Assembly: GCF_006716425.1 (NCBI RefSeq)
Contig: NZ_VFOZ01000001.1
Coordinates: 620,001-684,000, forward strand
DNA from: Actinoallomurus bryophytorum
GTDB lineage: Bacteria; Actinomycetota; Actinomycetes; Streptosporangiales; Streptosporangiaceae
DNA length: 64,000 bases
Direction of reading: 5' to 3'
Shown: one piece after another, positions 1 through 64,000 of the stretch
Position numbering within the stretch: position 1 is the first letter of the stretch
Layout of the letters: every line of letters begins with the position of its first letter
Notes under the pieces: model-generated
What the model saw: only the letters and a program-made list of their open reading frames with translations
Database searches by the model: none
What the model was told of the DNA's origin: nothing
Translations under genes and position numbers: made by a program

Positions 1-256
1 TCACCGGCGGCGCGAATCGCCAGCTCCGAACGGACCAGGCGGACAGCCCCGACAGAATCGACCCGAGACTCATCACCGAGCCGATCGAGAGCACAGAGGC
101 AAAGGAGCCCACCGAGCCGATCGACAGAATCGAACCCGCCGAACCGATCGACAGGATCGAGCCGGCCGAGCCGATCGACAGGATCGATCCACTTGATCCG
201 AAGCTCAGGATGGAACCCGCCGAATCCTGCCCTCGCGAAACGCCTCTCTTCTTCAT
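1..256 (-). CDS. SAGSILSIG nonapeptide-repeat protein, N-terminal part (cut by window edge)
   Basis: The minus strand is open from an ATG at 256 to the window edge (85 codons, no stop). The start MKKRGVSRGQ has a GGAAGAG ribosome site 8 nt upstream. Residues 12-47 are four copies of a nine-residue unit S-[AS]-G-S-I-L-S-[IF]-G, followed by drifted copies to about residue 59. In DNA this is a 27-bp tandem repeat at 80-223. After residue 70 the protein becomes more hydrophobic and aromatic (LSAWSVRSWRF), perhaps the start of a membrane or folded part that lies outside the window. Residues are small and beta-prone with regular Ser/Gly, so a repeat fold such as a beta-solenoid is possible (inference). 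I do not recognise a function. An ATG at 277 is in frame but has no ribosome site. Confidence 0.7.
   Translation of the reverse strand, partial: MKKRGVSRGQDSAGSILSFGSSGSILSIGSAGSILSIGSAGSILSIGSVGSFASVLSIGSVMSLGSILSGLSAWSVRSWRFAPPV
80..223. repeat. 27-bp tandem repeat inside coding sequence
   Basis: Near-identical 27-bp units centred on GAGCCGATCGACAGGATC recur across this stretch. They encode the SAGSILSIG units of the minus-strand gene. Central copies are nearly identical in DNA as well as protein, which suggests recent expansion or gene conversion. Confidence 0.75.
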
Positions 257-436
257 ACGGAGCACTCTTCCAGCCATGGCCGGCCGGCGACAGGTGGTCT
301 CTCGCGCCCGCGCGGCCGGTCTCCCGGCCCGCAGCCACACCGTCTGTCTCGGCCTCCGGCGGAGTGACTCCCACCGGACGTACGTGATCCATGTGAGACT
401 TCTGGGCGACCGTCTGATCGACCGGAGGTGGGCCTC

Positions 437-919
437 GTGGATGACGGCGAAAAGGACGCACTGTCGATGTTCCTGGAGGCGCAGCGGGCCAGCGTGCTGG
501 CGATCGTCGACGGTCTCGGCGTGGAGGCGCTGACGACCGCGGTCCTGCCGTCGGGGTGGACGCCGCTGGGGCTCGTCGAACACCTGGGGTACGCCGAGCG
601 GCACTGGTTCCAGGAGGTCCTCACCGGAACCGCCGAGCCGCTGGAATGGCCCGACGACAACGCGCCGCTCACCACTCCGCGACCGCCGTCCGTGGTCTTC
701 GCGTTCTACCGCGACCAGTGCAGGCGGTCCGATGCCATCCTGGCCTCCCTGCCCCTCTCGACGCGCCCGCGGGGAAGTCACCCGCCTCCGCTCGGTGACG
801 AGACGACCGACCTGCGCCGGATCGTGCTGCACATGATCGAGGAGACCTCCCGTCACGCCGGTCACCTCGACGCCGCCCGCGAGCTGCTCGACGGAAAGAC
901 CGGGCTCGGGCCGCGATAG
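437..919 (+). CDS. DinB/DUF664-type four-helix protein
   Basis: A 160-residue protein resembling the DinB-like superfamily of four-helix-bundle proteins, many of which bind a metal through three histidines and act as thiol-dependent transferases. The N-terminal helix motif EKDALSMFLEAQRASVLAIV, an internal LVEHLGYAERHWF segment (His near residue 49) and the C-terminal IEETSRHAGHLDAAREL segment (two His) supply the expected metal ligands. The start is set at GTG 437 because GGAGG lies 8 nt upstream; GTG 428 is in frame but overlaps that site. It stands alone between the repeat protein and the NUDIX gene. The substrate is unknown. Confidence 0.75.
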   Translation: MDDGEKDALSMFLEAQRASVLAIVDGLGVEALTTAVLPSGWTPLGLVEHLGYAERHWFQEVLTGTAEPLEWPDDNAPLTTPRPPSVVFAFYRDQCRRSDAILASLPLSTRPRGSHPPPLGDETTDLRRIVLHMIEETSRHAGHLDAARELLDGKTGLGPR

Positions 920-992
920 CCCGCGGTCCGCCCCGGCCGATGCCCCTTTGATCGGATGGAGGCCGATCGACCGCTCATGGCAGGGTGGGCGG

Positions 993-1544
993 ATGATCCA
1001 GATCTCTTCGCGCGAGGTATATCGGAACCGCTGGATGTCGGTACGTGAGGACGACATTCGTCACCCCGACGGATCGCCCGGGATCTACGGGGTGGTGGAC
1101 AAGCCGACGGCGGCGTTGGTGATTCCCCTGGAAAACGACGGGTTCCATCTCGTGGAGCAGTACCGGTACGCGCTGTCGCGCAGGTCGTGGGAGTTTCCGC
1201 AGGGGACGTGGCCCGACGACCGTGAGACCACCACCGAGGAGCTGGCAAAGGCCGAACTCGCGCAGGAGACCGGGCTGAGCGCCGGGCGGATCGAGCACCT
1301 CGGCTCCTTCGCGATCGCGCCGGGGTTCACGAGTCAGCGCTGTGACATCTTCCTCGCCACCGACCTCACCGCGGGCGAGCCCGACCGCGACCCGGAGGAG
1401 CAGGGCATGAAACAGGCGTGGTTCCCCCGTGCAGAGTTCGAGCGGATGCTGCGGAACGGTGAGATCGTCGACGGCTCCACCATGGCCGCCTACGCCCAGC
1501 TCGCCCTCCAGCACGACGTCACAGGGCGGACAGGGTCCTGGTGA
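993..1544 (+). CDS. NUDIX hydrolase, ADP-ribose pyrophosphatase-like
   Basis: A 183-residue protein with the overall pattern of ADP-ribose/nucleoside-diphosphate-sugar pyrophosphatases: substrate-side strand VVDKPTAALVIPLE, EQYRYALSRRSWEFPQG before the NUDIX box and an acidic helix after it. The box (residues 71-95) is degenerate. The REUxEExGU core reads AELAQETGL, so the Arg is Ala 87 and the first Glu of the EE pair is Gln 91, while Glu 88 and Glu 92 remain. Metal binding may be altered. The start is ATG 993, preceded by GGTGGG; an upstream start at 948 would add residues outside the domain. The 3' end overlaps the convergent kinase gene by 26 nt. Confidence 0.8.
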   Translation: MIQISSREVYRNRWMSVREDDIRHPDGSPGIYGVVDKPTAALVIPLENDGFHLVEQYRYALSRRSWEFPQGTWPDDRETTTEELAKAELAQETGLSAGRIEHLGSFAIAPGFTSQRCDIFLATDLTAGEPDRDPEEQGMKQAWFPRAEFERMLRNGEIVDGSTMAAYAQLALQHDVTGRTGSW

Positions 1545-2841
1545 GCAGGCCCGCGCGTGCGGGAGAAAGGCCACCCTCGCGGACGCGCTGGGCGATCTTG
1601 GTGCGGAGCTCACTCACCCGCTGATCCACGTTCACGTGGGCGCCGGCGGCGAGTTCGTTCAGCAGGTTGGTGATGAGGTTGTCCAGGTCGACGGCCACGT
1701 CGGCCCGTACCTCACTGGCCGCCAGGCCCTCGTCGACCGCGCGCCGCATGCGGGTCAGCGCGTCGATCGCGCCCGGCGGTGTGGCGTTCGGCGGTCTCGG
1801 CACCGCGGTGGGCGACGTCCGCGTCGCCACCGAACGTCCCCGCTGCCGGTGCACCGGCGACGAGGGATTCGTCACCGGCCGCTCCGGCGTCGCGCTCAGG
1901 GTCGCCGGCGACGGCGCGCCCGATGAGGACGAGTCCACCGGCGACGCCATCGGGCGGAACGCCGCACCGCTCAGCAGCAGGCCCAGAGCGACCGCGGCGG
2001 CCGCCGTCGTGCCGCCCGCGACCAGCAGCAGCCGGCCGTGCGGGCCTTGTGAGGTGGTGGTGGTCGTGAGCGTACGTGTGCGGGGGCGCGGCGGCGACGG
2101 CGGCACGGCGGCGCGGTACGCGGCGGCCGCCTCGTACGCCGCGGCCTGCTCGCTGCCCTCGTCCTCCTGGTCCGCTCCCGTCGGGACGCCGAGCGCGGTG
2201 GCGATCTCGGCGGCCGTCGGCCGGCTCGCGGCCGACGGGTCGACGCAGCGTTCTTGCAGGCCGCCGAGGGTCTCCCCCGGTTCCGGACGGCGTCCCTTCA
2301 CCGCCTCGAACCACACGATCCCCAGGGCGAACACGTCGGCCGAGGGTGAAAGGTCGTTCTCCGGCGGCAGGTAGGCCGGGGTGCCCATGCGCTCGTCGTC
2401 GGCGATACCGAAGTCGAGCACCTTGACCCCGGCCGAGGTCAGGATGACGTTGGTGGGCTTGATGTCGCGGTGGACGATCCGTGCGGCATGCGCGGCGGCC
2501 AGGGCGGCGGCGATCTCGCCGATCACCCGGCCCACGTCGGCGACCGGGTAGCGCTCGTCGAGGGTTCCGCCGGTGAGCAGCTCCATCACGATGTACGGAG
2601 TGCCGTCGGACTCTCCGTAGTCGTGCACGGTCACGATGTGCGGGTGTGACAGGGCGGCGGCCGCACGCGCCTCCTCGCGGAAGCGCTCGCGGAACTCCTG
2701 GTCGCGTACGAGCTCGGGGTCGATCAGCTTCACCGCGACCGGGCGGATCAGAACCTCATCGCGGGCGAGCCAGACGGATGCCATGCCACCGGTGCCGATC
2801 CGCTGGCGCAGCCGGTATCTGCCGGCGAGGAGCGAGTCCAT
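1519..2841 (-). CDS. Membrane-anchored Ser/Thr protein kinase (PknB-like)
   Basis: A 440-residue kinase. Seen: glycine loop GTGGMASVW (16-24), VAVK Lys 38, catalytic HRDIKPTN (124-131), DFG (143-145), PPE (159-161), then a Pro/Arg/Thr-rich juxtamembrane part, one transmembrane helix (about 271-292) and a Ser/Pro-rich outer part ending in a predicted helical segment. The DFG-to-PPE stretch is only 19 residues, several shorter than usual in bacterial Hanks kinases, and lacks the Thr-rich stretch normally autophosphorylated. It is the last gene of the cebR-bglC strand, 4 nt after the LacI gene, so co-transcription is likely. The extracellular part has no PASTA domain. Confidence 0.85.
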   Translation of the reverse strand: MDSLLAGRYRLRQRIGTGGMASVWLARDEVLIRPVAVKLIDPELVRDQEFRERFREEARAAAALSHPHIVTVHDYGESDGTPYIVMELLTGGTLDERYPVADVGRVIGEIAAALAAAHAARIVHRDIKPTNVILTSAGVKVLDFGIADDERMGTPAYLPPENDLSPSADVFALGIVWFEAVKGRRPEPGETLGGLQERCVDPSAASRPTAAEIATALGVPTGADQEDEGSEQAAAYEAAAAYRAAVPPSPPRPRTRTLTTTTTSQGPHGRLLLVAGGTTAAAAVALGLLLSGAAFRPMASPVDSSSSGAPSPATLSATPERPVTNPSSPVHRQRGRSVATRTSPTAVPRPPNATPPGAIDALTRMRRAVDEGLAASEVRADVAVDLDNLITNLLNELAAGAHVNVDQRVSELRTKIAQRVREGGLSPARAGLLTRTLSAL

Positions 2842-2845
2842 TCGC

Positions 2846-3883
2846 TCAGTGTGGCGTACAAGAGGATGCTCGTGTGACCAGATGGGTATCCAAAATGACC
2901 ATGGAATTGTCGACCGACTCCCCGCGAATGCGCGCGACCAGCAATCGGGCCATTTCACGGCCCATCGCCTCCAGTGGCTGATGCACGGAGGTGAGAGGCG
3001 GATCGGTGTGCCGCGCGGTGGCCGAGTCGTCGAAGCCGACCAGTGCGACGTCTTCGGGGATGCGCAGACCGTGCTCCTTGAGGACCCGCATCGCGCCGAC
3101 CGCCATCGGATCCGACGCCGCGAAAACGCCGTCGATCTCGGGCGTACGTGCGAGCAGTTCGCGCATGCCGCGCTCGCCGGACTCCTCGCTGAAGTCACCG
3201 GTGCTGACCATCTGCGGCAGGCCGGCCTCGGACAGCACGTCGCGGTAGCCGCCGAGGCGGTCGACGCCCACGCGCATGTCCTGCGGGCCGGCGATCGTGG
3301 CGACCCGGCGGCGGCCGAGCCCGATCAGGTGCTCGACCGCCTGCCGGGCGCCCCCGCGGTTGTCGGCGTCGACGCAGCTCACCGGCTCGACGCCGACCGG
3401 AGCGCCACCGAGCACGGTGGGCACGCCGTTGTCCTCCAGGTGGCGGGGCAGCGGGTCGCCGCCGTGCAGCGAGATCAGCAGCACGCCGTCGACGTGCCGG
3501 CCGGTGAGGTAGCGCTCGAAGCGCACGTGGTCGTCGGCGGACTGGGCGATGGCCAGCAGGAGCTGGAGCCCGGTGCCGGCCAGCCCGGCGCTGATCCCCC
3601 GGATGATCCCGGCGAAGTACGGCTCGCCGAAGACGCGTTCCTCCGACTCCGACACGAACAGCGCGACGGTGTCGGTGCGCCGGGTGACGAGAGTACGGGC
3701 GGCGCTGTTCGGGACGTACCCGAGCTCGTCGATCGCCCGCAGCACCGCCTCGCGGGCCTCCGGGCTCACCTTCGGTGACCCGTTGACCACGCGTGAGACG
3801 GTGCCGCGGCCGACTCCCGCACGGGCCGCGACGGCCTCAAGGGTCGGCCGTGCCGATGCTGGGTCCCGCGTGCGCTCGCTCAC
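2846..3883 (-). CDS. cebR: LacI-family repressor, CebR-type
   Basis: A 345-residue LacI/GalR regulator. The N-terminal helix-turn-helix TLEAVAARAGVGRGTVSRVV (about 14-33) and hinge region are followed by a periplasmic-binding-protein-like sensor domain (FVSESEERVF to GFDDSATARHTDPPLTSV). It lies 4 nt downstream of the GH1 beta-glucosidase gene and beyond the cebEFG-like genes. An exact copy of the known streptomycete CebR operator lies at 8956-8969. By family knowledge CebR represses cellobiose uptake until cellobiose or cellotriose binds; assignment here rests on context. The start is a GTG. Confidence 0.85.
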   Translation of the reverse strand: MSERTRDPASARPTLEAVAARAGVGRGTVSRVVNGSPKVSPEAREAVLRAIDELGYVPNSAARTLVTRRTDTVALFVSESEERVFGEPYFAGIIRGISAGLAGTGLQLLLAIAQSADDHVRFERYLTGRHVDGVLLISLHGGDPLPRHLEDNGVPTVLGGAPVGVEPVSCVDADNRGGARQAVEHLIGLGRRRVATIAGPQDMRVGVDRLGGYRDVLSEAGLPQMVSTGDFSEESGERGMRELLARTPEIDGVFAASDPMAVGAMRVLKEHGLRIPEDVALVGFDDSATARHTDPPLTSVHQPLEAMGREMARLLVARIRGESVDNSMVILDTHLVTRASSCTPH

Positions 3884-3887
3884 GGCT

Positions 3888-5303
3888 TCATTCTGCCGAT
3901 GACAGGCCGACTCCGCCTCGTCCGATCACCGAGGAGTACCAGTGGGCGCTGCTCTTGGGGATGCGCGCCTGGGTCTCGAAATCGATGTAGACGAGGCCGA
4001 ACCGCTTGGCGTACCCCCAGCCCCACTCGAAGTTGTCCATCAGTGACCAGGCGAAATAGCCCCGCAGCGGCACCCCTGCGGCGATCGCCGCGTGGCAGGC
4101 GCGCAGGTGCGCGTCGAGGTAGGCGATCCGGTCGGGATCCTCGACTCCGCCACCGGCCGACACGACATCGTCGAACGCCGCGCCGTTCTCGGTGACGTAC
4201 AGGGGCACCGGCGGGTATTCGGTCGCGACCCGCGTGAGCACCTCGGCCAGACCGGACTCGTCGATCTCCCAGCCCATCGCGGTCTCCGGCCGGCCGGCCT
4301 TCACGAACCCGATGTGCTCACTGCCCGGCCAGGGTGAGGCCGCCGCGAACGGCGAGGTGATCGCCGGGGCGGCGCCCTCGCGGCCGGTGACGATGAAGCG
4401 GTTGTAGTAATTCACGCCCAGCATGTCGATGGGCCCGCCGATGACCCCCAGGTCGCCGCCCTCGATGCCGAGGTCGTACGGCTCCAGGTCGGCGAGCACG
4501 TCGTCGGGGTAGCGTCCGCACAGCAGGGCGTCGAGGAAGAAGCGGTTCTGCAACCCGTCGATCCTGCGGGCCGCGTCCACGTCCTCGGCGGCCTCGCTCG
4601 CCGGCGACACCGCGTACAGGTTGACCGCGGCGCCCACCCGTACGCCCTTGCGGCGCAGGGCACGTGCGGCCAGGCCGTGGCCGAGCAGGAGGTGGTGCGC
4701 CGCGCGTACGGACGCCTCCGGGTCACGGCGGCCGGGGGCGTGGTCACCGGAGGCGTACCCGAGGAAGGCCGCGCACCAGGGCTCGTTGATCGTCGTCCAG
4801 TTGGTCACCCGGTCGCCGATGGCCTCCTGCACGAGCGTGGCGTACTCGGCGAACCGGTACGCCGTGTCGCGTGCCGGCCAGCCGCCGGCGTCCTCCAGTG
4901 CCTGCGGCAGGTCCCAGTGGTACAGCGTCGGCCAGGGCTGGATGCCGGCGTCGAGCAGGGTGTCCACGAGCCGCCGGTAGAAGTCGAGCCCCTTGGCGTT
5001 CACCGCCCCCGAGCCGTCCGGCTGCACCCGCGGCCAGGAGATCGAGAAGCGGTACGCGCCCAGCCCGAGCGAGGACATCAGCGCGACGTCCTCGCGGTAC
5101 CGGTGGTAGTGGTCGACGGCGACGTCTCCGGTGTCACCGCCCAGCACCACGCCGGGAGTGTGGGCGAAGGTGTCCCAGACCGAGGTCCCGCGGCCGTCCT
5201 CGGCGACCGCGCCCTCGATCTGGTAGGCGGCGGTCGCCGCCCCCCAGACGAAGTCCGTGGGGAAGCCGAGTCGTGTCTCCGCCTGTGATGGCTGCGTCGT
5301 CAT
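3888..5303 (-). CDS. bglC: GH1 beta-glucosidase
   Basis: A 471-residue family 1 glycoside hydrolase of full usual length. Seen: N-terminal FVWGAATAAYQIEG, acid/base motif TINEPW with Glu 174, nucleophile motif YVTENGA with Glu 372, and the C-terminal WSLMDNFEWGWGY sugar-binding segment. No signal peptide, so it acts in the cytoplasm, cleaving cellobiose or cello-oligosaccharides imported by the adjacent ABC transporter. It is followed after 4 nt by the CebR-type repressor. The start ATG 5303 has no good ribosome site. No CebR palindrome is visible in its own 336-nt upstream spacer, so induction may depend on read-through or other control. Confidence 0.92.
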   Translation of the reverse strand: MTTQPSQAETRLGFPTDFVWGAATAAYQIEGAVAEDGRGTSVWDTFAHTPGVVLGGDTGDVAVDHYHRYREDVALMSSLGLGAYRFSISWPRVQPDGSGAVNAKGLDFYRRLVDTLLDAGIQPWPTLYHWDLPQALEDAGGWPARDTAYRFAEYATLVQEAIGDRVTNWTTINEPWCAAFLGYASGDHAPGRRDPEASVRAAHHLLLGHGLAARALRRKGVRVGAAVNLYAVSPASEAAEDVDAARRIDGLQNRFFLDALLCGRYPDDVLADLEPYDLGIEGGDLGVIGGPIDMLGVNYYNRFIVTGREGAAPAITSPFAAASPWPGSEHIGFVKAGRPETAMGWEIDESGLAEVLTRVATEYPPVPLYVTENGAAFDDVVSAGGGVEDPDRIAYLDAHLRACHAAIAAGVPLRGYFAWSLMDNFEWGWGYAKRFGLVYIDFETQARIPKSSAHWYSSVIGRGGVGLSSAE

Positions 5304-5639
5304 GGGATGCGCGGCGTGGAAGCCCTGGCCTCCGGGGTCGGGGGAAAACGCCGCTCCCTCCTTCGTTTGTCAGTGACGGTCGATAGCGTGCTCACCTGCG
5401 GTTTCGCCTTCAACCGACGCCCGCCCAAGAACAGGCGTTGCTGGAGCACGACACACACGCCCGATTGATCTGAGTTCTCGCGGTGGCACAGCGGCCGATA
5501 ACATCGCGGCAGGTCGTGCCGTGACTGCGCGGGGAGGCCGGCCGGTAGGTCGGCCCGTTAACCGCGGTCCCCAACTCGTTCTCTCCTCTGCGTAGGGGAA
5601 GGGTTGAGATCCCCCGCCTGATCAGGCCGGGGGAGGATG
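5304..5639. other. Spacer between cebG and bglC
   Basis: 336 bp without a convincing gene. It holds the hairpin at 5611-5633 next to the cebG stop and must hold any private bglC promoter. I see no copy of the CebR palindrome. A short minus-strand frame here (5410-5643) has no coding character. Confidence 0.6.
5611..5633 (-). terminator. Hairpin after cebG
   Basis: CCCCC at 5611-5615 pairs with GGGGG at 5629-5633 around an inner CCTGATCAGG palindrome, starting 6 nt beyond the cebG stop. There is no clear U tract, so it may only partly stop transcription into bglC. Confidence 0.5.
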
Positions 5640-6515
5640 TCAAGCCTTGACCGCACCGTCCATGATTCCGCCGATGATCTGGCGGCCGAACACGACGAAG
5701 ACGATGGCCAGCGGCACGGTCGCGACGACGGTTCCGGCGAACATCAGCGTGTAGTCGTTGAAGTAGGCGCTGTTGAGCAGCGCGAGGGAGACCTGAACGG
5801 TCGGGTTGTCCGGGTTGAGCACCGCCCGCGGCCAGAGAAAGTCGTTCCAGGTCTGCATGAAGGTGAACAGCGCGAGCACGGAGGCGGCCGGGCGCAACGC
5901 GGGCAACACGACGCTCCAGAAGATCCGGAACGTCGAGGCGCCGTCGACGCGTGCGGCCTCGATGAGCTCGTCCGGCACGGCCTGCCCGGCGTACTGCCGC
6001 ATCATGAAGACGCCGAAGCCCGTGACGAGGAACGGCACGATCACGGCCTGGAGCTTCCCGGTCCAGTGCACGTGCACCATGACCATGTAGAGCGGGATGA
6101 TCCCCATCTGCACCGGGACCATCATCGTCCCCACGATGAGAAGCAGCAGGGCATTGCGGCCGCGGAAGCGGAGCTTGGCGAAGGCGAACCCGGCCAGCGA
6201 GGAGAAGAACACCGTCGAGAACGCGACCACGGCCGAGGCGATGGCGGAGTTCACCAGCGCCTTGGCGAAGTGTGCCTGCTCGTTGTCGAACAGCCGGCGC
6301 AGGTTCGCGCCGAGGTGCTGACCGGCGATGAACGGCGGCGGCACCGCCCCGACCACCGCGTTCGTCCGCGTGGCCACGACGAACATCCAGTACAGCGGGA
6401 ACGCCGACAGGACGACCCCGAATATCAGCACGACGTACGTGAGCGGACTGGCCTGCCAGAGCCGCGCGGAGCCCGCCACGGCACGGTGCGTACGGCGCCG
6501 GATCACGGCCTTCAT
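5640..6515 (-). CDS. cebG: ABC sugar transporter permease, CebG-type
   Basis: A 291-residue inner-membrane permease of the MalG/CUT1 type. A leader helix (YVVLIFGVVLSAFPLYWMFVV) precedes a core of five further helices, and the EAA loop reads EAARVDGASTFRIFWSVVLP (about 190-209), the contact site for the ATPase. The C-terminus FGRQIIGGIMDGAVKA matches the family ending. The start overlaps the cebF stop as ATGA (6512-6515), giving translational coupling. Together with CebF it forms the channel for cello-oligosaccharides delivered by CebE. No ATPase gene is nearby; in streptomycetes the shared MsiK ATPase is encoded apart. Confidence 0.9.
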   Translation of the reverse strand: MKAVIRRRTHRAVAGSARLWQASPLTYVVLIFGVVLSAFPLYWMFVVATRTNAVVGAVPPPFIAGQHLGANLRRLFDNEQAHFAKALVNSAIASAVVAFSTVFFSSLAGFAFAKLRFRGRNALLLLIVGTMMVPVQMGIIPLYMVMVHVHWTGKLQAVIVPFLVTGFGVFMMRQYAGQAVPDELIEAARVDGASTFRIFWSVVLPALRPAASVLALFTFMQTWNDFLWPRAVLNPDNPTVQVSLALLNSAYFNDYTLMFAGTVVATVPLAIVFVVFGRQIIGGIMDGAVKA

Positions 6516-7477
6516 GTGGCGCCCCTCGAAAGACGGCGGATGATCAGGAAGTTGAGCAGGGAGAAGACCAGGATCAGCAGGAACAGCATCCAGGCGACGG
6601 CCGAGCCGTATCCGTACTGGAAGCGCTGGAAGGCGTTCTCGTACATGTACATCATCACGGTCTGCGACTGCCGCAACGAGCCGCCGTTCATGTAGCCGCT
6701 GTTGAACATCAGCGGCTCGGTGAACAGTTGCAGGCCCCCGATTGTTGAGATGATGGTGACGAAGATGATGGTCGGCCGCAGCAGCGGCACGGTGACGCTC
6801 CAGAACTGCCGTATCCGCGTGGCGCCGTCGATCGCCGCCGCCTCGTAGAGCGAGCGCGGGATCGCCTGCATGCCGGCCAGGAAGATCAGCGAGTTGTAGC
6901 CGGTCCACCGCCAGTCGACCATCGTCGCGACGGCCAGCCACGCCGACCACTTGTTCGCCTGCCAGTCGATCTTGTGGACGCCGAAGAAGTGCAGGAACCA
7001 GTTGGCCATGCCGTAGTCGCGGCCGAAGATCTGGGTGAACACGATCGCCACCGCGGCGATGGAGGTGACGAGCGGCAGCAGCACGCCCATGCGGAACAGG
7101 GTGGGCGCCCGCATCTTGCGGTTGAGCGCGTTCGCGAGGAAGAGCGCCAGCAGGAGCTGGGGCACGGTGGCGAGGAGGAACATCCCGAACGTGTTGCCGA
7201 CCGCGTTCCAGAACTGGTCATCGGTCAGCAGCCGCGAGTAGTTCTGCAGGCCGATGTACTCGTGTCCGCCGATGATCTCCCAGTGGTTCAGCGAGACCCA
7301 GAACGTGTAGCCGAGCGGGAACAGGCCGAACACCAGGAACAGCAGGTAGAAGGGCGAGATGTAGAGGTACGGCGAGAGCGACACGTCCAGCCGTGAGAGC
7401 CGGGTCCGCCATCGGCGCCGTTGTGGCGGCGGCGCGACCCGGGCACCGCCCGGGGCGGGCCGCACGTCGAGAGCCAT
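6512..7477 (-). CDS. cebF: ABC sugar transporter permease, CebF-type
   Basis: A 321-residue MalF-like permease. After a basic, Pro-rich cytoplasmic start come six predicted helices (first YLYISPFYLLFLVFGLFPLGYTF without its ends) and the EAA loop EAAAIDGATRIRQFWSVTVP, which docks the ATPase. A large loop with aromatic residues (GRDYGMANWFLHFFGVHKID) fits sugar transporters. The start ATG 7477 has GGAAAGGA upstream; longer in-frame starts would add low-complexity Arg/Pro sequence. It lies 88 nt after cebE and overlaps cebG by 4 nt. Confidence 0.9.
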   Translation of the reverse strand: MALDVRPAPGGARVAPPPQRRRWRTRLSRLDVSLSPYLYISPFYLLFLVFGLFPLGYTFWVSLNHWEIIGGHEYIGLQNYSRLLTDDQFWNAVGNTFGMFLLATVPQLLLALFLANALNRKMRAPTLFRMGVLLPLVTSIAAVAIVFTQIFGRDYGMANWFLHFFGVHKIDWQANKWSAWLAVATMVDWRWTGYNSLIFLAGMQAIPRSLYEAAAIDGATRIRQFWSVTVPLLRPTIIFVTIISTIGGLQLFTEPLMFNSGYMNGGSLRQSQTVMMYMYENAFQRFQYGYGSAVAWMLFLLILVFSLLNFLIIRRLSRGAT

Positions 7478-7565
7478 GCGAGGAGGTCCTTTCCGTGAGG
7501 GGACAGGAGGGCATGGGGGCGGCGCCGGCAGGTTCACCTGGGGAGCCCGGCGCCGCCGCCCGGTA

Positions 7566-8885
7566 TCACCCCGTTCCCGAGGCCTTCTTGGCGTCGGAGA
7601 CCGCCTTGCTCCATCCGGAACCCGGCGAGAGCTTGCCCTGCGCGATGGCGCGGATGTCGGCCTCGACCGCCTGGCGTACCTCCTGGTTGTCGGCACCCAG
7701 GTAGACCGGCTTGAGGCTCGTCGCGGCCGGTCCGTAGATCTTTCCGACCGGCGCGTTGTTGAAGTACGGGTTGGAGAACGCCTTGACCGCGGCGTCGTTC
7801 AGCGCCTGCGGCGAGGACGGCAGGTTGTTGGCCGCCTTGAACGCCCCGATCTGACCCTGCGGGCTGGTCAGGAACTTCGCCAGGTCGGCCGCTTCCTTGG
7901 GGTGCTTGCTCTGCGAGGGCACCGCGAGCCAGGACCCACCCCAGCTACCGCCGCCGCCCGGAATCCCCGCGACGTCCCACTTGCCGCTCTGCCCGCTGCC
8001 GCCGAACTCCTTGATGAGCCCGAGCATCCAGGCCGGGCACGGCGCGGTCGCGAACGCGTCCTTCTTCAGCGCCTGGCTCCACTGGTCGGACAGGAACTGG
8101 ACACCGTTCGCCAGCCCGGCCTGCGACATCTTCACGGTCTCGTCCCAGGCCGCCTTCACGGCCGGGTTCGATTCCATGACGAACTTGTTGCTCTGGTCGA
8201 AGTAGGTCTGGTTGCTGCCCTTTCCGGCCTCCTGCATGAGGATCGTGTTGTAGTACGTCTCAGGGCTGTCGATGAACTTCGTGTCACCGCCGACCTTCCC
8301 GGTGAACTTCTTGCCGGTGGCGATGAAGTCGTCCCAGGTGGGCCACAGCTTGGTGACGGCATCCCGGTCGGTCGGCAGTCCTGCCTTCTTGAACAGGTCG
8401 CTCCGGTAGCACAGCCCGATGCTGCCGACGTCGGTGCCCAGGCCGATGAGCTTGGAACCGTCGGGGCTCATGCCGCCCTCCCACTTCCAGGGAATGAAAT
8501 TGCCCTGGAGCGAGGACGCGCCGTACTTCTTCAGGTCGACGAACTTGTCCGGCTGGGACTTGAACTTGACCATGATGCCCTCTTCGATGGCCACCACGTC
8601 GCCGGCGCCGGCGCCCGCCGCGATCCACTGCTGGAGTCGCGGCGTGTAGTCATCGAGCTTGGGCACATTGCGTTCATTGATCTTGATGTTCGGGTGCTGC
8701 GCCTCGTACTGCTTGTACAGGTCCTGGTAGCCGAAGGTGCCGAAGTCGTCGACGTTCAGCGTGATCTTCTGATCGGCCCCTCCGTCGCTTTTCGTGTCGT
8801 CCCCCGCGCATGCCGTTGCCGCCGCAAGCGTGGCGGACAGCATCATCGCCAGGGCTATCCGCCCGCGATGTCTGATGACCCTCAT
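7566..8885 (-). CDS. cebE: Cello-oligosaccharide-binding lipoprotein, CebE-type
   Basis: A 439-residue extracellular solute-binding protein (family 1). The signal peptide has a basic start, a hydrophobic core and a lipobox ending TACAG, so Cys 26 would be lipidated and hold the protein on the outer face of the membrane. The mature part has the family 1 pattern, including the VAGIPGGGGSWGGSWLAVPS segment and the KEAADLAKFLTSPQGQ helix. GAGAGGGG precedes the ATG. It is the first gene of the transporter operon, with the CebR operator about 70 nt upstream. Substrate assignment to cellobiose/cellotriose comes from the operator and the GH1 neighbour. Confidence 0.9.
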   Translation of the reverse strand: MRVIRHRGRIALAMMLSATLAAATACAGDDTKSDGGADQKITLNVDDFGTFGYQDLYKQYEAQHPNIKINERNVPKLDDYTPRLQQWIAAGAGAGDVVAIEEGIMVKFKSQPDKFVDLKKYGASSLQGNFIPWKWEGGMSPDGSKLIGLGTDVGSIGLCYRSDLFKKAGLPTDRDAVTKLWPTWDDFIATGKKFTGKVGGDTKFIDSPETYYNTILMQEAGKGSNQTYFDQSNKFVMESNPAVKAAWDETVKMSQAGLANGVQFLSDQWSQALKKDAFATAPCPAWMLGLIKEFGGSGQSGKWDVAGIPGGGGSWGGSWLAVPSQSKHPKEAADLAKFLTSPQGQIGAFKAANNLPSSPQALNDAAVKAFSNPYFNNAPVGKIYGPAATSLKPVYLGADNQEVRQAVEADIRAIAQGKLSPGSGWSKAVSDAKKASGTG

Positions 8886-8955
8886 GACGAACCCCTCTCA
8901 GGTCGTCTCCAATAGCCGGGTTCATGGCCGCCGGGCTCCGCGGGCCCGGCGCCCG

Positions 8956-8969
8956 TGGGAGCGCTCCCA
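8956..8969. promoter_or_regulatory. CebR operator TGGGAGCGCTCCCA
   Basis: A perfect 14-bp palindrome, extended to 16 bp by flanking G and C. It is identical to the CebR box described for streptomycete cebEFG promoters. It lies 71 nt before cebE, downstream of a TTGACA -35-like box, where a bound repressor would block the promoter. Confidence 0.93.
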
Positions 8970-8996
8970 CGCAGCGAAGCCGTGTGAGGTATCAGG

Positions 8997-9002
8997 TGTC
9001 AA
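8997..9002 (-). promoter_or_regulatory. Candidate -35 box of the cebEFG promoter
   Basis: TTGACA on the minus strand, 28 nt before the CebR palindrome. No matching -10 consensus is evident, as is common in actinomycetes. The spacing would place the -10 and start site at or next to the operator. Confidence 0.4.
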
Positions 9003-9073
9003 GTGTTCGAAACCGCTTCGTTACACGATGGCCACATCGCCCTGGCGTTCCGGGCACATGACACGCTCGGGGC

Positions 9074-9493
9074 ATGAGGCTGACGGAGGAGGCCGCCCGC
9101 GAGCGCCTGACCTCGGCAACCGTCCTCCGGCTGGCGTCCACGGACGCGGCCGGCCGGCCGCATCTGGTCGTGGTGACCTTCGCGATCGAGGGCGATCACA
9201 TCTTCACGGCGGTCGACGCCAAACCGAAGCGCACGCGTGACCTGAAACGTCTCCGCAACATCCGCGCCGACCCGCGCGTGGCCGTCCTGGCCGACCACTA
9301 CGAGGACGACTGGACCCACCTGTGGTGGGTACGCGCCGACGCGACCGCCGAGATCATCGAGGACCCGGCCGCGATGGCACGGCCCATCTCGCTGCTCCGC
9401 GAGCGCTACCGCCAGTACCGCGAGACACCGCCGGAGGGGCCGGTCATCGCCCTCACGGTCGAACGCTGGACCGGCTGGGCGTACGAGGGCTAG
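9074..9493 (+). CDS. PPOX-class F420-dependent oxidoreductase
   Basis: A 139-residue split-barrel protein of the pyridoxamine-phosphate-oxidase-like fold, resembling the TIGR03668 group of F420-binding oxidoreductases. The start EEAARERLTSATVLRLASTDAAGRPH without its ends, the KPKRTRDLKRLRNIRADPRVAVLADHY cofactor-side stretch (about 52-78) and the final ERWTGWAYEG are typical. Full family length. It shares its upstream region with cebE (divergent). The stop overlaps the convergent HAD gene by 4 nt. The substrate is unknown. Confidence 0.85.
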   Translation: MRLTEEAARERLTSATVLRLASTDAAGRPHLVVVTFAIEGDHIFTAVDAKPKRTRDLKRLRNIRADPRVAVLADHYEDDWTHLWWVRADATAEIIEDPAAMARPISLLRERYRQYRETPPEGPVIALTVERWTGWAYEG

Positions 9494-10086
9494 ACCGCCA
9501 GCAGCGCGCGGACCTGGCCGGGGTCGCGGAACACCTCGGCCCGCATCCCGGCCTCGCGTGCGGCGAGCACGTTGGCCTCGTTGTCGTCGATGAACAGGCA
9601 GTCCTGCGGCTCGACGCCGAGGCGGCCGGCCACGATCTCGTACGCCTCGCGGTCCGGCTTGGCCACGCCGGTCTCACACGAGTAGGCCAGCACCTTGAAG
9701 TGCGCGAGCCACGCGCCGTGGCGTGCCTCGAAGATCGGCACCAGGTCGGCGACGATGTTGGAGAGCAGGCCGAGCGTGCGTCCGCCGGCGGCCAGCTCGC
9801 CGACCAGTTCGACCATTGCCGGGTCCATGTTGGTCCAGCTGTCCATGTCGGCCTCCACCAGCCGCCGGACCGTAGCGTCGTCGAACCGCACGTCAAGCCG
9901 GCCCGCCACCGCGGCCCAGTAGTCCGTCGCGGACTGCCCGGCGTCGTACGGCTTGCGCAGCGCCCAGTAGGCCTCCCAGAACGGCCCCGCGTCCACGCCG
10001 GCGATCAGCTCGATCCTGGCGACGTCCTCGGGCTTCTGGGTCGACGCGATGACGCCGAACAGGTCGAACACGATCGCGCGCGGCAT
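9490..10086 (-). CDS. HAD-superfamily hydrolase
   Basis: A 198-residue HAD subfamily IA phosphatase-like protein. Seen: motif I FDLFGV with nucleophile Asp 8, motif II LLSN in LGLLSNIVADL, motif III Lys in TGVAKPDREAY and motif IV FIDDNEANV. In motif I the usual second Asp is Phe 10. This is seen in epoxide-hydrolase-like HAD relatives and could weaken phosphatase chemistry. The start is ATG 10086 with GAAGGGA upstream. The stop codons of this gene and the PPOX gene interlock within four bases. Confidence 0.85.
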   Translation of the reverse strand: MPRAIVFDLFGVIASTQKPEDVARIELIAGVDAGPFWEAYWALRKPYDAGQSATDYWAAVAGRLDVRFDDATVRRLVEADMDSWTNMDPAMVELVGELAAGGRTLGLLSNIVADLVPIFEARHGAWLAHFKVLAYSCETGVAKPDREAYEIVAGRLGVEPQDCLFIDDNEANVLAAREAGMRAEVFRDPGQVRALLAV

Positions 10087-10188
10087 GGGTTCCCTTCGGG
10101 CGAAGCGGTCGGCGGGGCCGGGACGAGCGTACAAGCAGGGCGTACGACGCCGGCCGGGCGCCGCTGATGATCCGCGACCCTGGAGCGA

Positions 10189-10240
10189 AACGATTGCGTA
10201 CTCTTCCGCGGATCACGCTAGTGTACGGAACGGTTTCGTT
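10189..10240. promoter_or_regulatory. Two AACG-N4-CGTW sites before a TetR gene
   Basis: AACGATTGCGTA (10189-10200) and AACGGTTTCGTT (10229-10240) are related short palindromes 40 bp apart, centre to centre. The second ends 14 nt before the TetR start. Such paired sites fit autoregulation by the downstream TetR protein (inference). Confidence 0.45.
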
Positions 10241-10254
10241 TCGATGGAGGAGAC

Positions 10255-10851
10255 ATGACACCGACGACAACGCGTGGGCGCGGCGAGGAACGGGAGGACG
10301 CGATCCTGCTGGCCACGCTCGCGCTGCTGGCCGAGGTCGGCTACGACCAGGTGACCATGGACGCGGTGGCCAAGCGCGCCGGCGCCAGCAAGGCCACGAT
10401 CTACCGCAGGTGGCAGGGCAAGGCCGAACTCGTCGTCACGGCCGTCAAACGGCACGCGGGAAGTCCGGTGATGACGCCGCCCGACACCGGGAACCTGCGT
10501 CAGGATCTGCTGGCCGTGCTGGGTGTGATGCGGTCCAGTCTCACCGGGCAGGACGCCGCGCTCATCCTCGGCCTCATGATCGCGATGCGCCGCGATCCCG
10601 AACTCGCCCGCACGGTGCGCGGACAGGTCGTCGACGACAAACGTGAGGTGTTCGGCGCGGTCATCGCCCGTGCCGTCGCGCGCGGCGACCTTCCGGCGAC
10701 GGTCGACCACGCGCTGTTCGTGGAGATCAGCTCGGCGATGTTGTTCTCCCGCCTTTTCGTCACGGGTGAGCCACTCGACGACGCCTTTGTTCATCACCTC
10801 ACCGACGACGTACTCCTTCCCCTCCTGGACCACCAGTCGGGCCGACGATAA
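10255..10851 (+). CDS. TetR-family regulator
   Basis: A 198-residue TetR/AcrR regulator. The N-terminal DNA-binding domain (about 12-58) contains VTMDAVAKRAGASKATIYRRW. The C-terminal part matches the TetR_C_11/C_33-type ligand domain (ALILGLMIAMRRDPELARTV). GGAGG before ATG 10255 gives a clear start. Two operator-like sites lie just upstream, suggesting autoregulation. The small membrane protein gene 10 nt downstream is the likely regulated partner. Confidence 0.88.
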   Translation: MTPTTTRGRGEEREDAILLATLALLAEVGYDQVTMDAVAKRAGASKATIYRRWQGKAELVVTAVKRHAGSPVMTPPDTGNLRQDLLAVLGVMRSSLTGQDAALILGLMIAMRRDPELARTVRGQVVDDKREVFGAVIARAVARGDLPATVDHALFVEISSAMLFSRLFVTGEPLDDAFVHHLTDDVLLPLLDHQSGRR

Positions 10852-10861
10852 GGATCCGCAC

Positions 10862-11155
10862 ATGTGGCAGACCATCGCCCTCAGTCTCATCGGCGGAGTG
10901 AGCGCCGGGAACGCCTTCCCTCATTTCGCGCGAGGCATCACCAAGAAGTCCTATCCGAACCTGCTGGGTAACGGGCCGGTGTCCAACCTGATCGCCGGAT
11001 GGAGCGGGCTCGTCCTGGCCGCGCTGTTCCTTCACTGGGCGCACCCCGGCCGGCATCCCGGCTGGTCCTTCGGCGCCGCCGCCCTGGGCGTCCTGCTCAT
11101 CGGCCTGTTCCACGCCGGCCCGGGGGCCTTCGGACGACGAGCCGCACCGGAGTAG
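10862..11155 (+). CDS. Small membrane protein of unknown function
   Basis: A 97-residue protein with a hydrophobic start (IALSLIGGVSAGNAFPHF), a central helix (LIAGWSGLVLAALFLHWA) and a third (FGAAALGVLLIGLFHAG). An Asn/Pro/His segment, NAFPHFARGITKKSYPN, follows the first helix. I do not recognise the family. It starts 10 nt after the TetR gene, so the two are likely one transcript and the regulator may control this protein. Confidence 0.75.
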   Translation: MWQTIALSLIGGVSAGNAFPHFARGITKKSYPNLLGNGPVSNLIAGWSGLVLAALFLHWAHPGRHPGWSFGAAALGVLLIGLFHAGPGAFGRRAAPE

Positions 11156-11244
11156 GACACGCGGCCTGTCCAGGTGGGCTCTGACAGGCGTGGGTTGTCC
11201 AGAGACTTGAGCAAGCGATTGGGTGACCGCGTCATAATGTCAGG

Positions 11245-11913
11245 GTGACGACCACGGGCAAGGACAAGGGACCGCACCGAGCCGGTGCCCGCGCCGCTGG
11301 AGGCGCCCGGCGTCGCGGCAGAGGATCGACGGTGTTCGCCTCGGAGCGCCGTGAGCACCTGGTGCGCCTCGCGGCCGAGCTCTTCGCCGAAAAGGGCTAC
11401 CAGGCCACGACGGTCCGCAACATCGCGGACGAGGCGGGCATCCTGTCGGGAAGTCTCTACCACCACTTCGACTCCAAGGAGTCGATCGTGGACGAGATCC
11501 TCTCCGCCTTCTTCGACGAGCTGACCGCCACCAACCAGGCCGCCCTCGAACGCGGCGGCGACCCGCGTACGATCCTGGCCGCGCTCGTGAGCAACTGCTT
11601 CGGCACGCTGGTACCCCACCGCGCCGCCATCATGGTCATGCAGAACGACTGGAACTACCTGCGGCAGTTCGACCGCTTCGACTACCTGACCCGGTCGGAG
11701 GAGAAGGCCGAGCGCATGTGGATGGGCCAGATCAGCAAGGGACAGGAGATCGGGCTGTTCCGCGACGACATCGACGCCCGGCTGACCTACCGGATGATCC
11801 GCGACACGATCTGGGTGGCCGTCCGGTGGTTCAGGCCGGGTGGCCGGCTCGACGCCCAGGGTCTCGCCGACCACTACATCAAGGTCCTCTTCGACGGCAT
11901 CGCCGTGCACTGA
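11245..11913 (+). CDS. TetR-family regulator, KstR2-like
   Basis: A 222-residue TetR regulator whose core (AAELFAEKGYQATTVRNIAD, then GILSGSLYHHFDSKESIVDEI, and a C-terminal YRMIRDTIWVAVRWFRPGG) closely follows the KstR2 pattern. KstR2 represses late steroid-ring catabolism in mycobacteria and rhodococci. No steroid genes lie beside it, so the regulated set is unknown. The basic 28-residue N-terminal tail depends on GTG 11245; GTG 11332, with AGAGGA upstream, may be the real start. It ends 1 nt from the convergent MMPL gene. Confidence 0.85.
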   Translation: MTTTGKDKGPHRAGARAAGGARRRGRGSTVFASERREHLVRLAAELFAEKGYQATTVRNIADEAGILSGSLYHHFDSKESIVDEILSAFFDELTATNQAALERGGDPRTILAALVSNCFGTLVPHRAAIMVMQNDWNYLRQFDRFDYLTRSEEKAERMWMGQISKGQEIGLFRDDIDARLTYRMIRDTIWVAVRWFRPGGRLDAQGLADHYIKVLFDGIAVH

Positions 11914-11914
11914 C

Positions 11915-14059
11915 TCAGCCGGCCGGCTCCTCCACCCGGCCGGGCAGCGGTGCCGTGGCCGCGGGCGGCTCGGCGACGGGCAGGATGCGGGCGAGCCAGC
12001 CGGGCAGCCACCAGTTGGCGCGGCCGAGCAGCTCCATGACGGCGGGCACGAGCACCATCCGCACGATCGTCGCGTCGATCAGCACCGCGACTCCCAGGCC
12101 AAGCCCGACCTGCTTGACGTCGATCTGACCGACGAGCAGGACCGACAGGAACACGCACACCATGATCGCGGCCGCCGCGGTGATGACACGTGCGGTACGC
12201 GCCAGGCCGCGGGTCACCGCCACCCGCGTCTCCGCGCCGAGGTCGTACTCCTCACGGATCCGGGAGATCAGGAAGACCTCGTAGTCGGTGGAGAGCCCGA
12301 ACAGGATCGGGAACATGAACAGCGGCACCCACGCGGTCACCGGCATGCCGACCGGGAAGCCGAGCTGGCGCCCGAGCCAGCCCCACTGCACGATCGCGGT
12401 GAGCACGCCGTAGGCACTGGCGATGGACAGGAGGTTCATCACCGCCGCCTTCACCGCGATGGCGACCGAGCGGACGAACACGAGCAGCAGGAGCAGTGAC
12501 AGGCCCACGACGACGGCGATCAGGTACGGCAGCCGCGAGGTCACCGAGTCGGAGAAGTCGATCGTGCCGGCGTTCGCGCCGCCGATCAGCACCTGCGCGT
12601 TCCCGGCCGCCCGTGGCACGACGGTGTCGCGTAGCCGGTGCACGAGCGCGGGTGTGGCGACGTCCTCCAGCCCGGTCTTCGGATAGGCGATGAACAGGGA
12701 CGCGGCACCGTCCTGGCTGGTCCGCACCGGTGTCACGGACGCGACGCCGGGAGTGCGCCCGACCGCCGCCGCGACCGCGCTCGCGCCGTCGGCCGACGTC
12801 GAGACCCCGATCAGCGGCGCGTCGTAGCCGGGGCCGAAGCCGTCGGTGAGGATGCGGTGCGAGGTGTAGCTGCTGGTGTCGTGCGGCTGGGTGCTGGAGT
12901 CGTTGAAGCTCAACCGCATCGACAGGGCGGGGACGGCGAGCACGAGCAGGAGCACCCCGGCCGCGGTACCCGCGATGACCGGGCGCCGCTGGATCAGTCC
13001 GGCCCAGCGTTCTGACAGCGGCGCGCGTCCGGACCGGCGTGCCAGCAGCGGCAGCTTGAACCGGTCGATGCGCCGGCCGGTGAAGCCGAGCAGCGCGGGC
13101 AGCAGCGTGACCGCGGCGATCATGGTCATCAGCACGGTGACCGACGCCGCGACGGCGATCGAGCTGAGCAGCCGCTGCTGCATGACGAGCAGTCCAAGGA
13201 GCGCGAGGACCACGGTCGTCCCGGCGAACAGCACCGACCGGCCCGCGGTCACGATGGCCATGCCGGTGGCCTTTTCGGGATCGGCGCCGCCGTCGAGGGC
13301 CTCGCGATAGCGGGTGACGATGAACAGCGCGTAGTCGACGCCGACGCCGAGGCCGATGAGACCGGCCACGATGGGGCTGAACGACGGGGCGGGCAGCACG
13401 TGACCGAGGATCGAGATGCCGGCCAGCCCGGTGCCGATGCCGAAGATCGCGGTGACGATCGGCAGGCCCATCGCGAGCAGCGAGCCGAACGCGATCAGCA
13501 GCACGATCACGGCCGCGAGCAGGCCGATCCCCTCGGTCGGCCCGCCCCCGGGCGTCTCCGCGTCGGTGACCGTGGCGCCGCCGAGGGCGAGTGTCAGGCC
13601 GTTCCCGGACGCGTCGCGCACATCGGAGATCATCTTCACCACGCCGGCCTTCGGCACGTCGGCCGAGACCCGGTCGAGCTGGACCGGGGCGAACGCGGTA
13701 TGCCGGTCGGGCGAGATCTGCTCCGGCGCCTGGTACGGCGAGGTCACGGAGGCGACGTGCGGGGCGTGGGCGAGCGCGGTGAGAACCCGCTCCACGCGAG
13801 GCCGGACGGCCGTGACGTCGCCGTCCGCGTGGATGGCCAGCGTGAGGGTGTCGCCGTTCTGCTGCGGGAAGTGCTCCTTGATCAGGTTCTGGGCACGTGC
13901 GGACTCGGTGTCGCCACCGGCGAAGCTGTTGTCGGCCGGAGCCGAAAAACCGAAGCCGACCGCCATCACGGCCACGGCGCCGACGATCCAGAACAGCAGG
14001 ACCCGGCGGCGTCGGCGGTAACAGAATCGGGCCAGCCGTACGAGCGGGCCTTCGTGCAC
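11915..14059 (-). CDS. MMPL-family (RND) transporter
   Basis: A 714-residue MmpL-like membrane transporter, usually 11-12 helices in two RND halves. Seen: first helix after RRRRVLLFW, outer domain with ADNSFAGGDTESARAQNLI, the GLGVGVDYALFIVTRYRE segment with the proton-relay Asp-Tyr and its second-half partner FGLSTDYEVFLISRIREEYD, and a C-terminal PAVMELLGRANWWLPGWL. GTG 14059 is chosen because GAGG lies 8 nt upstream; GTG 14068 overlaps that site. By family it exports lipids or small hydrophobic molecules. It is convergent with the KstR2-like gene and downstream of the Dabb gene on the same strand. Confidence 0.92.
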   Translation of the reverse strand: MHEGPLVRLARFCYRRRRRVLLFWIVGAVAVMAVGFGFSAPADNSFAGGDTESARAQNLIKEHFPQQNGDTLTLAIHADGDVTAVRPRVERVLTALAHAPHVASVTSPYQAPEQISPDRHTAFAPVQLDRVSADVPKAGVVKMISDVRDASGNGLTLALGGATVTDAETPGGGPTEGIGLLAAVIVLLIAFGSLLAMGLPIVTAIFGIGTGLAGISILGHVLPAPSFSPIVAGLIGLGVGVDYALFIVTRYREALDGGADPEKATGMAIVTAGRSVLFAGTTVVLALLGLLVMQQRLLSSIAVAASVTVLMTMIAAVTLLPALLGFTGRRIDRFKLPLLARRSGRAPLSERWAGLIQRRPVIAGTAAGVLLLVLAVPALSMRLSFNDSSTQPHDTSSYTSHRILTDGFGPGYDAPLIGVSTSADGASAVAAAVGRTPGVASVTPVRTSQDGAASLFIAYPKTGLEDVATPALVHRLRDTVVPRAAGNAQVLIGGANAGTIDFSDSVTSRLPYLIAVVVGLSLLLLLVFVRSVAIAVKAAVMNLLSIASAYGVLTAIVQWGWLGRQLGFPVGMPVTAWVPLFMFPILFGLSTDYEVFLISRIREEYDLGAETRVAVTRGLARTARVITAAAAIMVCVFLSVLLVGQIDVKQVGLGLGVAVLIDATIVRMVLVPAVMELLGRANWWLPGWLARILPVAEPPAATAPLPGRVEEPAG

Positions 14060-14174
14060 AGGAATCACCTCGAATAATTCGCGTGCCCAAAGAGTCCCGG
14101 TCGCGGCCCGCCGCGGGCGTCATGCTCGCGATGACACTTCGGCGGCCACGTACGCCGTGAGATGTATGCGGCGC

Positions 14175-14474
14175 CTACAGCGCGTACTGCACCGCGCGTC
14201 GTTCGGCGACGATCGGCGTGACGCACTCGTCGATGATCTTCCGGTGCGTCGGGTGGTCGCGGTAGACGAGGTACGCGTCACGGTCCGCGAAGTCGGCCAC
14301 CACGGCGAAGTCGAAGTTGCCGTCGTTGACGCCGGCATCGCCGCCGATGGCGTAGGCACGAAGCTCGGGTATCACCCCGGGCAGCTCGTTGAGCCGGTCC
14401 TCGAGGGTCCTCTTCTGCTCCGCGGTCGCGTCCTCACGCCACTGGAACAGCGCTATGTGCCGGAACCCTGACAT
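14175..14474 (-). CDS. Dabb-domain stress-responsive protein
   Basis: A 99-residue dimeric alpha/beta-barrel (Dabb) protein: start FRHIALFQWREDATAEQ, central GVNDGNFDFAVVADFADRDAYLVYRDHP and a C-terminal beta-strand. Dabb dimers bind small hydrophobic ligands; some are cyclases, many are uncharacterised. The start ATG 14474 has GAGGAGG just upstream. It lies 115 nt before the MMPL gene on the same strand, so a shared transcript is possible. Confidence 0.85.
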   Translation of the reverse strand: MSGFRHIALFQWREDATAEQKRTLEDRLNELPGVIPELRAYAIGGDAGVNDGNFDFAVVADFADRDAYLVYRDHPTHRKIIDECVTPIVAERRAVQYAL

Positions 14475-14827
14475 CGCTTCCTCCTCGCGTTCAATGCCTC
14501 TGGACGACCTTACGGAGTCCGTCGGACAGAGAAAGGGAGCGGCCGGTGACAACCTGACCGCTCCCTGTTTGCCAAGTCCTTCAGGACCAGGACACTCCGT
14601 CCATTACGCCTTCCTCTCCCCGCATGTCCTCAGTGACCCCGCTCCCCAGATGCGGTGATCTCCCACCGAGGCTAGAAGCTCGGCGGCCAACTTGAAATAC
14701 GTCTTTTGACCTATTTTGACCCAAGCACTACGTGCATTTACTATTTCACTCACGGTCACGGACGCTCTTGGTCAGCCGTCACCCGCACGGATAGCCATCG
14801 GCACGGTTCCCGATAGCGTGATCACCT
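14475..14827. other. Divergent spacer between Dabb and endonuclease V genes
   Basis: 353 bp without a gene. It contains the hairpin at 14535-14565 and an AT-richer stretch near 14690-14760 (TTTGACC and TATTTTGACC repeats, ATTTACTATTTCAC) that probably carries promoters in both directions. Confidence 0.6.
14535..14565. terminator. Hairpin with 8-bp stem
   Basis: GGGAGCGG (14535-14542) pairs with CCGCTCCC (14558-14565), with TGTTT after it on the plus strand and TTTCTC after it on the minus strand. It is in the upstream region of the Dabb gene, so a leader attenuator for that gene is as likely as a bidirectional terminator. Confidence 0.5.
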
Positions 14828-15499
14828 GTGAAGGTAGTGGATCTGCACCCCTGGCCGGCGACGGCCGAGGAGGCGACGGCGATCCAGGACACACTGCGTC
14901 CCCTCGCCGATCTGACCTCGCCGGGACCCCCGACCCTACGCACGGTGGCGGGCCTCGACGTGGCCTACGCCGATGACCGGCTGGCCGCCGCGGTGGTCGT
15001 GCTGGACGCGGACAGCCTCGACGTCGTCGAGGAGGCCACGGTCCTCGACCGGCCTGCCTTCCCCTACATCCCCGGGCTGTTCGCGTTCCGTGAGCTGCCT
15101 GCTCTGGTGGGGGCCCTGCGCGAGCTCACGGTCACCCCCGACCTCCTGGTCTGCGACGGTCACGGACTGGCGCACCCGAAGAGGTTCGGCCTCGCCTGCC
15201 ATCTCGGCGTGCTGACCGGGCTGCCCGCGATCGGCGTCGGCAAGACCCGGCTCGTCGGCTCCTACGACGAGCCCGCCACCGACCGCGGCGCCTGGAGCGC
15301 GCTCAGCGACGGCGGCCAGGTCGTCGGGCGCGCGCTGCGCACGCAGACGGGCGTACGGCCGGTGTTCGTCTCGGTGGGACACCGTGCCGACCTGGAGGCG
15401 GCCTGCGCCCTGACGCTGCGGCTCGCGCCGCGCTACCGCCTGCCGGAGACCACCCGCCTGGCCGACCGCCTGTCCCGGCGGACCCTCACAGGTTGTTGA
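14828..15499 (+). CDS. nfi: Endonuclease V (deoxyinosine 3'-endonuclease)
   Basis: A 223-residue endonuclease V, which nicks DNA near deoxyinosine from adenine deamination. All signature parts are present: GLDVAY with Asp 44, YIPGLFAFRE (80-89) with the wedge Tyr-Ile-Pro-Gly and Glu 89, DGHG with Asp 110, HPKRFGLACHLG with His 116 and GVGKTRL with Lys 139. The start is GTG 14828. Its 3' end overlaps the convergent penicillin-binding protein gene by 14 nt. Confidence 0.93.
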   Translation: MKVVDLHPWPATAEEATAIQDTLRPLADLTSPGPPTLRTVAGLDVAYADDRLAAAVVVLDADSLDVVEEATVLDRPAFPYIPGLFAFRELPALVGALRELTVTPDLLVCDGHGLAHPKRFGLACHLGVLTGLPAIGVGKTRLVGSYDEPATDRGAWSALSDGGQVVGRALRTQTGVRPVFVSVGHRADLEAACALTLRLAPRYRLPETTRLADRLSRRTLTGC

Positions 15500-17120
15500 G
15501 GAAACGCCTGGCCAAGGGTCCGGCGGCCTTGGCACCGAACCCGCCTCCCTCGACGATGATGGCGAACGCCAGGTCCCCGTGGAAGCCGATGAACCACGCG
15601 TGCGTCGGCGGCTCCTTGCCGTTCTGGCCCCCGGCGTACTCGGCCGTGCCGGTCTTGCCCGCGGTGCCGGCCGGCAGGTGGACGTCCTTCGCGGTACCCG
15701 TCGTCACCACGGCGCGCATCATGTCGACGAGCTGGGAACGCAGGGTGGGGTCGAGCCGGCCCGCCTTGGCCTTCTGCGGGATCGGCGGGTCGGACACGAA
15801 GATCGGCGGGCGCCAGGTGCCACCGGCGACCGCCGCGGACACTCCGGCCATGTCGAGGGCGTTGGCGAGGTCACGTCCCTGCCCGAACCCGGAGACCGCC
15901 AGATCCGCGGTGTCCTTCGGCGTCGGGTAGCTGCCCGCGGCGACGCGTACGCCGGGGTCGATCTTCTGGTTGAAGCCGAACAGGTTCGCGGCGCTCGACA
16001 GCCGGGCCGCGCTGAGGCGCCGCTGCGTCTGCAGCGCGAAGGCGGTGTTGCACGACTGGGCCAGCGCTTCCTTGAACGTGATGCTGCCGAGCTCTTCGGC
16101 CTCGGCGTTGTGGATCACCTGTCCGCCCACGTTGGCCTGCTTGGGGCACTGCACCGTGGCGGAGGGGCTGAGACCGCTGCGCAGCAGCGCGTACGCCGTG
16201 ACGACCTTGAACGTCGAGCCGGGCGGGTAGATGCCCTGCATCGCGCGGTCGAATCCACCGGGTGCGTTGACCACCGCGAGGATCTGGCCGTTCGAGGGCC
16301 GGATGGCGACCAGGGACGTCGGCTTGGTCTGGCCCTGCAGGGCGTCCGAGCCGGCCTGCTGGACGTGCGGGTCCAGCGTCGTGCGGACGTTCCGGCCGGG
16401 TTTGCCGGGGAAGCCGCCGACCGTCTTGACCGCGTGGTTCGACGCGTCGGCCACGGTGACCGACGCCGAGGGCGTACCGGCCAGGCGCTTGTCGAATCGC
16501 TGCTGGATTCCCGACTGCCCGACGATGTCGCCCTTGTGGTAGGACGCGTCGTACTTCTTGGCCTGCTTCTCGGTGAGAGGCGCGGCGCTGCCGACGAGCT
16601 GCTGCACGGAGCCGGAGACGTTCGTACCGTCGATCACCGTGCCGTTGGCGGCGACCACCCGCGCGCGCTGAGGCCACCGGTAGGACGTCGTCAGGTGCTG
16701 GCCGGAGTGCAGGTCGGGATGGATGCTCTCGGGCGACCAGCCGACCTTCCACTCGCGATGGTCCGTCGCCAGGCTCAGCCGTCCCTGGTAGCGCCAGGTC
16801 CCCATGGGCAGGGTGAGGGACGCGGTGAACGGGGCGGTCGCGTGGCCGCCCTTCTTGCTGACGGACCCGAGCGTCGCCTGCACCTTCTTGACGCCGAGAC
16901 CGGTGCTCAGGGCCTTGTACTGCTGGTCCATGTCGGGTGGCGGCGCGGCCGTCATGGCCCGCATCGTCGTGCTGTCTCCGCGCTCCCAGGCGGTCAGGAA
17001 CTGCTGCGCCGTCGCGGCGGGACTTCCCTTGGTACGGAGCAGCACATACGCACCGCCCGCGATGCCGATGAGCACGACGGTCCCCGCGGCGATCGCCGCC
17101 CACAGATACTTGTGTCGCAC
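15486..17120 (-). CDS. Class B penicillin-binding protein with MecA-N-like domain
   Basis: A 544-residue membrane-anchored transpeptidase for peptidoglycan cross-linking. One N-terminal helix (6-28) is followed by an NTF2-like MecA_N domain (about 35-140), a dimerisation/linker region and the transpeptidase domain with SxxK at Ser 302-Lys 305 (STFK), SxN at 356-358 (SCN) and KTG at 489-491. This layout is that of non-essential PBP2a-like proteins of actinomycetes. GTG 17120 is chosen because GGGGGAG lies 12 nt upstream; ATG 17162 in frame has no ribosome site. It is divergent from the SDR gene. Confidence 0.88.
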   Translation of the reverse strand: MRHKYLWAAIAAGTVVLIGIAGGAYVLLRTKGSPAATAQQFLTAWERGDSTTMRAMTAAPPPDMDQQYKALSTGLGVKKVQATLGSVSKKGGHATAPFTASLTLPMGTWRYQGRLSLATDHREWKVGWSPESIHPDLHSGQHLTTSYRWPQRARVVAANGTVIDGTNVSGSVQQLVGSAAPLTEKQAKKYDASYHKGDIVGQSGIQQRFDKRLAGTPSASVTVADASNHAVKTVGGFPGKPGRNVRTTLDPHVQQAGSDALQGQTKPTSLVAIRPSNGQILAVVNAPGGFDRAMQGIYPPGSTFKVVTAYALLRSGLSPSATVQCPKQANVGGQVIHNAEAEELGSITFKEALAQSCNTAFALQTQRRLSAARLSSAANLFGFNQKIDPGVRVAAGSYPTPKDTADLAVSGFGQGRDLANALDMAGVSAAVAGGTWRPPIFVSDPPIPQKAKAGRLDPTLRSQLVDMMRAVVTTGTAKDVHLPAGTAGKTGTAEYAGGQNGKEPPTHAWFIGFHGDLAFAIIVEGGGFGAKAAGPLARRFLNNL

Positions 17121-17247
17121 GAGTTCGTGACACTCCCCCGGATGTCTGGTCTGATCGGTCATCGTAGTGTCTGGCGTCGCGACGCCGGCGGCATCCCGGT
17201 TTCCGCACGGCGGCCACGTCCGGACGTACCACCGGATGCGAGGTGCC

Positions 17248-18009
17248 ATGGGCAGGCTGGACGGGAAGGTGGCGCTCATCACGGGCGGCGCCCGCGGAAT
17301 GGGCGCCGAGCACGTGCGCCGCTTCGTCGCCGAAGGTGCCAGGGTCGTCTTCGGCGACGTTCTCGAGGAGGACGGCGCCCGGATCGAGGCCGAGCTGGGC
17401 GACGCGGTCCGCTTCGTCCCGATGGACGTCACCCGGCCGGCCGACTGGGAGACCGCCGTGGACACCGTGACGTCCGTCTTCGGCGGGCTCGGCGTACTGG
17501 TCAACAACGCCGGCATCCTCCGGCACCGGCTGATCGAGGACATGCCCCTCGAGGAGTTCGCCAGGATCATCGAGGTGAACCTCATCGGGCAGTGGCTCGG
17601 CGTGAAGTCGGTCATCGGCCCTCTGAAGGCGGCCGGTGGCGGCTCCATCGTCAACGTGTCCTCCACCGAGGGGTTCATCGGCGCCTCCGGGCTCGCCGCC
17701 TACAGCGCCAGCAAGTTCGGTGTACGGGGCCTGACGAAGGCCGCCGCGCGCGAGCTCGGCGAGTACGGCATCCGCGTCAACTCGATCCACCCGGGCGCCA
17801 TCCTCACGCCGATGATCACCGATCCCGACCTGGTCACCGCCAAGGCGGAGAGCGCGGACGCGTTCCTGCGGGCGCTGCCGCTGGGGCGCATGGGCGAGGC
17901 CGGCGAGATTCCCGGGATCGTCGTCTACCTGGCCTCGGACGAGTCCAGCTACTGCACCGGCGGGGAGTTCGTCGTCGACGGCGGCATGCTCACCGGTGCC
18001 GGCTACTGA
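17248..18009 (+). CDS. SDR-family oxidoreductase
   Basis: A 253-residue classical short-chain dehydrogenase/reductase. Seen: TGGARGMG cofactor motif (12-19), NNAG (86-89), catalytic Ser 139, Tyr 152 and Lys 156 in YSASK, and the C-terminal YCTGGEFVVDGGMLTGAGY. Asp 37 at the end of the second strand (FGD) favours NAD. The pattern is closest to 3-alpha(20-beta)-hydroxysteroid dehydrogenase-like enzymes, but the substrate cannot be read from sequence. GAGGTG lies very close to ATG 17248; ATG 17236, four codons upstream, is an alternative start. Confidence 0.88.
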   Translation: MGRLDGKVALITGGARGMGAEHVRRFVAEGARVVFGDVLEEDGARIEAELGDAVRFVPMDVTRPADWETAVDTVTSVFGGLGVLVNNAGILRHRLIEDMPLEEFARIIEVNLIGQWLGVKSVIGPLKAAGGGSIVNVSSTEGFIGASGLAAYSASKFGVRGLTKAAARELGEYGIRVNSIHPGAILTPMITDPDLVTAKAESADAFLRALPLGRMGEAGEIPGIVVYLASDESSYCTGGEFVVDGGMLTGAGY

Positions 18010-18373
18010 CCGGGTCACCATCCGGAAGGCGTCCGCCTGGGCCGGCCGCCGAGGTCGCGGCCGCCGAGGTCGCGCGGGGCCGCGGGGCCGAGGCCACGCG
18101 GGGCTGATCGGGTGGCCAAGGACCTCCCGGTACCCGAGGTCGCCGTCACCCGGTGGGGTTCCCGTCGCGTCGGGGGCGTCCCGGGATCCGAACCGCCCCT
18201 TTTGGCCGGACCCCGGTGACGCCACCCTCCAAACTGGCCTGACCCCGTAGGTCATCGCCAGAAGTCTCGAGCGCGGGCAGCATAACATCGGATTCAACGG
18301 TCGTTTACGACTATTCGCTGATCCCTAATGGCCGTCACATAGAGCAAGATGGACGTGGACGGAGAGGAGACCT
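18010..18373. other. Spacer between SDR and PadR genes
   Basis: 364 bp with no convincing gene. It contains a 15-bp tandem repeat at 18044-18073 and then very GC-rich sequence. An AT-richer stretch at about 18285-18345 probably holds the PadR promoter. Confidence 0.6.
18044..18073. repeat. Two copies of a 15-bp direct repeat
   Basis: GGCCGCCGAGGTCGC occurs twice in tandem (18044-18058, 18059-18073), 35 nt after the SDR stop codon. Confidence 0.6.
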
Positions 18374-18907
18374 GTGGCCGACCATCGGATGACGGCGACG
18401 TCATACCTCGTGCTCGGGCTACTCGCCGACGCTCCCGCCACGAGCTACGAGCTCAAGCGCCGAGTCGCCCTCACCATCGGCAACTTCTGGGAGTTCGCCC
18501 ACTCGCAGCTCTACGACGAGCCGGTACGCCTGGCGGCCGCCGGCCTGGTCGACGCCAGCAGCGAGGACGGCGGCCGCCGCCGGCGCACGTACACCATCAC
18601 CGACGCCGGCCGGGCCGAGCTGGCCGGCTGGCTCGCCGAGCCCACCCCGGGCCGTACGGATGTACGTGACCCCGGTCTGCTCAAGCTCTTCTTCGCCAAG
18701 CACGCACGGCCCGGCGACGTCCGCGCCATCGCGGCGGACCAGCACCGAGCCCATCGTGACCGCGCCGACGAGTACGAACGCACGCACCAGCTGCTGGCCG
18801 GTGCCGCCGACCACTGGCAGATGAAGTCCCTGGAGCTCGGCATCCGCTACGAGCGCACGGTCGAAGGCTTCTGGGCCGACCTGCTCAAAGAACTCCCCGG
18901 CGAGTAG
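18374..18907 (+). CDS. PadR-family regulator
   Basis: A 177-residue PadR regulator. The winged helix-turn-helix (about 8-90) includes YLVLGLLADAPATSYELKRRV, the conserved FWEFAHSQLYDEPVRLAAAGLV and the wing RRRRTYTITDAGRAEL, followed by an alpha-helical dimerisation domain. GGAGAGGAG before GTG 18374 fixes the start. It is monocistronic, and no obvious efflux target lies beside it. PadR proteins usually respond to small toxic or aromatic compounds. Confidence 0.88.
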   Translation: MADHRMTATSYLVLGLLADAPATSYELKRRVALTIGNFWEFAHSQLYDEPVRLAAAGLVDASSEDGGRRRRTYTITDAGRAELAGWLAEPTPGRTDVRDPGLLKLFFAKHARPGDVRAIAADQHRAHRDRADEYERTHQLLAGAADHWQMKSLELGIRYERTVEGFWADLLKELPGE

Positions 18908-18949
18908 AAGCCCGCCCCGACGCTGGCAGACGGCACGTGACGAGCTTCT

Positions 18950-18973
18950 GGTGCCGCCAGGCCTGCTGGCACC
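18950..18973 (+). terminator. Hairpin after PadR gene
   Basis: GGTGCC (18950-18955) pairs with GGCACC (18968-18973) around a CAGGCCTG core, 42 nt after the PadR stop. No U tract follows, so this is a weak call. The rest of 18908-19248 shows no gene. Confidence 0.35.
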
Positions 18974-19248
18974 GGCGCTCGGACACCGGCGGCGTGGCCG
19001 CCCGGGGCCCGGCCGGCCCGTGCCGCGGTGGACCCGCCCCGGCGAGACTTCCGCGGACACCCTCGCCCCCACCACTGACGCGCCTTCGCCGACGTGGCCC
19101 GGCCACGGCGAGCCGCCGGCGGGCGTCGGCAGAGGTGCCAGGTGCCGGACGATGCGAGTGGGCCCGCGCTCGGCCGGCGCGCGGTCGCCCGCGGCAGGAC
19201 TCCCGGCGGCGTTTCTCCCCCGGTTCGGCACCGACCGGCGGGCGGTCT

Positions 19249-19467
19249 CTAAGAGGCTCGGCCCCCCGTCTCACGGGAGTCGCCGGCGACGGCCACGTCG
19301 GCCAGCGTCTCCGGCATCCACGGTCCCGGCTGCGTACAGGTGCACAGCCCGTAGATGGTGATCAAGTGGGCGCGCAGAACGGTGTACTCCTCCGGGCTGC
19401 GCGCCGGACGGACCCGGTTGCAGGTCAGGCAAAGCAACGTCTTCTCCCCCCTGCCACGACCCGCCAC
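19249..19467 (-). CDS. Small CxxC/CxC protein, hypothetical
   Basis: A 72-codon frame starting at GTG 19467 with GAGAGGGG about 9 nt upstream. Third positions are strongly G/C, as in the neighbouring genes. It carries CLTC (residues 13-16) and a CTC pair about 30 residues later, so four cysteines could hold a zinc ion. The middle part (RSPEEYTVLRAHLITIYGLC) looks helical. I know no named family. It is divergent from the GAF-regulator gene. Its small size means it could still be chance, but the composition and start site argue for a gene. Confidence 0.5.
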   Translation of the reverse strand: MAGRGRGEKTLLCLTCNRVRPARSPEEYTVLRAHLITIYGLCTCTQPGPWMPETLADVAVAGDSRETGGRAS

Positions 19468-19630
19468 CGGGATGCCCCTCTCCCTGAGGCTTCCCGGCGG
19501 CGGGCGCTGGCGCGGCGCGCCGAATCCGTCCCCTCAAACGGCTCCGGGCGGACCGCCATCGAGCGGCTGCGTCCGGGCGTCAGAGTTCGTCACCCGCCGT
19601 GCCGCAGTACGCACGCTAGGCGACGTGAGG

Positions 19631-19707
19631 TTGCAAACACGTTGCACCCATCCAATAGCAGTACGTGATAAATCGCTGGTGAAGGTTTTACGTATTGGGT
19701 TGCAACG
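19631..19707. promoter_or_regulatory. TTGCAA-containing inverted repeats before the GAF regulator
   Basis: An AT-richer block with CGTTGCACCC (19640-19649) facing GGGTTGCAACG (19697-19707), a further TTGCAA at 19631 and TACGTGAT...TTTTACGTA in between. It lies 51-127 nt upstream of the regulator's start, a plausible promoter with binding sites for the regulator itself. Confidence 0.45.
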
Positions 19708-19757
19708 GTGGCCGTGGGCACGGATGCTCAAGACACGCACGCCCCCATGGAGACACC

Positions 19758-21185
19758 TTGACGCGGAGTAGCCAGGCAGACCGAGCGATCGCGGACTGTG
19801 ATCGCCGGACCCCTGTCGTCGGCGCCGGTGCCGGCGACCGGCCCATGGTCACCGACTCGTGGCAACGCTCGCTGGCCGCGGGCGTCGACCCCGACTTACC
19901 GTCGGCCCCGCTGGTCTTCGACGCGGACACGCTTCCCGGTTTCCGGGAGTGCCATCCGCTCGACCGCCATCTGCCCCTGCTGCGCGAGACGCTCCGTGGC
20001 ACGGCCGACGCCTCGGCCCATCTCATGGTGGTCACCGACGCCGAGGGACACGTGCTGTGGAGCGAGGGCCCGCGTTCCGTGCGCCGCCGCGCGGACCGCG
20101 TCGGCCTGGCCGAGGGCTTCCGCTGGGCCGAGGAGTCGGTCGGCACCAACGGCATGGGCACCGCGCTCAGTGTCGGCGGCCCCGTCCACATCCAGGCCAC
20201 CGAGCACCTCATACGCGTACTCCACGCCTGGTCGTGCGTTGCCGCACCGATCACCGACCCCGACACGGGCAAGGTGATCGGCTGCGTCGACATCACCGGC
20301 GCCAAGAACTCCATGCACCCGGCCGTCATCGCCTTAGTCCAGGCCGCGGCCCGGCTCACCGAGGCGGAGCTCATGCTGGAGATGGCGCGCCGCGACGAAC
20401 ACCTGCGCGACCGCTACTTCCGCCATCTGCACGGCGACGCCAGCGTGCTGGTGACGGCCACCGGACGCATCCTGGCGGCCGATCCGGACGGCTGGCGCGA
20501 CGGCCGGATCGCGGTGCCGGAGGCGGGACACCGGGTGACGCTGCCCGACGGCAGGACGGCCGTGGCCGAGATCCTCGGCCAGGCGTTCGTCCTGCGCGCG
20601 GTCGAGGGCGACCGTCCCTCGCTGATGCTGCGGCTGCTCGGCGACCAGCAGCCCCAGGCGTTCCTGGACGGACGGCGCATTCCGCTGTCGCTGCGGCACG
20701 CGGAGCTGCTCACCCTGATGGCCCTGCACCCGAGCGGGCTGACCTGTGAGCAGTCCTCGTTTCACCTCTATGGCGACGAGGGCAACCCCGTGACCGTACG
20801 CGCGGAGATCCACCGGCTGCGCGCCCAGCTCGGCGACGTCGTACGCGCCAAGCCGTACCGCCTCGACTGTGACGTGGACGCCGACTTCCTGACCGTACGC
20901 CGGCTGCTCGGCACCGGGAACGTCAGCGCCGCCGTACGCCTCTATCCCGGGCCGCTGCTGCCACGCTCGGAGTCGGTGGCCATCCAGAGTGAGCGCGACG
21001 ACCTCAACGCACAGCTGCGCCGCCAGCTCCTGCACCACGGAGACATCGACGACCTGTGGGCCTATGCCCAGACCGGCGAGGACGACCTGGAGGTCCTCGG
21101 CCGGCTGATGGCGGTGCTACCGCCCGGCGACCCGCGCCGTGTGGCGGCGCAGTTGCGCGAGCACCGCGTCCTGTCGGACGGCTAG
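19758..21185 (+). CDS. GAF-domain transcriptional regulator
   Basis: A 475-residue cytoplasmic regulator. The N-terminal part resembles the GAF module of NtrC/AcoR-type activators (SWQRSLAAGVDPD, WAEESVGTNGMGTAL, HIQATEHL, DPDTGKVIGCVDITG, about 20-180), without an AAA+ domain. The C-terminal half (about 300-475) has a winged-helix-like part (RHAELLTLMALHPSGLTCEQ, then VTVRAEIHRLRAQLGD). Such actinomycete proteins often sit beside aldehyde or alcohol dehydrogenase genes, but none is next to it here. TTG 19758 is favoured: GGAG lies 5 nt upstream, and the frame opens without a better start until ATG 19845. Confidence 0.75.
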   Translation: MTRSSQADRAIADCDRRTPVVGAGAGDRPMVTDSWQRSLAAGVDPDLPSAPLVFDADTLPGFRECHPLDRHLPLLRETLRGTADASAHLMVVTDAEGHVLWSEGPRSVRRRADRVGLAEGFRWAEESVGTNGMGTALSVGGPVHIQATEHLIRVLHAWSCVAAPITDPDTGKVIGCVDITGAKNSMHPAVIALVQAAARLTEAELMLEMARRDEHLRDRYFRHLHGDASVLVTATGRILAADPDGWRDGRIAVPEAGHRVTLPDGRTAVAEILGQAFVLRAVEGDRPSLMLRLLGDQQPQAFLDGRRIPLSLRHAELLTLMALHPSGLTCEQSSFHLYGDEGNPVTVRAEIHRLRAQLGDVVRAKPYRLDCDVDADFLTVRRLLGTGNVSAAVRLYPGPLLPRSESVAIQSERDDLNAQLRRQLLHHGDIDDLWAYAQTGEDDLEVLGRLMAVLPPGDPRRVAAQLREHRVLSDG

Positions 21186-21277
21186 GACGAGTCTCCCGAT
21201 GCGCGGAGCAGGGTGACGATGGTTCGACGCCGTCCTGGCCCCCAGGCCGAAACCGACTCGGTGCGGCTCGGACAGAT

Positions 21278-22114
21278 CTACAGCAGCCGGATCCCGAGCG
21301 CGTACGTGGTGATGGTGCACGGGTCCGGGGTTATGTGGTCTTTGGAGGCCGCGGTGAAGCTGGGGTCCTGTGAGTTGGACGGTTGCAGCTTCCACAGCAG
21401 GTTCCCGGCTCCGGAGAAGTGCACTTCGGCGCCGCCACCGGTGAGCACGAAGCCCGGAGGGATTCCGGCGGTCGCCGAGGGGTGGGGGGACTGGCCGCCG
21501 TCCGAACGCACGGGTTCGGTGTCGACCACCGTTCCGACCGGCAGATTCCTCCTGAGGCCGATGGCGAACACCCGCAGGTTGGCCGCGTCCGGAACGCGGT
21601 GGTCCTTGGACCGCGCTTTCCAGCTGGCGCGGGTGGAGGGGAACGAGGCGGTCGCGAGGTTGCCGTTTCCGAACCATTCCACCTTGAAGCCGCCGCCCAG
21701 CAGAACATGGGTATTGGAATTGATCCCGGCTTCGGATTCGGGATGGGGCGCCAACCCACTGTCGGCGGGTACGACCTGGATGGCGTCACGGAGCTGGTCT
21801 CTGGTCATGCCGGCGATCTTTATGCCGATCACGTAGGTAACGAGCTCGTGCGGGTTGGAGCGTTGGTGATCCTTTGAGCTGACCACCCACCCGGTCAGAT
21901 CTTCGTTGGGGTGAGAGGCCGTCAGCAACGCACCCTCGGGGAATTCAGCGGCGACGCCGCCTCCGCCGACGGCCAGCATTTCCTGGTCACCGACCGTGAT
22001 GCCCTCCTCTTTCCAATGCGCCTGAGGCGGACTCCCCCGGTGCATGAAGACGGCGGTCGTGATGCGTCCCGACGAATCGGTGAACGTGTTGAGTTGTGCG
22101 CCCTGACTGCTCAT
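21278..22114 (-). CDS. Three-repeat (SKDH) protein of unknown function
   Basis: A 278-residue soluble protein made of three copies of a roughly 58-residue unit at about 42-100, 132-188 and 218-277. Each has a GGG turn, a hydrophobic strand, an aromatic or Leu strand, then SKDH (80-83, 169-172, 257-260) and a closing strand [YF]-x-[IL]-G-[IL]. The linkers before units 2 and 3 are also alike (S-x-G-x2-PHP-x4-AGI). No signal peptide or membrane helix is present. Threefold beta-rich repeats fit a beta-prism or beta-trefoil-like fold (inference). AAGGAAAGG precedes ATG 22114. I know no function; it is convergent with the GAF regulator. Confidence 0.75.
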   Translation of the reverse strand: MSSQGAQLNTFTDSSGRITTAVFMHRGSPPQAHWKEEGITVGDQEMLAVGGGGVAAEFPEGALLTASHPNEDLTGWVVSSKDHQRSNPHELVTYVIGIKIAGMTRDQLRDAIQVVPADSGLAPHPESEAGINSNTHVLLGGGFKVEWFGNGNLATASFPSTRASWKARSKDHRVPDAANLRVFAIGLRRNLPVGTVVDTEPVRSDGGQSPHPSATAGIPPGFVLTGGGAEVHFSGAGNLLWKLQPSNSQDPSFTAASKDHITPDPCTITTYALGIRLL

Positions 22115-22205
22115 TCCGCGCCTTTCCTTAGGTGCGATGACAGGAGCCGACCTGTCGTTCAAACTCAGCATCACAATTGGGCGATGTCCTCGGCGATACG
22201 TTGCT

Positions 22206-22376
22206 CTACGTATCGTCGGCTTCCTGTCTACTTACCGCCGACTCGCCGAGCAGGTCGTGGTCCATCGCATGGCGGACCAACGCGATCCGTGATCCGACGC
22301 CCGGCCGGGCGTAAACGTGCTGCGGATGATCGGTCACCGTGCGTGTGCTGAACACCAAACGGCGGGCTGTCGTGAC
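22206..22376 (-). pseudogene. Remnant of a LuxR-type helix-turn-helix domain
   Basis: The last 56 codons of a minus-strand frame read like the end of a LuxR/GerE DNA-binding domain (ARRLVFSTRTVTDH, then VYARPGVGSRIALVRHA). Upstream there is no matching first helix and no regulator body. Prolines stand where the family has Leu or Thr, as in TDHPQHVYARPGV. This looks like the decayed 3' end of a deleted LuxR gene. Confidence 0.6.
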
Positions 22377-22509
22377 GCGGTCCGGCCATCGCCGGACGGC
22401 GCCGGGCCCGTGCGGGAGTCTGCGGCCTGTCGCTCCGTCGTAGGGGGATGCTCCGTTGGACGCGCACGGGCCCCCGCTCAGAGGGGATGCCGCGGAAAAC
22501 CAAAGATCT

Positions 22510-22722
22510 CTAGGCGCGGGGTTCCTCGACCATGTCGTCGAACTCGCCGTCCTTGACCCCGAGAATGAACGCTTCCCATTCGTTCGGGGTGTAGTAGAGC
22601 GCGTCGCCGTCCGGCTTGCTGGAGTCGCGCATGACGACCATGCGGTCGGCGTGCTTGTGCTTGATCGGCACGTCCTTGCCGTCGACGAACAGGATCTCGA
22701 CGGACCCGGATTGCTCACTCAT
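22510..22722 (-). CDS. DUF397-domain protein
   Basis: A 70-residue DUF397 protein with the signature MRDSSKPDGDALYYTPNEWE followed by AFILGVKDGEFD. In actinomycetes these small proteins usually sit next to an Xre-type regulator with which they may form antitoxin-like pairs. No such partner is present here; only a LuxR remnant lies downstream. AGAAGAGG precedes ATG 22722. Confidence 0.88.
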   Translation of the reverse strand: MSEQSGSVEILFVDGKDVPIKHKHADRMVVMRDSSKPDGDALYYTPNEWEAFILGVKDGEFDDMVEEPRA

Positions 22723-22883
22723 GCGGGCCTCTTCTGCTCAGGGGAAGATGGGGCGCCCCGTCCCACAGGTCGCCCCGGGATCAGGCTATAGTCCGCGCGC
22801 CCGCCGCGCCGCCGGAACGCCACGCCACGCGGGTGTGGTTCGATCCCCTAGATTTACCCGTGAGTAACCCACGGGAGGACAGC

Positions 22884-23549
22884 ATGATCGATCTACGGCA
22901 CGAGGGCGGCGTCCACGTCCTGCGGCTCGACGACGGCGAGAACCGTTTCACCCCCGACCTGCTCGACGGGCTCTCGGCGGCACTCGACGAGGTGACGAAG
23001 GCGACGGGTCCGCGGGCGCTGGTGCTGACCGGCACCGGCAAGTTCTTCTCGGCGGGTCTCGAGCTGGACCGTGTCATCCGCGACGGCGACGGCCTGGGCC
23101 CGTACATCGACCGCGTCCATGGGCTGTTCGCCCGGCTGCTGACACTGCCGATGCCCACGGTCGCGGCGCTCAACGGGCACGTCGTCGCCGCGGGCGCGAT
23201 GCTGAGCCTCACCTGCGACTACCGGGTCATGCGCGCCGACCGGGGCTACTTCATGCTGCCCGAGGTCGACCTGGGACTGCCCTTCACACCGGGCATGAGC
23301 GCCCTGATCCAGAGCCGGCTGCCGAAGGCGACAGCGCACGAGGCCATGGTCACCGGCCGCCGGTACGGGGGCGAGGAGTCCGTCTCCGCGGGCATCGTGC
23401 ACCAGGCGGTGGCCGAGCCGGAGGTCGTGCCCGCGGCGATCGCGCTCGCCGAACCCCTGGCGGCCAAGGACGGCGACACGATCGCGAAGATCCGGACCGG
23501 GATGTACAGGCCCGTCCTCGACGCACTGAACCTGTCCTTTACAATCTAA
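22884..23549 (+). CDS. Enoyl-CoA hydratase/isomerase family protein
   Basis: A 221-residue crotonase-fold protein. Oxyanion-hole segments are visible as FFSAGLELDRV (about 53-63) and NGHVVAAGAMLSL (about 94-106), followed by CDYRVMRADRGYFMLPEVDLG. The position of the usual catalytic Glu in E-[VI]-x-LG is present as Glu 125 or so. The size and the GLELDR segment resemble delta-isomerase-like members. GGGAGG before ATG 22884 sets the start. The 3' end is AT-richer than the rest. Its exact acyl-CoA substrate cannot be inferred. Confidence 0.85.
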   Translation: MIDLRHEGGVHVLRLDDGENRFTPDLLDGLSAALDEVTKATGPRALVLTGTGKFFSAGLELDRVIRDGDGLGPYIDRVHGLFARLLTLPMPTVAALNGHVVAAGAMLSLTCDYRVMRADRGYFMLPEVDLGLPFTPGMSALIQSRLPKATAHEAMVTGRRYGGEESVSAGIVHQAVAEPEVVPAAIALAEPLAAKDGDTIAKIRTGMYRPVLDALNLSFTI

Positions 23550-23658
23550 TTCCGGTCGATATAGTATGAATTACGGTCAGCGTCCCAGCGGCAGCCATCG
23601 CATGTCGCTGACCATGCGTGACGTCCAAAGGTCCCTGCGCGTCGGGCCCGGACGGCGA

Positions 23659-23692
23659 AGGGCCGGCTCCGAGTGGCAGCGGGGCCGGCCCT
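23659..23692. terminator. Perfect 9-bp hairpin between convergent genes
   Basis: AGGGCCGGC (23659-23667) pairs with GCCGGCCCT (23684-23692), then GTCATTT. It lies between the crotonase stop and the APH-like gene stop, so it can end transcripts from either side. Confidence 0.7.
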
Positions 23693-23693
23693 G

Positions 23694-24518
23694 TCATTTC
23701 CCCGCGGCCAGCAGCGCAAGCAGGTGTTCCGCCTGGCCCGCGATGGTGCCGGGCGGGTTGCGAGGATTGTCCGGATCCTCGGACAGCACGGACAGGAACC
23801 AGAACAGCGCGAGCAGCCGCCTGCAGTCGGCGAGCCGCGTGCTCTCCGCCGCGGTCAGCTCGAACCGCGACAGCAGCGCCGTCGGGTCGAAGGCGTCATG
23901 CGCGCGGGCGGACAGGTGCTCGAGGACCTCGGCGACCTCATAGGCACGGTCGCTCCTGCCGGAGAACTCGAAGTCCACCACCCGGATCCGCGACCCGTCC
24001 CACAGGAAGTTGGCCAGGTTGCCGTCCCCGGATCCGAAGACCGGCGGGAGCTCGGCGGCGAAGACCTCGTCCAGCCGGGGCCGCGCGACCCAGTCGGTGA
24101 CCGCGCCGAACGCCTGCGCCGCCAGAGGGTCGGCGACCGGCGGCGGTCGTCTCGCGCACCACGCACGGAGGTTGCGGAGGGCGTCCCGCGGATGCAGAAG
24201 GCGGGACGGCAGACGGCGGAGGACCTCGGGTGGGATCGCCCGCTGGAGCGTCTCGACGGCCTCGGCCAGGGCGGCGGTCTGCCCGGCCGTCACGGGCGCG
24301 GCGAGGGGGACGCCGTCCAGACGTGACATCTCGACGGCCGGTGGATCGGCGTCCAGGTCGGCGCGCAGCGGCTCCGGCGCCAGCCCGGGAGCGTACTCGG
24401 CGAGCAGGGTGAGCGCGCGCCACTCACGTCCGTGCTGGTCCAGATCCCAGGACCGGAACCGTTTGACCACCACCGCCGGGCCGAGCGCGACCGCATGGGT
24501 GTTCGCCCGATCGGCCAT
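23694..24518 (-). CDS. Aminoglycoside-phosphotransferase-family protein
   Basis: A 274-residue APH/choline-kinase-fold protein. Seen: N-lobe Lys in AVVVKRFRSWDLDQHGREW, the Brenner-like loop GSGDGNLANFLWD (catalytic Asp and Asn) and the metal-binding DFEFSGRSDRAYEVAEVLEHLS. The usual His of HGD is replaced by Gly-Ser. The hydrophobic C-terminal part LLALFWFLSVL is typical. It phosphorylates an unknown small molecule; resistance should not be assumed. It is downstream of the phytase-domain gene on the same strand with a 69-nt gap. Confidence 0.82.
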   Translation of the reverse strand: MADRANTHAVALGPAVVVKRFRSWDLDQHGREWRALTLLAEYAPGLAPEPLRADLDADPPAVEMSRLDGVPLAAPVTAGQTAALAEAVETLQRAIPPEVLRRLPSRLLHPRDALRNLRAWCARRPPPVADPLAAQAFGAVTDWVARPRLDEVFAAELPPVFGSGDGNLANFLWDGSRIRVVDFEFSGRSDRAYEVAEVLEHLSARAHDAFDPTALLSRFELTAAESTRLADCRRLLALFWFLSVLSEDPDNPRNPPGTIAGQAEHLLALLAAGK

Positions 24519-24587
24519 CTCCCGCTCCCGTCGCCGCCGGTCCGGCCGCAGGTCACGGCTGGACCGGCACCGACACTACCGACCGTG

Positions 24588-26216
24588 CTACCGGCCGTGG
24601 CCGCCGGCCACCCGGATGGTCACGGTCGCGGTACGGGTGACGGCGGGGAGCTTCGTGGTGTCGATGACCAGGTACTCGCCGTCGTCCTGGGTGCCGTTCG
24701 GCAGCGTCTTGACGTGCAGCGGGAACGGCGGCACGTCCGACGTGACACCGTCGACGCCGAAGTCGTTGTCGTTGCTGACGACGATGGTGCGCCCGCCGTC
24801 CGTGGTCGCGACCCCCTCGACCTTGTCGTGGCCGAAGAAGCCGCCCGTGGGGTCGAGGCGGGTCACCAGGCCGCCCAGGTCGACGTCCAGGCTCTTGCGC
24901 ACCGGGGTGACGCCCACGCCGGCCAGGTCCTTGCCCGACTGCGCGGTGTCGTCCGTACCGACGTACGCGTCGATCGTCCTGCCGCCCACGAGCAGGCCGC
25001 CCTTGGCCGCGTCGTAGGTGGCCCCGGGCACCGACGCGTGCGGGCCGACATCGGTCGCGCCCCTCAGGTCGATCTTGAACAGCTTCTTGAAGGCGTTCGG
25101 CTCGAAACCGCCGTCACGCTCGTCGACGAGGAACGTGGTGGCGCTGAGCGCGGTGATCTCGCTGACCGCCCCGCTGTTGTCCTTGGGGTCGTCGAGGAGG
25201 TAGATGTACTCGTGCGTGGTCCGCGTGCGCAGGTCGTACGTCACGATGCGCAGCGTGGTGACGTTCGCCGGCTTGGCGGTGACGTCCGGCTGCTGCAGCG
25301 CCGACTGCATCATCCCCACCAGCGTCCTGCCGTCCGGGGTGACGGTGAGGCCCTCCATGCCCTTGTTCGGCACCCGGTTGGCGAGCTCGCGCGGAAGCGA
25401 GCCGTCGAAGGGCGAGAGCCGCTGCGTCGCCCGGCCGCCGCGGTCGAAGTGCGTGATGAACGGGCCGTACTCGTCCGACACCCAGAAGCCGCCGTCCGGC
25501 ATGGCGACCAGGCCTTCGGAGTCATAGCCCGACGCGTCCGGCGCCAGCGCCGCGCCATCGCGGTCGACGAGGTTCTCACCGGTCGTGGCCTGGGGGTTCA
25601 CCCGGCCCGAGTACGGGGTGCCGTCCGCCTCCCGCAGCGGGATCGTCTTCTCCAGTACGGCCTTGCGGTCGACGAGGCGGAACCTGCCGATCGCCGGGGT
25701 GAAGCCGGGCAGCGGGAGGATCTTCTCCCCGCCGGGACCGTCGACGTTCGGGCCGCGGTCGGTCAGGCCGTAGTACTCATCGCGCGAGCCGGGTACCGGG
25801 GCCAGCGACGAGCCGTAGGCGCCGCCCGTGATCGGCACGCCGCCGATCGTGGCCAGCGGGGGCAGGTGCGTCGGGTACAGGCCCACGGCGTCGCTGACCG
25901 TGTAGTCGAACGTGTCCGTGCCGACGAAGCCCGCGGCGGGCGTGTAGCGGAAGGAGCCGTCGGCGTTCAGGCTCAGCGACCCGTGGGCCGGCGAGGTGTG
26001 CGAGGTCAGCGTGATCCGGTCACCGGTGTCGTTGCGGAAGAGCCCCGCCGCGTCGAGGGTGTGACCGGCCCGCGTTCCGTAGGCGTCGTCGCGTGCCGTG
26101 AGCGCGTGGCCGTGCGCGTGTGCCGCCCCGGCGGCCTCCGCGGTCCCACCCCCCGTCAGCGCCAGGGTCAGCGTCGCGGCGGCGGTGATGGCGGTGGTGG
26201 CGTTCAGGCGATTCAT
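24588..26216 (-). CDS. Secreted esterase-like/phytase-like beta-propeller protein
   Basis: A 542-residue exported protein. The signal peptide (MNRLNATTAITAAATLTLAL, cleaved near AEA-AG) is followed by a cadherin/VCBS-like Ig module (about 45-115: RNDTGDRITLTSHTSPAHGSL without its ends) and an esterase-like-activity-of-phytase domain (from about 130), with DSEGLVAMPDGGFWVSDEYGP, GMEGLTVTPDGRTLVGMMQS, VEGVATTDGGRTIVVSNDND and a C-terminal strand. The family is calcium-binding; some members are phytases or alkaline phosphatases, most are untested. GGGGAGG precedes ATG 26216. It probably scavenges phosphate esters outside the cell (inference). Confidence 0.88.
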   Translation of the reverse strand: MNRLNATTAITAAATLTLALTGGGTAEAAGAAHAHGHALTARDDAYGTRAGHTLDAAGLFRNDTGDRITLTSHTSPAHGSLSLNADGSFRYTPAAGFVGTDTFDYTVSDAVGLYPTHLPPLATIGGVPITGGAYGSSLAPVPGSRDEYYGLTDRGPNVDGPGGEKILPLPGFTPAIGRFRLVDRKAVLEKTIPLREADGTPYSGRVNPQATTGENLVDRDGAALAPDASGYDSEGLVAMPDGGFWVSDEYGPFITHFDRGGRATQRLSPFDGSLPRELANRVPNKGMEGLTVTPDGRTLVGMMQSALQQPDVTAKPANVTTLRIVTYDLRTRTTHEYIYLLDDPKDNSGAVSEITALSATTFLVDERDGGFEPNAFKKLFKIDLRGATDVGPHASVPGATYDAAKGGLLVGGRTIDAYVGTDDTAQSGKDLAGVGVTPVRKSLDVDLGGLVTRLDPTGGFFGHDKVEGVATTDGGRTIVVSNDNDFGVDGVTSDVPPFPLHVKTLPNGTQDDGEYLVIDTTKLPAVTRTATVTIRVAGGHGR

Positions 26217-26561
26217 TCGATCCTCCCCGGCCCGTCGCACGACGTGCCGACCGAGCAGTTTGATCAACCGGGATGGCCGGGTGCGGTCAGACGGCCGATG
26301 CCGAGGTGAACGACACACGACGCTTGCCCGTATTCGCCCTGCTCAGCGCCCGGGTCTTTTGCGCTGTCTTCGCTCTTTATCCCGTCAAGAGCTTGATGTA
26401 CCCTCAGTAACTGAACCAGTACATTAGGTAGTCTCGGGGGCGACAGGGGGTGGCGCGGTCCATGGCGTACGCGCCGCCCGGCCCCATCTCCGATCGATGG
26501 CAGTCCTGCCCGACGTATCGCTCGCCCAGGCCTGATTCCCCAACTTTGGAGACGCCTCGTC
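26217..26561. other. Divergent spacer before the MFS gene
   Basis: 345 bp without a gene. It is AT-richer around 26350-26430 and contains the palindrome at 26397-26423. Promoters for both the phytase-like gene (minus) and the MFS gene (plus) should lie here. Confidence 0.6.
26397..26423. promoter_or_regulatory. Operator-like palindrome upstream of the MFS gene
   Basis: TGTAC (26397-26401) faces GTACA (26419-26423) around an inner CAGTAACTG palindrome (26405-26413). This nested symmetry in the only promoter region of the MFS-YceI unit suggests a dimeric regulator, but no regulator gene is adjacent. Confidence 0.4.
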
Positions 26562-28943
26562 ATGTCGATGACCGCACCGGTCTCCGGCCCACCTGTCCCC
26601 CGGCGCTGGATCGCCCTGGTCTTCATAGCGCTGGCCCAGCTGATGGTCGTCCTCGACGCGACCATCGTGAACATCGCCCTGCCGTCCGCCCAGAGGGCCC
26701 TGGAGATCTCCGACGCGAACCGCCAATGGATGATCACCGCGTACACGCTCGCGTTCGGCGGTTTACTCCTGTTCGGCGGCAGGGTCGGCGACCTCATGGG
26801 CCGCAGGCGCGCCTTTCTCATCGGCCTCGTCGGCTTCGCGGGGGCCTCGGCCCTGGGCGGCGCCGCCGTCAACGAGGGCATGCTGCTCGGCGCGCGTGCG
26901 CTGCAGGGAGCGTTCGGCGCGCTGCTGGCCCCGTCGGCGCTGTCGCTGCTCGCCGTGACGTTCACCGCCCCGAAGGAGCGGGCCAAGGCGTTCGGCATCT
27001 ACGGCGCGATCGCGGGCGGTGGCGCGGCCATCGGGCTGATCGTCGGCGGCCTGCTCACCGAATACCTCAACTGGCGCTGGGCGCTGTACGTCAACGTGCC
27101 GGTCGCCGCCATCGGGCTCACCGGCGGGCTGCTCTTCGTACGCGACCCGGTCACCGCGCGGGGCCGCGGCCGCCTCGACCTGCCCGGCGTCGTCCTGGTC
27201 ACCACGGGCCTGATCGCGCTGGTCTACGGCTTCACCCGAGCCGAGTCCGAGGGCTGGGGCGAACCCGGCGTGGTCGGCCTGCTCACGGTGGCGGGCGTGC
27301 TGCTGGTGGCGTTCGCCGTGGTGGAGAGCCTGACCAGGGAGCCGTTGCTGCCGCTGCGGGTGATCCTGGACCGCAACCGCGGCGGCGCCTACCTGTCGGT
27401 CGGCCTGTCGGTGATCGGGATGTTCGGGCTGTTCCTGTTCCTGACCTACTACCTGCAGAACGTCAAGCACTACTCACCCGTCCGGACCGGCCTGGCGTTC
27501 CTGCCGATGACCGCCGGCATGATCACGGGTTCGACGCAGATCGCCGCGCGGCTGATGAACCGCGTGCCGGCGCGCCTGCTGATGGTGCCCGGTCTCCTCG
27601 TGGCCGCGACGGGCGTCGCGCTGCTGACCCGGCTGCAGGTCGACAGCGCGTACGCCGCCCTGGTCCTGCCCTCACAGCTCCTGCTCGGCATCGGGCTCGG
27701 CACGGCGCTCATGCCCGCGATGAACCTCGCCACGGCGGGCGTCGACTCACGCGACGCGGGTGTCGCCTCGGCCATGGTGAACACCTCCCAGCAGGTCGGC
27801 GGCTCGCTCGGCACCGCCCTGCTGAACACCATCGGCGCCACCGCGACCACCGGCTACATCGCGACGCACGCGGGGAGCCGGCCCTCGGCGGGTATCGCGG
27901 CGGCCGGCCTGGTGCACGGCTTCACCGTCGCCCTCTGGTGGGCGATGGGCGTCATCTGCCTGGCCGCGCTCGCCGTCGCCGTGCTGATCAACAGCAGGGG
28001 CGAGCGCAGGGCCGCGCGGGTCGCCGCCGAGCCCGGGGTGCCGGAGCCGGTCATCGCGGAGGCCCCGCGCACCAGGGAGCTCGCGTCCGTCGGCGCGCGC
28101 GCCGAGCCGCCGCACGACGACGGCACGCACGCGCGGCCCGCGTACGCCCCGAGGGTGTCCGCGGCGTTCGGTGACGTCGGCGCCCGGGTCCACGGCCGGG
28201 TACGCGGTGGCGACGGAGGCCCGGTCGTGGGTGCGGCGCTCACGCTGATCGACCTCGGCGGACGCCAGGTCGACCGTGCGGGCACCCGCGCCGACGGCTC
28301 GTACATGCTGGCGGCGCCCGGTTCGGGTCCGTACATGCTGATCGCGGCGGCCGACGGCCACCAGCCGCAGGCGGCCACCGTCATGGTCGGCGACGAGCCG
28401 CTCGGCTATGACGTGACGCTTTCGGGCACCTCCGGCCTGTCCGGCATCGTGCGCAGCGCCGCGACCGGCGCGCGGGTCAAGGGCGCGATGGTCGTGGTGA
28501 CCGACGCGCACGGCGAGGTGATCGCCTCCGCGGAGACGGGGCGCGACGGGGAGTTCTCCTTCGACGACCTCGTCTCCGGCACCTTCGTCGTCGCGGTGAG
28601 CGGGCGCCGCCACCGGCCCTGCGCGATGCCGGTCGAGGTGGCCGGCCAGGGCACCACGCACTGTGAGGTGGAGCTGCCGCCCGCCGCCCGTGTGCACGGC
28701 ACCGTGCGCGCCGGCACCGACGACCTGCTGCTGGCCGACGCGCGGGTCACCCTTGTCGACGCCGCCGGCAACGTCATCGCCACGGCCACCACCGGCCCCG
28801 ACGGCACGTACGCCTTCGAGGACCTGGACCCCGGGCCGTACACCGTGATCGCCAGCGGCTATCCGCCGGTCGCGGCCACGCTGACGATCGGGCAGGCGGC
28901 CCCCGAGGCGTTCGGCCTCACGCTCAGCCACCCGGACGAGTGA
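26562..28943 (+). CDS. DHA2-type MFS transporter fused to carboxypeptidase-regulatory-like domains
   Basis: A 793-residue membrane protein. Residues 1-485 or so are a 14-helix drug:H+ antiporter-2 transporter (EmrB/QacA type): motif A GGRVGDLMGRRRAF after helix 2, ATIVNIALPSAQRAL in helix 1, and a helix-5 G-rich stretch. A linker of about 60 Ala/Glu/Arg-rich residues leads to three tandem beta-sandwich domains of the CarboxypepD_reg/CnaB type (about 545-625, 626-705 and 706-793), each with VxGxVr, a G-A-xVtL strand, dG-x-aYxfxdLxPGxYtv and a closing strand. Most MFS exporters end after the last helix, so the tail is unusual. The 28-nt gap to a YceI gene bearing a similar domain suggests one operon. 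Confidence 0.9.
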   Translation: MSMTAPVSGPPVPRRWIALVFIALAQLMVVLDATIVNIALPSAQRALEISDANRQWMITAYTLAFGGLLLFGGRVGDLMGRRRAFLIGLVGFAGASALGGAAVNEGMLLGARALQGAFGALLAPSALSLLAVTFTAPKERAKAFGIYGAIAGGGAAIGLIVGGLLTEYLNWRWALYVNVPVAAIGLTGGLLFVRDPVTARGRGRLDLPGVVLVTTGLIALVYGFTRAESEGWGEPGVVGLLTVAGVLLVAFAVVESLTREPLLPLRVILDRNRGGAYLSVGLSVIGMFGLFLFLTYYLQNVKHYSPVRTGLAFLPMTAGMITGSTQIAARLMNRVPARLLMVPGLLVAATGVALLTRLQVDSAYAALVLPSQLLLGIGLGTALMPAMNLATAGVDSRDAGVASAMVNTSQQVGGSLGTALLNTIGATATTGYIATHAGSRPSAGIAAAGLVHGFTVALWWAMGVICLAALAVAVLINSRGERRAARVAAEPGVPEPVIAEAPRTRELASVGARAEPPHDDGTHARPAYAPRVSAAFGDVGARVHGRVRGGDGGPVVGAALTLIDLGGRQVDRAGTRADGSYMLAAPGSGPYMLIAAADGHQPQAATVMVGDEPLGYDVTLSGTSGLSGIVRSAATGARVKGAMVVVTDAHGEVIASAETGRDGEFSFDDLVSGTFVVAVSGRRHRPCAMPVEVAGQGTTHCEVELPPAARVHGTVRAGTDDLLLADARVTLVDAAGNVIATATTGPDGTYAFEDLDPGPYTVIASGYPPVAATLTIGQAAPEAFGLTLSHPDE

Positions 28944-28971
28944 CGTCCTCCGAGAAGGAGCAGGAGTCGTA

Positions 28972-29796
28972 ATGGACAACCGGGGCCTTCGCGCACGGGT
29001 CCGCACCAAGGACGGCTGGGCGCTGCCCCACGCGGTCGTCACGGTCGCCGACATGACGGGCCAGCAGATCTCCCGCGCCCAGGCGGACCACGACGGCGTC
29101 GTGTGCACCGGCCCCTTACCGGCCGGGCGCTACACGGCGATCGTCACGGCCATCGGGTACGCCCCGACGGCGTCGACCGCGAAGATCGGGCCGGCGGGCG
29201 CCGCCGAGCTCGGCACCGTCGTGCTGACCCGCCAGGCCGGCACGGACCTGCCCATGCCCGGACCGTGGACCATCGACCCGGCGCATTCGACCGTCATGGT
29301 CACCGTCCGGCATCTGGGCCTGTCGAGTGTCCACGGCCGGTTCGGGGAGTTCGCCGGCCGCATCGACGTCGCCGCGCACCTCGAGCGGTCCCGGGTGGCG
29401 GCCGAGATCAAGGCCGCCACGATCGACACCGCCGTCGCGATGCGGGACCAGCATCTGCGCGGCCCCGACTTCCTGGACGTCCAGCGCTTCCCGCTCATCA
29501 CGTACACGGGTGCCCGCGTGACACCGGCGGGCGAAGACCGCTGGACCGTGCACGGTGAGCTCTCGCTGAAGGACGTCCGGCGCCCGGTGGAGCTGGACCT
29601 GACCTACCTCGGCACCGGCCCGGACCCGTGGGGCGGCCGCCGTGCGGCGTTCCGCGCGACGACCGAGCTGCGGCGCGAGGACTTCTCCATGGTCTACAAC
29701 CAGATCCTGTCCGCCGGCATCGGCGCGATCGGCACCACCCTCCGCGTGGCCATCGACATCCAGGCCGTACGCGGCGAGCGGCTGCCGCCCGGCTGA
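28972..29796 (+). CDS. YceI-family lipid-binding protein with N-terminal beta-sandwich domain
   Basis: A 274-residue protein. Residues 3-90 form one carboxypeptidase-regulatory-like domain (LRARVRTKDGWALPHAVVTV, DGVVCTGPLPAGRYTAIVTA). Residues 97-272 are YceI: WTIDPAHSTVMVTVRHLGLS, SVHGRFGEFAGRI, RDQHLRGPDFLDVQRFPLIT and the C-terminal R-[ED]-DFSMVYNQ segment. YceI is a lipocalin-like barrel that binds polyisoprenoid or other hydrophobic ligands. There is no signal peptide, so it would stay in the cytoplasm. AAGGAGCAGGAG precedes ATG 28972. It shares its extra domain type with the upstream transporter. Confidence 0.9.
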   Translation: MDNRGLRARVRTKDGWALPHAVVTVADMTGQQISRAQADHDGVVCTGPLPAGRYTAIVTAIGYAPTASTAKIGPAGAAELGTVVLTRQAGTDLPMPGPWTIDPAHSTVMVTVRHLGLSSVHGRFGEFAGRIDVAAHLERSRVAAEIKAATIDTAVAMRDQHLRGPDFLDVQRFPLITYTGARVTPAGEDRWTVHGELSLKDVRRPVELDLTYLGTGPDPWGGRRAAFRATTELRREDFSMVYNQILSAGIGAIGTTLRVAIDIQAVRGERLPPG

Positions 29797-29799
29797 GTC

Positions 29800-30411
29800 T
29801 CAGCGGGGAGGCGAGAAGGACGGGCCGCCGTCCGGCCCGGAACTGGTGCGTTCGGCCAGGCCTGCGGCCATGCCCTCCAGGTCGAGGCCCTGCCGGGTCA
29901 GATCGCCGCTGAGCGTGTCCATGATGGTCAGCGTCACGTGCAGGAAGACGTCCGGCGCGAGGCGGCGCACCTCGGCCTCGTACACGCGGTGCGCCTCGGG
30001 GTTGCCGGTCAGCGCGGCCAGCACGCCCGAGCGCACCCGCTGGCTCATCGTGCGCCACACCTGCTCACGCTCGGGTATCACGCCGGACCGCCACGGGCCG
30101 TCGTAGTCGAGGGAGCGGATCAGGTCACCCGCCGGTGAGCCGGAGCGCAGGTCCCACAGCACCGACCAGAACGCGATGAGCCAGTTCATTCCGGTGAGCA
30201 CGCGCAGCGGGTCGGTGTCCATCGCGCCGAACAGCTCGGCCTGCGGGTGGTCGTCCTCGCGGAAGGCCAGCGCCTCGATCCGGACGACGTCCTCGATCGC
30301 CAGCAGCTCGGAGGGGGGACGGCGGAGCACGGTCGAACGCCCGGAAACCGTATCCCGTAGTTCGACCCCGTCTCCCTGCGGCAGGGTCGACCACATATAG
30401 GGCCCGGACAT
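29800..30411 (-). CDS. Conserved-looking hypothetical protein
   Basis: A 203-residue mainly helical protein without signal peptide or membrane helix. It has a short beta-rich start (GDGVELRDTVSGRSTVLRR), a helical middle (MNWLIAFWSVLWDLRSGSPAGDLIRSL) and a helical C-terminus ending in a Gly/Pro-rich tail. I do not recognise a family. ATG 30411 is chosen; GTG 30417 is two codons upstream and neither has a strong ribosome site. The stop is 3 nt from the convergent YceI stop. Confidence 0.65.
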   Translation of the reverse strand: MSGPYMWSTLPQGDGVELRDTVSGRSTVLRRPPSELLAIEDVVRIEALAFREDDHPQAELFGAMDTDPLRVLTGMNWLIAFWSVLWDLRSGSPAGDLIRSLDYDGPWRSGVIPEREQVWRTMSQRVRSGVLAALTGNPEAHRVYEAEVRRLAPDVFLHVTLTIMDTLSGDLTRQGLDLEGMAAGLAERTSSGPDGGPSFSPPR

Positions 30412-30547
30412 GATCACAACCGTAGGACGAACGCGCCACGAACGCGGTTCCAGCCCGCTGCCCGCATTCGGCCACCCTTCTCCGATACCCGACTCATGGT
30501 CTCACGCCGTACGCCGGGTACTGCCGGAACGCGCTGCCGGCCGCCGG

Positions 30548-31753
30548 TCAGGACCGTTCGCGGACGCGACGTTCGAGGAAGGCGCGTTCGGCCGGAGGCG
30601 GCTCGAGGCTCAGCGCGGTGCGGTAGGCGGTCAGGGCCTCGTCGCGGCGGCCCAGGCGGCTCAGGAGCTCGGCCCGCGCGATGTGCAGCTGAGGCCAGCC
30701 GGCCAGCCGCGGATGCTCGCGCACGCCGTCCAGGATCTTCAGGCCCGCCGCCGGGCCGTCCGCCATGCCGACCGCGACGGCGCGGTTCGCCTCCACCACC
30801 GGGGACGGCTCGTAGCGGAGGAGTTCCCGGTAGAGCGCCGCGATCTGCGGCCAGTCGGTGACCGGAGCGGCCGAGTGACAGGCGGCGATCGCGGCGTGCA
30901 CCTGGTAGGGCCCCGGCCGCCCCATCCGTAGGGCGTGCTCGACGAGTGCCTCACCCTCGTTGATCATCTCGGTGTTCCAGCGGCTCCGGTCCTGGTCCTC
31001 CAGCAGGACGAGCGAGCCGCCGTCGTCGGTACGCGCGTCACGGCGTGCGTCGGTGAGCAGCAGCAGGGCCAGCAGGCCGACGACCTCCGGCTCACCGGGC
31101 ATGAGACGGGCGAGCACGCGGGCCAGCCGGACCGCCGTGTCACAGAGATCGCCGCGGACCAGCGACGGCCCGCCGGAGGCCCGATGCCCTTCGGTGAACA
31201 CGAGATAGACGACGCGCAGCACGGCGTCCAGGCGCGGCGCCAGGTACGCGGCGCCGGGCACGCCGAAGGAGATCCCCGCCTGTCTGATCTTGCGCTTGGC
31301 ACGTACGAGCCGCTGCGCCATCGTCGGCTCCGGCACCAGGAACGCGGCGGCGATCTCGGCGGTGCCCAGTCCGCAGACCGAGCGCAGCGTTAGCGCCACG
31401 CGTACCCCCGGATCGAGGGACGGGTGGCAGCACAGGAAGATCAGGGCGAGCTCGTCGTCCAGGATCGGGCCCTCCGCGGGCGGGGCCCCGCCGGCGTCGC
31501 GTACCGCCACGGTCTCCTTCTCCACGCGCCTGGAGTCACGTCGCAGCCGGTCGAGGGCCTTGTGCCGGGCCACCCCGACCAGCCACGCCCGCGGATTGGC
31601 CGGCACGCCCTCGGACGGCCACCGGTCCAGCGCCACGACGCAGGCGTCCTGGACGGCGTCCTCGGCCACCTCGAGGTCGCCCACGAGACGGGTGGTCGCG
31701 GCGACCGCCGCGCCCCAGTGGGCGCGGAACAGGTCGCCGTACCGGCCGTTCAG
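30548..31753 (-). CDS. ECF sigma factor, ECF42-type with C-terminal extension
   Basis: A 401-residue sigma factor far longer than a minimal ECF. Sigma-2 (LFRAHWGAAVAATTRLVGD, then AEDAVQDACVVALDRWP) and sigma-4 (GLGTAEIAAAFLVPEPTMAQ RLVRAKRKIR) lie in the first 180 residues, followed by a DUF6596/TPR-like C-terminal part (AVVxGYLALEPT-like helices). This architecture with a DGPF/YCII partner defines group ECF42; there is no anti-sigma gene. The start is probably CTG 31753: GGAGG lies 7 nt upstream and it overlaps the partner's stop as CTGA. The only ATG in frame (31855) would overlap the partner by about 100 nt. Confidence 0.85.
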   Translation of the reverse strand: MNGRYGDLFRAHWGAAVAATTRLVGDLEVAEDAVQDACVVALDRWPSEGVPANPRAWLVGVARHKALDRLRRDSRRVEKETVAVRDAGGAPPAEGPILDDELALIFLCCHPSLDPGVRVALTLRSVCGLGTAEIAAAFLVPEPTMAQRLVRAKRKIRQAGISFGVPGAAYLAPRLDAVLRVVYLVFTEGHRASGGPSLVRGDLCDTAVRLARVLARLMPGEPEVVGLLALLLLTDARRDARTDDGGSLVLLEDQDRSRWNTEMINEGEALVEHALRMGRPGPYQVHAAIAACHSAAPVTDWPQIAALYRELLRYEPSPVVEANRAVAVGMADGPAAGLKILDGVREHPRLAGWPQLHIARAELLSRLGRRDEALTAYRTALSLEPPPAERAFLERRVRERS

Positions 31754-32103
31754 GCGGGCACCTCCACCGGTACGAGAGGTCGCACCTCCACCGACCCGCC
31801 GTTCGCCGCGGGCATCAGGGCCGCCCACCTGAGCGCCTCGTCCAGGTCGGCGCACTCGACCAGGGTGTACCCGCCGAAGTGCTCCTTGATCTCGGCGGCC
31901 GGGCCGTCGGTGAGCAGGGTCTCACCGTCGCGGACCTGTACGGTCGTGGACGCGGAGACCGGCTGCAGCGGCGCGCAGTCGATCAGCACCCCCGCCTTGG
32001 CCAGCGCTTCGTTGGCGGCCTTGTACGCGGTGTAGGTCTCCCGCTGCTCCTCGGCACTCTGCTCGTCGAGCGGCGTTCCGTACAGCAAGAACAGGTACTT
32101 CAT
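31750..32103 (-). CDS. YCII-related DGPF-domain protein
   Basis: A 117-residue dimeric alpha/beta-barrel protein of the YCII/DGPF type: start KYLFLLYGTP, LLTDGPAAEIKEHFGGYTLVE (motif DGPF reads DGPA here) and ALRWAALMPAA. Such proteins are the fixed partners of ECF42 sigma factors and may sense or process an unknown ligand. It overlaps the downstream sigma gene by four bases, so the two are translationally coupled. Confidence 0.9.
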   Translation of the reverse strand: MKYLFLLYGTPLDEQSAEEQRETYTAYKAANEALAKAGVLIDCAPLQPVSASTTVQVRDGETLLTDGPAAEIKEHFGGYTLVECADLDEALRWAALMPAANGGSVEVRPLVPVEVPA

Positions 32104-32192
32104 CCCGAACCCCTCTCGTGGCCGCCGATCGGCCTCTGCATGTAGTCGAACGGCCGGCCTCCGGATCGACAGCGAGCGGGAGATTTTCCCCA

Positions 32193-32978
32193 TTATGGAT
32201 CTGTAGTCGCGGTGGCGAGGCCGCGAACGCCCTGGAGATCGGCGCCGGTCAGGTCGGCCCCCGCCAGGTCGGCGCGCGCGAGCGTGGCGTCCGTGAGGAC
32301 GGCGTTCCGCAGAGTGGCGCCGGTGAAGGTCGCGTCGGACAGGTCGCACCCGGTGAGCACGGCACCGTCGAGGTTGGCGCCGGCGAAGCAGAACCGGCTG
32401 AAATCCTGGCCGGCCAGCTCCGCGCCGCGCAGATCGGTCCGCTCGAGCTCGATACCGGTTCCGGGAAGCACCATCGTCCGGCGGCCGAGTACCCCCATCG
32501 CGCCACCGACGTCGTCGCGCAGCCCCCCGTGCCAGTGCGGCCGCTCCTCCGCGTCGGCCGGCGGCCAGGGTGCCTGCTGCCGGACGAAGGCGGCCAGCAG
32601 CGCCGCGACATGGCCGCGATAGTGCGGCGCCGCCTCGGCGATGCGCTCCATGGCGTAGACGCCACCGTGCCGCACCGCCACCTGCTCACTCGCCAGTTGC
32701 TCGACGGCCTTGGTGAACAGGTCGATGAACTGCCCTTCGCGGTTGACGCGCACCTGCCGCATGGTCACCGAGGCCCCCAGCGCCAGGCCGGCCAGGGCCA
32801 GCAGCCCGGCCACGCCCTGCAGAAGTGTCGCGCGGACGTCGTTCTCGGCCCGGAGCCGGTCGGCGAGCGGAAGCGCGGCGTCGCCGACGATCCAGCCGGG
32901 GAGCAGGGCCACACAGGCGACCAGCAGCAGGCCGAGGGCGACGGTGGCCAAGGTCACCATCGCGGCGAACCGGTTCAT
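32193..32978 (-). CDS. Membrane-anchored pentapeptide-repeat protein
   Basis: A 261-residue protein. Two N-terminal helices (about 8-30 and 51-71) precede a conserved actinomycete segment (GQFIDLFTKAVEQLASE, VRHGGVYAMERIAE, 82-114). The C-terminal part (about 180-255) is a pentapeptide-repeat solenoid, A-[DN]-L-x-x style (GAELAGQDFSR, ADLAGADLTGADL). The role of this group is unknown. The start is ATG 32978, though the ribosome site is weak; GTG 33056 is an in-frame alternative. It lies 89 nt upstream of the DGPF gene on the same strand. Confidence 0.82.
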   Translation of the reverse strand: MNRFAAMVTLATVALGLLLVACVALLPGWIVGDAALPLADRLRAENDVRATLLQGVAGLLALAGLALGASVTMRQVRVNREGQFIDLFTKAVEQLASEQVAVRHGGVYAMERIAEAAPHYRGHVAALLAAFVRQQAPWPPADAEERPHWHGGLRDDVGGAMGVLGRRTMVLPGTGIELERTDLRGAELAGQDFSRFCFAGANLDGAVLTGCDLSDATFTGATLRNAVLTDATLARADLAGADLTGADLQGVRGLATATTDP

Positions 32979-33137
32979 ACCCGGTAATCGACCGTCGCCT
33001 CGAGGGTGTTCCACCTCTAGACATGTGACCTTTTGGTCACCTATTCTCGTGGCCACGGCCGGCGGCCTCTCTTCGAGGTCCTCGCCGACACTGCCTCAGG
33101 AACATTCAGCGAGCCCGTGACTCAGCCGGAGGAGATC

Positions 33138-33587
33138 GTGACGACCATGACCGACGCACTGACGACGCAGGTCTACCAGGTGTTCATCAAGGCCACCCCG
33201 GAGCAGGTCTGGGAGGCCATCACCACGCCGGAGTTCACCGCCAGGTACTTCCACGGCGCCCGGATCGAGGCCGCGGAGGACAAGTACGTCTCCCACGGCC
33301 CGAACGGCGACCTGTGGGGCGATGCCGAGGTCTTCGACTGGGACCCGCCGCGCCGTCTCGTCCACGGCTGGCGGTCGCTCTACGACGAGGAGATGGCCAA
33401 GGAGGAGACCAGCCGCGTGAGCTGGGAGATCGAGCCGGCCGACGGCGGGCTGTGCCGCCTGACCGTGGTCCACGACCGGCTCGAGGGCGCGCCCAAGACG
33501 GCCGCGAGCGTCTCCGGACCGGGGTGGATGTTCGTCCTCAGTGGCCTGAAGACCCTGCTCGAAACCGGAGAGCCGCTCACCGCCTGA
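33138..33587 (+). CDS. SRPBCC (AHSA1-like) domain protein
   Basis: A 149-residue helix-grip protein of the AHSA1/START type: VYQVFIKATPEQVWEAITTP, then WGDAEVFDWDPPRRLVHGWRS, SRVSWEIEP and LTVVHDRLEG, ending in the long C-terminal helix WMFVLSGLKTLLETG. Members bind hydrophobic ligands; the ligand here is unknown. GTG 33138 has GGAGG 5 nt upstream; ATG 33147, three codons later, is the alternative. Confidence 0.85.
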   Translation: MTTMTDALTTQVYQVFIKATPEQVWEAITTPEFTARYFHGARIEAAEDKYVSHGPNGDLWGDAEVFDWDPPRRLVHGWRSLYDEEMAKEETSRVSWEIEPADGGLCRLTVVHDRLEGAPKTAASVSGPGWMFVLSGLKTLLETGEPLTA

Positions 33588-33593
33588 ACGCAC

Positions 33594-35969
33594 TCACCCC
33601 AGGGACAGCGCCGCGAGGGCGGCGTTGACGATCGAGCCCGGCAGCAGGTCGTGCAGCTCGTAGAGCTCGGGGATCGAGCCGGACTGGCCGAACTCATCGA
33701 CCCCGAGCGGCACGCACGGCACGCCGAGCGCGGAGCCGAGCCAGGCCATCGCGTGCGAGGCCGCGTCGTGCACGGTCACGATCGGCGCCCGGTCCGCGAA
33801 CGCCGCACGCAGCGCGCCGGGCTGGGACGGTGTCGTCGCGGTCCGCACGCCCTGCCTGAGCGTGCGCCGCCAGGCCGAGTAGAGCCGGTCCGGTGAGGTC
33901 ACGTCGACGACGCTCGCGGCGATGCCCTCCTCCTCCAGCTCACGGGCCGCGGCGAGCGCCTCCGGCAGCACGGCGCCGGTGGCGGCCAGGTAGACCGGCG
34001 GCCCGTCCACCTCGGTCTCGTGCAGGAGGTAGGCCCCGGCGAGGACCTGGCGCCGCAGGACCGCGTCGCCCAGCCGGGCGCGCGCCGCCTCGAACGGCGC
34101 CTGGTCCAGCGGCCGGGTGGTCAGCCGGAAGTAGTAGGCGCCGCCCTCGGCCGGCACCGCGGTCGGGGTCTCGGCGGGCCCGGTCGCGACCCGGCCCAGG
34201 GCGTCGCAGAGCAGCCAGTCCAGCGCCGTGGCGTAGGCCGGCTCGATGTAGGTGACGTTCGGCAGTTCGAGGCCGATGGAGGCGGTGATGCTCGACTGGT
34301 GCGCGCCGCCCTCGGGGGCCAGCGTCACGCCGGACGGCGTCCCGGCGACGACGAACCTCGCGCCCGAGTAGACCCCGTAGATGAACGCGTCCAGGCCCCG
34401 GCACACGAACGGGTCATAGACGGTGCCGACCGGCAGCAGCGGCCGTCCGTGCAATTCGCCCGACAGGCCGAGCTGACCGAGCAGCAGGAAGAGGTTCATC
34501 TCCGAGATGCCCAGCTCGATGTGCTGGCCCTTCGGCCCCTCGGTCCACTTCAGCAGCGGATCGGCGCTCCACGCCCGCTGCTCGGCCGGCGAGAACACCC
34601 CCATGCGGTTGATGAAGCCGGCCAGGTTCGTCGAGGTCGCCACGTCGGGCGCGGTCGTCACCAGGTACGGCGCGACGCTCTCGTCACGTGACAGCTCGAC
34701 GAGGATCTTGCCGAAGGAGTCCTGGGTGGACACCGGCCGCGCGGTACGCACGCCGGTGGCCGCAGGGATCGTGACGTCGAGTGACGGGCTCGCGGGCGGG
34801 CGCCGCAGCGCCTCGCGCCGCTGGTTGCACAGGATCCCGGCGGGGGTGGCCGGGTCGAACCGGTCCCATTCGGCGGGACCGTCGGCGAGTCCCGTGGACC
34901 GGCGCAGCGCGCCGATCTGGTCGGCGGTGAGCAGCGCCGAGTGGTTGCGCGGGTTGCCGGCGATCGGCAGCCCGTACCCCTTGACGGTGTAGGCGAACAC
35001 CACGCTCGGCCGGTCGGTGACGGCGTCGCACTGCGCGTACGCCTCCAGCATGGCGACCAGGTCGTGGCCGCCGAGGTCCTGGACGAGCAGGGCCAGTTCG
35101 TCGTCGGGCAGACCGGCCACGGCGTCGCCGACCTCGGCCGGCGCACCGTCCAGGAACATCTCCCGCAGCTTGTCGCCGGTCAGCCCGAACAGCGCCTGGT
35201 ACTGCTCGTTCGACATCAGGTCGATCCAGCCGCGTACGGCCGGGGGCGCGTCGCGCAGCCGCCGCCCGTACTTGACCTCGACGACATGCCAGCCGGCCGC
35301 CTCGAACTGGCCGCGCCACTGCGCGATCCGCACGCCCGGCACCACCCGGTCCAGCGACTGCCGGTTGAAGTCGACGAGCCACATGACGTTGCCGAGGCCC
35401 TGCGTCGCCGGGTCGGCGATGGCCTCCCACACGTTGCCCTCGTCGAGTTCGGCGTCGCCGAGCAGCGCGACGAACCGCGGCTGCCGCCGCGACTCCCCCG
35501 GCCCTTCCGGCGCGCCCCAGTGGGCGTCCACGTACCGGCGGACCGCGCCGGAGAACAGTGGCGCCGCCGCGCCCAGCCCGACCGAGCCGGTCGAGAAGTC
35601 GACGTCGTCGGGGTCCTTGGTACGGCTCGGGTAGGACTGGAGGCCGCCACGGGACCGCAGCGTCGTCAGGTACGAACGGTCGAGGTCGCCGAGCAGGTAC
35701 TTGATCGCGTGGAAGACCGGTGAGGCGTGCGGCTTGACGCTGACCCGGTCCTCGGCGCGCAGGTACGCGAACCACAGCGCGGTCATCGCGGTCACCAGCG
35801 AGGCGCTGGAGGCCTGGTGACCGCCGACCTTGACGCCGTCACCGGTCTCGCGGTCCCGGTTCGCCGCGTCGACGATGCGTACGGCGAGCCACAGCACCCG
35901 CTGCTGGATCTCGTCCAGGACGTCCAGATCCACCTCGGCGACCTCGTTGTCGCCAACCTCAACGGTCAT
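33594..35969 (-). CDS. Homodimeric pyruvate-dehydrogenase-type E1 (thiamine diphosphate enzyme)
   Basis: A 791-residue transketolase-superfamily enzyme of the AceE type, which decarboxylates a 2-oxo acid with thiamine diphosphate. Seen: substrate-side GGHQASSASLVTAMTALWFA, HASPVFHAIKYLLGD, the diphosphate/Mg motif GDAELDEGN...WLVDFN (about 170-200), the second-half pyrimidine-binding part (IELGISEMNLFLLLGQLGLS, then TLAPEGGAHQSS) and a transketolase C-domain (VVDVTSPDRLY to GVDEFGQSGS). It is about 100 residues shorter than AceE. No E2 or E3 gene is near. AAAGGG precedes ATG 35969. The substrate could be pyruvate or another oxo acid. Confidence 0.85.
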   Translation of the reverse strand: MTVEVGDNEVAEVDLDVLDEIQQRVLWLAVRIVDAANRDRETGDGVKVGGHQASSASLVTAMTALWFAYLRAEDRVSVKPHASPVFHAIKYLLGDLDRSYLTTLRSRGGLQSYPSRTKDPDDVDFSTGSVGLGAAAPLFSGAVRRYVDAHWGAPEGPGESRRQPRFVALLGDAELDEGNVWEAIADPATQGLGNVMWLVDFNRQSLDRVVPGVRIAQWRGQFEAAGWHVVEVKYGRRLRDAPPAVRGWIDLMSNEQYQALFGLTGDKLREMFLDGAPAEVGDAVAGLPDDELALLVQDLGGHDLVAMLEAYAQCDAVTDRPSVVFAYTVKGYGLPIAGNPRNHSALLTADQIGALRRSTGLADGPAEWDRFDPATPAGILCNQRREALRRPPASPSLDVTIPAATGVRTARPVSTQDSFGKILVELSRDESVAPYLVTTAPDVATSTNLAGFINRMGVFSPAEQRAWSADPLLKWTEGPKGQHIELGISEMNLFLLLGQLGLSGELHGRPLLPVGTVYDPFVCRGLDAFIYGVYSGARFVVAGTPSGVTLAPEGGAHQSSITASIGLELPNVTYIEPAYATALDWLLCDALGRVATGPAETPTAVPAEGGAYYFRLTTRPLDQAPFEAARARLGDAVLRRQVLAGAYLLHETEVDGPPVYLAATGAVLPEALAAARELEEEGIAASVVDVTSPDRLYSAWRRTLRQGVRTATTPSQPGALRAAFADRAPIVTVHDAASHAMAWLGSALGVPCVPLGVDEFGQSGSIPELYELHDLLPGSIVNAALAALSLG

Positions 35970-35991
35970 TTGATGCCCTTTCGGCGGAACA

Positions 35992-36002
35992 GCACACTGT
36001 GC
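35992..36002. promoter_or_regulatory. GCACACTGTGC palindrome upstream of the E1 gene
   Basis: A perfect 5-1-5 palindrome 22 nt before the E1 start codon. It could be a repressor site in the leader, but a single short palindrome is weak evidence. Confidence 0.3.
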
Positions 36003-36263
36003 CCGTTGTGCCGCTTATCATCCGACACGAGACTAGAGGACGGTCATATCCGCCCTGCTCCCGCGTCCGGCTCGGACGCCCGCGCCGACGGGCACCGTGC
36101 CGCGGCCCGCGGTCGCGGCATAGATGAGTTGTCTCCCCATCCGGCTCCCGGACACCCGAATGTGTGCCATATGCATCAGACCCGCCTGCCGGCGCGCGCT
36201 TACGATGCACACGGCTTCGGGCGGGCGGTTCCGGGGCTTGTCCGCCTGGGCCGTGGCGTCGGG

Positions 36264-36298
36264 GGCGGCATGCGTGCGCGTGTGGCTCGCATGCCGCC
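36264..36298. promoter_or_regulatory. Perfect 11-bp inverted repeat before the HipA-like gene
   Basis: GGCGGCATGCG (36264-36274) faces CGCATGCCGCC (36288-36298) with a 13-nt loop, ending 21 nt before the start codon. It could be an operator or a leader hairpin that limits translation. Confidence 0.5.
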
Positions 36299-36319
36299 AC
36301 ACCTCGATACGGTAAGCCC

Positions 36320-37144
36320 GTGCTGCCCAACGTCACCGCCACCCGTTACGTGACGCCGCTGCGTGAGGGCGGGTCGCTGCCCGCCATCGTGGAGGCCGAC
36401 GATCTCGGCACCTATGTCGTGAAGTTCCACGGCGCGGGCCAGGGACGCAAGGCCCTGGTCGCCGAGATCATCTCCGGCGAGCTCGGCCGCCGCCTCGGCC
36501 TGCGCGTACCCGACATCGTCACGGTCGACGTCGACCCGGTGATCGGCCGGCACGAGCCCGACCCGGACGTCCAGGACCTGCTCAAGGCGAGCCCCGGCCG
36601 CAACCTGGGCATCGACTACCTGCCCGGCTCGCTCGGCTTCGACCCGCTCGCCTGGGCACCGGATCCCGCGTTCGCCGCGTCGGTGCTGTGGTTCGACGCC
36701 CTCATCGGCAACGTCGACCGCAGCTGGCGCAACCCCAACCTCCTCGTCTGGCACGGGGAGGTGTGGCTGATCGACCACGGCGCGAGCCTGTACTTCCACC
36801 ACGCCTGGGCGAGCGCCGCGAAACTGGTCGCCAGGCCGTACGACGCCGATGACCATGTCCTGGCGACGTTCGTCGACGACGACGCGCTCGGCGCGGCCGG
36901 TCGCGCGCTCGCGCCGCTGGTCACCGGCGACCTGCTCCGTGAGGTGGTGGATCTCGTGCCCGTCGCGTGGCTGGAGGACGAGCCCGGCTTCGACTCCCCC
37001 GCGGACGTCGCGGCCGCCTATGTCGCGCACCTGCGCGCACGTGCCGCCGACCCGTCGGCCTGGCTGCCCGAGGTCGGCCCGGCGCGGCCGGCGCGTGCTC
37101 CGGCCCCGCGACCCGCCGCCCGGCCAGGATGGCTGGGCCCATGA
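36320..37144 (+). CDS. HipA-like kinase-fold protein
   Basis: A 274-residue protein of the HipA kinase family. Seen: nucleotide-side segment TYVVKFHGAGQGRKALVAEI (31-50), catalytic loop FDALIGNVDRSWRNPN (125-140) with Asp 133 and Asn 138/140, and the metal motif IDHGASL (151-157), where DHG replaces DFG. It lacks the HipA N-terminal subdomain and no HipB-like gene is adjacent. A Pro/Ala-rich tail ends it. The start is GTG 36320. It overlaps the DUF3037 gene as ATGA, a pairing seen in many bacteria but without a proven function. Confidence 0.8.
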   Translation: MLPNVTATRYVTPLREGGSLPAIVEADDLGTYVVKFHGAGQGRKALVAEIISGELGRRLGLRVPDIVTVDVDPVIGRHEPDPDVQDLLKASPGRNLGIDYLPGSLGFDPLAWAPDPAFAASVLWFDALIGNVDRSWRNPNLLVWHGEVWLIDHGASLYFHHAWASAAKLVARPYDADDHVLATFVDDDALGAAGRALAPLVTGDLLREVVDLVPVAWLEDEPGFDSPADVAAAYVAHLRARAADPSAWLPEVGPARPARAPAPRPAARPGWLGP

Positions 37145-37515
37145 ACGTCTTCGAGTACGCCGCACTGCGCGTGGTCCCCCGTGTCGAACGCGGCGAGAGC
37201 ATGAACGTCGGCGTGATCGTCTACTGCCAGGCCCGCGACTTCCTCGGCTGCCGCGTGCACATCGACACCGCGCGCCTGCACGCCCTGGACGCGGGCCTGG
37301 ACCTGGACGGCGTACGCGCGGCGCTGGCCGCGGTCGAGTGCACCTGCGAGGGCGGGCCGCAATCCGGGCAGGCGGCGGACGAGCCGATGGGCGTGCGGTT
37401 CCGCTGGCTGACCGCGCCGCGGAGCACCGTGATCCAGAGCGGCCCGGTGCACGCGGGCCTCACCGCCGATCCGGCGGCCGAGCTGGACCGGCTCCTCGAC
37501 GCGCTGGTCCGCTGA
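37141..37515 (+). CDS. DUF3037-domain protein
   Basis: A 124-residue DUF3037 protein: start FEYAALRVVPRVERGESMNVGVIVYC and a hydrophobic core CRVHIDTARLHALDAG, ending in an amphipathic helix. It overlaps the stop of the HipA-like gene by four bases, so the two are made together and are likely partners. The biochemical role of DUF3037 is unknown; a modulator of the kinase-like protein is a fair guess. Confidence 0.85.
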   Translation: MNVFEYAALRVVPRVERGESMNVGVIVYCQARDFLGCRVHIDTARLHALDAGLDLDGVRAALAAVECTCEGGPQSGQAADEPMGVRFRWLTAPRSTVIQSGPVHAGLTADPAAELDRLLDALVR

Positions 37516-37558
37516 CTCAGTCCGGCGCGTGCTCGCTGACTCAGTCCGGCGCGGGCTC
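37511..37558. repeat. 24-bp tandem duplication spanning two convergent stop codons
   Basis: The 24 bases at 37511-37534 recur at 37535-37558 with one change (T to G). The first copy contains the stop of the DUF3037 gene and the second contains the stop of the convergent crotonase gene. Confidence 0.8.
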
Positions 37559-38356
37559 GCCGCCGGGCTCCGGACCCTCGTCCCGTCCGCGTTCCGGATT
37601 CCGGTTGAGAAACGTCATGATCCCCCGCTGGAAGTCGTCGTAGGCGACCGGCGGCCCTTCGGCCCGCGCCTTCGCCACGGCGCGTACCGGAGCGAGCGAC
37701 ACGTCCACGGCGTGCTTGGCCGCGCGGATCGCCGAGCCCGGATGGCGTACGACCGACAGCACCAGCCTGCGGGTGGCCGAGGCCAGGTGTTCGACCGGGA
37801 CGCTCCGCGTCGCCAGGCCGAGCCGTACCGCCTCCTCGGCCGAGACCAGGCGCCCGGTGTAGAGCAGCTCCCGCGCGACCCCGGGGCCCGCCAGCACGCT
37901 GAGCCGGGCCGCGAACGACGGGCTGACGAGGATGCCCAGCCGCGCGATCGGCATCCCGATCCGCGCCGTCTCGGCGAGAACCCTCAGGTCACAGGCCAGC
38001 GCGAGCTGGCAGCCGGCGCCCGCGGCCACGCCCTCGACCTCGGCGATCACCGGCACCGGCAGGTCCTCGATCGCGGTGAAGGCCGCCTCCATCGCGGCGA
38101 AGCTCTGCGCGACGTCCGTCCGGTCGGCCTGGACCCACTCACGCATGTCCGACCCGGCGCTGAACGTACCGCCCTGGCCGCGTACGACCACGGCGCGCAG
38201 CTCGTCGTCCTCGGCCAGATGACGGAACGTCTGTTCCAGCTCGCGCCAGTCCTCGCTGGACAGCGCGTTGCCGCGCTGCCCGTCGCCGACGGAGACATCG
38301 GCCACTCCGAGGTCGCGGTACAGCAGTCCGACCTTCTTGGGCTCACCTTCGGGCAC
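37541..38356 (-). CDS. Enoyl-CoA hydratase/isomerase family protein
   Basis: A 271-residue crotonase-fold enzyme. Oxyanion segments are GGTFSAGSDMREW (about 61-73) and EVEGVAAGAGCQLALACDLRV (about 105-125), with the following IGMPIARLGILVSPSF helix. The usual Glu pair is not clearly in place, so the reaction could be hydration, isomerisation or hydrolysis of an acyl-CoA. The acidic Pro/Gly-rich tail lies in the duplicated 24-bp stretch. The start is GTG 38356 with GGGGTGG upstream. Confidence 0.85.
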   Translation of the reverse strand: MPEGEPKKVGLLYRDLGVADVSVGDGQRGNALSSEDWRELEQTFRHLAEDDELRAVVVRGQGGTFSAGSDMREWVQADRTDVAQSFAAMEAAFTAIEDLPVPVIAEVEGVAAGAGCQLALACDLRVLAETARIGMPIARLGILVSPSFAARLSVLAGPGVARELLYTGRLVSAEEAVRLGLATRSVPVEHLASATRRLVLSVVRHPGSAIRAAKHAVDVSLAPVRAVAKARAEGPPVAYDDFQRGIMTFLNRNPERGRDEGPEPGGEPAPD

Positions 38357-38380
38357 TAGACCACCCCGCTCGCGCGTCCG

Positions 38381-38420
38381 CCCACACTGCCGATCGTAGG
38401 CGGACGATCGGCAGTGTGGG
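38381..38420. promoter_or_regulatory. Perfect 17-bp inverted repeat
   Basis: CCCACACTGCCGATCGT (38381-38397) faces its exact complement (38404-38420) around AGGCGG. It lies 25 nt before the crotonase start and downstream of the pentapeptide gene on the same strand. No U tract follows on either strand. It may be an operator for the crotonase gene or an intrinsic terminator lacking a tail. Confidence 0.6.
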
Positions 38421-38454
38421 AGATCGCGTTCAAGCGGCGCTTTGGCGGCCGGGC

Positions 38455-38631
38455 TCAGAGTCCGTACGTGCAGTGATGGGCCGCGCCGGGGAAGTCCAGG
38501 TGGAAGCGGGCTCGCGCGAGGTAGAGGTTGCCGTCGTAGTACTCACCGGTCTGGACGTCGTCTCTCGCAGTGAGGGAAGTCAAGTCGTCGTACCCCGAGA
38601 TCGTGTACCAGGAGCTGCCGAGACACCGGGC
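38455..38631 (-). pseudogene. 58-codon fragment in frame after the pentapeptide gene
   Basis: Directly after the TGA of the pentapeptide gene, in the same frame, 58 codons run to the next stop. The sequence is rich in Trp, Tyr and His (SSWYTISGYDD, EYYDGNLYLARARFHLDFPG, AHHCTYGL) and looks like the C-terminus of a real, perhaps exported, protein. It has no start codon with a ribosome site. It is best read as the tail of a lost gene; read-through of the TGA is a less likely option. Confidence 0.45.
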
Positions 38632-39252
38632 TCAGCCGGAGCGGACGTCGAGCCCGAGCGCCGTGGCGATCATGACGGCCTGGACCGGGTCGATAACCGC
38701 GCCGCCGAGCTGGACGGTGAGCGGGTTCAGCGCGGAAAGATCGCTCCCGCGCAGGTCGCAGCCGGTGAGGTCGGCGCGGTCGAGCGCGGCTCCGGACAGG
38801 TCGACGCCGCGCACCGTGGCGCCGCCCAGCCGTACGCCGGTGAGCTCGCACTCACGCATCCGTACGTCGGTGAAGGACGCGCCGTTCAGGTCGGCGCCGG
38901 GGAGCGCGACGAACGACCAGTCGCCGCCGGAGACCTCCAGCAGGCCGTAGGTGCAGGCGTCGAAGGTGCTGCCGACGAGCTTGCAGCCGGTGAAGGTGGC
39001 GTCGAAGAACGAGCATCGCGAGAAGGCGCAGTTGGTGAACGCCGTGTTGGTGTGCTCGGAGACGTTGAACCGGACCCCGCGGAAGGAGCAGTCGGAGAAC
39101 GTCGCCCCGTTGGTCACCAGCTCGGTCATGTCGACGTCGACGAACTCCACCCGGTCGTGGACCTCGCCGGCGATGTCGCGGCCGTCCCAGTCCTCGGACC
39201 GGACGGTCGTCTCCGTCTCGGGCCCCGGATGCGCGCGTCTGCGGCCGGCCAC
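38632..39252 (-). CDS. Pentapeptide-repeat protein
   Basis: A 206-residue soluble pentapeptide-repeat protein. After a charged 35-residue start, repeats run through VEFVDVDMTELVTNGATFSD, CSFRGVRF, NTAFTNCAFSRCSFFDATFT and LTGCDLRGSDLS (about 38-180), ending in AVMIATALGLDVR. The short coils fit a right-handed quadrilateral beta-helix like the DNA-mimic McbG/Qnr group, but most such proteins have no known target. The start is GTG 39252. It is divergent from the DUF2891 gene. Confidence 0.88.
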   Translation of the reverse strand: MAGRRRAHPGPETETTVRSEDWDGRDIAGEVHDRVEFVDVDMTELVTNGATFSDCSFRGVRFNVSEHTNTAFTNCAFSRCSFFDATFTGCKLVGSTFDACTYGLLEVSGGDWSFVALPGADLNGASFTDVRMRECELTGVRLGGATVRGVDLSGAALDRADLTGCDLRGSDLSALNPLTVQLGGAVIDPVQAVMIATALGLDVRSG

Positions 39253-39344
39253 GGCTAGCGGGCCACAGTGATGGTCGGATGCACGAGGGTGAGGCTACTC
39301 GCGGTAGAACAGGTGTGCGAGACCATCGAGGGACGGGAGCGGAT

Positions 39345-40382
39345 GTGGTCCAGGGCGAGGAACGACGCGAGCGGCTGGCCCAGCAGGCGCGGGAACTCGC
39401 CGAGGTGGCGCTGGTCAACATCGACCGGGAGTACCCCAACGACCTGCGGCACGCGATGAACGGGCCGGAGGACCGGCCCTGGCCCCGCGACGTGCATCCG
39501 TCGTTCTACGGCAGCTTCGACTGGCACTCCTGCGTGGAGATGCACTGGCTGCTGGTCCGCCTCCTGCGCACGGTCCCCGGCCTGGTGCCCGAGGAGCGGA
39601 TCCGCTCCCGGCTGGACGAGCACCTGGCCGCCGAGCCGCTGGCGGTGGAGGCCGCCTACCTGGCCGACCCCGAACGCCGCCTGAACCAGCGCCCCTACGG
39701 CTGGGGCTGGGCCCTGTGGCTCGTCCACGAGGCGGCCACCTGGGACGATCCCGACGCCCGCCGCTGGGCCGCCGCCCTGACCCCGATGGCGGACGCCCTC
39801 ACCGCCGGATTCCTGCAGTGGCTTCCCAAGGCCACCTACCCGGTACGCGACGGGGCCCATTCCAACACCGCCTTCGGCCTGTCACGCGCCCTCCCGTACG
39901 CCCGCCACCGCGCGCGATCCGGCGACGACGCGCTGCTCACCGCGATCGTGGAGACCGCCCACCGCTACTTCGACGGCGACCGCGACTATCCCGCCCGGTG
40001 GGAGCCCTCGGGAGCGGACTTCCTGTCCGCCGCCCTCGTCGAGGCCGAGCTCATGGCCCAGGTCCTGCCGCGCGACCGGTTCGCCGGCTGGCTGGACGGC
40101 TTTCTGCCCGGCATCGCGAAAAGCCGGCCCGAGACGCTGTTCTCTCCGGTCACCGTCTCCGACTCCAGCGACGGCTACATCGCCCACCTGCACGGCCTCA
40201 ACCTCAACCGCGCGTGGTGCTGGCGCCGCCTCGCCGAGACCCTCGGCGAGGACGATCCGCGGACCGAACCCATGATCGAGGCGGCGCGCCGCCACGCCGA
40301 CGCCGCCCTGTCCCACGCCGCGGGCAGCCACTACGCCGTCGAACACTGGCTCGCCTGCTACGCCGTCCTCCTGCTGACCTGA
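39345..40382 (+). CDS. DUF2891-domain protein
   Basis: A 345-residue DUF2891 protein with an alpha/alpha-barrel-like pattern: FYGSFDWHSCVEMHWLLVRL, RPYGWGWALWLVHEA, a central FSPVTVSDSSDGYIAHLHGL and NLNRAWCWRRLAETL, ending HYAVEHWLACYAVLL. The many Trp, His and acidic residues in loops suggest a glycan or sugar enzyme (inference); the activity is unknown. GTG 39345 is chosen since GGGAG lies 5 nt upstream. The stop is 7 nt from the convergent GNAT gene. Confidence 0.82.
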   Translation: MVQGEERRERLAQQARELAEVALVNIDREYPNDLRHAMNGPEDRPWPRDVHPSFYGSFDWHSCVEMHWLLVRLLRTVPGLVPEERIRSRLDEHLAAEPLAVEAAYLADPERRLNQRPYGWGWALWLVHEAATWDDPDARRWAAALTPMADALTAGFLQWLPKATYPVRDGAHSNTAFGLSRALPYARHRARSGDDALLTAIVETAHRYFDGDRDYPARWEPSGADFLSAALVEAELMAQVLPRDRFAGWLDGFLPGIAKSRPETLFSPVTVSDSSDGYIAHLHGLNLNRAWCWRRLAETLGEDDPRTEPMIEAARRHADAALSHAAGSHYAVEHWLACYAVLLLT

Positions 40383-40389
40383 CCGGCGG

Positions 40390-41241
40390 TCAGAACATCA
40401 CCGACATGAAGGTGTTGACGTCGTGCAGGCCGACGCGGCGGTACGTCGCGCGGGCCGGGGCGTTGAAGTCGTTCACGTACAGCGAGACCGCGGGGGCGAT
40501 CGTGCGCAGGGCCTCGTCCACGACCGCGGCCATCCCGTGGACCGCGTAGCGGCGGCCGCGCATCTCCGGGTTGACCCAGACTCCCTGGACCTGGCAGGCG
40601 TACGGGGTGACCGCGCCGATCTCGGCCTTGAACACCACCCTGCCGCCCTCGATCCGGGCGAAGGCCCGGCCCGAGCGGATCAGCTCGGCGACGCGTGCCC
40701 GGTAGAGCACTCCCCCGTCGCCGGTCTGTGGCGAGATCCCGACCTCCTCGGTGAACATCGCCACGCACGCCGGATAGAGGGTGTCGAAGTCCTTCATCGT
40801 GACGCGGCGTACCGCGTCGTCCGGGGCGACCGGCGGCGGTGACGTGGTCGACATGACCGGCTGGGCCTCGCGGACGGCCCGCGGGGACCCCCAGTAGGGA
40901 CGCAGGGCATTCCACAGCTGGGTCACCGGGGCGACCGGTCCGACGATCGAGGAGCACCGCCGGCCCTGCGAACGCGCCTTGTCGGCGAAGTGGCGTGCGG
41001 CCTGGGAGTCGGCGGCCACCGGGACGAGGTTGGCTCCGGAGTAGCACAGCGCGGTGAGCCGCCCGTCGCGGTGGTAACCCCACATCTGGGCGCCCAGACG
41101 GCCTGGATCCAGCCCGGCGATGTGCACGCGCGAGCTCACGAACACGTTGGACACCGGGTCGGCGTCGAGGATCGCGATCGCGTCGTCGAGATGGCGGTCA
41201 TCGAGTATGCGGACCGGGGAGGTCCGAAGCACCGGGCTCAC
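40390..41241 (-). CDS. GNAT acetyltransferase with DUF4081 domain
   Basis: A 283-residue two-part protein: an N-terminal DUF4081 region (about 1-130: LDADPVSNVFVSSRVHIAGL, GANLVPVAADSQAARHFAD) and a C-terminal GNAT fold (about 145-283) with acetyl-CoA loop VWVNPEMRGRRYAVHGMAAV. In actinobacteria this gene typically follows ispG in the dxr-rip-ispG region. Here it is separated from ispG by the peptidase gene and the insertion sequence. Its acceptor is unknown. Confidence 0.87.
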   Translation of the reverse strand: MSPVLRTSPVRILDDRHLDDAIAILDADPVSNVFVSSRVHIAGLDPGRLGAQMWGYHRDGRLTALCYSGANLVPVAADSQAARHFADKARSQGRRCSSIVGPVAPVTQLWNALRPYWGSPRAVREAQPVMSTTSPPPVAPDDAVRRVTMKDFDTLYPACVAMFTEEVGISPQTGDGGVLYRARVAELIRSGRAFARIEGGRVVFKAEIGAVTPYACQVQGVWVNPEMRGRRYAVHGMAAVVDEALRTIAPAVSLYVNDFNAPARATYRRVGLHDVNTFMSVMF

Positions 41242-41456
41242 GAGATCTCCTCAGCTGCCTGCTCGGAGCCATGCGAGCCGAGCCGTCGACCTACCGACAG
41301 TTCCGCTCCGCTCACGATGTCAAGGGTACGGCAGGATCGCCCGGAGATCTCTCGCACGGTACGGACGAGAGCCTCATCAGCGGAAATCCAGGGAGTTCTC
41401 GGCAGATTTACGATGATCTAGGTACGAGTGGGTGCTCGAAGCCGGGACCGGACACA

Positions 41457-41472
41457 CGAAGGCCCCCGGCAC
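41457..41472. terminator. Left arm of a terminator stem split by the IS30-like element
   Basis: CGAAGGCCCCCGGCAC is the exact reverse complement of 42779-42794. The two 16-base arms directly flank the insertion sequence. Without the element they would form a hairpin with a loop of roughly 9 nt, just downstream of the peptidase gene. Confidence 0.75.
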
Positions 41473-41475
41473 CTT

Positions 41476-42772
41476 GGGTTCTAGTGGTCGTCGCAACACC
41501 CCTGCTGAGGGGATGCGATGGCTTTCGAGATCCGGGAGAACCGGGGGCGGGCTCAGGGACGTAAGAAGCTGGTCCGTGAGCGCGAGGAATACTTGCGGCT
41601 CGTGCGTGAGGGTTTGAGCAGCAAGCAGGCATGTCAGATCGTCGGGGTCAACCCGCGGACCGGTAAGCGCTGGCGTAATGGGCGTTCTGGGTCCGCGGGG
41701 CATCGGGGGGCGTCACCGATCACCGCGGTGGCGCCCCCAGCCGGTCCGTCCCGCTACCTGCGAGAAGACGATCGGATCCATATCGCTGACCGGCTGCGGG
41801 AAAAGGCATCGATCCGGGCGATCGCTGCCGAGCTGGGGCGCAGTCCCTCGACGATCAGTCGGCAGATCCGCCGTAACCGCCACCCTGGCAATGGGCAGTA
41901 CCGGCCACACGCCGCTCAGGCCCGCGCGCAGGCCCGACGTCCACGCCCGAAAACCGGGAAGATCGCAGCCGGTCCGGCGCTGCGCCAGGCCGTTCAGGGC
42001 CGGCTGGAGATGGAATGGAGTCCTGAGCAGATCAGCAACCACCTGCTCGCCCAGTTCCCCGACCGGCCGGAGATGCAGGTGTCGCACGAGACGATCTACC
42101 AGGCGCTTTATGTCCAAGGACGTGGAGAGCTGCGCCGCGAGCTGACCCGGGCACTACGGACCGGCCGTGCCCGCCGGGTCCCGCGCCGCCGCCCTGACCA
42201 GCGCCAGTCGCGTTTCCGCTGCTCCGATGGTGATGATCAGTGAACGCCCCGCCGAAGCCGGCGACCGGGCGGTGCCCGGCCACTGGGAAGGCGACCTGAT
42301 CATCGGCAAAGACCAGGCCTCCCAGATCGGCACCCTTGTCGAACGCGCCACCCGCTACGTCCTGCTCGTTCACCTGCCCGGCAATCGCGACGCCGAGACC
42401 GTCCGTGACGCACTCGCCGCCACGATGACCACCATGCCCGCCGAACTCAAACGTTCCCTGACCTGGGACCAAGGCAGCGAGATGAGCCTGCACCACCAAT
42501 TCAGCATGACCACCGGGCTACCCGTCTACTTCTGCGACCCGCACTCGCCATGGCAACGCGGCTCGAACGAGAACACCAACGGCCTGCTCCGCCAGTACTT
42601 CCCCAGAGGCACCGACCTGTCAGCCCACACCGCCGAGCACAGGACCGACGTCGCCGCCCGCCTCAACAGCCGACCACGCAAAACGCTCGGCTGGGAAACC
42701 CCAGCCGAGCGTCTCGCTAAGCTCCTGGCACCAGCCAGTTGACCACCGGTGTTGCAACGACCCCTTGAATCC
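41476..42772 (+). mobile_element. IS30-family insertion sequence (about 1.3 kb)
   Basis: The element is bounded by related 25-bp inverted repeats at 41476-41500 and 42748-42772 (20 of 25 positions match; the inner 15 read GGTCGTYGCAACACC). It carries an IS30-type transposase interrupted by a frame change. It lies between the two arms of a terminator stem. No clear target duplication can be read. Confidence 0.85.
41518..42742 (+). pseudogene. IS30-family transposase in two frames
   Basis: Frame 1 (41518-42243) encodes the N-terminal helix-turn-helix parts (YLREDDRIHIADRLREKASI, AIAAELGRSPSTISRQIRRN) and the linker to about RPDQRQSRFR. Frame 2, open over 42167-42742, carries the DDE integrase core: GHWEGDLIIG (first Asp), TWDQGSEM (second Asp) and SPWQRGSNENTNGLLRQY (Glu). 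The switch, near 42225-42240, needs a +1 shift. IS30 transposases are normally one frame, so this is either an inactivating single-base change or, less likely, programmed frameshifting. GAGGGG precedes ATG 41518. Confidence 0.85.
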
Positions 42773-42778
42773 GCCCAC

Positions 42779-42794
42779 GTGCCGGGGGCCTTCG
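42779..42794. terminator. Right arm of the split terminator stem
   Basis: GTGCCGGGGGCCTTCG, complementary to 41457-41472. It starts 12 nt beyond the stop codon of the minus-strand peptidase gene, the expected place for that gene's terminator. Confidence 0.75.
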
Positions 42795-42806
42795 CCGATC
42801 GGTCCG

Positions 42807-44360
42807 TTACGGCCGGCCCAGCGGCTGCTGGGACGGCTGCGCGACGGCCGCCTTGGCCGTCGCTCCGGAGGGCGGAACCGGCTCGGGAAGACGCGCGCAG
42901 TGCGTCTTGTTCGCCGGCAGGGCGCCGTTGGTGAGGAAGGCGGCGAACTTGTCGTCGATGCAGGCGTTGCCCCGCTCGACGACGCCGTGCGTACGGCCGC
43001 CATCTTCGATCACCAGTCGCGAGCCCTTGAGCCGCTGGTTCATCTCCACGCCACCGGGGAACGGCGTCGCGGCGTCATTGGTCGCCTGGAACAGGAGTAC
43101 CGGCGGTACGCCCTTGGCGTGCCCCACGTCGACCGGCTTGCCGGCCTTGGCGGGCCAGGTCAGACACGGGGCGTTGTACCAGGCGTTGCCCCAGGTCTCG
43201 AACTTGTAGCCCGCGTTGTAGAGCTTGGAGTTGTCGCGGCGCCACTTGTCCCAGCTCTTGGGCCACTGGACGTCGCTGCACTGCACGGCGTTGTAGACCG
43301 CGTAGCCGTTGTCGTCGGTGGTGAGCCCGAGCAGGTTGTACGCGTCGACCAGCGCCTGGGCGTTGCCCGCCTTGTACTGCGACAGGGCGTTCACCAGGTA
43401 CTGCCAGTAGCCGCCCTCGTCGATGTAGCCGGCGACCAGGTAGGTGTCGTCGAGCTCGTCACCGCCCACCGTGCCGAGGGCCGGGGCCTTGGCCAGCTTC
43501 GCGCGAGTGGCGAAGTAGAAGTCGCGCACCGCCTTCTGGGTCGTGCCCAGGTGGTAGACCGAGTCGTACTTGGCCGCCCACGCGAACAACGCGTTGATGT
43601 TGCCCTCGAACGCCTTGTCCTGCTCGAGGTTGGCGTCGTACCAGACGTCGCTCGGCTTGACGTTGCTGTCCAGCACCATGCGCCGGACATGCGACGGGAA
43701 CATCGTCGCGTACACCGAGCCGAGGTACGTGCCGTAGGAGGCGCCGTAGTAGTTGATCTGCTTCTGGCCCAGCGCCGCCCGGATGTCGTCCATGTCACGG
43801 ACGGCGTCGGTGGTCTTCATGTGGTTCAGCAGCGAGCCGTACTTCTTGCCACACGTCGCGGCGTACTTGGCCGAGCGCTTCAGCCAGGTCGTCTCGAGCG
43901 CCTTTGTCGTCGGCAGGTAGTCGGGCCTGACCGGCAGGAAGTAGTTCGGGTCACAGGTCAGCGACGGGCTGCTGCCGCCCACGCCGCGCGGGTCGAACCC
44001 GATCACGTCGTAGGTGGCCTTGAGGCTGTCCGGCAGGCCGTCCGCCACACGCGAGGCGAAGTCACGGCCGGTGCCCCCAGGGCCGCCCGGGTTGACCAGC
44101 ATCGCGCCCTGGTAACCCGTCGTCCCGGTGTGCTTGAAACGGGACAGAGCCAGGGTGATCTGCTGCCCGTGCGGCTTGGAGTGGTCGAGCGGCACCTTGA
44201 GGCTGGCGCACTCGAGACCGCTGAGGCTCTCGTCGGTACACGCCGACCAGCTCAGGCTCACGGACGGCTGAACGGGGCGGGCCTGGGCCACGGTCGGCGC
44301 GAGCGCCAACCCGACCAGTCCGGCTCCCGCGGCGGCCGCCGCGATGGCAAGCTTTTTCAC
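42807..44360 (-). CDS. Secreted tripeptidyl-aminopeptidase-like alpha/beta hydrolase (S33)
   Basis: A 517-residue exported hydrolase of the Streptomyces Tap/Slp type. The signal peptide (KKLAIAAAAAGAGLVGLALA, cleaved near AQA-RP) is followed by the alpha/beta domain with oxyanion NPGGPGGTG, FDPRGVGGSSP, nucleophile elbow GASYGTYLG, and a C-terminal TAP-like domain with ATNDAATPF (Asp) and GGRTHGVV (His). It removes tripeptides from proteins outside the cell. GTG 44360 has GAAAGGGG 5 nt upstream. Its terminator is interrupted by the IS element. Confidence 0.9.
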   Translation of the reverse strand: MKKLAIAAAAAGAGLVGLALAPTVAQARPVQPSVSLSWSACTDESLSGLECASLKVPLDHSKPHGQQITLALSRFKHTGTTGYQGAMLVNPGGPGGTGRDFASRVADGLPDSLKATYDVIGFDPRGVGGSSPSLTCDPNYFLPVRPDYLPTTKALETTWLKRSAKYAATCGKKYGSLLNHMKTTDAVRDMDDIRAALGQKQINYYGASYGTYLGSVYATMFPSHVRRMVLDSNVKPSDVWYDANLEQDKAFEGNINALFAWAAKYDSVYHLGTTQKAVRDFYFATRAKLAKAPALGTVGGDELDDTYLVAGYIDEGGYWQYLVNALSQYKAGNAQALVDAYNLLGLTTDDNGYAVYNAVQCSDVQWPKSWDKWRRDNSKLYNAGYKFETWGNAWYNAPCLTWPAKAGKPVDVGHAKGVPPVLLFQATNDAATPFPGGVEMNQRLKGSRLVIEDGGRTHGVVERGNACIDDKFAAFLTNGALPANKTHCARLPEPVPPSGATAKAAVAQPSQQPLGRP

Positions 44361-44488
44361 GTAACCCCTTTCGCGAGGTTCGGCAATGAACCCCGGATCA
44401 TGCGGTAACGCACGATTTTCGTGAGGATGTCCTACGGCCGGGAAGGGCCCGGCCAACAGTGGCCAAAGTTCCGGCGGCGCGGCACGGC

Positions 44489-44520
44489 AAAAACCCCCGG
44501 CCTTCAGGCCAGGGGTTTTT
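44489..44520. terminator. Strong bidirectional terminator
   Basis: AAAAACCCC at the left faces GGGGTTTTT at the right around a GGCCTTCAGGCC inner stem, giving a U tract in both directions. It lies 20 nt beyond the ispG stop. Confidence 0.92.
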
Positions 44521-44540
44521 CGAGCGGTGCTATTCGGTGG

Positions 44541-45698
<1,158 letters not shown>

Positions 45699-45816
45699 CG
45701 GTCACGCGGCACGGAGCCGTACGCTCCGGTGGGCGCCGCGGCCTCCTTTCGATTGTGCAGGTAGGCGTACAGGGTCAAGCCTAGGCACCCTGAGGAGTGA
45801 TCCGCACGCTCAGGGT

Positions 45817-47004
45817 CTATTGCGGCACTTTGAGTGGATTGATGACGTCCGCGAGAATCAGCAGTACACCCAGTCCGACGAGCAACGTCACCGCCACGTA
45901 CGTCAGCGGCATGAGTTTGGTCATATCGACCGGCCCCGGATCGGGCCGTCCGCGGCTACGGAAGACCAGGGCCTTGATCCGCTCGTAGCAGAGCACCGCG
46001 AGATGACCGCCGTCCAGCGGCAGCAGCGGCACCAGGTTGAGCAGGCCGACGAACAGGTTGAGCGAGACGATGAGCAGGATGAACGTCGTGAACTTGTCAC
46101 GCCACGTGTCGCTGGAGGAGAACACCTGCCCGGAGGCCTCCGCGCCGCCGACGATGCTGCCGGCCTGACCACCGGGCGTGCTCGCCCGCTCGTGGCCGAA
46201 CAGCTTGGGGATCGCGTGCGGGATGTCCACGACGACCCCGCCGATCGAGACGGTCATGTCGCCCATGAACCGCCCCGCGAAGGTGACCGCGGCGATCGGG
46301 CCGAGCCGGTGCGTACGTGCGGCCGGTTCGAGCCCGAAGTAGCCGCTGCCACCGAGGTCGGCGACCGTGGCCGGCAGCGTGAGCCTCGAGCCGCCGCGCT
46401 CCACCACGACCACCACCGTGCTGCCCGGCTTGGTGGCCCGGATCGCCGCGGACAGCTGGTTCCAGTCGCGCACCGTACGGCCGCCGAACGAGATGATCCT
46501 GTCGCGGGCCCGCAGTCCCGCCTTCTTCGAGGGCGACTCCGGGTCGCGCGGGGTGCAGACGTCGGCGGCCGACACGCACGGGGACACCCGGCGTACGACG
46601 GTGCTGGCGGCATTGTCCGACGGGATGCCCACTCCCATCGCCAGCACGAGGAGCAGGACGAACGCCAGGAGGATGTTCACGACCACCCCGGCGCCGATGA
46701 CCACCGCACGACGCGCTGCGGGCTGCCGGTAGAAGGCGCGCGGCTCGTCCGCCGGGTCGACCTTCTCCAGCGGCGTGTAACCGACGATCTTCACGAAGCC
46801 GCCGAGCGGGATGGCCTTGATGCCGTACTCGGTCTCACCCCGCCGTCGGGACCACAGCGTGGCGCCGAACCCCGCGAAGAACTGCGACGCCTTCATGCCG
46901 AAGCGTTTCGCGGTGAGCAGGTGCCCGGCCTCGTGCAGCACGACGGTGAGCAGGAGCGCCAGTACGAAGGCGGCCACGCCGAGAAGGCCGTAGAAGTGGG
47001 TCAA
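45817..47004 (-). CDS. Site-2 (RIP) metalloprotease, RseP/Rip1-type
   Basis: A 395-residue membrane metalloprotease (M50). Seen: zinc motif HEAGH in the first helix region, the FGMKASQFFAGFGATLWSRR and GIKAIPLGGFVKI segments, a PDZ domain (SPSKKAGLRARDRIISFGG) and the C-terminal NLVPLLPLDGGHL third zinc ligand. It cuts anti-sigma or other membrane proteins. TTG 47004 overlaps the dxr stop as TTGA with GGAG 11 nt upstream; GTG 47040 would add 12 residues but lacks a ribosome site. The dxr-rip-ispG order is conserved in actinobacteria. Confidence 0.92.
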   Translation of the reverse strand: MTHFYGLLGVAAFVLALLLTVVLHEAGHLLTAKRFGMKASQFFAGFGATLWSRRRGETEYGIKAIPLGGFVKIVGYTPLEKVDPADEPRAFYRQPAARRAVVIGAGVVVNILLAFVLLLVLAMGVGIPSDNAASTVVRRVSPCVSAADVCTPRDPESPSKKAGLRARDRIISFGGRTVRDWNQLSAAIRATKPGSTVVVVVERGGSRLTLPATVADLGGSGYFGLEPAARTHRLGPIAAVTFAGRFMGDMTVSIGGVVVDIPHAIPKLFGHERASTPGGQAGSIVGGAEASGQVFSSSDTWRDKFTTFILLIVSLNLFVGLLNLVPLLPLDGGHLAVLCYERIKALVFRSRGRPDPGPVDMTKLMPLTYVAVTLLVGLGVLLILADVINPLKVPQ

Positions 47005-48302
47005 CCAGACGTCAGCTCCCGTGCCCGGGTTCGCGCCCACGCGTCGGCGGCCAGCACGTCATCGAGTGTCAGCCCGTCCGGCGCCGGTGAGTCGGAACCG
47101 CTCATGTGCTCCGACACTACCCGCGCAACGGTGTCGACAATCGCCGGAAATGCGACGGTTCCCTTGAGGAAGGCGCCGACACACTCCTCATTCGCCCCGT
47201 TGTAGACCGCCGGGGCCGTGCCGCCGGCCGCGCCGACCTCGCGCGCGAGGCGTACGGCGGGGAAGGCGTCGTCGTCGAGCGGAAAGAACTCCCAGGTGTG
47301 CGACCGCGTCCAGTCGATGCCCGGTGCCACGTCCGGCACCCGGTCCGGCCAGCCGAGCGCCAGCCCGATCGGCAGGCGCATGTCGGGCGGGCTGGCCTGG
47401 GCGATCGTCGCACCGTCGGTGAACTCCACCATCGAGTGCACCGCGGACTGCGGATGCACCATGACCTCGATGCGGTCGAAGGGCACGTCGTACAGCAGGT
47501 GCGCCTCGATCACCTCCAGGCCCTTGTTGACCAGCGTGGCGGAGTTGATCGTGACGAGCGGCCCCATCGACCAGGTCGGGTGGGCGAGCGCCTGCTCCGG
47601 GGTGACGTCCTCCAGCTCCGCGCGCGTACGGCCACGGAACGGCCCGCCGCTGGCGGTCACGACCAGCCGGCGCAGCTCGCCGCGTGTCCCCCCGCGCAGG
47701 CACTGGGCCAGCGCGGAGTGCTCGGAGTCGACGGGGATGATCTGACCCGGCTTGGCGCGCCGCTTGACGAGCGGGCCGCCGATTATCAAGGACTCCTTGT
47801 TGGCCAGCGCGAGCGTGCGGCCGGCGTCGAGGGCGGCCAGGGTCGAGGCCAGGCCGGCCGCGCCGTCGACGGCGTTGAGCACGACGTCGCACGGCCAGGC
47901 GGCCACCTCGGCGATCGTGCCCGGCCCGGCGAGGAGCTTGGGCAGGCGGTAGCCGCCGCTGGAGTAGCCGCGCTGCTGCGCCTCCGCGTAGAGGGCGAGC
48001 TGGAGGTCCTCGGCGGCCGAGCCCTTGGCCACGGCGACCACGTCGGGACGCAGGTCCAGAACCTGCGCCGCGAGCAGGTCGACCCGCCCCCCGCCGGCGG
48101 CCAGCCCGGCCACGCGGAACCGGCCGGGGTTGCGCCGGATCACGTCGATGGCCTGCGTGCCGATGGAGCCGGTCGAACCGAGGATCACGATGTCTCTCGT
48201 ACCGGCCGTCCGCTGCGCCGGATCGGTCAGTGCGGGTTTCTCGTCGGGAATCACCTCTCCATTCTCGCCGCGGGCGGCGGACGCCGCGACGTCAAAGCAC
48301 AC
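47001..48302 (-). CDS. dxr: 1-deoxy-D-xylulose 5-phosphate reductoisomerase
   Basis: IspC/Dxr, the NADPH-dependent committed step of the MEP pathway. Seen: NADPH motif GSTGSIGTQAIDVI (about 42-55), LANKESLIIGG, metal and substrate site PVDSEHSALAQCL, ASGGPF, HPTWSMGPLVTINSATLVNKGLE without its ends, and HPQSAVHSMVE. The core begins at about residue 36. The first 35 residues are uncertain: GTG 48302 and GTG 48254 both lack a well-spaced ribosome site. The stop overlaps the start of the site-2 protease gene. Confidence 0.94.
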   Translation of the reverse strand: MCFDVAASAARGENGEVIPDEKPALTDPAQRTAGTRDIVILGSTGSIGTQAIDVIRRNPGRFRVAGLAAGGGRVDLLAAQVLDLRPDVVAVAKGSAAEDLQLALYAEAQQRGYSSGGYRLPKLLAGPGTIAEVAAWPCDVVLNAVDGAAGLASTLAALDAGRTLALANKESLIIGGPLVKRRAKPGQIIPVDSEHSALAQCLRGGTRGELRRLVVTASGGPFRGRTRAELEDVTPEQALAHPTWSMGPLVTINSATLVNKGLEVIEAHLLYDVPFDRIEVMVHPQSAVHSMVEFTDGATIAQASPPDMRLPIGLALGWPDRVPDVAPGIDWTRSHTWEFFPLDDDAFPAVRLAREVGAAGGTAPAVYNGANEECVGAFLKGTVAFPAIVDTVARVVSEHMSGSDSPAPDGLTLDDVLAADAWARTRARELTSG

Positions 48303-48375
48303 AACACCTGATCACGAGCACCGTTTTACCTAAAGTGAGCATACGATCACCCAACGTGCTGCACACTTTTGGCTC

Positions 48376-49371
48376 ATGTTCAAGAGTGCCCCCATCGCCC
48401 TCGTCACCCCCGCCATCGGCGCCGTCCTCGGCGCCCTCGGCCCGGCGACGAACCACCCCGCGCCCGGTGTGACCGCGGTGACCGATCACGTCATCGCGTC
48501 CGGCCCCTCCACGACCCTCCGCTACTGGACCGCGGAGCGCATGCGCCGCGCGCTGATCCCCCCACGGCGTCAGCGCTCGAACCCGATGACCGGCATGTCC
48601 GGCCCCGACGACGCCGGCCAGGACACCGGCGCACCGGTCATGATCCCGGGCAGCGCGCCCGCCCCCCAGTCCAGCCGCCGCGGTGTGGAGACCCCCGGCG
48701 CGCCATGGACCTCACGCGGCGCCGTACGCGCCACCACCGGCAAGGTCTTCTTCACCATCAACGGCGCCGACTACGTGTGTTCCGCGGGCACGGTCGCCAG
48801 CGCCAACCACGACCTGGTCGTGACCGCCGGCCACTGCGCACAGGACGCCACCGGCACGTGGGCCCGCAACTGGATCTACGTACCGGGGTACGACCAGGGC
48901 CGCCGTCCGTACGGCGCGTTCGCGGCGAGGCACCTGTTCGTGCCGGGCCGGTGGTCGGCGCGGGGCGACGAGAACTACGACGTCGCCCTGGTGGTGCTCG
49001 CCACGACCGGCGGACGGCATGTCACCGACGTGGTCGGTGCCCAGGGCATCGCCTTCGACCAGCCGCGCGGCTCACTCGTGTACGGCTTCGGCTACCCCGC
49101 CGGAGGCCGCTACGACGGCGAGCACCTGACGTACTGCAGCGGCAAGACCTATCCCGACTCCCACAAGATCACTCACGACGAGGGCCTGCGCTGCGACATG
49201 ACGGAGGGCTCCAGCGGCGGCCCGTGGCTGACCCGGTTCGACGCCGGCACGGGGACCGGCGTGGTCACCTCGGTGAGCAGCTTCAAGTACGCCGACGACC
49301 CCGCCACGATGTACGGCCCTTATTTCGGGAATGCCGTACGCCGCATGTACGCCAGGGCCCAGGGGGCGTGA
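48376..49371 (+). CDS. Secreted trypsin-like serine protease
   Basis: A 331-residue S1-like peptidase. A short hydrophobic N-terminus could be a signal peptide. A Pro/Arg-rich propeptide-like region (about 50-115) precedes the catalytic domain: VVTAGHC (His 153), NYDVALVVL (Asp 202) and EGSSGGPWL (Ser 280). Cys pairs at about 135/154 and 254/273 could form disulphides. The GSSGG variant of GDSGG is typical of actinomycete V8-like or trypsin-like peptidases. It is divergent from dxr. Confidence 0.86.
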   Translation: MFKSAPIALVTPAIGAVLGALGPATNHPAPGVTAVTDHVIASGPSTTLRYWTAERMRRALIPPRRQRSNPMTGMSGPDDAGQDTGAPVMIPGSAPAPQSSRRGVETPGAPWTSRGAVRATTGKVFFTINGADYVCSAGTVASANHDLVVTAGHCAQDATGTWARNWIYVPGYDQGRRPYGAFAARHLFVPGRWSARGDENYDVALVVLATTGGRHVTDVVGAQGIAFDQPRGSLVYGFGYPAGGRYDGEHLTYCSGKTYPDSHKITHDEGLRCDMTEGSSGGPWLTRFDAGTGTGVVTSVSSFKYADDPATMYGPYFGNAVRRMYARAQGA

Positions 49372-49414
49372 AAATACACACGCGCGTAACAGCCGGTCCT
49401 TAAGGTTGTCGCGC

Positions 49415-49927
49415 ATGAAGACCAGCCCGCCCGTCGAACTCGTCGTGGCCTCGTTCGACGACCCGATCGTGAGCCGTCTCCACGCCGGGCCGCCGCCGAC
49501 CGGGGAGCCGGGCACCGCGGCGGCCGGGCGGTCCAGGGCGGCGTATCCGCCTGTCGCCACCGACGCCGGGATGGTCTTCCTGGTCGCGCGGTCGGCATCC
49601 GGTCCGGTCGGATGCGCCGGGCTGCGGCGGCTCGGGGACGACACCGCCGAGGTCGAGCGCCTTTATGTGCGGCCCGAATACCGCGGGCTGGGCATCTCAC
49701 GGCTGTTGCTGGCCGGTGTGGAGGACCTCGCCCGGCGCCGGGGGTTCACGGTCGCCCGGCTCGAGGCGGGCGACCTTCGCGTCGCCGGGCTGTACGCCTC
49801 CAGCGGCTACGTCCGGATCGCGCCGTTCGGGCGGCATCCCGCCCGCAGCGTCTGTTTCGAAAAGTCTCTGCTCGTCCCGGTGACCGGGGGCCGGACGACC
49901 GGCCCCCGGTCCCTGCCCCGGACCTAG
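49415..49927 (+). CDS. GNAT-family N-acetyltransferase
   Basis: A 170-residue acetyltransferase with the usual core: VGCAGLRRLGDDTAEVERLYV, acetyl-CoA loop RPEYRGLGISRLLLAGVED (about 89-107) and the closing GLYASSGYVRIAPFG. TAAGG-like sequence precedes ATG 49415. It interlocks with the stop of the convergent MMPL gene by four bases. The acceptor is unknown. Confidence 0.87.
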   Translation: MKTSPPVELVVASFDDPIVSRLHAGPPPTGEPGTAAAGRSRAAYPPVATDAGMVFLVARSASGPVGCAGLRRLGDDTAEVERLYVRPEYRGLGISRLLLAGVEDLARRRGFTVARLEAGDLRVAGLYASSGYVRIAPFGRHPARSVCFEKSLLVPVTGGRTTGPRSLPRT

Positions 49928-52029
49928 CCGGCCTCGCTCAGCGCGAGGCGGGCGTGCAGTCGCCGCAGGGGGCTCGGCAGCCACCAGTTGGCGCGGCCCA
50001 GCAGCCGGATCGTGGCCGGTACCAGCAGCGCGCGTACGACGGTGGCGTCGATCACCACCGCGGTCAGGAGGCCGACGCCGATGAGCTTGATGAACGAGAT
50101 GCCCGACGTGGTGAAGGCGCCGATCACGACGGCCAGGAGCAGGGCGGCGTTCGTGATGATGGCGCCGGTGCGCTGCAGCCCGACGGCGACCGCCGCGGTG
50201 TTGTCCCCGGTGCGGTCCCACTCCTCCCGGATCCGGCTGAGCAGGAACAACTCATAGTCCATCGACAGCCCGAACGCCACGGCGAGAATGAGCACCGGCT
50301 GTGACGCCTCGACCGTCCCCGTCGAGGTGAAGCCGAGCAGGCCCGAGAGATGGCCGTCCTGGAACACCCACACCATGACGCCGAACGCCGCACTGAGCGA
50401 CAGCCCGTTCATGACCAGTGCCTTGAGCGGAAGCACGACCGAGCCGAGCGCCGCGAACAGCAGGGCGAACGTCACCACCGCCACGAACAGCGCCGTCCAC
50501 GGGAGTACGCGGGAGAGGCTGCTCAGCAGGTCGGTGAGCTCCGCGGTCTGCCCGCCGACGTACACCTGTCCCGGCGCGGGCAGTGCCCGGATCCGTTTCA
50601 CCAGGTCGCGGGCCTCCGATGACTGCGGGTCGGCCGGCGTGCGTACCGCGACGTGGGTCGCGCCGCCGCCCGTTCCCGCGATGTCGACCGCGGACACCCC
50701 CGGCAGACCGCGCAGCCTGCCGGTGTAGCCCTGCAGGTCAGGGCCCGAGACGCCGCCGGTGAGGACGACGTCGATCGGTGAGAGCGAGCTGTGGGCGAAG
50801 TCGCGGTCGAGGGTGGTCGAGACGGTACGTGCCTCGGCGCCGGGCGGCAGTGCGCGTACGTCGACGCCGCCGAACCGGATGCCCAGGAACGGCGCGCCGA
50901 GCGCGAGGAGGACCGCGATCGAGCCGACGGCGTAGAGCACGGGCCGGCGCATGACGCTGCGGGCGAGCCGGTACCAGGCGCCCCTGCCGGTCCGCTCACC
51001 GGTACGCCGCCGCACGAGACGGAGCGCGTCGACGCGCCGCCCGAGCAGTGCCAGCAGCGCCGGCAGCACGGTGAGCGCGGCCAGCATGTCGACGAGCACG
51101 ACCGCCATCCCGCCGAGGCCCATCGACCGCAGGAACATCTGCGGGAAGAACAGCAGCCCGCCGAGCGCGATGGCGACCGTGATGCCGGAGAACGCGACCG
51201 TGCGGCCCGCGGTGGCCATGGTCCGGGCCAGCGCCTCCTGTTCGGAGTCGGTACGCCGCAGTTCCTCGCGGTAGCGGGTCACGATGAACAGCGCGTAGTC
51301 GATGGCCAGGCCGAGCCCGAGCATCGTCACCACGTTGATCGCGAACGTGGACACGTCGGTGGTGAGGGTGAGCAGCCGCAGAGCGGTGAACGCGCCGAGG
51401 ATCGCCACGCCGCCGATGGCCAGCGGCAGCAGCGCGGACACCAGGCTGCCGAAGATCACGACGAGCAGCACCAGCAGGATCGGCGTGGAGATCATCTCCG
51501 CGCGTGCCAGGCCTGCGGAGGTCTGCCGGTTCAGGTCGCTGTTGACGCCGATCGTCCCGCCGCGCAGGGTTCTCAGGCCGGGCGCCGCCAGGTCGTCGCG
51601 GACGCGCTTGTAGGTGGCCAGACGCGCCTGCAGGTCGGCGCCGGTCAGCCGGATCGCCGCGTACGTCGCGTGGCGGTCGCGCGAGACCAGGGCCGGCGAG
51701 CGCGTGTCCCAGTAGGTGGTGACGTGCGGCACGTCGCTCGTCGGAAGCTTGGCCAGTGTCCCGGTGACCGCGGTACGGAAGGCCGGGTCGTCGACGGTCA
51801 TGGACCGGCTCTCGTACAGCACGACGAGTTCGCCGTCGGAGGGGCCGACACGGTCGTTGATGATCTTTGCGGCGTGGGACGATCCGGAGCCCGGGTCGTC
51901 GAAGCCGCCGCCCTTGAGCGCGCCGAACACCTGGGTACCCCACACGGAGGCGATGGCGATGAGCACGAGGGCTCCAGCGAGGACCCATCGTCGCCGCTGG
52001 TGGACGAGGCGGCCTAGAGATTCGAACAT
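49924..52029 (-). CDS. MMPL-family (RND) transporter
   Basis: A 701-residue MmpL-like exporter with two RND halves. Seen: first helix after HQRRRWVLAG, GGGFDDPGSGSSHAAKIIND, proton-relay segments GLGLAIDYALFIVTRYREEL and FGLSMDYELFLLSRIREEWD, and a C-terminal PATIRLLGRANWWLPSPL. GGGAG precedes ATG 52029. It is divergent from a TetR gene and the intervening region has several palindromes, so it is probably the repressed target. It is a paralogue of the MMPL gene at 11.9-14.1 kb. Confidence 0.92.
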   Translation of the reverse strand: MFESLGRLVHQRRRWVLAGALVLIAIASVWGTQVFGALKGGGFDDPGSGSSHAAKIINDRVGPSDGELVVLYESRSMTVDDPAFRTAVTGTLAKLPTSDVPHVTTYWDTRSPALVSRDRHATYAAIRLTGADLQARLATYKRVRDDLAAPGLRTLRGGTIGVNSDLNRQTSAGLARAEMISTPILLVLLVVIFGSLVSALLPLAIGGVAILGAFTALRLLTLTTDVSTFAINVVTMLGLGLAIDYALFIVTRYREELRRTDSEQEALARTMATAGRTVAFSGITVAIALGGLLFFPQMFLRSMGLGGMAVVLVDMLAALTVLPALLALLGRRVDALRLVRRRTGERTGRGAWYRLARSVMRRPVLYAVGSIAVLLALGAPFLGIRFGGVDVRALPPGAEARTVSTTLDRDFAHSSLSPIDVVLTGGVSGPDLQGYTGRLRGLPGVSAVDIAGTGGGATHVAVRTPADPQSSEARDLVKRIRALPAPGQVYVGGQTAELTDLLSSLSRVLPWTALFVAVVTFALLFAALGSVVLPLKALVMNGLSLSAAFGVMVWVFQDGHLSGLLGFTSTGTVEASQPVLILAVAFGLSMDYELFLLSRIREEWDRTGDNTAAVAVGLQRTGAIITNAALLLAVVIGAFTTSGISFIKLIGVGLLTAVVIDATVVRALLVPATIRLLGRANWWLPSPLRRLHARLALSEAG

Positions 52030-52043
52030 GTCTCTGCTCCCGA

Positions 52044-52055
52044 GTAACCTGTTAC
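52044..52055. promoter_or_regulatory. GTAACCTGTTAC palindrome
   Basis: A 5-2-5 perfect palindrome 14 nt before the MMPL start codon, in the region shared with the divergent TetR gene. Candidate repressor site on the MMPL side. Confidence 0.5.
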
Positions 52056-52067
52056 TAGCGATAACTT

Positions 52068-52102
52068 CAGTGAACGCCGTTTACCGTTAACGGTGTTCAC
52101 TG
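52068..52102. promoter_or_regulatory. Long TetR operator candidate
   Basis: CAGTGAACGCCGTT (52068-52081) faces AACGGTGTTCACTG (52089-52102), 13 of 14 positions complementary, with a perfect ACCGTTAACGGT core palindrome at 52083-52094. ACGCCGTTTACC also recurs as a direct repeat at 52074-52085 and 52109-52120. It lies between the divergent MMPL and TetR genes. Confidence 0.7.
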
Positions 52103-52137
52103 AAGCACACGCCGTTTACCACCGTCAAGGGAGAGCC

Positions 52138-52857
52138 GTGCCGACCACCCGCCGGGAACGCCTGCGCGACGCCACGCTGCTCGAGATCAAGGAGGTGGCG
52201 CGCGAACACCTCCGAGCTCACGGCCCCGCCGGTATCTCCCTGCGCGGCATCGCGCGTGACATCGGCATGACCGCCCCGGCGCTGTACCGCTACTACGCGA
52301 GCCTCGAAGACCTCCTCGCGGCGATGATCGAGACGTACACACACGAGCTGAGTGACGCGATGGAGGCCGCGCGCGACGCGCTGCCCGCCGATGACGTGGG
52401 CGGCCGTCTCGTCGCCGTGACCCGCGCCTTCCGCTCGTGGGCCCTGGACCACAGGCCGGAGTTCACGATGATCTACGGCGCGCCCGCGCCGGGCTTCAGC
52501 GCGCCGGAGGAGGGCGGGATCCGGGAGGCGGGAGGACGGCTGGGCGGCATCTTCTTCGCGCTGTTCGCCGAGCTCTGGCAGCGGGCGCCCTTCCCCATTC
52601 CGTCCGATGAGGAGATCAACCCCGCGCTGCGCCGTCAGCTCGAGGTGTTCTCGGCCGGGTGCGGCCCCGAGGTGGCCGGCATGCCGATCGGCGTCATCCG
52701 GTTGTACGCCGCGGCATGGGTCCGGTTGTACGGCCTGGTCACGATGGAGATTTTCGGACACGTGCACTATCTGATGGAGGACGCCGATCCGTTCTTCGAG
52801 TCCGAGCTGGCCGACCTCGGCAAGATGCTCGGCCTGAAGAAGATCGCCCCTGCCTGA
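52138..52857 (+). CDS. TetR-family regulator
   Basis: A 239-residue TetR regulator. The DNA-binding domain includes GPAGISLRGIARDIGMTAPA and LYRYYASLEDLLAAMIETY (about 25-70). The C-terminal part matches the TetR_C_13-like ligand domain (FRSWALDHRPEFTMIYGAPAPG, YAAAWVRLYGLVTMEIFGH). AGGGAGAG precedes GTG 52138. It is divergent from the MMPL gene with palindromes in between, a standard local repressor-exporter layout. Confidence 0.9.
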   Translation: MPTTRRERLRDATLLEIKEVAREHLRAHGPAGISLRGIARDIGMTAPALYRYYASLEDLLAAMIETYTHELSDAMEAARDALPADDVGGRLVAVTRAFRSWALDHRPEFTMIYGAPAPGFSAPEEGGIREAGGRLGGIFFALFAELWQRAPFPIPSDEEINPALRRQLEVFSAGCGPEVAGMPIGVIRLYAAAWVRLYGLVTMEIFGHVHYLMEDADPFFESELADLGKMLGLKKIAPA

Positions 52858-53066
52858 CGGGTCCGGATTTGCGGGGATTACACAGCCCGAACCATCGCAT
52901 TCGTCCGCCATTTCCCGGATTCGGATTACATCAGGTGGTCGGGGCGCGTGGTAATCCACGGTCGGCACAGTTTTGCCGTGGTTTGCAGTTGCGGCGACTG
53001 ATTGCACACCTTCACGGCGATAGAACTGGAGGCCGAAGCGGAGCCGAGGAAGCAGGGGGAAACTTC

Positions 53067-53318
53067 ATGGCCCGTTCCGGTCCGACATTCGACCCGGACG
53101 GTCTGACCGCCGCGCAGCGCTACGGAGAGGCCTGCGTCGTGTGCCACAAGAAGTGGCCGCGACCAAGGGCTCACGTGGGACGGCTGCCAGACGATTCCCG
53201 GGTATTCGCATGCGATGACTGCGTGCCCGCGCTGCGGATCATTCCGCAGCCGGTCCGCAGACGAGCCGCCAAGGGCAAGGAGCCCCGCAGGCGAGCACAG
53301 AGTTTGACCAGAGCCTAA
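53067..53318 (+). CDS. Small CxxC-CxxC protein, hypothetical
   Basis: An 83-residue basic protein. CVVC (residues 23-26) and CDDC (49-52) could hold one zinc as a zinc ribbon; between them lies HKKWPRPRAHVGRLPDDSR. The C-terminal 25 residues are Arg/Lys-rich and may bind nucleic acid. AGGGGGA precedes ATG 53067 by 8 nt. It is single, with two strong hairpins directly after it. I recognise the pattern of an actinomycete-only small protein but no function. Confidence 0.75.
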   Translation: MARSGPTFDPDGLTAAQRYGEACVVCHKKWPRPRAHVGRLPDDSRVFACDDCVPALRIIPQPVRRRAAKGKEPRRRAQSLTRA

Positions 53319-53324
53319 TTGGAA

Positions 53325-53359
53325 GAGCGTCCTGAGTCCGGGGGGAGCCCAGGACGCTC
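53325..53359 (+). terminator. First terminator after the CxxC gene
   Basis: GAGCGTCCTG (53325-53334) pairs with CAGGACGCTC (53350-53359), a perfect 10-bp stem with a 15-nt loop, 6 nt after the stop codon. No U tract follows. Confidence 0.75.
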
Positions 53360-53362
53360 ACG

Positions 53363-53403
53363 AGAGACGCGCGCCCGGCGGGGGCGGCCGGGCGCGCGTC
53401 TCT
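53363..53403. terminator. Second, longer terminator hairpin
   Basis: AGAGACGCGCGCCCGG (53363-53378) pairs perfectly with 53388-53403 (16 bp, 9-nt loop), followed by TCACTTC. It is placed only 3 nt after the first hairpin and can also end transcripts from the opposite side. Confidence 0.8.
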
Positions 53404-53566
53404 TCACTTCACCTCCGGCCGGTCGCGGCTCCCACGCCGACCGGATCCGACCACCGCCGGCCGCGCCCGCAGCGCCGAGGACCCGCGACGTCACACGGCG
53501 ACGATCGGGACGGCCTCGGCCACGGGCGGGCAGCGGCGGGCATCCTGGCCGATGGCCGGGGCGGCC

Positions 53567-54742
53567 TCAGCCGCGGGCGTCCTGCCAGGCGCGGTTCCAG
53601 TCCGCGTAGTCGGCGCAGCCCTTGTCCTTGGCGCAGCTCGCGGCCGGCATCCGGGCGAACAGCACCTTGCTCAGATAGGCACGGTCACCGACGTGGTAGG
53701 CGCTGCAGAACTGCGGGCGCAGCCGGTCGGGCGCGCACGCCTCCGGGTTGGCCGGGGCCACGCCGTCCCACTGGGCCACCTGCTGCTGTACCTCCGGCGA
53801 GCTCGCCCAGTTGAGCCACTGGTACATGCAGTTCGGATGGTCGGCACGGGCGCCGATCATCCAGGAGTCCATCCAGCCGGTCACGCCCTCGCGCGGCGTC
53901 ACCCCGGCGACGGGCCGGCCGCTGCGGCTGAGCACGTCGACCTGGTACGGCCAGACCTCGCCCAGCGAGGCCTCCCCCGTCGCGAACGCGGCGATCGCGT
54001 CCGACGGGTTGAGCCAGTACGTCTTCACCATCGGGTGCTGCTTGGCGATCACGTTCGCCGCGGCGGAGAGCTGCTTGGGCGTCAGCGCGAAGGGGTCCTT
54101 GATGTGCAGCTTCCGGTTGTGCGCCCGCAGGTAGAGCGCGACGTCGCCCAGCGTCAGCGGGCTGTCCCGTACGACCAGGTGCCCCGAGTACCTCTTGGCC
54201 TGCGCCGGGTCGAACAGCGCCGCCCAGCTGTCCGGCTGCGGGCGTACGGTCCGCTGGTCGTACATGAGGAGGTTCGCACCCCAGGTGAACGGCACGGCGT
54301 AGTGCTTGCCCTTCACCGTGAGCTGCGAGCGGAGGGCGGGCTCGAGCTCCTTGTAGGAGTCGACGAGGTCCGGGTTGACCGGCACGACCTGTTTGTCGGT
54401 AATGAGCTTGCCGGCGATCTCCGGGGTCGCGGCGACCCCGTCGTAGTGGAGGTTCGGCTTGGACATCAGGGCCAGCATCTCCTGCGGGTTCGCCGCGTAC
54501 TTGATGTTGACCTTGCACTTGGTCTTCTTCTCGAACGGGGTGATCCAGTCGACTCGCGGGTCGTTGGCGCCGTCCTCGAGGTAGCCGTTCCAGCTCACCA
54601 GGGACACGGAGCCCTCGCCCTGCCCCATGGTCTGGGCCGCCCGCACCTCTGTGGTCTGGTGATCGCCGCCGCCCCCGCTGCAGCCCGCGAGACCGAGTGC
54701 GGTGGCCATCACGGCCGCCGCGAGCATCCGCGAACGCCTCAT
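53567..54742 (-). CDS. Polyamine-type ABC substrate-binding lipoprotein (PotD-like)
   Basis: A 391-residue solute-binding lipoprotein: signal peptide with lipobox LAGC (Cys 21), then the PotD/PotF pattern (VSLVSWNGYLED, FEKKTKCKVNIKYAANPQEML, YDGVAATPEIAGKLI, VKGKHYAVPFTWGANLLMYD, GEASLGEVWPYQVDVL, ASSPEVQQQVAQWDGVAPANPEA without ends). It would bind spermidine, putrescine or a related compound. No permease or ATPase gene is adjacent, so it is an orphan here. It has extra Cys residues near the C-terminus (CSAYH, CAKDKGC), not usual for PotD. GGGAG precedes ATG 54742. Confidence 0.87.
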   Translation of the reverse strand: MRRSRMLAAAVMATALGLAGCSGGGGDHQTTEVRAAQTMGQGEGSVSLVSWNGYLEDGANDPRVDWITPFEKKTKCKVNIKYAANPQEMLALMSKPNLHYDGVAATPEIAGKLITDKQVVPVNPDLVDSYKELEPALRSQLTVKGKHYAVPFTWGANLLMYDQRTVRPQPDSWAALFDPAQAKRYSGHLVVRDSPLTLGDVALYLRAHNRKLHIKDPFALTPKQLSAAANVIAKQHPMVKTYWLNPSDAIAAFATGEASLGEVWPYQVDVLSRSGRPVAGVTPREGVTGWMDSWMIGARADHPNCMYQWLNWASSPEVQQQVAQWDGVAPANPEACAPDRLRPQFCSAYHVGDRAYLSKVLFARMPAASCAKDKGCADYADWNRAWQDARG

Positions 54743-55035
54743 ACCGCTCCCGTTCCATCGTGAAGAACCTCTGCGGCGAGCGTAACGACGTACGTGAGCG
54801 GATGCGTACGGGGACCGGGTTTGACGCCGGGGAACGGAAGAAGTCCGGACAACCGCGCCGGGGGCTACGCGGTTGTCCGGACGTTATGCGGCCTCGGGAG
54901 GGCGCCCCTCTGCAGTCACGCCTGTCACGGAGGTGTTGGAGGGGGAGGCGGCGCGACTGTAAAATGCCCGCCCGAGACCGCGGCTTTCGGGCGGCCGCCT
55001 GACGCGGCCGCGGGAGGTGAGGGTCGGCTGAACGG
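54743..55035. other. Spacer between PotD-like and small hypothetical genes
   Basis: 293 bp without a gene. It holds the strong hairpin at 54843-54882 and very GC-rich sequence with GGCGGCC/GCGGCCGC near 54990-55020. The PotD-gene promoter should lie between 54743 and 54840. Confidence 0.55.
54843..54882 (-). terminator. Perfect 15-bp hairpin
   Basis: GTCCGGACAACCGCG (54843-54857) pairs with 54868-54882, 10-nt loop. On the minus strand TTCTTCC follows. It lies downstream of the small gene at 55036-55350, whose transcript it likely ends. Confidence 0.82.
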
Positions 55036-55350
55036 TCATCGCCGGCTACCGGGCCACGCGGCCGCCGGAACCCGGCGTGCCCGTGACGTCTCGGCCTCGC
55101 CGAAGAGGATGCCGCCGGGCTGTGGGGGCGGAGGCGACATACGGCGACGAGCCTGGATGACCTCGATCGACTCGACGAGCTCCTTCACGTTCGGCGCTTC
55201 TAGGAAGCGGTCGGCATCTCCACCGAGTGGAGGGAGCGCCCACCAATGGCGGGTCGCCTGCCCGAACCAGATCGTCCAGTACGGGTAACGCGCCGCCAGC
55301 ATGGCCAACACTGAAACCGGCTGCTGGTCGAGCGATTCGTCGGCAGGCAT
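55036..55350 (-). CDS. Small hypothetical protein
   Basis: A 104-residue protein with an aromatic core (VLAMLAARYPYWTIWFGQATRHWWALPPLG, about 14-43, in pieces) and a helix (APNVKELVESIEVIQARRR), ending in a Pro/Arg-rich tail. Similar aromatic small proteins occur in actinomycetes, often near Xre regulators and DUF397 genes, with unknown role. GGGAG lies 6 nt before ATG 55350; longer in-frame starts are less likely. Confidence 0.7.
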   Translation of the reverse strand: MPADESLDQQPVSVLAMLAARYPYWTIWFGQATRHWWALPPLGGDADRFLEAPNVKELVESIEVIQARRRMSPPPPQPGGILFGEAETSRARRVPAAAWPGSRR

Positions 55351-55875
55351 GAGGGGCTCCCTGACAACCGGGGAACGTCTTATTTTTGCGTTGAGCAAAT
55401 GTCGACATTCGAAGTGTGTCGTATGCCACAGAGGAGGTCAAGAGCCGTAGCTATTATTTGTAGTTTGCCCTGTCAACGGAGATAGACAGCGCAAAAGCGC
55501 TGTTCAACGCCGGGCCGGCATGGCGGAGTCAATGATCTTCCCCGCCGTCCACAGGACCCCGTTTACGGCGGTGCCACCACCGCGGCAACCCGCCTTGGAC
55601 CTGTTGAGCGGTCCCCCTCAGCACATGGTGACCTACTCCGCCGCCGGAGACCAGCCTCCGGAGCACCTGCTTCTCCGACACATCGCCGTAGGGCCGTTTC
55701 GCCCGGTCCGGAAAACCCGCAGCGTACGACGCGAAATGCGGACCGGCCCTTTTTTCCGGCCCGCGAAATCGGCGCACAAAGCGTCTGTGCGCAAAATGCC
55801 GGAAAGGGCGCGTCCCTTTATCATGATCGTGGCCGCACCCCCATCGGACGGGATGCGGCCACGACGCGGCTCGGC
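55351..55875. other. 525-bp spacer, possible leader or small RNA
   Basis: No convincing gene. It is AT-richer than its surroundings at 55380-55500. Small hairpins are visible: ACAGCGC-AAAA-GCGCTGT (55486-55503) and GCGCACA-N7-TGTGCGC near 55773-55793, plus GGCCCTTTTTTCCGGCC near 55746. One end carries the promoter of the small gene, the other the terminator at 55827-55864. Confidence 0.45.
55827..55864 (-). terminator. Terminator of the aminotransferase-dehydrogenase operon
   Basis: TCGTGGCCGCA (55827-55837) pairs with TGCGGCCACGA (55854-55864), 11 bp, 16-nt loop, 11 nt beyond the mmsA-like stop. TCATGATAAAGGG follows on the minus strand. Confidence 0.75.
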
Positions 55876-57362
<1,487 letters not shown>

Positions 57363-57366
<4 letters not shown>

Positions 57367-58625
57367 GCGATCTCTTCCAGCGCGTCGATCAGGATGCCCA
57401 GACCCTCTTCGCCCTCGTCCTCGGTCAGCGTGAGGGGTGGCGCCATCCGCAGGGTGTTGCCGTACAGGCCGCCCTTGCCGATGAGCAGACCACGTGCCTT
57501 CGTCGCCTCCAGCATGCGGGCGGCGAGCTCGGGCTCGGTCAGCTCGATCGCGAACATCAGGCCCTTGCCGCGTACGTCGGTGACGATGTCCAGGCGGTCG
57601 CCGGCGGCCTTCAGCCCGTCTATGATCCGTCCCCCCACCTTGGCGGCGTTGGCCTGCAGGTCGTGGTCGAGGATGTAGTCGAGCGTGGCGTTCGCCGCCG
57701 CGGTCGAGATCGGGTTGCCGCCGAAGGTCGACAGGCCGGTCGCGTGCAGCGCGTCCAGCAGCTCGCCACGGGCCACGACCCCGCCGATGGCGAACCCGTT
57801 GCCGAGCCCCTTGGCGAAGGTCATCATGTCCGGCGTCACACCGTGGTTCTGGATGCCCCAGAAGTTCTGCCCGGTGCGTCCCCAGCCGGTCTGCACCTCA
57901 TCGGAGATGAACAGGATGCCCTGCTCGGCCAGGACCTCCTGGTACGCGGCGTACAGCCCGTCCGGCGGGCAGGTGTAGCCGCCGACGCCCTGGATCGGCT
58001 CGGCGATGACCGCGGCCACGTCGCCGCCCGTGACGGTGGCGAGGGTGTGCCGCAGGTCCTCGGCACAGACCTTGATGTAGTCCTCGTCCGACAGCCCGCG
58101 GAACTGCGTGAGGTGCTGGTCGCCGCCGTGCAGGAAGTACACGCTGAGCGGCGACAGGGCGCTGTTCTTCCAGGACCGGTTCGCGGTGATCGAGATGGTG
58201 CCGAAGGACCGGCCGTGGTAGCTCTGCCGCATCGCGAGCACCTGGTTGCTCTTGCGCGCGTACGTCGCCAGCAGCAGCGCCGTCTCGTTGGCCTCGGTGC
58301 CGGAGTTGGTGAAGAACACCTTGGCGTCCTCGATGCCGGACAGCCGGGCGATCTTCTCGGCCAGCTCGACCTGCCCGCGCAGGAGGTACAGCGTGGAGGT
58401 GTGCACCACTCCGGTCGCGAGCTGGCGCTCCACGGCCTCGCGCACCTCGGCGATGTCATAGCCCAGCGTGTTGGTGACGATTCCCGCGAAGAAGTCGAGG
58501 TAGGTACGGCCCTCGGCGTCGGTGACCCGGCTGCCCCGGCCGCTGACGATCTCGATGGGCTCGTCGTAGTAGAGGGCCACCCAGTTCGGGATGACCGCGC
58601 GATGGCGTGCAAGCAAGTCCGACAT
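57363..58625 (-). CDS. Class III omega-aminotransferase
   Basis: A 420-residue PLP-dependent aminotransferase. Seen: YLDFFAGIVTNTLGY, FFTNSGTEANETALLLA, YHGRSFGTISIT, AEPIQGVGGY, cofactor Asp 242 in FISDEVQTGWGRTG and Schiff-base Lys 272 in TFAKGLGNGFAIGG. The family includes beta-alanine:pyruvate, GABA and alanine-glyoxylate aminotransferases. The coupled CoA-acylating semialdehyde dehydrogenase favours beta-alanine (giving malonate semialdehyde). It is first in a two-gene operon. Confidence 0.92.
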
Positions 58626-58723
58626 GTCTAGAGTCTTCCTGTCCTGCCGTACCGAGCGCAGGCGACACAGTGTCAGGACTCTGGCCCCGCATGTGGCAAC
58701 CTGTCACGCCCGGCAGGCCGTGA

Positions 58724-58999
58724 TCACAGTGCGTTCAGCCGGCGAGCCAGCCGGAAGTCGTGCTCGGTCAGGCCACCCGCGACATGAGTGCTCTGGGTCA
58801 GGGTGACGGTGTTCCACTGGATCGTGATGTCCGGGTGGTGGTTCGCCTCCTCCGCCACACCGGCGACACGGTTGACGAACTCCATGGCCTCCTTGAAGTC
58901 CTTGAACTTCGCGGTGCGCACGATGGAGTCGCCGGCGCGCTCCCAGCCGGGCGTGTCGGCCAGCTCCCGCTCGACCTCGGCCTCATTCAGCTTCTCCAT
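58724..58999 (-). CDS. phhB: Pterin-4a-carbinolamine dehydratase
   Basis: A 91-residue PCD/DCoH protein that dehydrates 4a-hydroxytetrahydropterin. The signature E-x2-NHHPD (His 54, His 55, Pro 56), the following WNTVTLTQSTHVAGGLTEHDF and the early WERAGDSIVRTAKFKDFKEAM without ends are clear. No aromatic amino acid hydroxylase is beside it, so its partner is unknown. It is upstream of the aminotransferase gene (98-nt gap, same strand) and divergent from the PucR gene. Confidence 0.92.
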   Translation of the reverse strand: MEKLNEAEVERELADTPGWERAGDSIVRTAKFKDFKEAMEFVNRVAGVAEEANHHPDITIQWNTVTLTQSTHVAGGLTEHDFRLARRLNAL

Positions 59000-59039
59000 T
59001 TTTGGCCTCCCCTTCTCTTCGTTTCATACCATCACGAAT

Positions 59040-60692
59040 GTGCTGCCCACTCTGGCCGATGTCCTGCGTCTCGACGCCGTACGGCGCGGCGAACCCCGTG
59101 TCGTCGCCGGTGCCGACCGGCTGGACGCCCGCGTCCGCTGGGTGCACAGCGCCGAGGTGACCGACATCGCCCACCTGCTGCGCGGCGGCGAGCTCGTGCT
59201 CACCACCGGTATCGCCCTGCCCGACGAGCCCGGGCGGCTGAGGCGCTATGTCGCCGAGCTGTCCGAGGTCGGCGCCAGCGGCCTCATCGTGGAGCTCGGC
59301 CGCAAGTACGCCAGCGCCCTTCCCGCCGCTCTCATCTCCGCCGCCGAGGAGTACGGCCTGCCGCTGATCGCGTGGGCGCGCGAGACGCCGTTCATCGACG
59401 TCACCGAGGCCGTGCACGCACAGATCATCGACGCGCAGCTCGCCGAGCTGCGCGCGTCGGAGAAGCTGCACGAGGTCTTCACCCAGCTGTCGGTGGACGG
59501 GGCGCCGCCCGCCGACGTGATCCGCCAGGTGGCACGCCTCGCCGGGCAGCCGGTCATCTTGGAGAACCTCTCCCATCAGGTCCTCGCCGCGGACGCCGCC
59601 GGGGCCGATCCCGCCGAGCTGCTGGCCGGGTGGGAGACGCACTCCCGCGCCGTACGCACCGAGGAGCGCACCGCCTACGACGAGTCGTCGCGGTGGCTGG
59701 TGACCGTCGTCGGCGCGCGCGGCGAGGACTGGGGACGGCTGATCATCGCCGGGACCGGGCCGCCCTCCCCGCGCGACGTCGTCCTCATCGAGCGCGCCGC
59801 GACCACGCTCGCGCTCGGGCGGCTGCTCGAACAGCATGCCCAGAGCCTCGAACGCCAGGCGCACGGCTCGATCATCAGCGGGATCCTCGCGCACGCCTAC
59901 TCCGATCCGCAGGAGGCCGCGGCACGCGCACGCGCGCTCGGCGTGCCGCTCACCGGGCGGCGCCTGCTCGGCATCGTGGTGCTCCCGTGCCGCACCGGCA
60001 CGGACGGCGGCCTCCCCCCGCTCTCGGAGCTGGCCGACGCCACCGCCGCCGCCTGCCGCGACGCCGGGCTCGCCGCACTCGTCGGCACCCTCGACGAGGG
60101 ATCACCGCAGGCCAGAGTGGGCGTGCTGGCCTCGCTGCCCACGCGTGCCGAGGACGAGAAGCTGCTCGGCGACGTCGCGCGCCGACTGCGCGCGCACCAC
60201 GCGGTGACGTCATCGGCCGAGGGACGGCCCCGCGGCCACGCCCGCGACTTCGTCATGGCCGCCGGGTCGATCGTCGAGTCGATCCGCGACGTACGCCGCT
60301 CGTTCCTCGAAGCCGAGCAGGTCGCGGACGTGGCCGCGCGGCGCAGCGACGACCGCTCCTTCTACCGCCTGCCCGACCTGCGGCTGCGCGGGCTGCTGCA
60401 CCTCCTGCGCGACGACGCGCGGCTCCAGACCTTCGTCGAACGCGAGCTGGGCCCTCTCCTCACGCACGACGCGGCGCGTGGCGGAGACCTCGTACGGGTG
60501 CTCGCGCTCTACCTCGACAGCGGGCGCAACAAGGCACTCGCCGCGCAGCGTGCGCACCTGTCCCGCCCGGCTCTGTACGAACGGCTGCGGCGGATCGAGC
60601 GGGTCCTCGATGCGGACCTGGAGGACGTGGAGTCCTGCGCGTCACTGCACGTCGCCCTGCTCGCCCTGGACTCCGTCCGAAGAGAACGCTGA
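59040..60692 (+). CDS. PucR-family transcriptional regulator
   Basis: A 550-residue regulator. N-terminal PucR domain (about 1-125: LPTLADVLRLDAVRRGEPRV, WVHSAEVTDIAHLLRGGELV, GLPLIAWARETPFIDVTEAV), a middle GGDEF-like/CdaR part and the C-terminal PucR helix-turn-helix (LVRVLALYLDSGRNKALAAQ, HLSRPALYERLRRIERVLDADL in part). PucR proteins activate purine or amine catabolism. It is well placed to control the divergent dehydratase-aminotransferase-dehydrogenase genes and the following peptidase. GTG 59040 is the best start, though no ribosome site precedes it; translation could be leaderless. Confidence 0.88.
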   Translation: MLPTLADVLRLDAVRRGEPRVVAGADRLDARVRWVHSAEVTDIAHLLRGGELVLTTGIALPDEPGRLRRYVAELSEVGASGLIVELGRKYASALPAALISAAEEYGLPLIAWARETPFIDVTEAVHAQIIDAQLAELRASEKLHEVFTQLSVDGAPPADVIRQVARLAGQPVILENLSHQVLAADAAGADPAELLAGWETHSRAVRTEERTAYDESSRWLVTVVGARGEDWGRLIIAGTGPPSPRDVVLIERAATTLALGRLLEQHAQSLERQAHGSIISGILAHAYSDPQEAAARARALGVPLTGRRLLGIVVLPCRTGTDGGLPPLSELADATAAACRDAGLAALVGTLDEGSPQARVGVLASLPTRAEDEKLLGDVARRLRAHHAVTSSAEGRPRGHARDFVMAAGSIVESIRDVRRSFLEAEQVADVAARRSDDRSFYRLPDLRLRGLLHLLRDDARLQTFVERELGPLLTHDAARGGDLVRVLALYLDSGRNKALAAQRAHLSRPALYERLRRIERVLDADLEDVESCASLHVALLALDSVRRER

Positions 60693-60703
60693 AGGGAACG
60701 CTC

Positions 60704-61873
60704 TTGACCCTCCCCCGCCAAACCCGCGACCACCAAGCTCGCGACCACCAAGCTCGCGACCACCAAGCTCGCGACCACCGGGCCCGCGACCTGGGCATAC
60801 GGATCGGCACCGGCGTTCCGGGCCCCGCGAACGCGATCACCGATGTGGCGGGCGTGCGGGTCGGGCACGCGACGATCGTCGAGGGCGACGGGCCGCTGCG
60901 GATCGGCGAAGGCCCGGTGCGGACCGGCGTCACGGTGGTGCTGCCGCACGACGGGCGGATCCAGGACGAGCCGCTGTACGCGGGCTTCCACTGGCTCAAC
61001 GGCAACGGCGAGCTGACCGGCACCGCGTGGATCCGTGAGGGCGGCATGCTCACCACCCCGATCGGGCTCACCAACACCCACAGCGTCGGCGTCGTACGCG
61101 ACGCGCTGGTCGACATCGACCGCCGGGGCAGTGAGCGCAGCGGCTGGGGCCTGCCGGTCGTCGGCGAGACCTGGGACGGCATCCTCAACGACATCGACGG
61201 CCAGCACGTGACCGCGGCGCACACGCGCGAGGCGTACGAGGCCGCCGAGCGGGCCGGATCGGGAGCCGGCGTGGCCGAAGGCAACGTGGGCGGCGGCACG
61301 GGCATGATCTGCCACGGCTTCAAGGGCGGGATCGGCACGGCCTCGCGCCTCGTGGACGGCGGCTGGACGGTCGGCGTGCTCCTGCAGGCCAACCACGGCA
61401 GGCGCGAGCGGCTCACCGTCGACGGCGTCCCGGTGCGGATCGAGGACGTGCCACGGCCGGCGCCTCCGGCGCTCGAGGGGGCCGGGTCGGTGATCGTGAT
61501 CGTGGCGACCGACGCGCCGCTGCTCCCCCACCAGTGCCGGCGGCTCGCCCAGCGCGCCGGCCTGGGCATCGCGCGTACGGGCGGGGCCGGGGAGAACTCC
61601 AGTGGCGACGGCTTCCTCGCCTTCTCCACCGCGAACCGCGGCCGGCTGCCCACCGACGCCCGGGGCGCCGAACCCCCGCGGGTGCTCCAGGTCGAGGCGC
61701 TGGCCGACGCCTACATCGACCCGCTCTTCCACGGCGTGATCGAGGCCACCGAGGAGGCCGTGATCAACGCCCTGCTCGCCGCTGAGACGATGACCGGCCG
61801 CGACGGCGTCACGGCGTACGCCCTGGATCCGGAGCGCCTCCTGGGCGCTCTCACACGGGCAGGTGGCGGCTGA
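60704..61873 (+). CDS. P1-family (DmpA-type) aminopeptidase with N-terminal repeat
   Basis: A 389-residue member of the self-processing P1 peptidases (DmpA, BapA: D- or beta-aminopeptidases). Seen: NAITDVAGVRVGHATIVEGD, RTGVTVVLPH, LNGNGELTGTAWIREGG, GLTNTHSVGVVRDAL, AEGNVGGGTGMICHGFKGG and the cleavage/nucleophile site GGAGENSSGDGFLAFSTAN, where the chain is cut before Ser. GAAGGGA precedes TTG 60704. Residues 8-29 repeat RDHQA and come from a 15-bp tandem repeat, odd for the family. Spacing of 11 nt after PucR suggests an operon; some family members cut beta-alanyl dipeptides, matching the beta-alanine genes nearby. Confidence 0.85.
   Translation: MTLPRQTRDHQARDHQARDHQARDHRARDLGIRIGTGVPGPANAITDVAGVRVGHATIVEGDGPLRIGEGPVRTGVTVVLPHDGRIQDEPLYAGFHWLNGNGELTGTAWIREGGMLTTPIGLTNTHSVGVVRDALVDIDRRGSERSGWGLPVVGETWDGILNDIDGQHVTAAHTREAYEAAERAGSGAGVAEGNVGGGTGMICHGFKGGIGTASRLVDGGWTVGVLLQANHGRRERLTVDGVPVRIEDVPRPAPPALEGAGSVIVIVATDAPLLPHQCRRLAQRAGLGIARTGGAGENSSGDGFLAFSTANRGRLPTDARGAEPPRVLQVEALADAYIDPLFHGVIEATEEAVINALLAAETMTGRDGVTAYALDPERLLGALTRAGGG
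60725..60784. repeat. 15-bp tandem repeat in the P1 peptidase gene
   Basis: CGCGACCACCAAGCT occurs three times exactly (60725-60739, 60740-60754, 60755-60769), with a drifted fourth copy at 60770-60784. Each adds five residues (RDHQA) to the protein's N-terminus. Confidence 0.9.
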
Positions 61874-62552
61874 GGAAGTCCTCGGTGCGCCGCCAGGCCC
61901 GTGCGGCCGGCTCCGGCACGTAGAACATCGGCGCCATGCGGTTGTGGAAGGCGTGGCCCGCACGCTCCTCCACGTGGATCTCGGCGTTCGCCCGCGTCCG
62001 CACGGCCTCTTCGACCTTCGCGACCTCGGTGCGCGCGATGTAGGGGTCATCGCCCCCGAAGTGGAACTGCAGCGGGCGCTCGATCGCGTCCAGGAGCTCC
62101 AGGCGGTCCGGCACGGCCGAGCCGTAGAACGACACGACGGCCGCCGCGGCGTTCTGGGCCGCGAGGAAGTAGCCGATCGAGCCGCCCAGGCAGAACCCGA
62201 CGATGCCGACCTCTCCGCCGACCTCGGGCAGGTCGGTGAGATGCCGCAGGCCCGCGGCGCTGTCCGCGACGCCCTGCTCGAAGTCGAAGCGCTGGGCGAG
62301 CTCGAGGGAGCTGCGAACACCCTCCTCGTCGTGCGCCGCCCGCCAGCCGGGGTGCAGCCGCCAGAACAGGTCGGGCGCCGCGACGACGTACCCCAGCCCG
62401 GCCAGATCCTCGGCCACCGCTTCGATGTAGTCGCTGACGCCGAAGATCTCCGGGATGAGCAGCACTCCAGGACCGCTCCCGCGGTCCGGTGGCCACACCG
62501 TCAGGTCGTACGCGCCACCGGATACCGCCACTTGCTCAACACGAGATGCCAT
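61851..62552 (-). CDS. Dienelactone hydrolase family protein
   Basis: A 233-residue alpha/beta hydrolase of the dienelactone type. The Cys-Asp-His triad is visible: Cys 121 in GFCLGGSIGY, Asp 168/169 in HFGGDDPYI and His 200 in RAGHAFHN. VLLIPEIFGVSDYI (30-43) is the oxyanion-side strand. The true substrate may be another lactone or ester. Its 3' end overlaps the P1 peptidase gene by 23 nt and it starts 14 nt after the membrane glycosyltransferase-like gene. Confidence 0.9.
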   Translation of the reverse strand: MASRVEQVAVSGGAYDLTVWPPDRGSGPGVLLIPEIFGVSDYIEAVAEDLAGLGYVVAAPDLFWRLHPGWRAAHDEEGVRSSLELAQRFDFEQGVADSAAGLRHLTDLPEVGGEVGIVGFCLGGSIGYFLAAQNAAAAVVSFYGSAVPDRLELLDAIERPLQFHFGGDDPYIARTEVAKVEEAVRTRANAEIHVEERAGHAFHNRMAPMFYVPEPAARAWRRTEDFLSRHLPV

Positions 62553-62566
62553 GGCGGCACCCTAGA

Positions 62567-63823
62567 TCATGTCGTGGCGGTGACCAGCTCGGTCTCGGAG
62601 ACGGAGAGCTCGCCCGCCGGACGCGGCACGCGGCGGGCCCAGGGCATCGCCAGGGCCAGGAACGGAATCACGGCGATCGAGCTGATCGACCACCACTCGT
62701 GGTTCGTCCACCAGCCGTTGTCGCCGAACTGCGTGAGGTAGATGTAGCCGATGCCCGCCCAGACGGCGCCGAGCGCCATCGCCGGGCGGCTCCAGCGCGT
62801 CGGGCGTGCGCACAGGAAGGGCACGAACCACAGCAGGTACTGCGAGCCCATCCGCGGCGTCACGACCATGAACGCGAGCAGGATCGCCGAGGTCTGGTCG
62901 ATCCGGTCGGAACGCCACCACAGCCACATGACGAGCGCGATCGTTGAGTACAGGATGACCTGGCCGATGGTCGCCGCGAGCGGCACGAGCTTCTCGTCGC
63001 CGCCCGTCAGCACGGCGGTCCATCCCCACTCGCCGACGACGGGCCGCACCTCGCCGAGGTAGCGGGCGACGTTCAGCATGTTCTTCCAGGAGGTGTCCAC
63101 CACGAGCGGCAGCGTCACCAGGAAGAAGACCGGCACGGCGCCGGCGGCGCACAGGCCGTACAGCCGCTGCCGCCAGGTGGGCAGCATGGCCAGCAGGACC
63201 GGGAGCAGGACGATCGGCCAGCTCTTGGCCGACAGCGCGAACCCGAACAGCGCCCCGGCCCATGCGGCGTACATGGCCCCTCGGCTCGTCAGGCCGTCAG
63301 CGGGACGGGCGGCGCGCGCCACGATGTAGGCGCCGACCAGGAACACCAGCGCGACCGGCTCCACCTGGGCGTGGATCACGGCGACCATCAGGGCGATCGG
63401 GTTGGTCGCGTACTGGAACCGGGCCATCGGTCCGTACTTGCGGCCCGCGAGCTTGCCGACCAGCCCGATGAGGACCACGTCCGCGAGGAGCGTCCAGACC
63501 CGTCCGGCGACCTCCCACGGGAGCCCGGGTGCGAGCGTCAGGGCGTACAGGTAGGGGATCATCGGCAGGAAATGCCAGGAGCCCTGTGTCGCGAGCACCG
63601 GATCCTGGTGATGCAGGATGGCGAATCCCGCCGGCCTGAATCCTTCGTAGAAGTCGACGGGCTGCCAGGAATCGGCCGCCGCGAAGACCAGAAGGATCAG
63701 CCGCAGCCCGACGCCCACGGCGAGGGAGGTCCACAGTGAGGGCCGCCAGCCGCGCCACTGCGCCAGAACACCCGCGATCAGGCCTGCTACCAGGATGAAT
63801 GCTGTGTAATAAGGATGGTCCAT
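62567..63823 (-). CDS. Polytopic membrane protein, glycosyltransferase 87-like
   Basis: A 418-residue membrane protein with about 10 predicted helices. The first loop has a W-x-P-V-DFYEGFRPAGFAIL segment, with an acidic/aromatic loop after helix 2 (FAAADSWQPVDFYEG), as in C-type polyprenyl-phosphate-dependent glycosyltransferases (GT87/DUF2029). A mid-segment AKSWPIVLLPVLLAML and a C-terminal PRMGSQYLLWFVPFL are typical. It probably moves a lipid-linked sugar to the outside (inference). ATG 63823 is chosen because the helix pattern starts there; upstream sequence looks non-coding. It leads into the dienelactone hydrolase gene. Confidence 0.75.
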   Translation of the reverse strand: MDHPYYTAFILVAGLIAGVLAQWRGWRPSLWTSLAVGVGLRLILLVFAAADSWQPVDFYEGFRPAGFAILHHQDPVLATQGSWHFLPMIPYLYALTLAPGLPWEVAGRVWTLLADVVLIGLVGKLAGRKYGPMARFQYATNPIALMVAVIHAQVEPVALVFLVGAYIVARAARPADGLTSRGAMYAAWAGALFGFALSAKSWPIVLLPVLLAMLPTWRQRLYGLCAAGAVPVFFLVTLPLVVDTSWKNMLNVARYLGEVRPVVGEWGWTAVLTGGDEKLVPLAATIGQVILYSTIALVMWLWWRSDRIDQTSAILLAFMVVTPRMGSQYLLWFVPFLCARPTRWSRPAMALGAVWAGIGYIYLTQFGDNGWWTNHEWWSISSIAVIPFLALAMPWARRVPRPAGELSVSETELVTATT

Positions 63824-64000
63824 CGTCAGCCAGGCTCTCACATTCGGACACGACGTCTGTCCGGCCCCGGCTAAATACAGCGAACTCTCAGGTTCCCTTT
63901 GCCCTTTGACTTCTCTCCGCGGCCAGAAGGTCACCGGTCGTATGCGGCGTGACTCCTGGCGCGGACCGAGGGTCCGGTAGATCTTTCAACACCCCAGGTA

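Follow-up and report, generated by a model that had tools for sequence, protein, structure and literature searches.

MFS drug exporters are thought to draw their substrates directly from the membrane or the cytosol, and those of the DHA2 type are proton-driven. CarboxypepD_reg domains (PF13620; CR domains below), such as the transthyretin-like domains of carboxypeptidase D and NOMO, usually act in secreted or lumenal proteins. Lipocalins of the YceI family include TT1927b, E. coli YceI and Burkholderia BcnA, and secretion is not common to all of them. BcnA is reported to be secreted, to bind hydrophobic antibiotics and to capture antibiotics outside the cell, and it was crystallised with octaprenyl pyrophosphate (PMC5350466). 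A related lipocalin is reported to act against lipid peroxidation (PMC9113575), and a plain YceI has been linked to sulfonamide-degradation genes in actinobacteria (PMC6868719). In Streptomyces avermitilis, hygromycin B or thiostrepton was reported to raise expression of the SAV4189-SAV4190 operon about 70- to 140-fold, and avermectin yield rose by about 56–67% once its pump was deleted (PMC6036246). Genes SCO4031 and SCO4032 are tabulated among those induced by novobiocin (PMC6637917) and are listed as changing during differentiation (PMC3897704). Within the open-licence PMC literature we found no paper that combines YceI and MFS with "carboxypeptidase regulatory-like", and no description of such a pair among the papers that our searches listed.

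The window analysed here, 64,000 nucleotides of Actinoallomurus bryophytorum DNA, contains such a pair on its plus strand. The first gene (26562–28943, 793 residues) encodes a DHA2-type MFS exporter, with MFS_1 at residues 22–418 (E 2.3e-49) and three C-terminal CarboxypepD_reg stretches (E 1.1e-34) in Pfam. Like EmrB/DHA2 drug exporters, it scores above the curated TIGR00711 cut-off (239.9 vs 230.2 bits; NCBIfam) and probably has about 14 hydrophobic segments; unlike them, it carries a tail of about 250 residues composed of three CR domains, D1-D2-D3 (CR3 tail). No EmrA-type adaptor was found among the neighbouring genes called and read by eye. The membrane body, residues 1–476 (26562–27989), falls into body group II in our body trees. 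In the tail, PF13620 covers D1 (about residues 539–621; 28176–28424), D2 (about residues 622–705; 28425–28676) and D3 (about residues 706–791, best stretch 711–781; 28677–28934), and each clusters with its positional equivalents in a domain tree, D2 with weak support. Up to residue 476, hydropathy averaged over eight relatives gave 14 segments when the threshold was a lenient 0.8, with five CR-tail stretches also called, and 12 at a threshold of 1.3, with one more within the tail; the 14 helices of the preliminary description are thus mainly a family-based figure. In the 14-segment model, even-numbered loops contain 24 K/R residues and odd-numbered loops 8, a bias by which both the N-terminus and the CR tail would lie in the cytoplasm. 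The charge bias disfavours an external tail, and the "cytoplasmic or external" placement left open earlier would settle on the cytoplasmic side. The window's CR domains resemble those of carboxypeptidase D and NOMO in family and in profile matches (PDB chains of NOMO2 and of carboxypeptidase D), but differ from them in this predicted cytoplasmic location.

The second gene starts 28 nt after the exporter's stop and is preceded by a purine-rich stretch, AAGGAGCAGGAG (28955–28966, plus strand), read from the sequence as a likely ribosome-binding site. It encodes a 274-residue fusion (CR-YceI; 28972–29796, plus strand) of a CR domain at residues 6–85 (28987–29226; PF13620, E 3.9e-10) with a YceI lipocalin-like barrel at residues 99–265 (29266–29766). 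The latter covers PF04264 end to end (profile positions 1–150 of 150, E 2.7e-40), and the profile of its relatives matches PDB entries 1wub, 1y0g and 7bwl; some of the solved structural relatives carry the name polyisoprenoid-binding. Domain content and spacing of both genes, as first described, were borne out by the reading frames and Pfam. CR-YceI belongs to the same barrel family as TT1927b, E. coli YceI and BcnA, but it is fused to a CR domain and paired with an exporter; its N-terminus has no strongly hydrophobic stretch by hydropathy and no apparent signal peptide, so that it would lack the secretion trait of E. coli YceI and BcnA.

The same domain order and gene order recur in the genus, in the order of the window's host and in Streptomyces, placing the arrangement beyond chance. 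Sampling of 121 genomes from the order gave 21 full-length CR-YceI matches, every one of them 8–274 nt from a CR3 tail; 19 genomes contain both, adjacent in 19 of 19, and each occurs alone in one (Fisher p 5.7e-20, for genomes that are not independent by descent). Independent occurrence in most genomes, which the preliminary description had named as evidence against its docking proposal, was thus not the pattern for the window's class in this order, and it is strongly supported that the two fusions belong together. The Pfam E-values and the same adjacency rule out a chance arrangement or mistaken domain assignments, for which nothing spoke, leaving that explanation a negligible probability. 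Among the named relatives kept, CR3 lies directly upstream on the same strand in 78 of 80 loci (75 MFS, one MMPL, two cut by a contig end); L034–L038 were left out as copies of named loci, and five of the 80 (L048–L051, L054) come from genomes that the genus sample also includes. For 69 of the 71 Streptomyces CR-YceI matches scoring 405 bits or more, a CR3 match of at least about 340 bits (77 rows, among the CR3 matches listed) is found within 2 kb. The system is common there: 70 of 101 sampled genomes have a CR-YceI of at least 405 bits. The pair in the window is real and conserved. All eight sampled genomes of the genus also have a second locus, with an MFS-CR2 protein, a free-standing CR3 protein and CR-YceI. 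The CR3 unit is thus fused to the pump in one system and a separate protein in the other.

In some actinobacteria, one and the same three-part tail is found on exporters from more than one family, beside a CR-YceI gene. Between MFS groups I and II, identity is 28% for the body, 59% for the tail and 66% for CR-YceI; the corresponding values are 26%, 61% and 72% for groups I and IV, and 23%, 53% and 63% for groups II and IV. Inside each MFS group the body is the best-conserved part. Over the same 25 pairs, 14 of them from group I, the partial correlation of tail with CR-YceI distances given the body is 0.63, and that of body with CR-YceI distances given the tail is 0.35. In L072, an MMPL protein with a CR3 tail adjoins CR-YceI; the two MMPL proteins found are 76% identical over 739 residues, though they fall into separate clusters. 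In AU tests on 37 tails, a set that excludes unknown-body rows and the long branch L063, the tail tree did not track the bodies (p 0.007 for group II, 9e-5 for group I). Bodies divergent or unrelated (MFS, MMPL) beside similar tails and CR-YceI proteins indicate that the tail has moved between pumps and mostly accompanies its YceI partner. Vertical inheritance of one tailed pump is ruled out by body identities of 23–28% against tail identities of 53–61%, and by the trees. In the body tree (72 bodies, 27 without a tail), the window's body has pumps without a tail among its near neighbours. An AU test on 13 tailed and 14 tail-less rows of group II rejects a single clade of the tailed pumps (p 1.1e-6); these pumps would represent two gains of the tail, or a gain with losses.

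We suggest that the two genes form one efflux system, a reading to which we give nearly an even chance. The MFS protein would be the proton-driven exporter, with D1-D2-D3 as a cytoplasmic three-domain cassette. CR-YceI would be a cytosolic lipocalin capturing an amphiphilic or hydrophobic compound (an antibiotic, a metabolite of the cell's own, or a damaged lipid or isoprenoid). Its CR domain would dock on the CR3 tail and bring the cargo to the pump for export. The presence of the tail on distant MFS bodies and on an MMPL protein beside the same CR-YceI supports docking. Somewhat more tentatively, a transplantable cytoplasmic docking tail may link a dedicated cytosolic lipocalin to exporters of more than one family, MMPL as well as several lineages of MFS, in a form of binding-protein-dependent efflux.

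The same comparative evidence, that is the pairing and the parallel similarity of tail and CR-YceI, would also fit one functional unit in which CR-YceI is a sensor whose ligand-dependent binding to the tail gates the pump, with no cargo handed over. The MMPL protein lends this some weight: MMPL proteins take their substrates by another route, and a switch would therefore be easier to transfer between pumps than a path for hand-off. Against it, no regulatory site is known, and in the case described the lipocalin fold is a carrier or scavenger (PMC5350466); we regard a sensor as quite improbable.

Some observations count against a single efflux system. Streptomyces genomes commonly encode CR3 exporters, and likewise CR-YceI proteins, that stand solo, and the CR3 tail therefore cannot serve a CR-YceI partner alone. 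With every CR3 and every CR-YceI match counted, both are present in 82 of 101 genomes, only CR3 in seven, only CR-YceI in eight and neither in four (Fisher p 0.025); the co-occurrence that the preliminary description proposed to check is strong in the order and weak over all Streptomyces paralogues. An SRPBCC gene takes the place of CR-YceI beside the pump in three of 14 solo loci examined. Such cases would suit a tail that serves pump clustering, stability or another partner, with CR-YceI a scavenger that makes no contact and stays in one operon with the pump because both respond to the same stress. We consider this unlikely, given that the same tail occurs on different exporters adjoining the same CR-YceI, that tail distances track CR-YceI beyond the body's share, and that a free-standing CR3 lies between MFS and CR-YceI in the second locus of the genus.

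The tail tree comprised 75 tails, each 235 residues or longer and complete with three CR domains, including 24 of the 70 paired tails of group I. Solo tails are nested among paired ones, and a single clade of all paired tails is ruled out (AU p 1.8e-6); 12 paired tails (L039 and 11 from other genera of the order), the tail of L191 and the free-standing CR3 are placed elsewhere in the tree. Branch lengths in the tail and body trees, judged by eye, gave no consistent pattern of faster evolution in solo-pump tails. A search for positions in the tail that could mark pairing yielded nine candidate columns, seven of them in D2-D3 or at the end. In the domain tree (99 domains, with few columns, so that its deep order is unresolved), tail domains cluster by position and YceI-side CR domains fall into separate lineages, at moderate support. 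The use of one domain type in both partners, as first described, stands at family level; a YceI-side domain that is a recent copy of a tail domain finds no support.

The Streptomyces loci with a MarR gene, MFS-CR3 and CR-YceI probably correspond to the SAV4189-SAV4190 operon (SCO4032-SCO4031 in S. coelicolor), since promoter palindromes, MarR gene, gene order and size agree; the comparison sets the sampled Streptomyces loci against the operon as published. A MarR gene lies upstream in 62 of the 78 paired named loci, and 55 of those also have the palindrome published for SAV4189. The CR3 tail and the downstream CR-YceI are features of the Streptomyces loci as seen here and are absent from the text of PMC6036246, where "ycei", "carboxypeptidase" and "lipocalin" occur nowhere in the main text. 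The window resembles one such locus, L065, in its tail (60% identical) and CR-YceI (66%), and the two tails share a clade (97% SH-aLRT), but its MFS body is of another subfamily (30% identity, separate clade). No MarR gene is present among the genes called upstream of the window's exporter, where a phytase-like gene lies on the other strand, and the SAV4189 site TTGCCYKHRSCAA has no exact match in the window, only two one-mismatch matches far away, as by chance.

The compound handled is a separate question, and one alternative cuts across the other explanations: exporter and CR-YceI may serve the cell's own lipid or isoprenoid (a quinone, polyprenyl phosphate or oxidised lipid) and not drugs. 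MMPL proteins move lipids, and the polyisoprenoid-binding name of some YceI relatives fits this idea. So do the octaprenyl pyrophosphate in the BcnA crystals (PMC5350466) and the action of the related lipocalin against lipid peroxidation (PMC9113575). We nevertheless find an own-lipid role doubtful, as hygromycin B and thiostrepton each raise expression of the probable Streptomyces counterpart (PMC6036246), and SCO4031/SCO4032 are listed as induced by novobiocin (PMC6637917); an inducer need not itself be a transported compound. This published regulation points to antibiotics or other amphiphiles, rather than an isoprenoid, as the ligand.

Taken together, the comparisons suggest a binding protein that plugs into a pump and feeds it. 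If so, a soluble lipocalin plugging into an MFS pump would be a new way of supplying one, matching on the cytoplasmic side what periplasmic binding proteins do for import systems, and would account for the delivery of compounds of low solubility to an exporter. The interchangeable tail is also a natural experiment on modular coupling. Since avermectin yield went up when the probable counterpart lost its pump (PMC6036246), the partner gene offers an easily testable handle on antibiotic production.

Several loci depart from the common layout and weigh against the one-system reading. In G317, the pump's tail is close to those of its paired kin, and no CR-YceI match reached the threshold. The MFS protein adjoining CR-YceI in L204 has one partial CR domain only, and the CR-YceI reading frame of L202 is split; either sequencing errors or decay may account for both. 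In Streptomycetaceae, the CR domain of the YceI protein mostly starts 90–380 nt past the pump's stop, a gap that may accommodate a promoter of CR-YceI's own.

In the window, the ORF of a DHA2-type MFS exporter (26562–28943, + strand; 793 aa) is followed after a 28-nt gap, on the same strand, by a 274-aa ORF (28972–29796). Pfam assigns MFS_1 and three CarboxypepD_reg (CR) domains to the former (the C-terminal CR3 tail, D1-D2-D3) and one CR domain plus a full YceI domain to the latter (CR-YceI), bearing out the domain layout in the preliminary description. The 14 helices proposed there were recovered only at a lenient hydropathy threshold, a stricter one giving 12; NCBIfam places the exporter in the EmrB/DHA2 subfamily. 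The tail had been described as cytoplasmic or external; the uneven distribution of loop charges (24 vs 8 K/R) favors the first and speaks against the second, suggesting that the tail lies on the cytoplasmic side. As hydropathy revealed no apparent signal peptide in the CR-YceI protein of the window, both partners seem to face the cytosol, as direct contact would require. We tentatively favor, at slightly less than even confidence, a single unit over a sensor or a lack of contact: the CR3 tail of the exporter would be the docking site, to which the cytosolic CR-YceI lipocalin would deliver cargo. What is shown here is comparative, and contact and cargo are both inferred; if docking and delivery were shown, the pair might represent a new principle.

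In a sample of 121 genomes of the order (CR-YceI at E up to 1e-60, CR3 tails at E up to 1e-40), each part was found in 20 genomes and both in 19, in all of which they are adjacent. All 21 full-length CR-YceI places sit 8–274 nt from a CR3 tail. In one genome (G394), the match spans only the YceI part (137–271 of 272), with the CR domain called by one script and not by another. Three of the 24 CR3 places lack an adjacent CR-YceI, namely a tailed pump standing alone in its genome (G317) and two loci of the window's own genome (L032, L198). Within the genus, the window-type pair occurs in 6/8 sampled genomes, and all eight carry a second, divergent locus encoding first an MFS-CR2 protein, then CR3 as a free-standing protein (of 258 aa according to 5/8 ORF calls, longer in the others) and finally a CR-YceI. 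In several genus genomes, plain YceI genes without CR are convergent to plain DHA2 MFS genes (G000:C1:5624589–5626577 [L003, L215], G006:C49, G005:C273).

Among the best 80 of 587 confirmed stretches, a CR3-bearing gene lies directly upstream of CR-YceI on the same strand in 78 (75 MFS, one MMPL, two cut by a contig end). As these loci were picked by CR-YceI, the identity of the neighbor is an independent observation; the loci themselves, however, share descent. The two exceptions are L085, with an MFS-CR3 gene convergent to CR-YceI, and L122, in which CR-YceI is preceded by genes that resemble transposases by eye (L122:2245–5738) and no CR3 exporter was found on the stretch fetched.

In Streptomyces, 70/101 genomes hold 71 CR-YceI genes scoring at least 405 bits, 69 of them with a strong CR3 tail no more than 2 kb away. 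Of the remaining two loci, L203 shows two CR domains in an ORF truncated by the contig end, and the MFS of L204 has a single, partial CR domain. In the 14 lower-scoring CR-YceI loci examined (L169–L182), the 12-kb stretches retrieved contained no transporter with CR domains. Across the phylum, the CR-YceI profile matched in 58/296 genomes, covering the CR domain as well in only 13. The expected co-occurrence of both fusions held in the order but was incomplete in Streptomyces, where 7 of the 101 genomes have only CR3 and 8 only CR-YceI, and each part therefore serves some purpose by itself or in different partnerships. This separate occurrence is the strongest counter-evidence to a single unit. 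That the exporter tail and CR-YceI make no contact at all appears unlikely to us. Three of the solo CR-YceI genes (L170, L182, L174), which represent another CR-YceI class, lie in housekeeping neighborhoods, beside DNA polymerase III delta (Pfam, L170) or lepA-, rpsT- or miaB-like genes (by eye).

Clustering at 45% identity divided the membrane bodies of the CR3 exporters into groups I (mostly Streptomyces), II (window), III (the genus MFS-CR2), IV, V and MMPL (L072, L184). Mean identities, from 25 pairs, are 23–28% for bodies, 53–61% for tails and 63–72% for CR-YceI between groups I, II and IV; inside a group, bodies (74–85%) are better conserved than both tails (67–76%) and CR-YceI. The wider clade of body II includes tail-less pumps, and its tailed members form two lineages (single clade rejected, AU p 1.1e-6). 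Single clades were likewise rejected for the tails of body I (AU p 9e-5), the tails of body II (AU p 0.007) and all paired tails (AU test). A 43-row clade of the tail tree (97% SH-aLRT) unites paired tails of bodies I (23/24), II (8/8) and IV (3/3), the paired MMPL and two of unknown body with six solo tails; of the 12 solo tails borne by body I or II, 11 fall outside it. At odds with a simple rule, L039, 11 paired tails from other genera of the order and two solo tails make up another clade, the free-standing CR3 proteins of the genus a third, and L191 stands alone. In the CR domain tree, domains sort by position across bodies and free-standing CR3 (D1 90%, D3 80%, D2 only 46%; D2 and D3 together 94%), and therefore the CR3 cassette, which has passed from pump to pump, seems to have done so as a unit. 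The CR domains of paired (99%) and solo (97%) YceI proteins are separate lineages. The MMPL bodies are 76% identical; L072:4381–7722(+) lies beside a CR-YceI, and L184:5334–8414(-) is solo with a TetR-like gene (by eye) upstream. A 421-aa ORF, L199:6526–7791(-), joins a short N-terminal, membrane-spanning-looking part to a CR3 tail; it would be what remains of a pump or else a CR3 protein with a membrane anchor of its own.

A MarR gene (160–170 aa in examples) lies directly upstream in 62 of the 78 paired loci from the best 80 of 587, and 55 of these 62 carry the 13-bp SAV4189 palindrome around the MarR start (103 matches, 5.2 per kb, vs 13, 0.013 per kb, elsewhere in the same loci). In four loci the palindrome occurs three times, at spacings of 41 and 29 nt that fit the published promoter sites a, b1 and b2 (PMC6036246). 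MarR size, short gap, small divergent upstream gene and pump length also agree with sav_4188-sav_4190 as described there; by this comparison, we infer that the Streptomyces MarR, MFS-CR3 and CR-YceI loci correspond to the SAV4189-SAV4190 operon. According to that description, SAV4189 represses its own operon, sav_4189 rises ~143-fold with hygromycin B and ~81-fold with thiostrepton (sav_4190 ~75-fold and ~71-fold, respectively), and sav_4190 deletion increases avermectin yield by ~56–67% (PMC6036246). A table of novobiocin-induced genes includes SCO4031 and SCO4032 (PMC6637917). Neither a MarR regulator gene, among the genes called nearby, nor exact SAV4189 sites, in the window sequence, accompany the window's pair.

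A profile built from the relatives of CR-YceI hits TT1927b (1wub), E. coli YceI (1y0g) and PA0423 (7bwl) over its YceI part. The YceI-family lipocalin BcnA is reported to sequester hydrophobic antibiotics and was crystallized with octaprenyl pyrophosphate (PMC5350466). A CR-YceI that purely senses its ligand strikes us as unlikely. An endogenous lipid as the ligand, an idea that cuts across the other readings, is possible if doubtful. The exporter and YceI families are already known, and so, probably, is the MarR-MFS operon; the CR3 tail, the variety of exporter families that bear it and the link of the tail to CR-YceI did not turn up in searches, mostly of paper listings, in the open-licence PMC literature. 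SRPBCC proteins represent another fold for hydrophobic ligands, and in 3/14 solo Streptomyces MFS-CR3 loci examined the exporter is preceded on its own strand by a Polyketide_cyc2 (SRPBCC) gene (L183:7583–8026(-), L186:2584–3024(+), L224:2912–3355(+)), which may be an inherited neighborhood.

Around the window's pair, a convergent gene for a protein of up to 205 aa lies just past CR-YceI (29800–30417, - strand; no Pfam match at E 1e-4), followed by an ECF-type sigma factor with a DUF6596 domain (30548–31828, - strand). On the other side, 24588–26216 (- strand) encodes a protein that combines a phytase-like esterase domain with a Big_9/cadherin-like one at its N-terminus.
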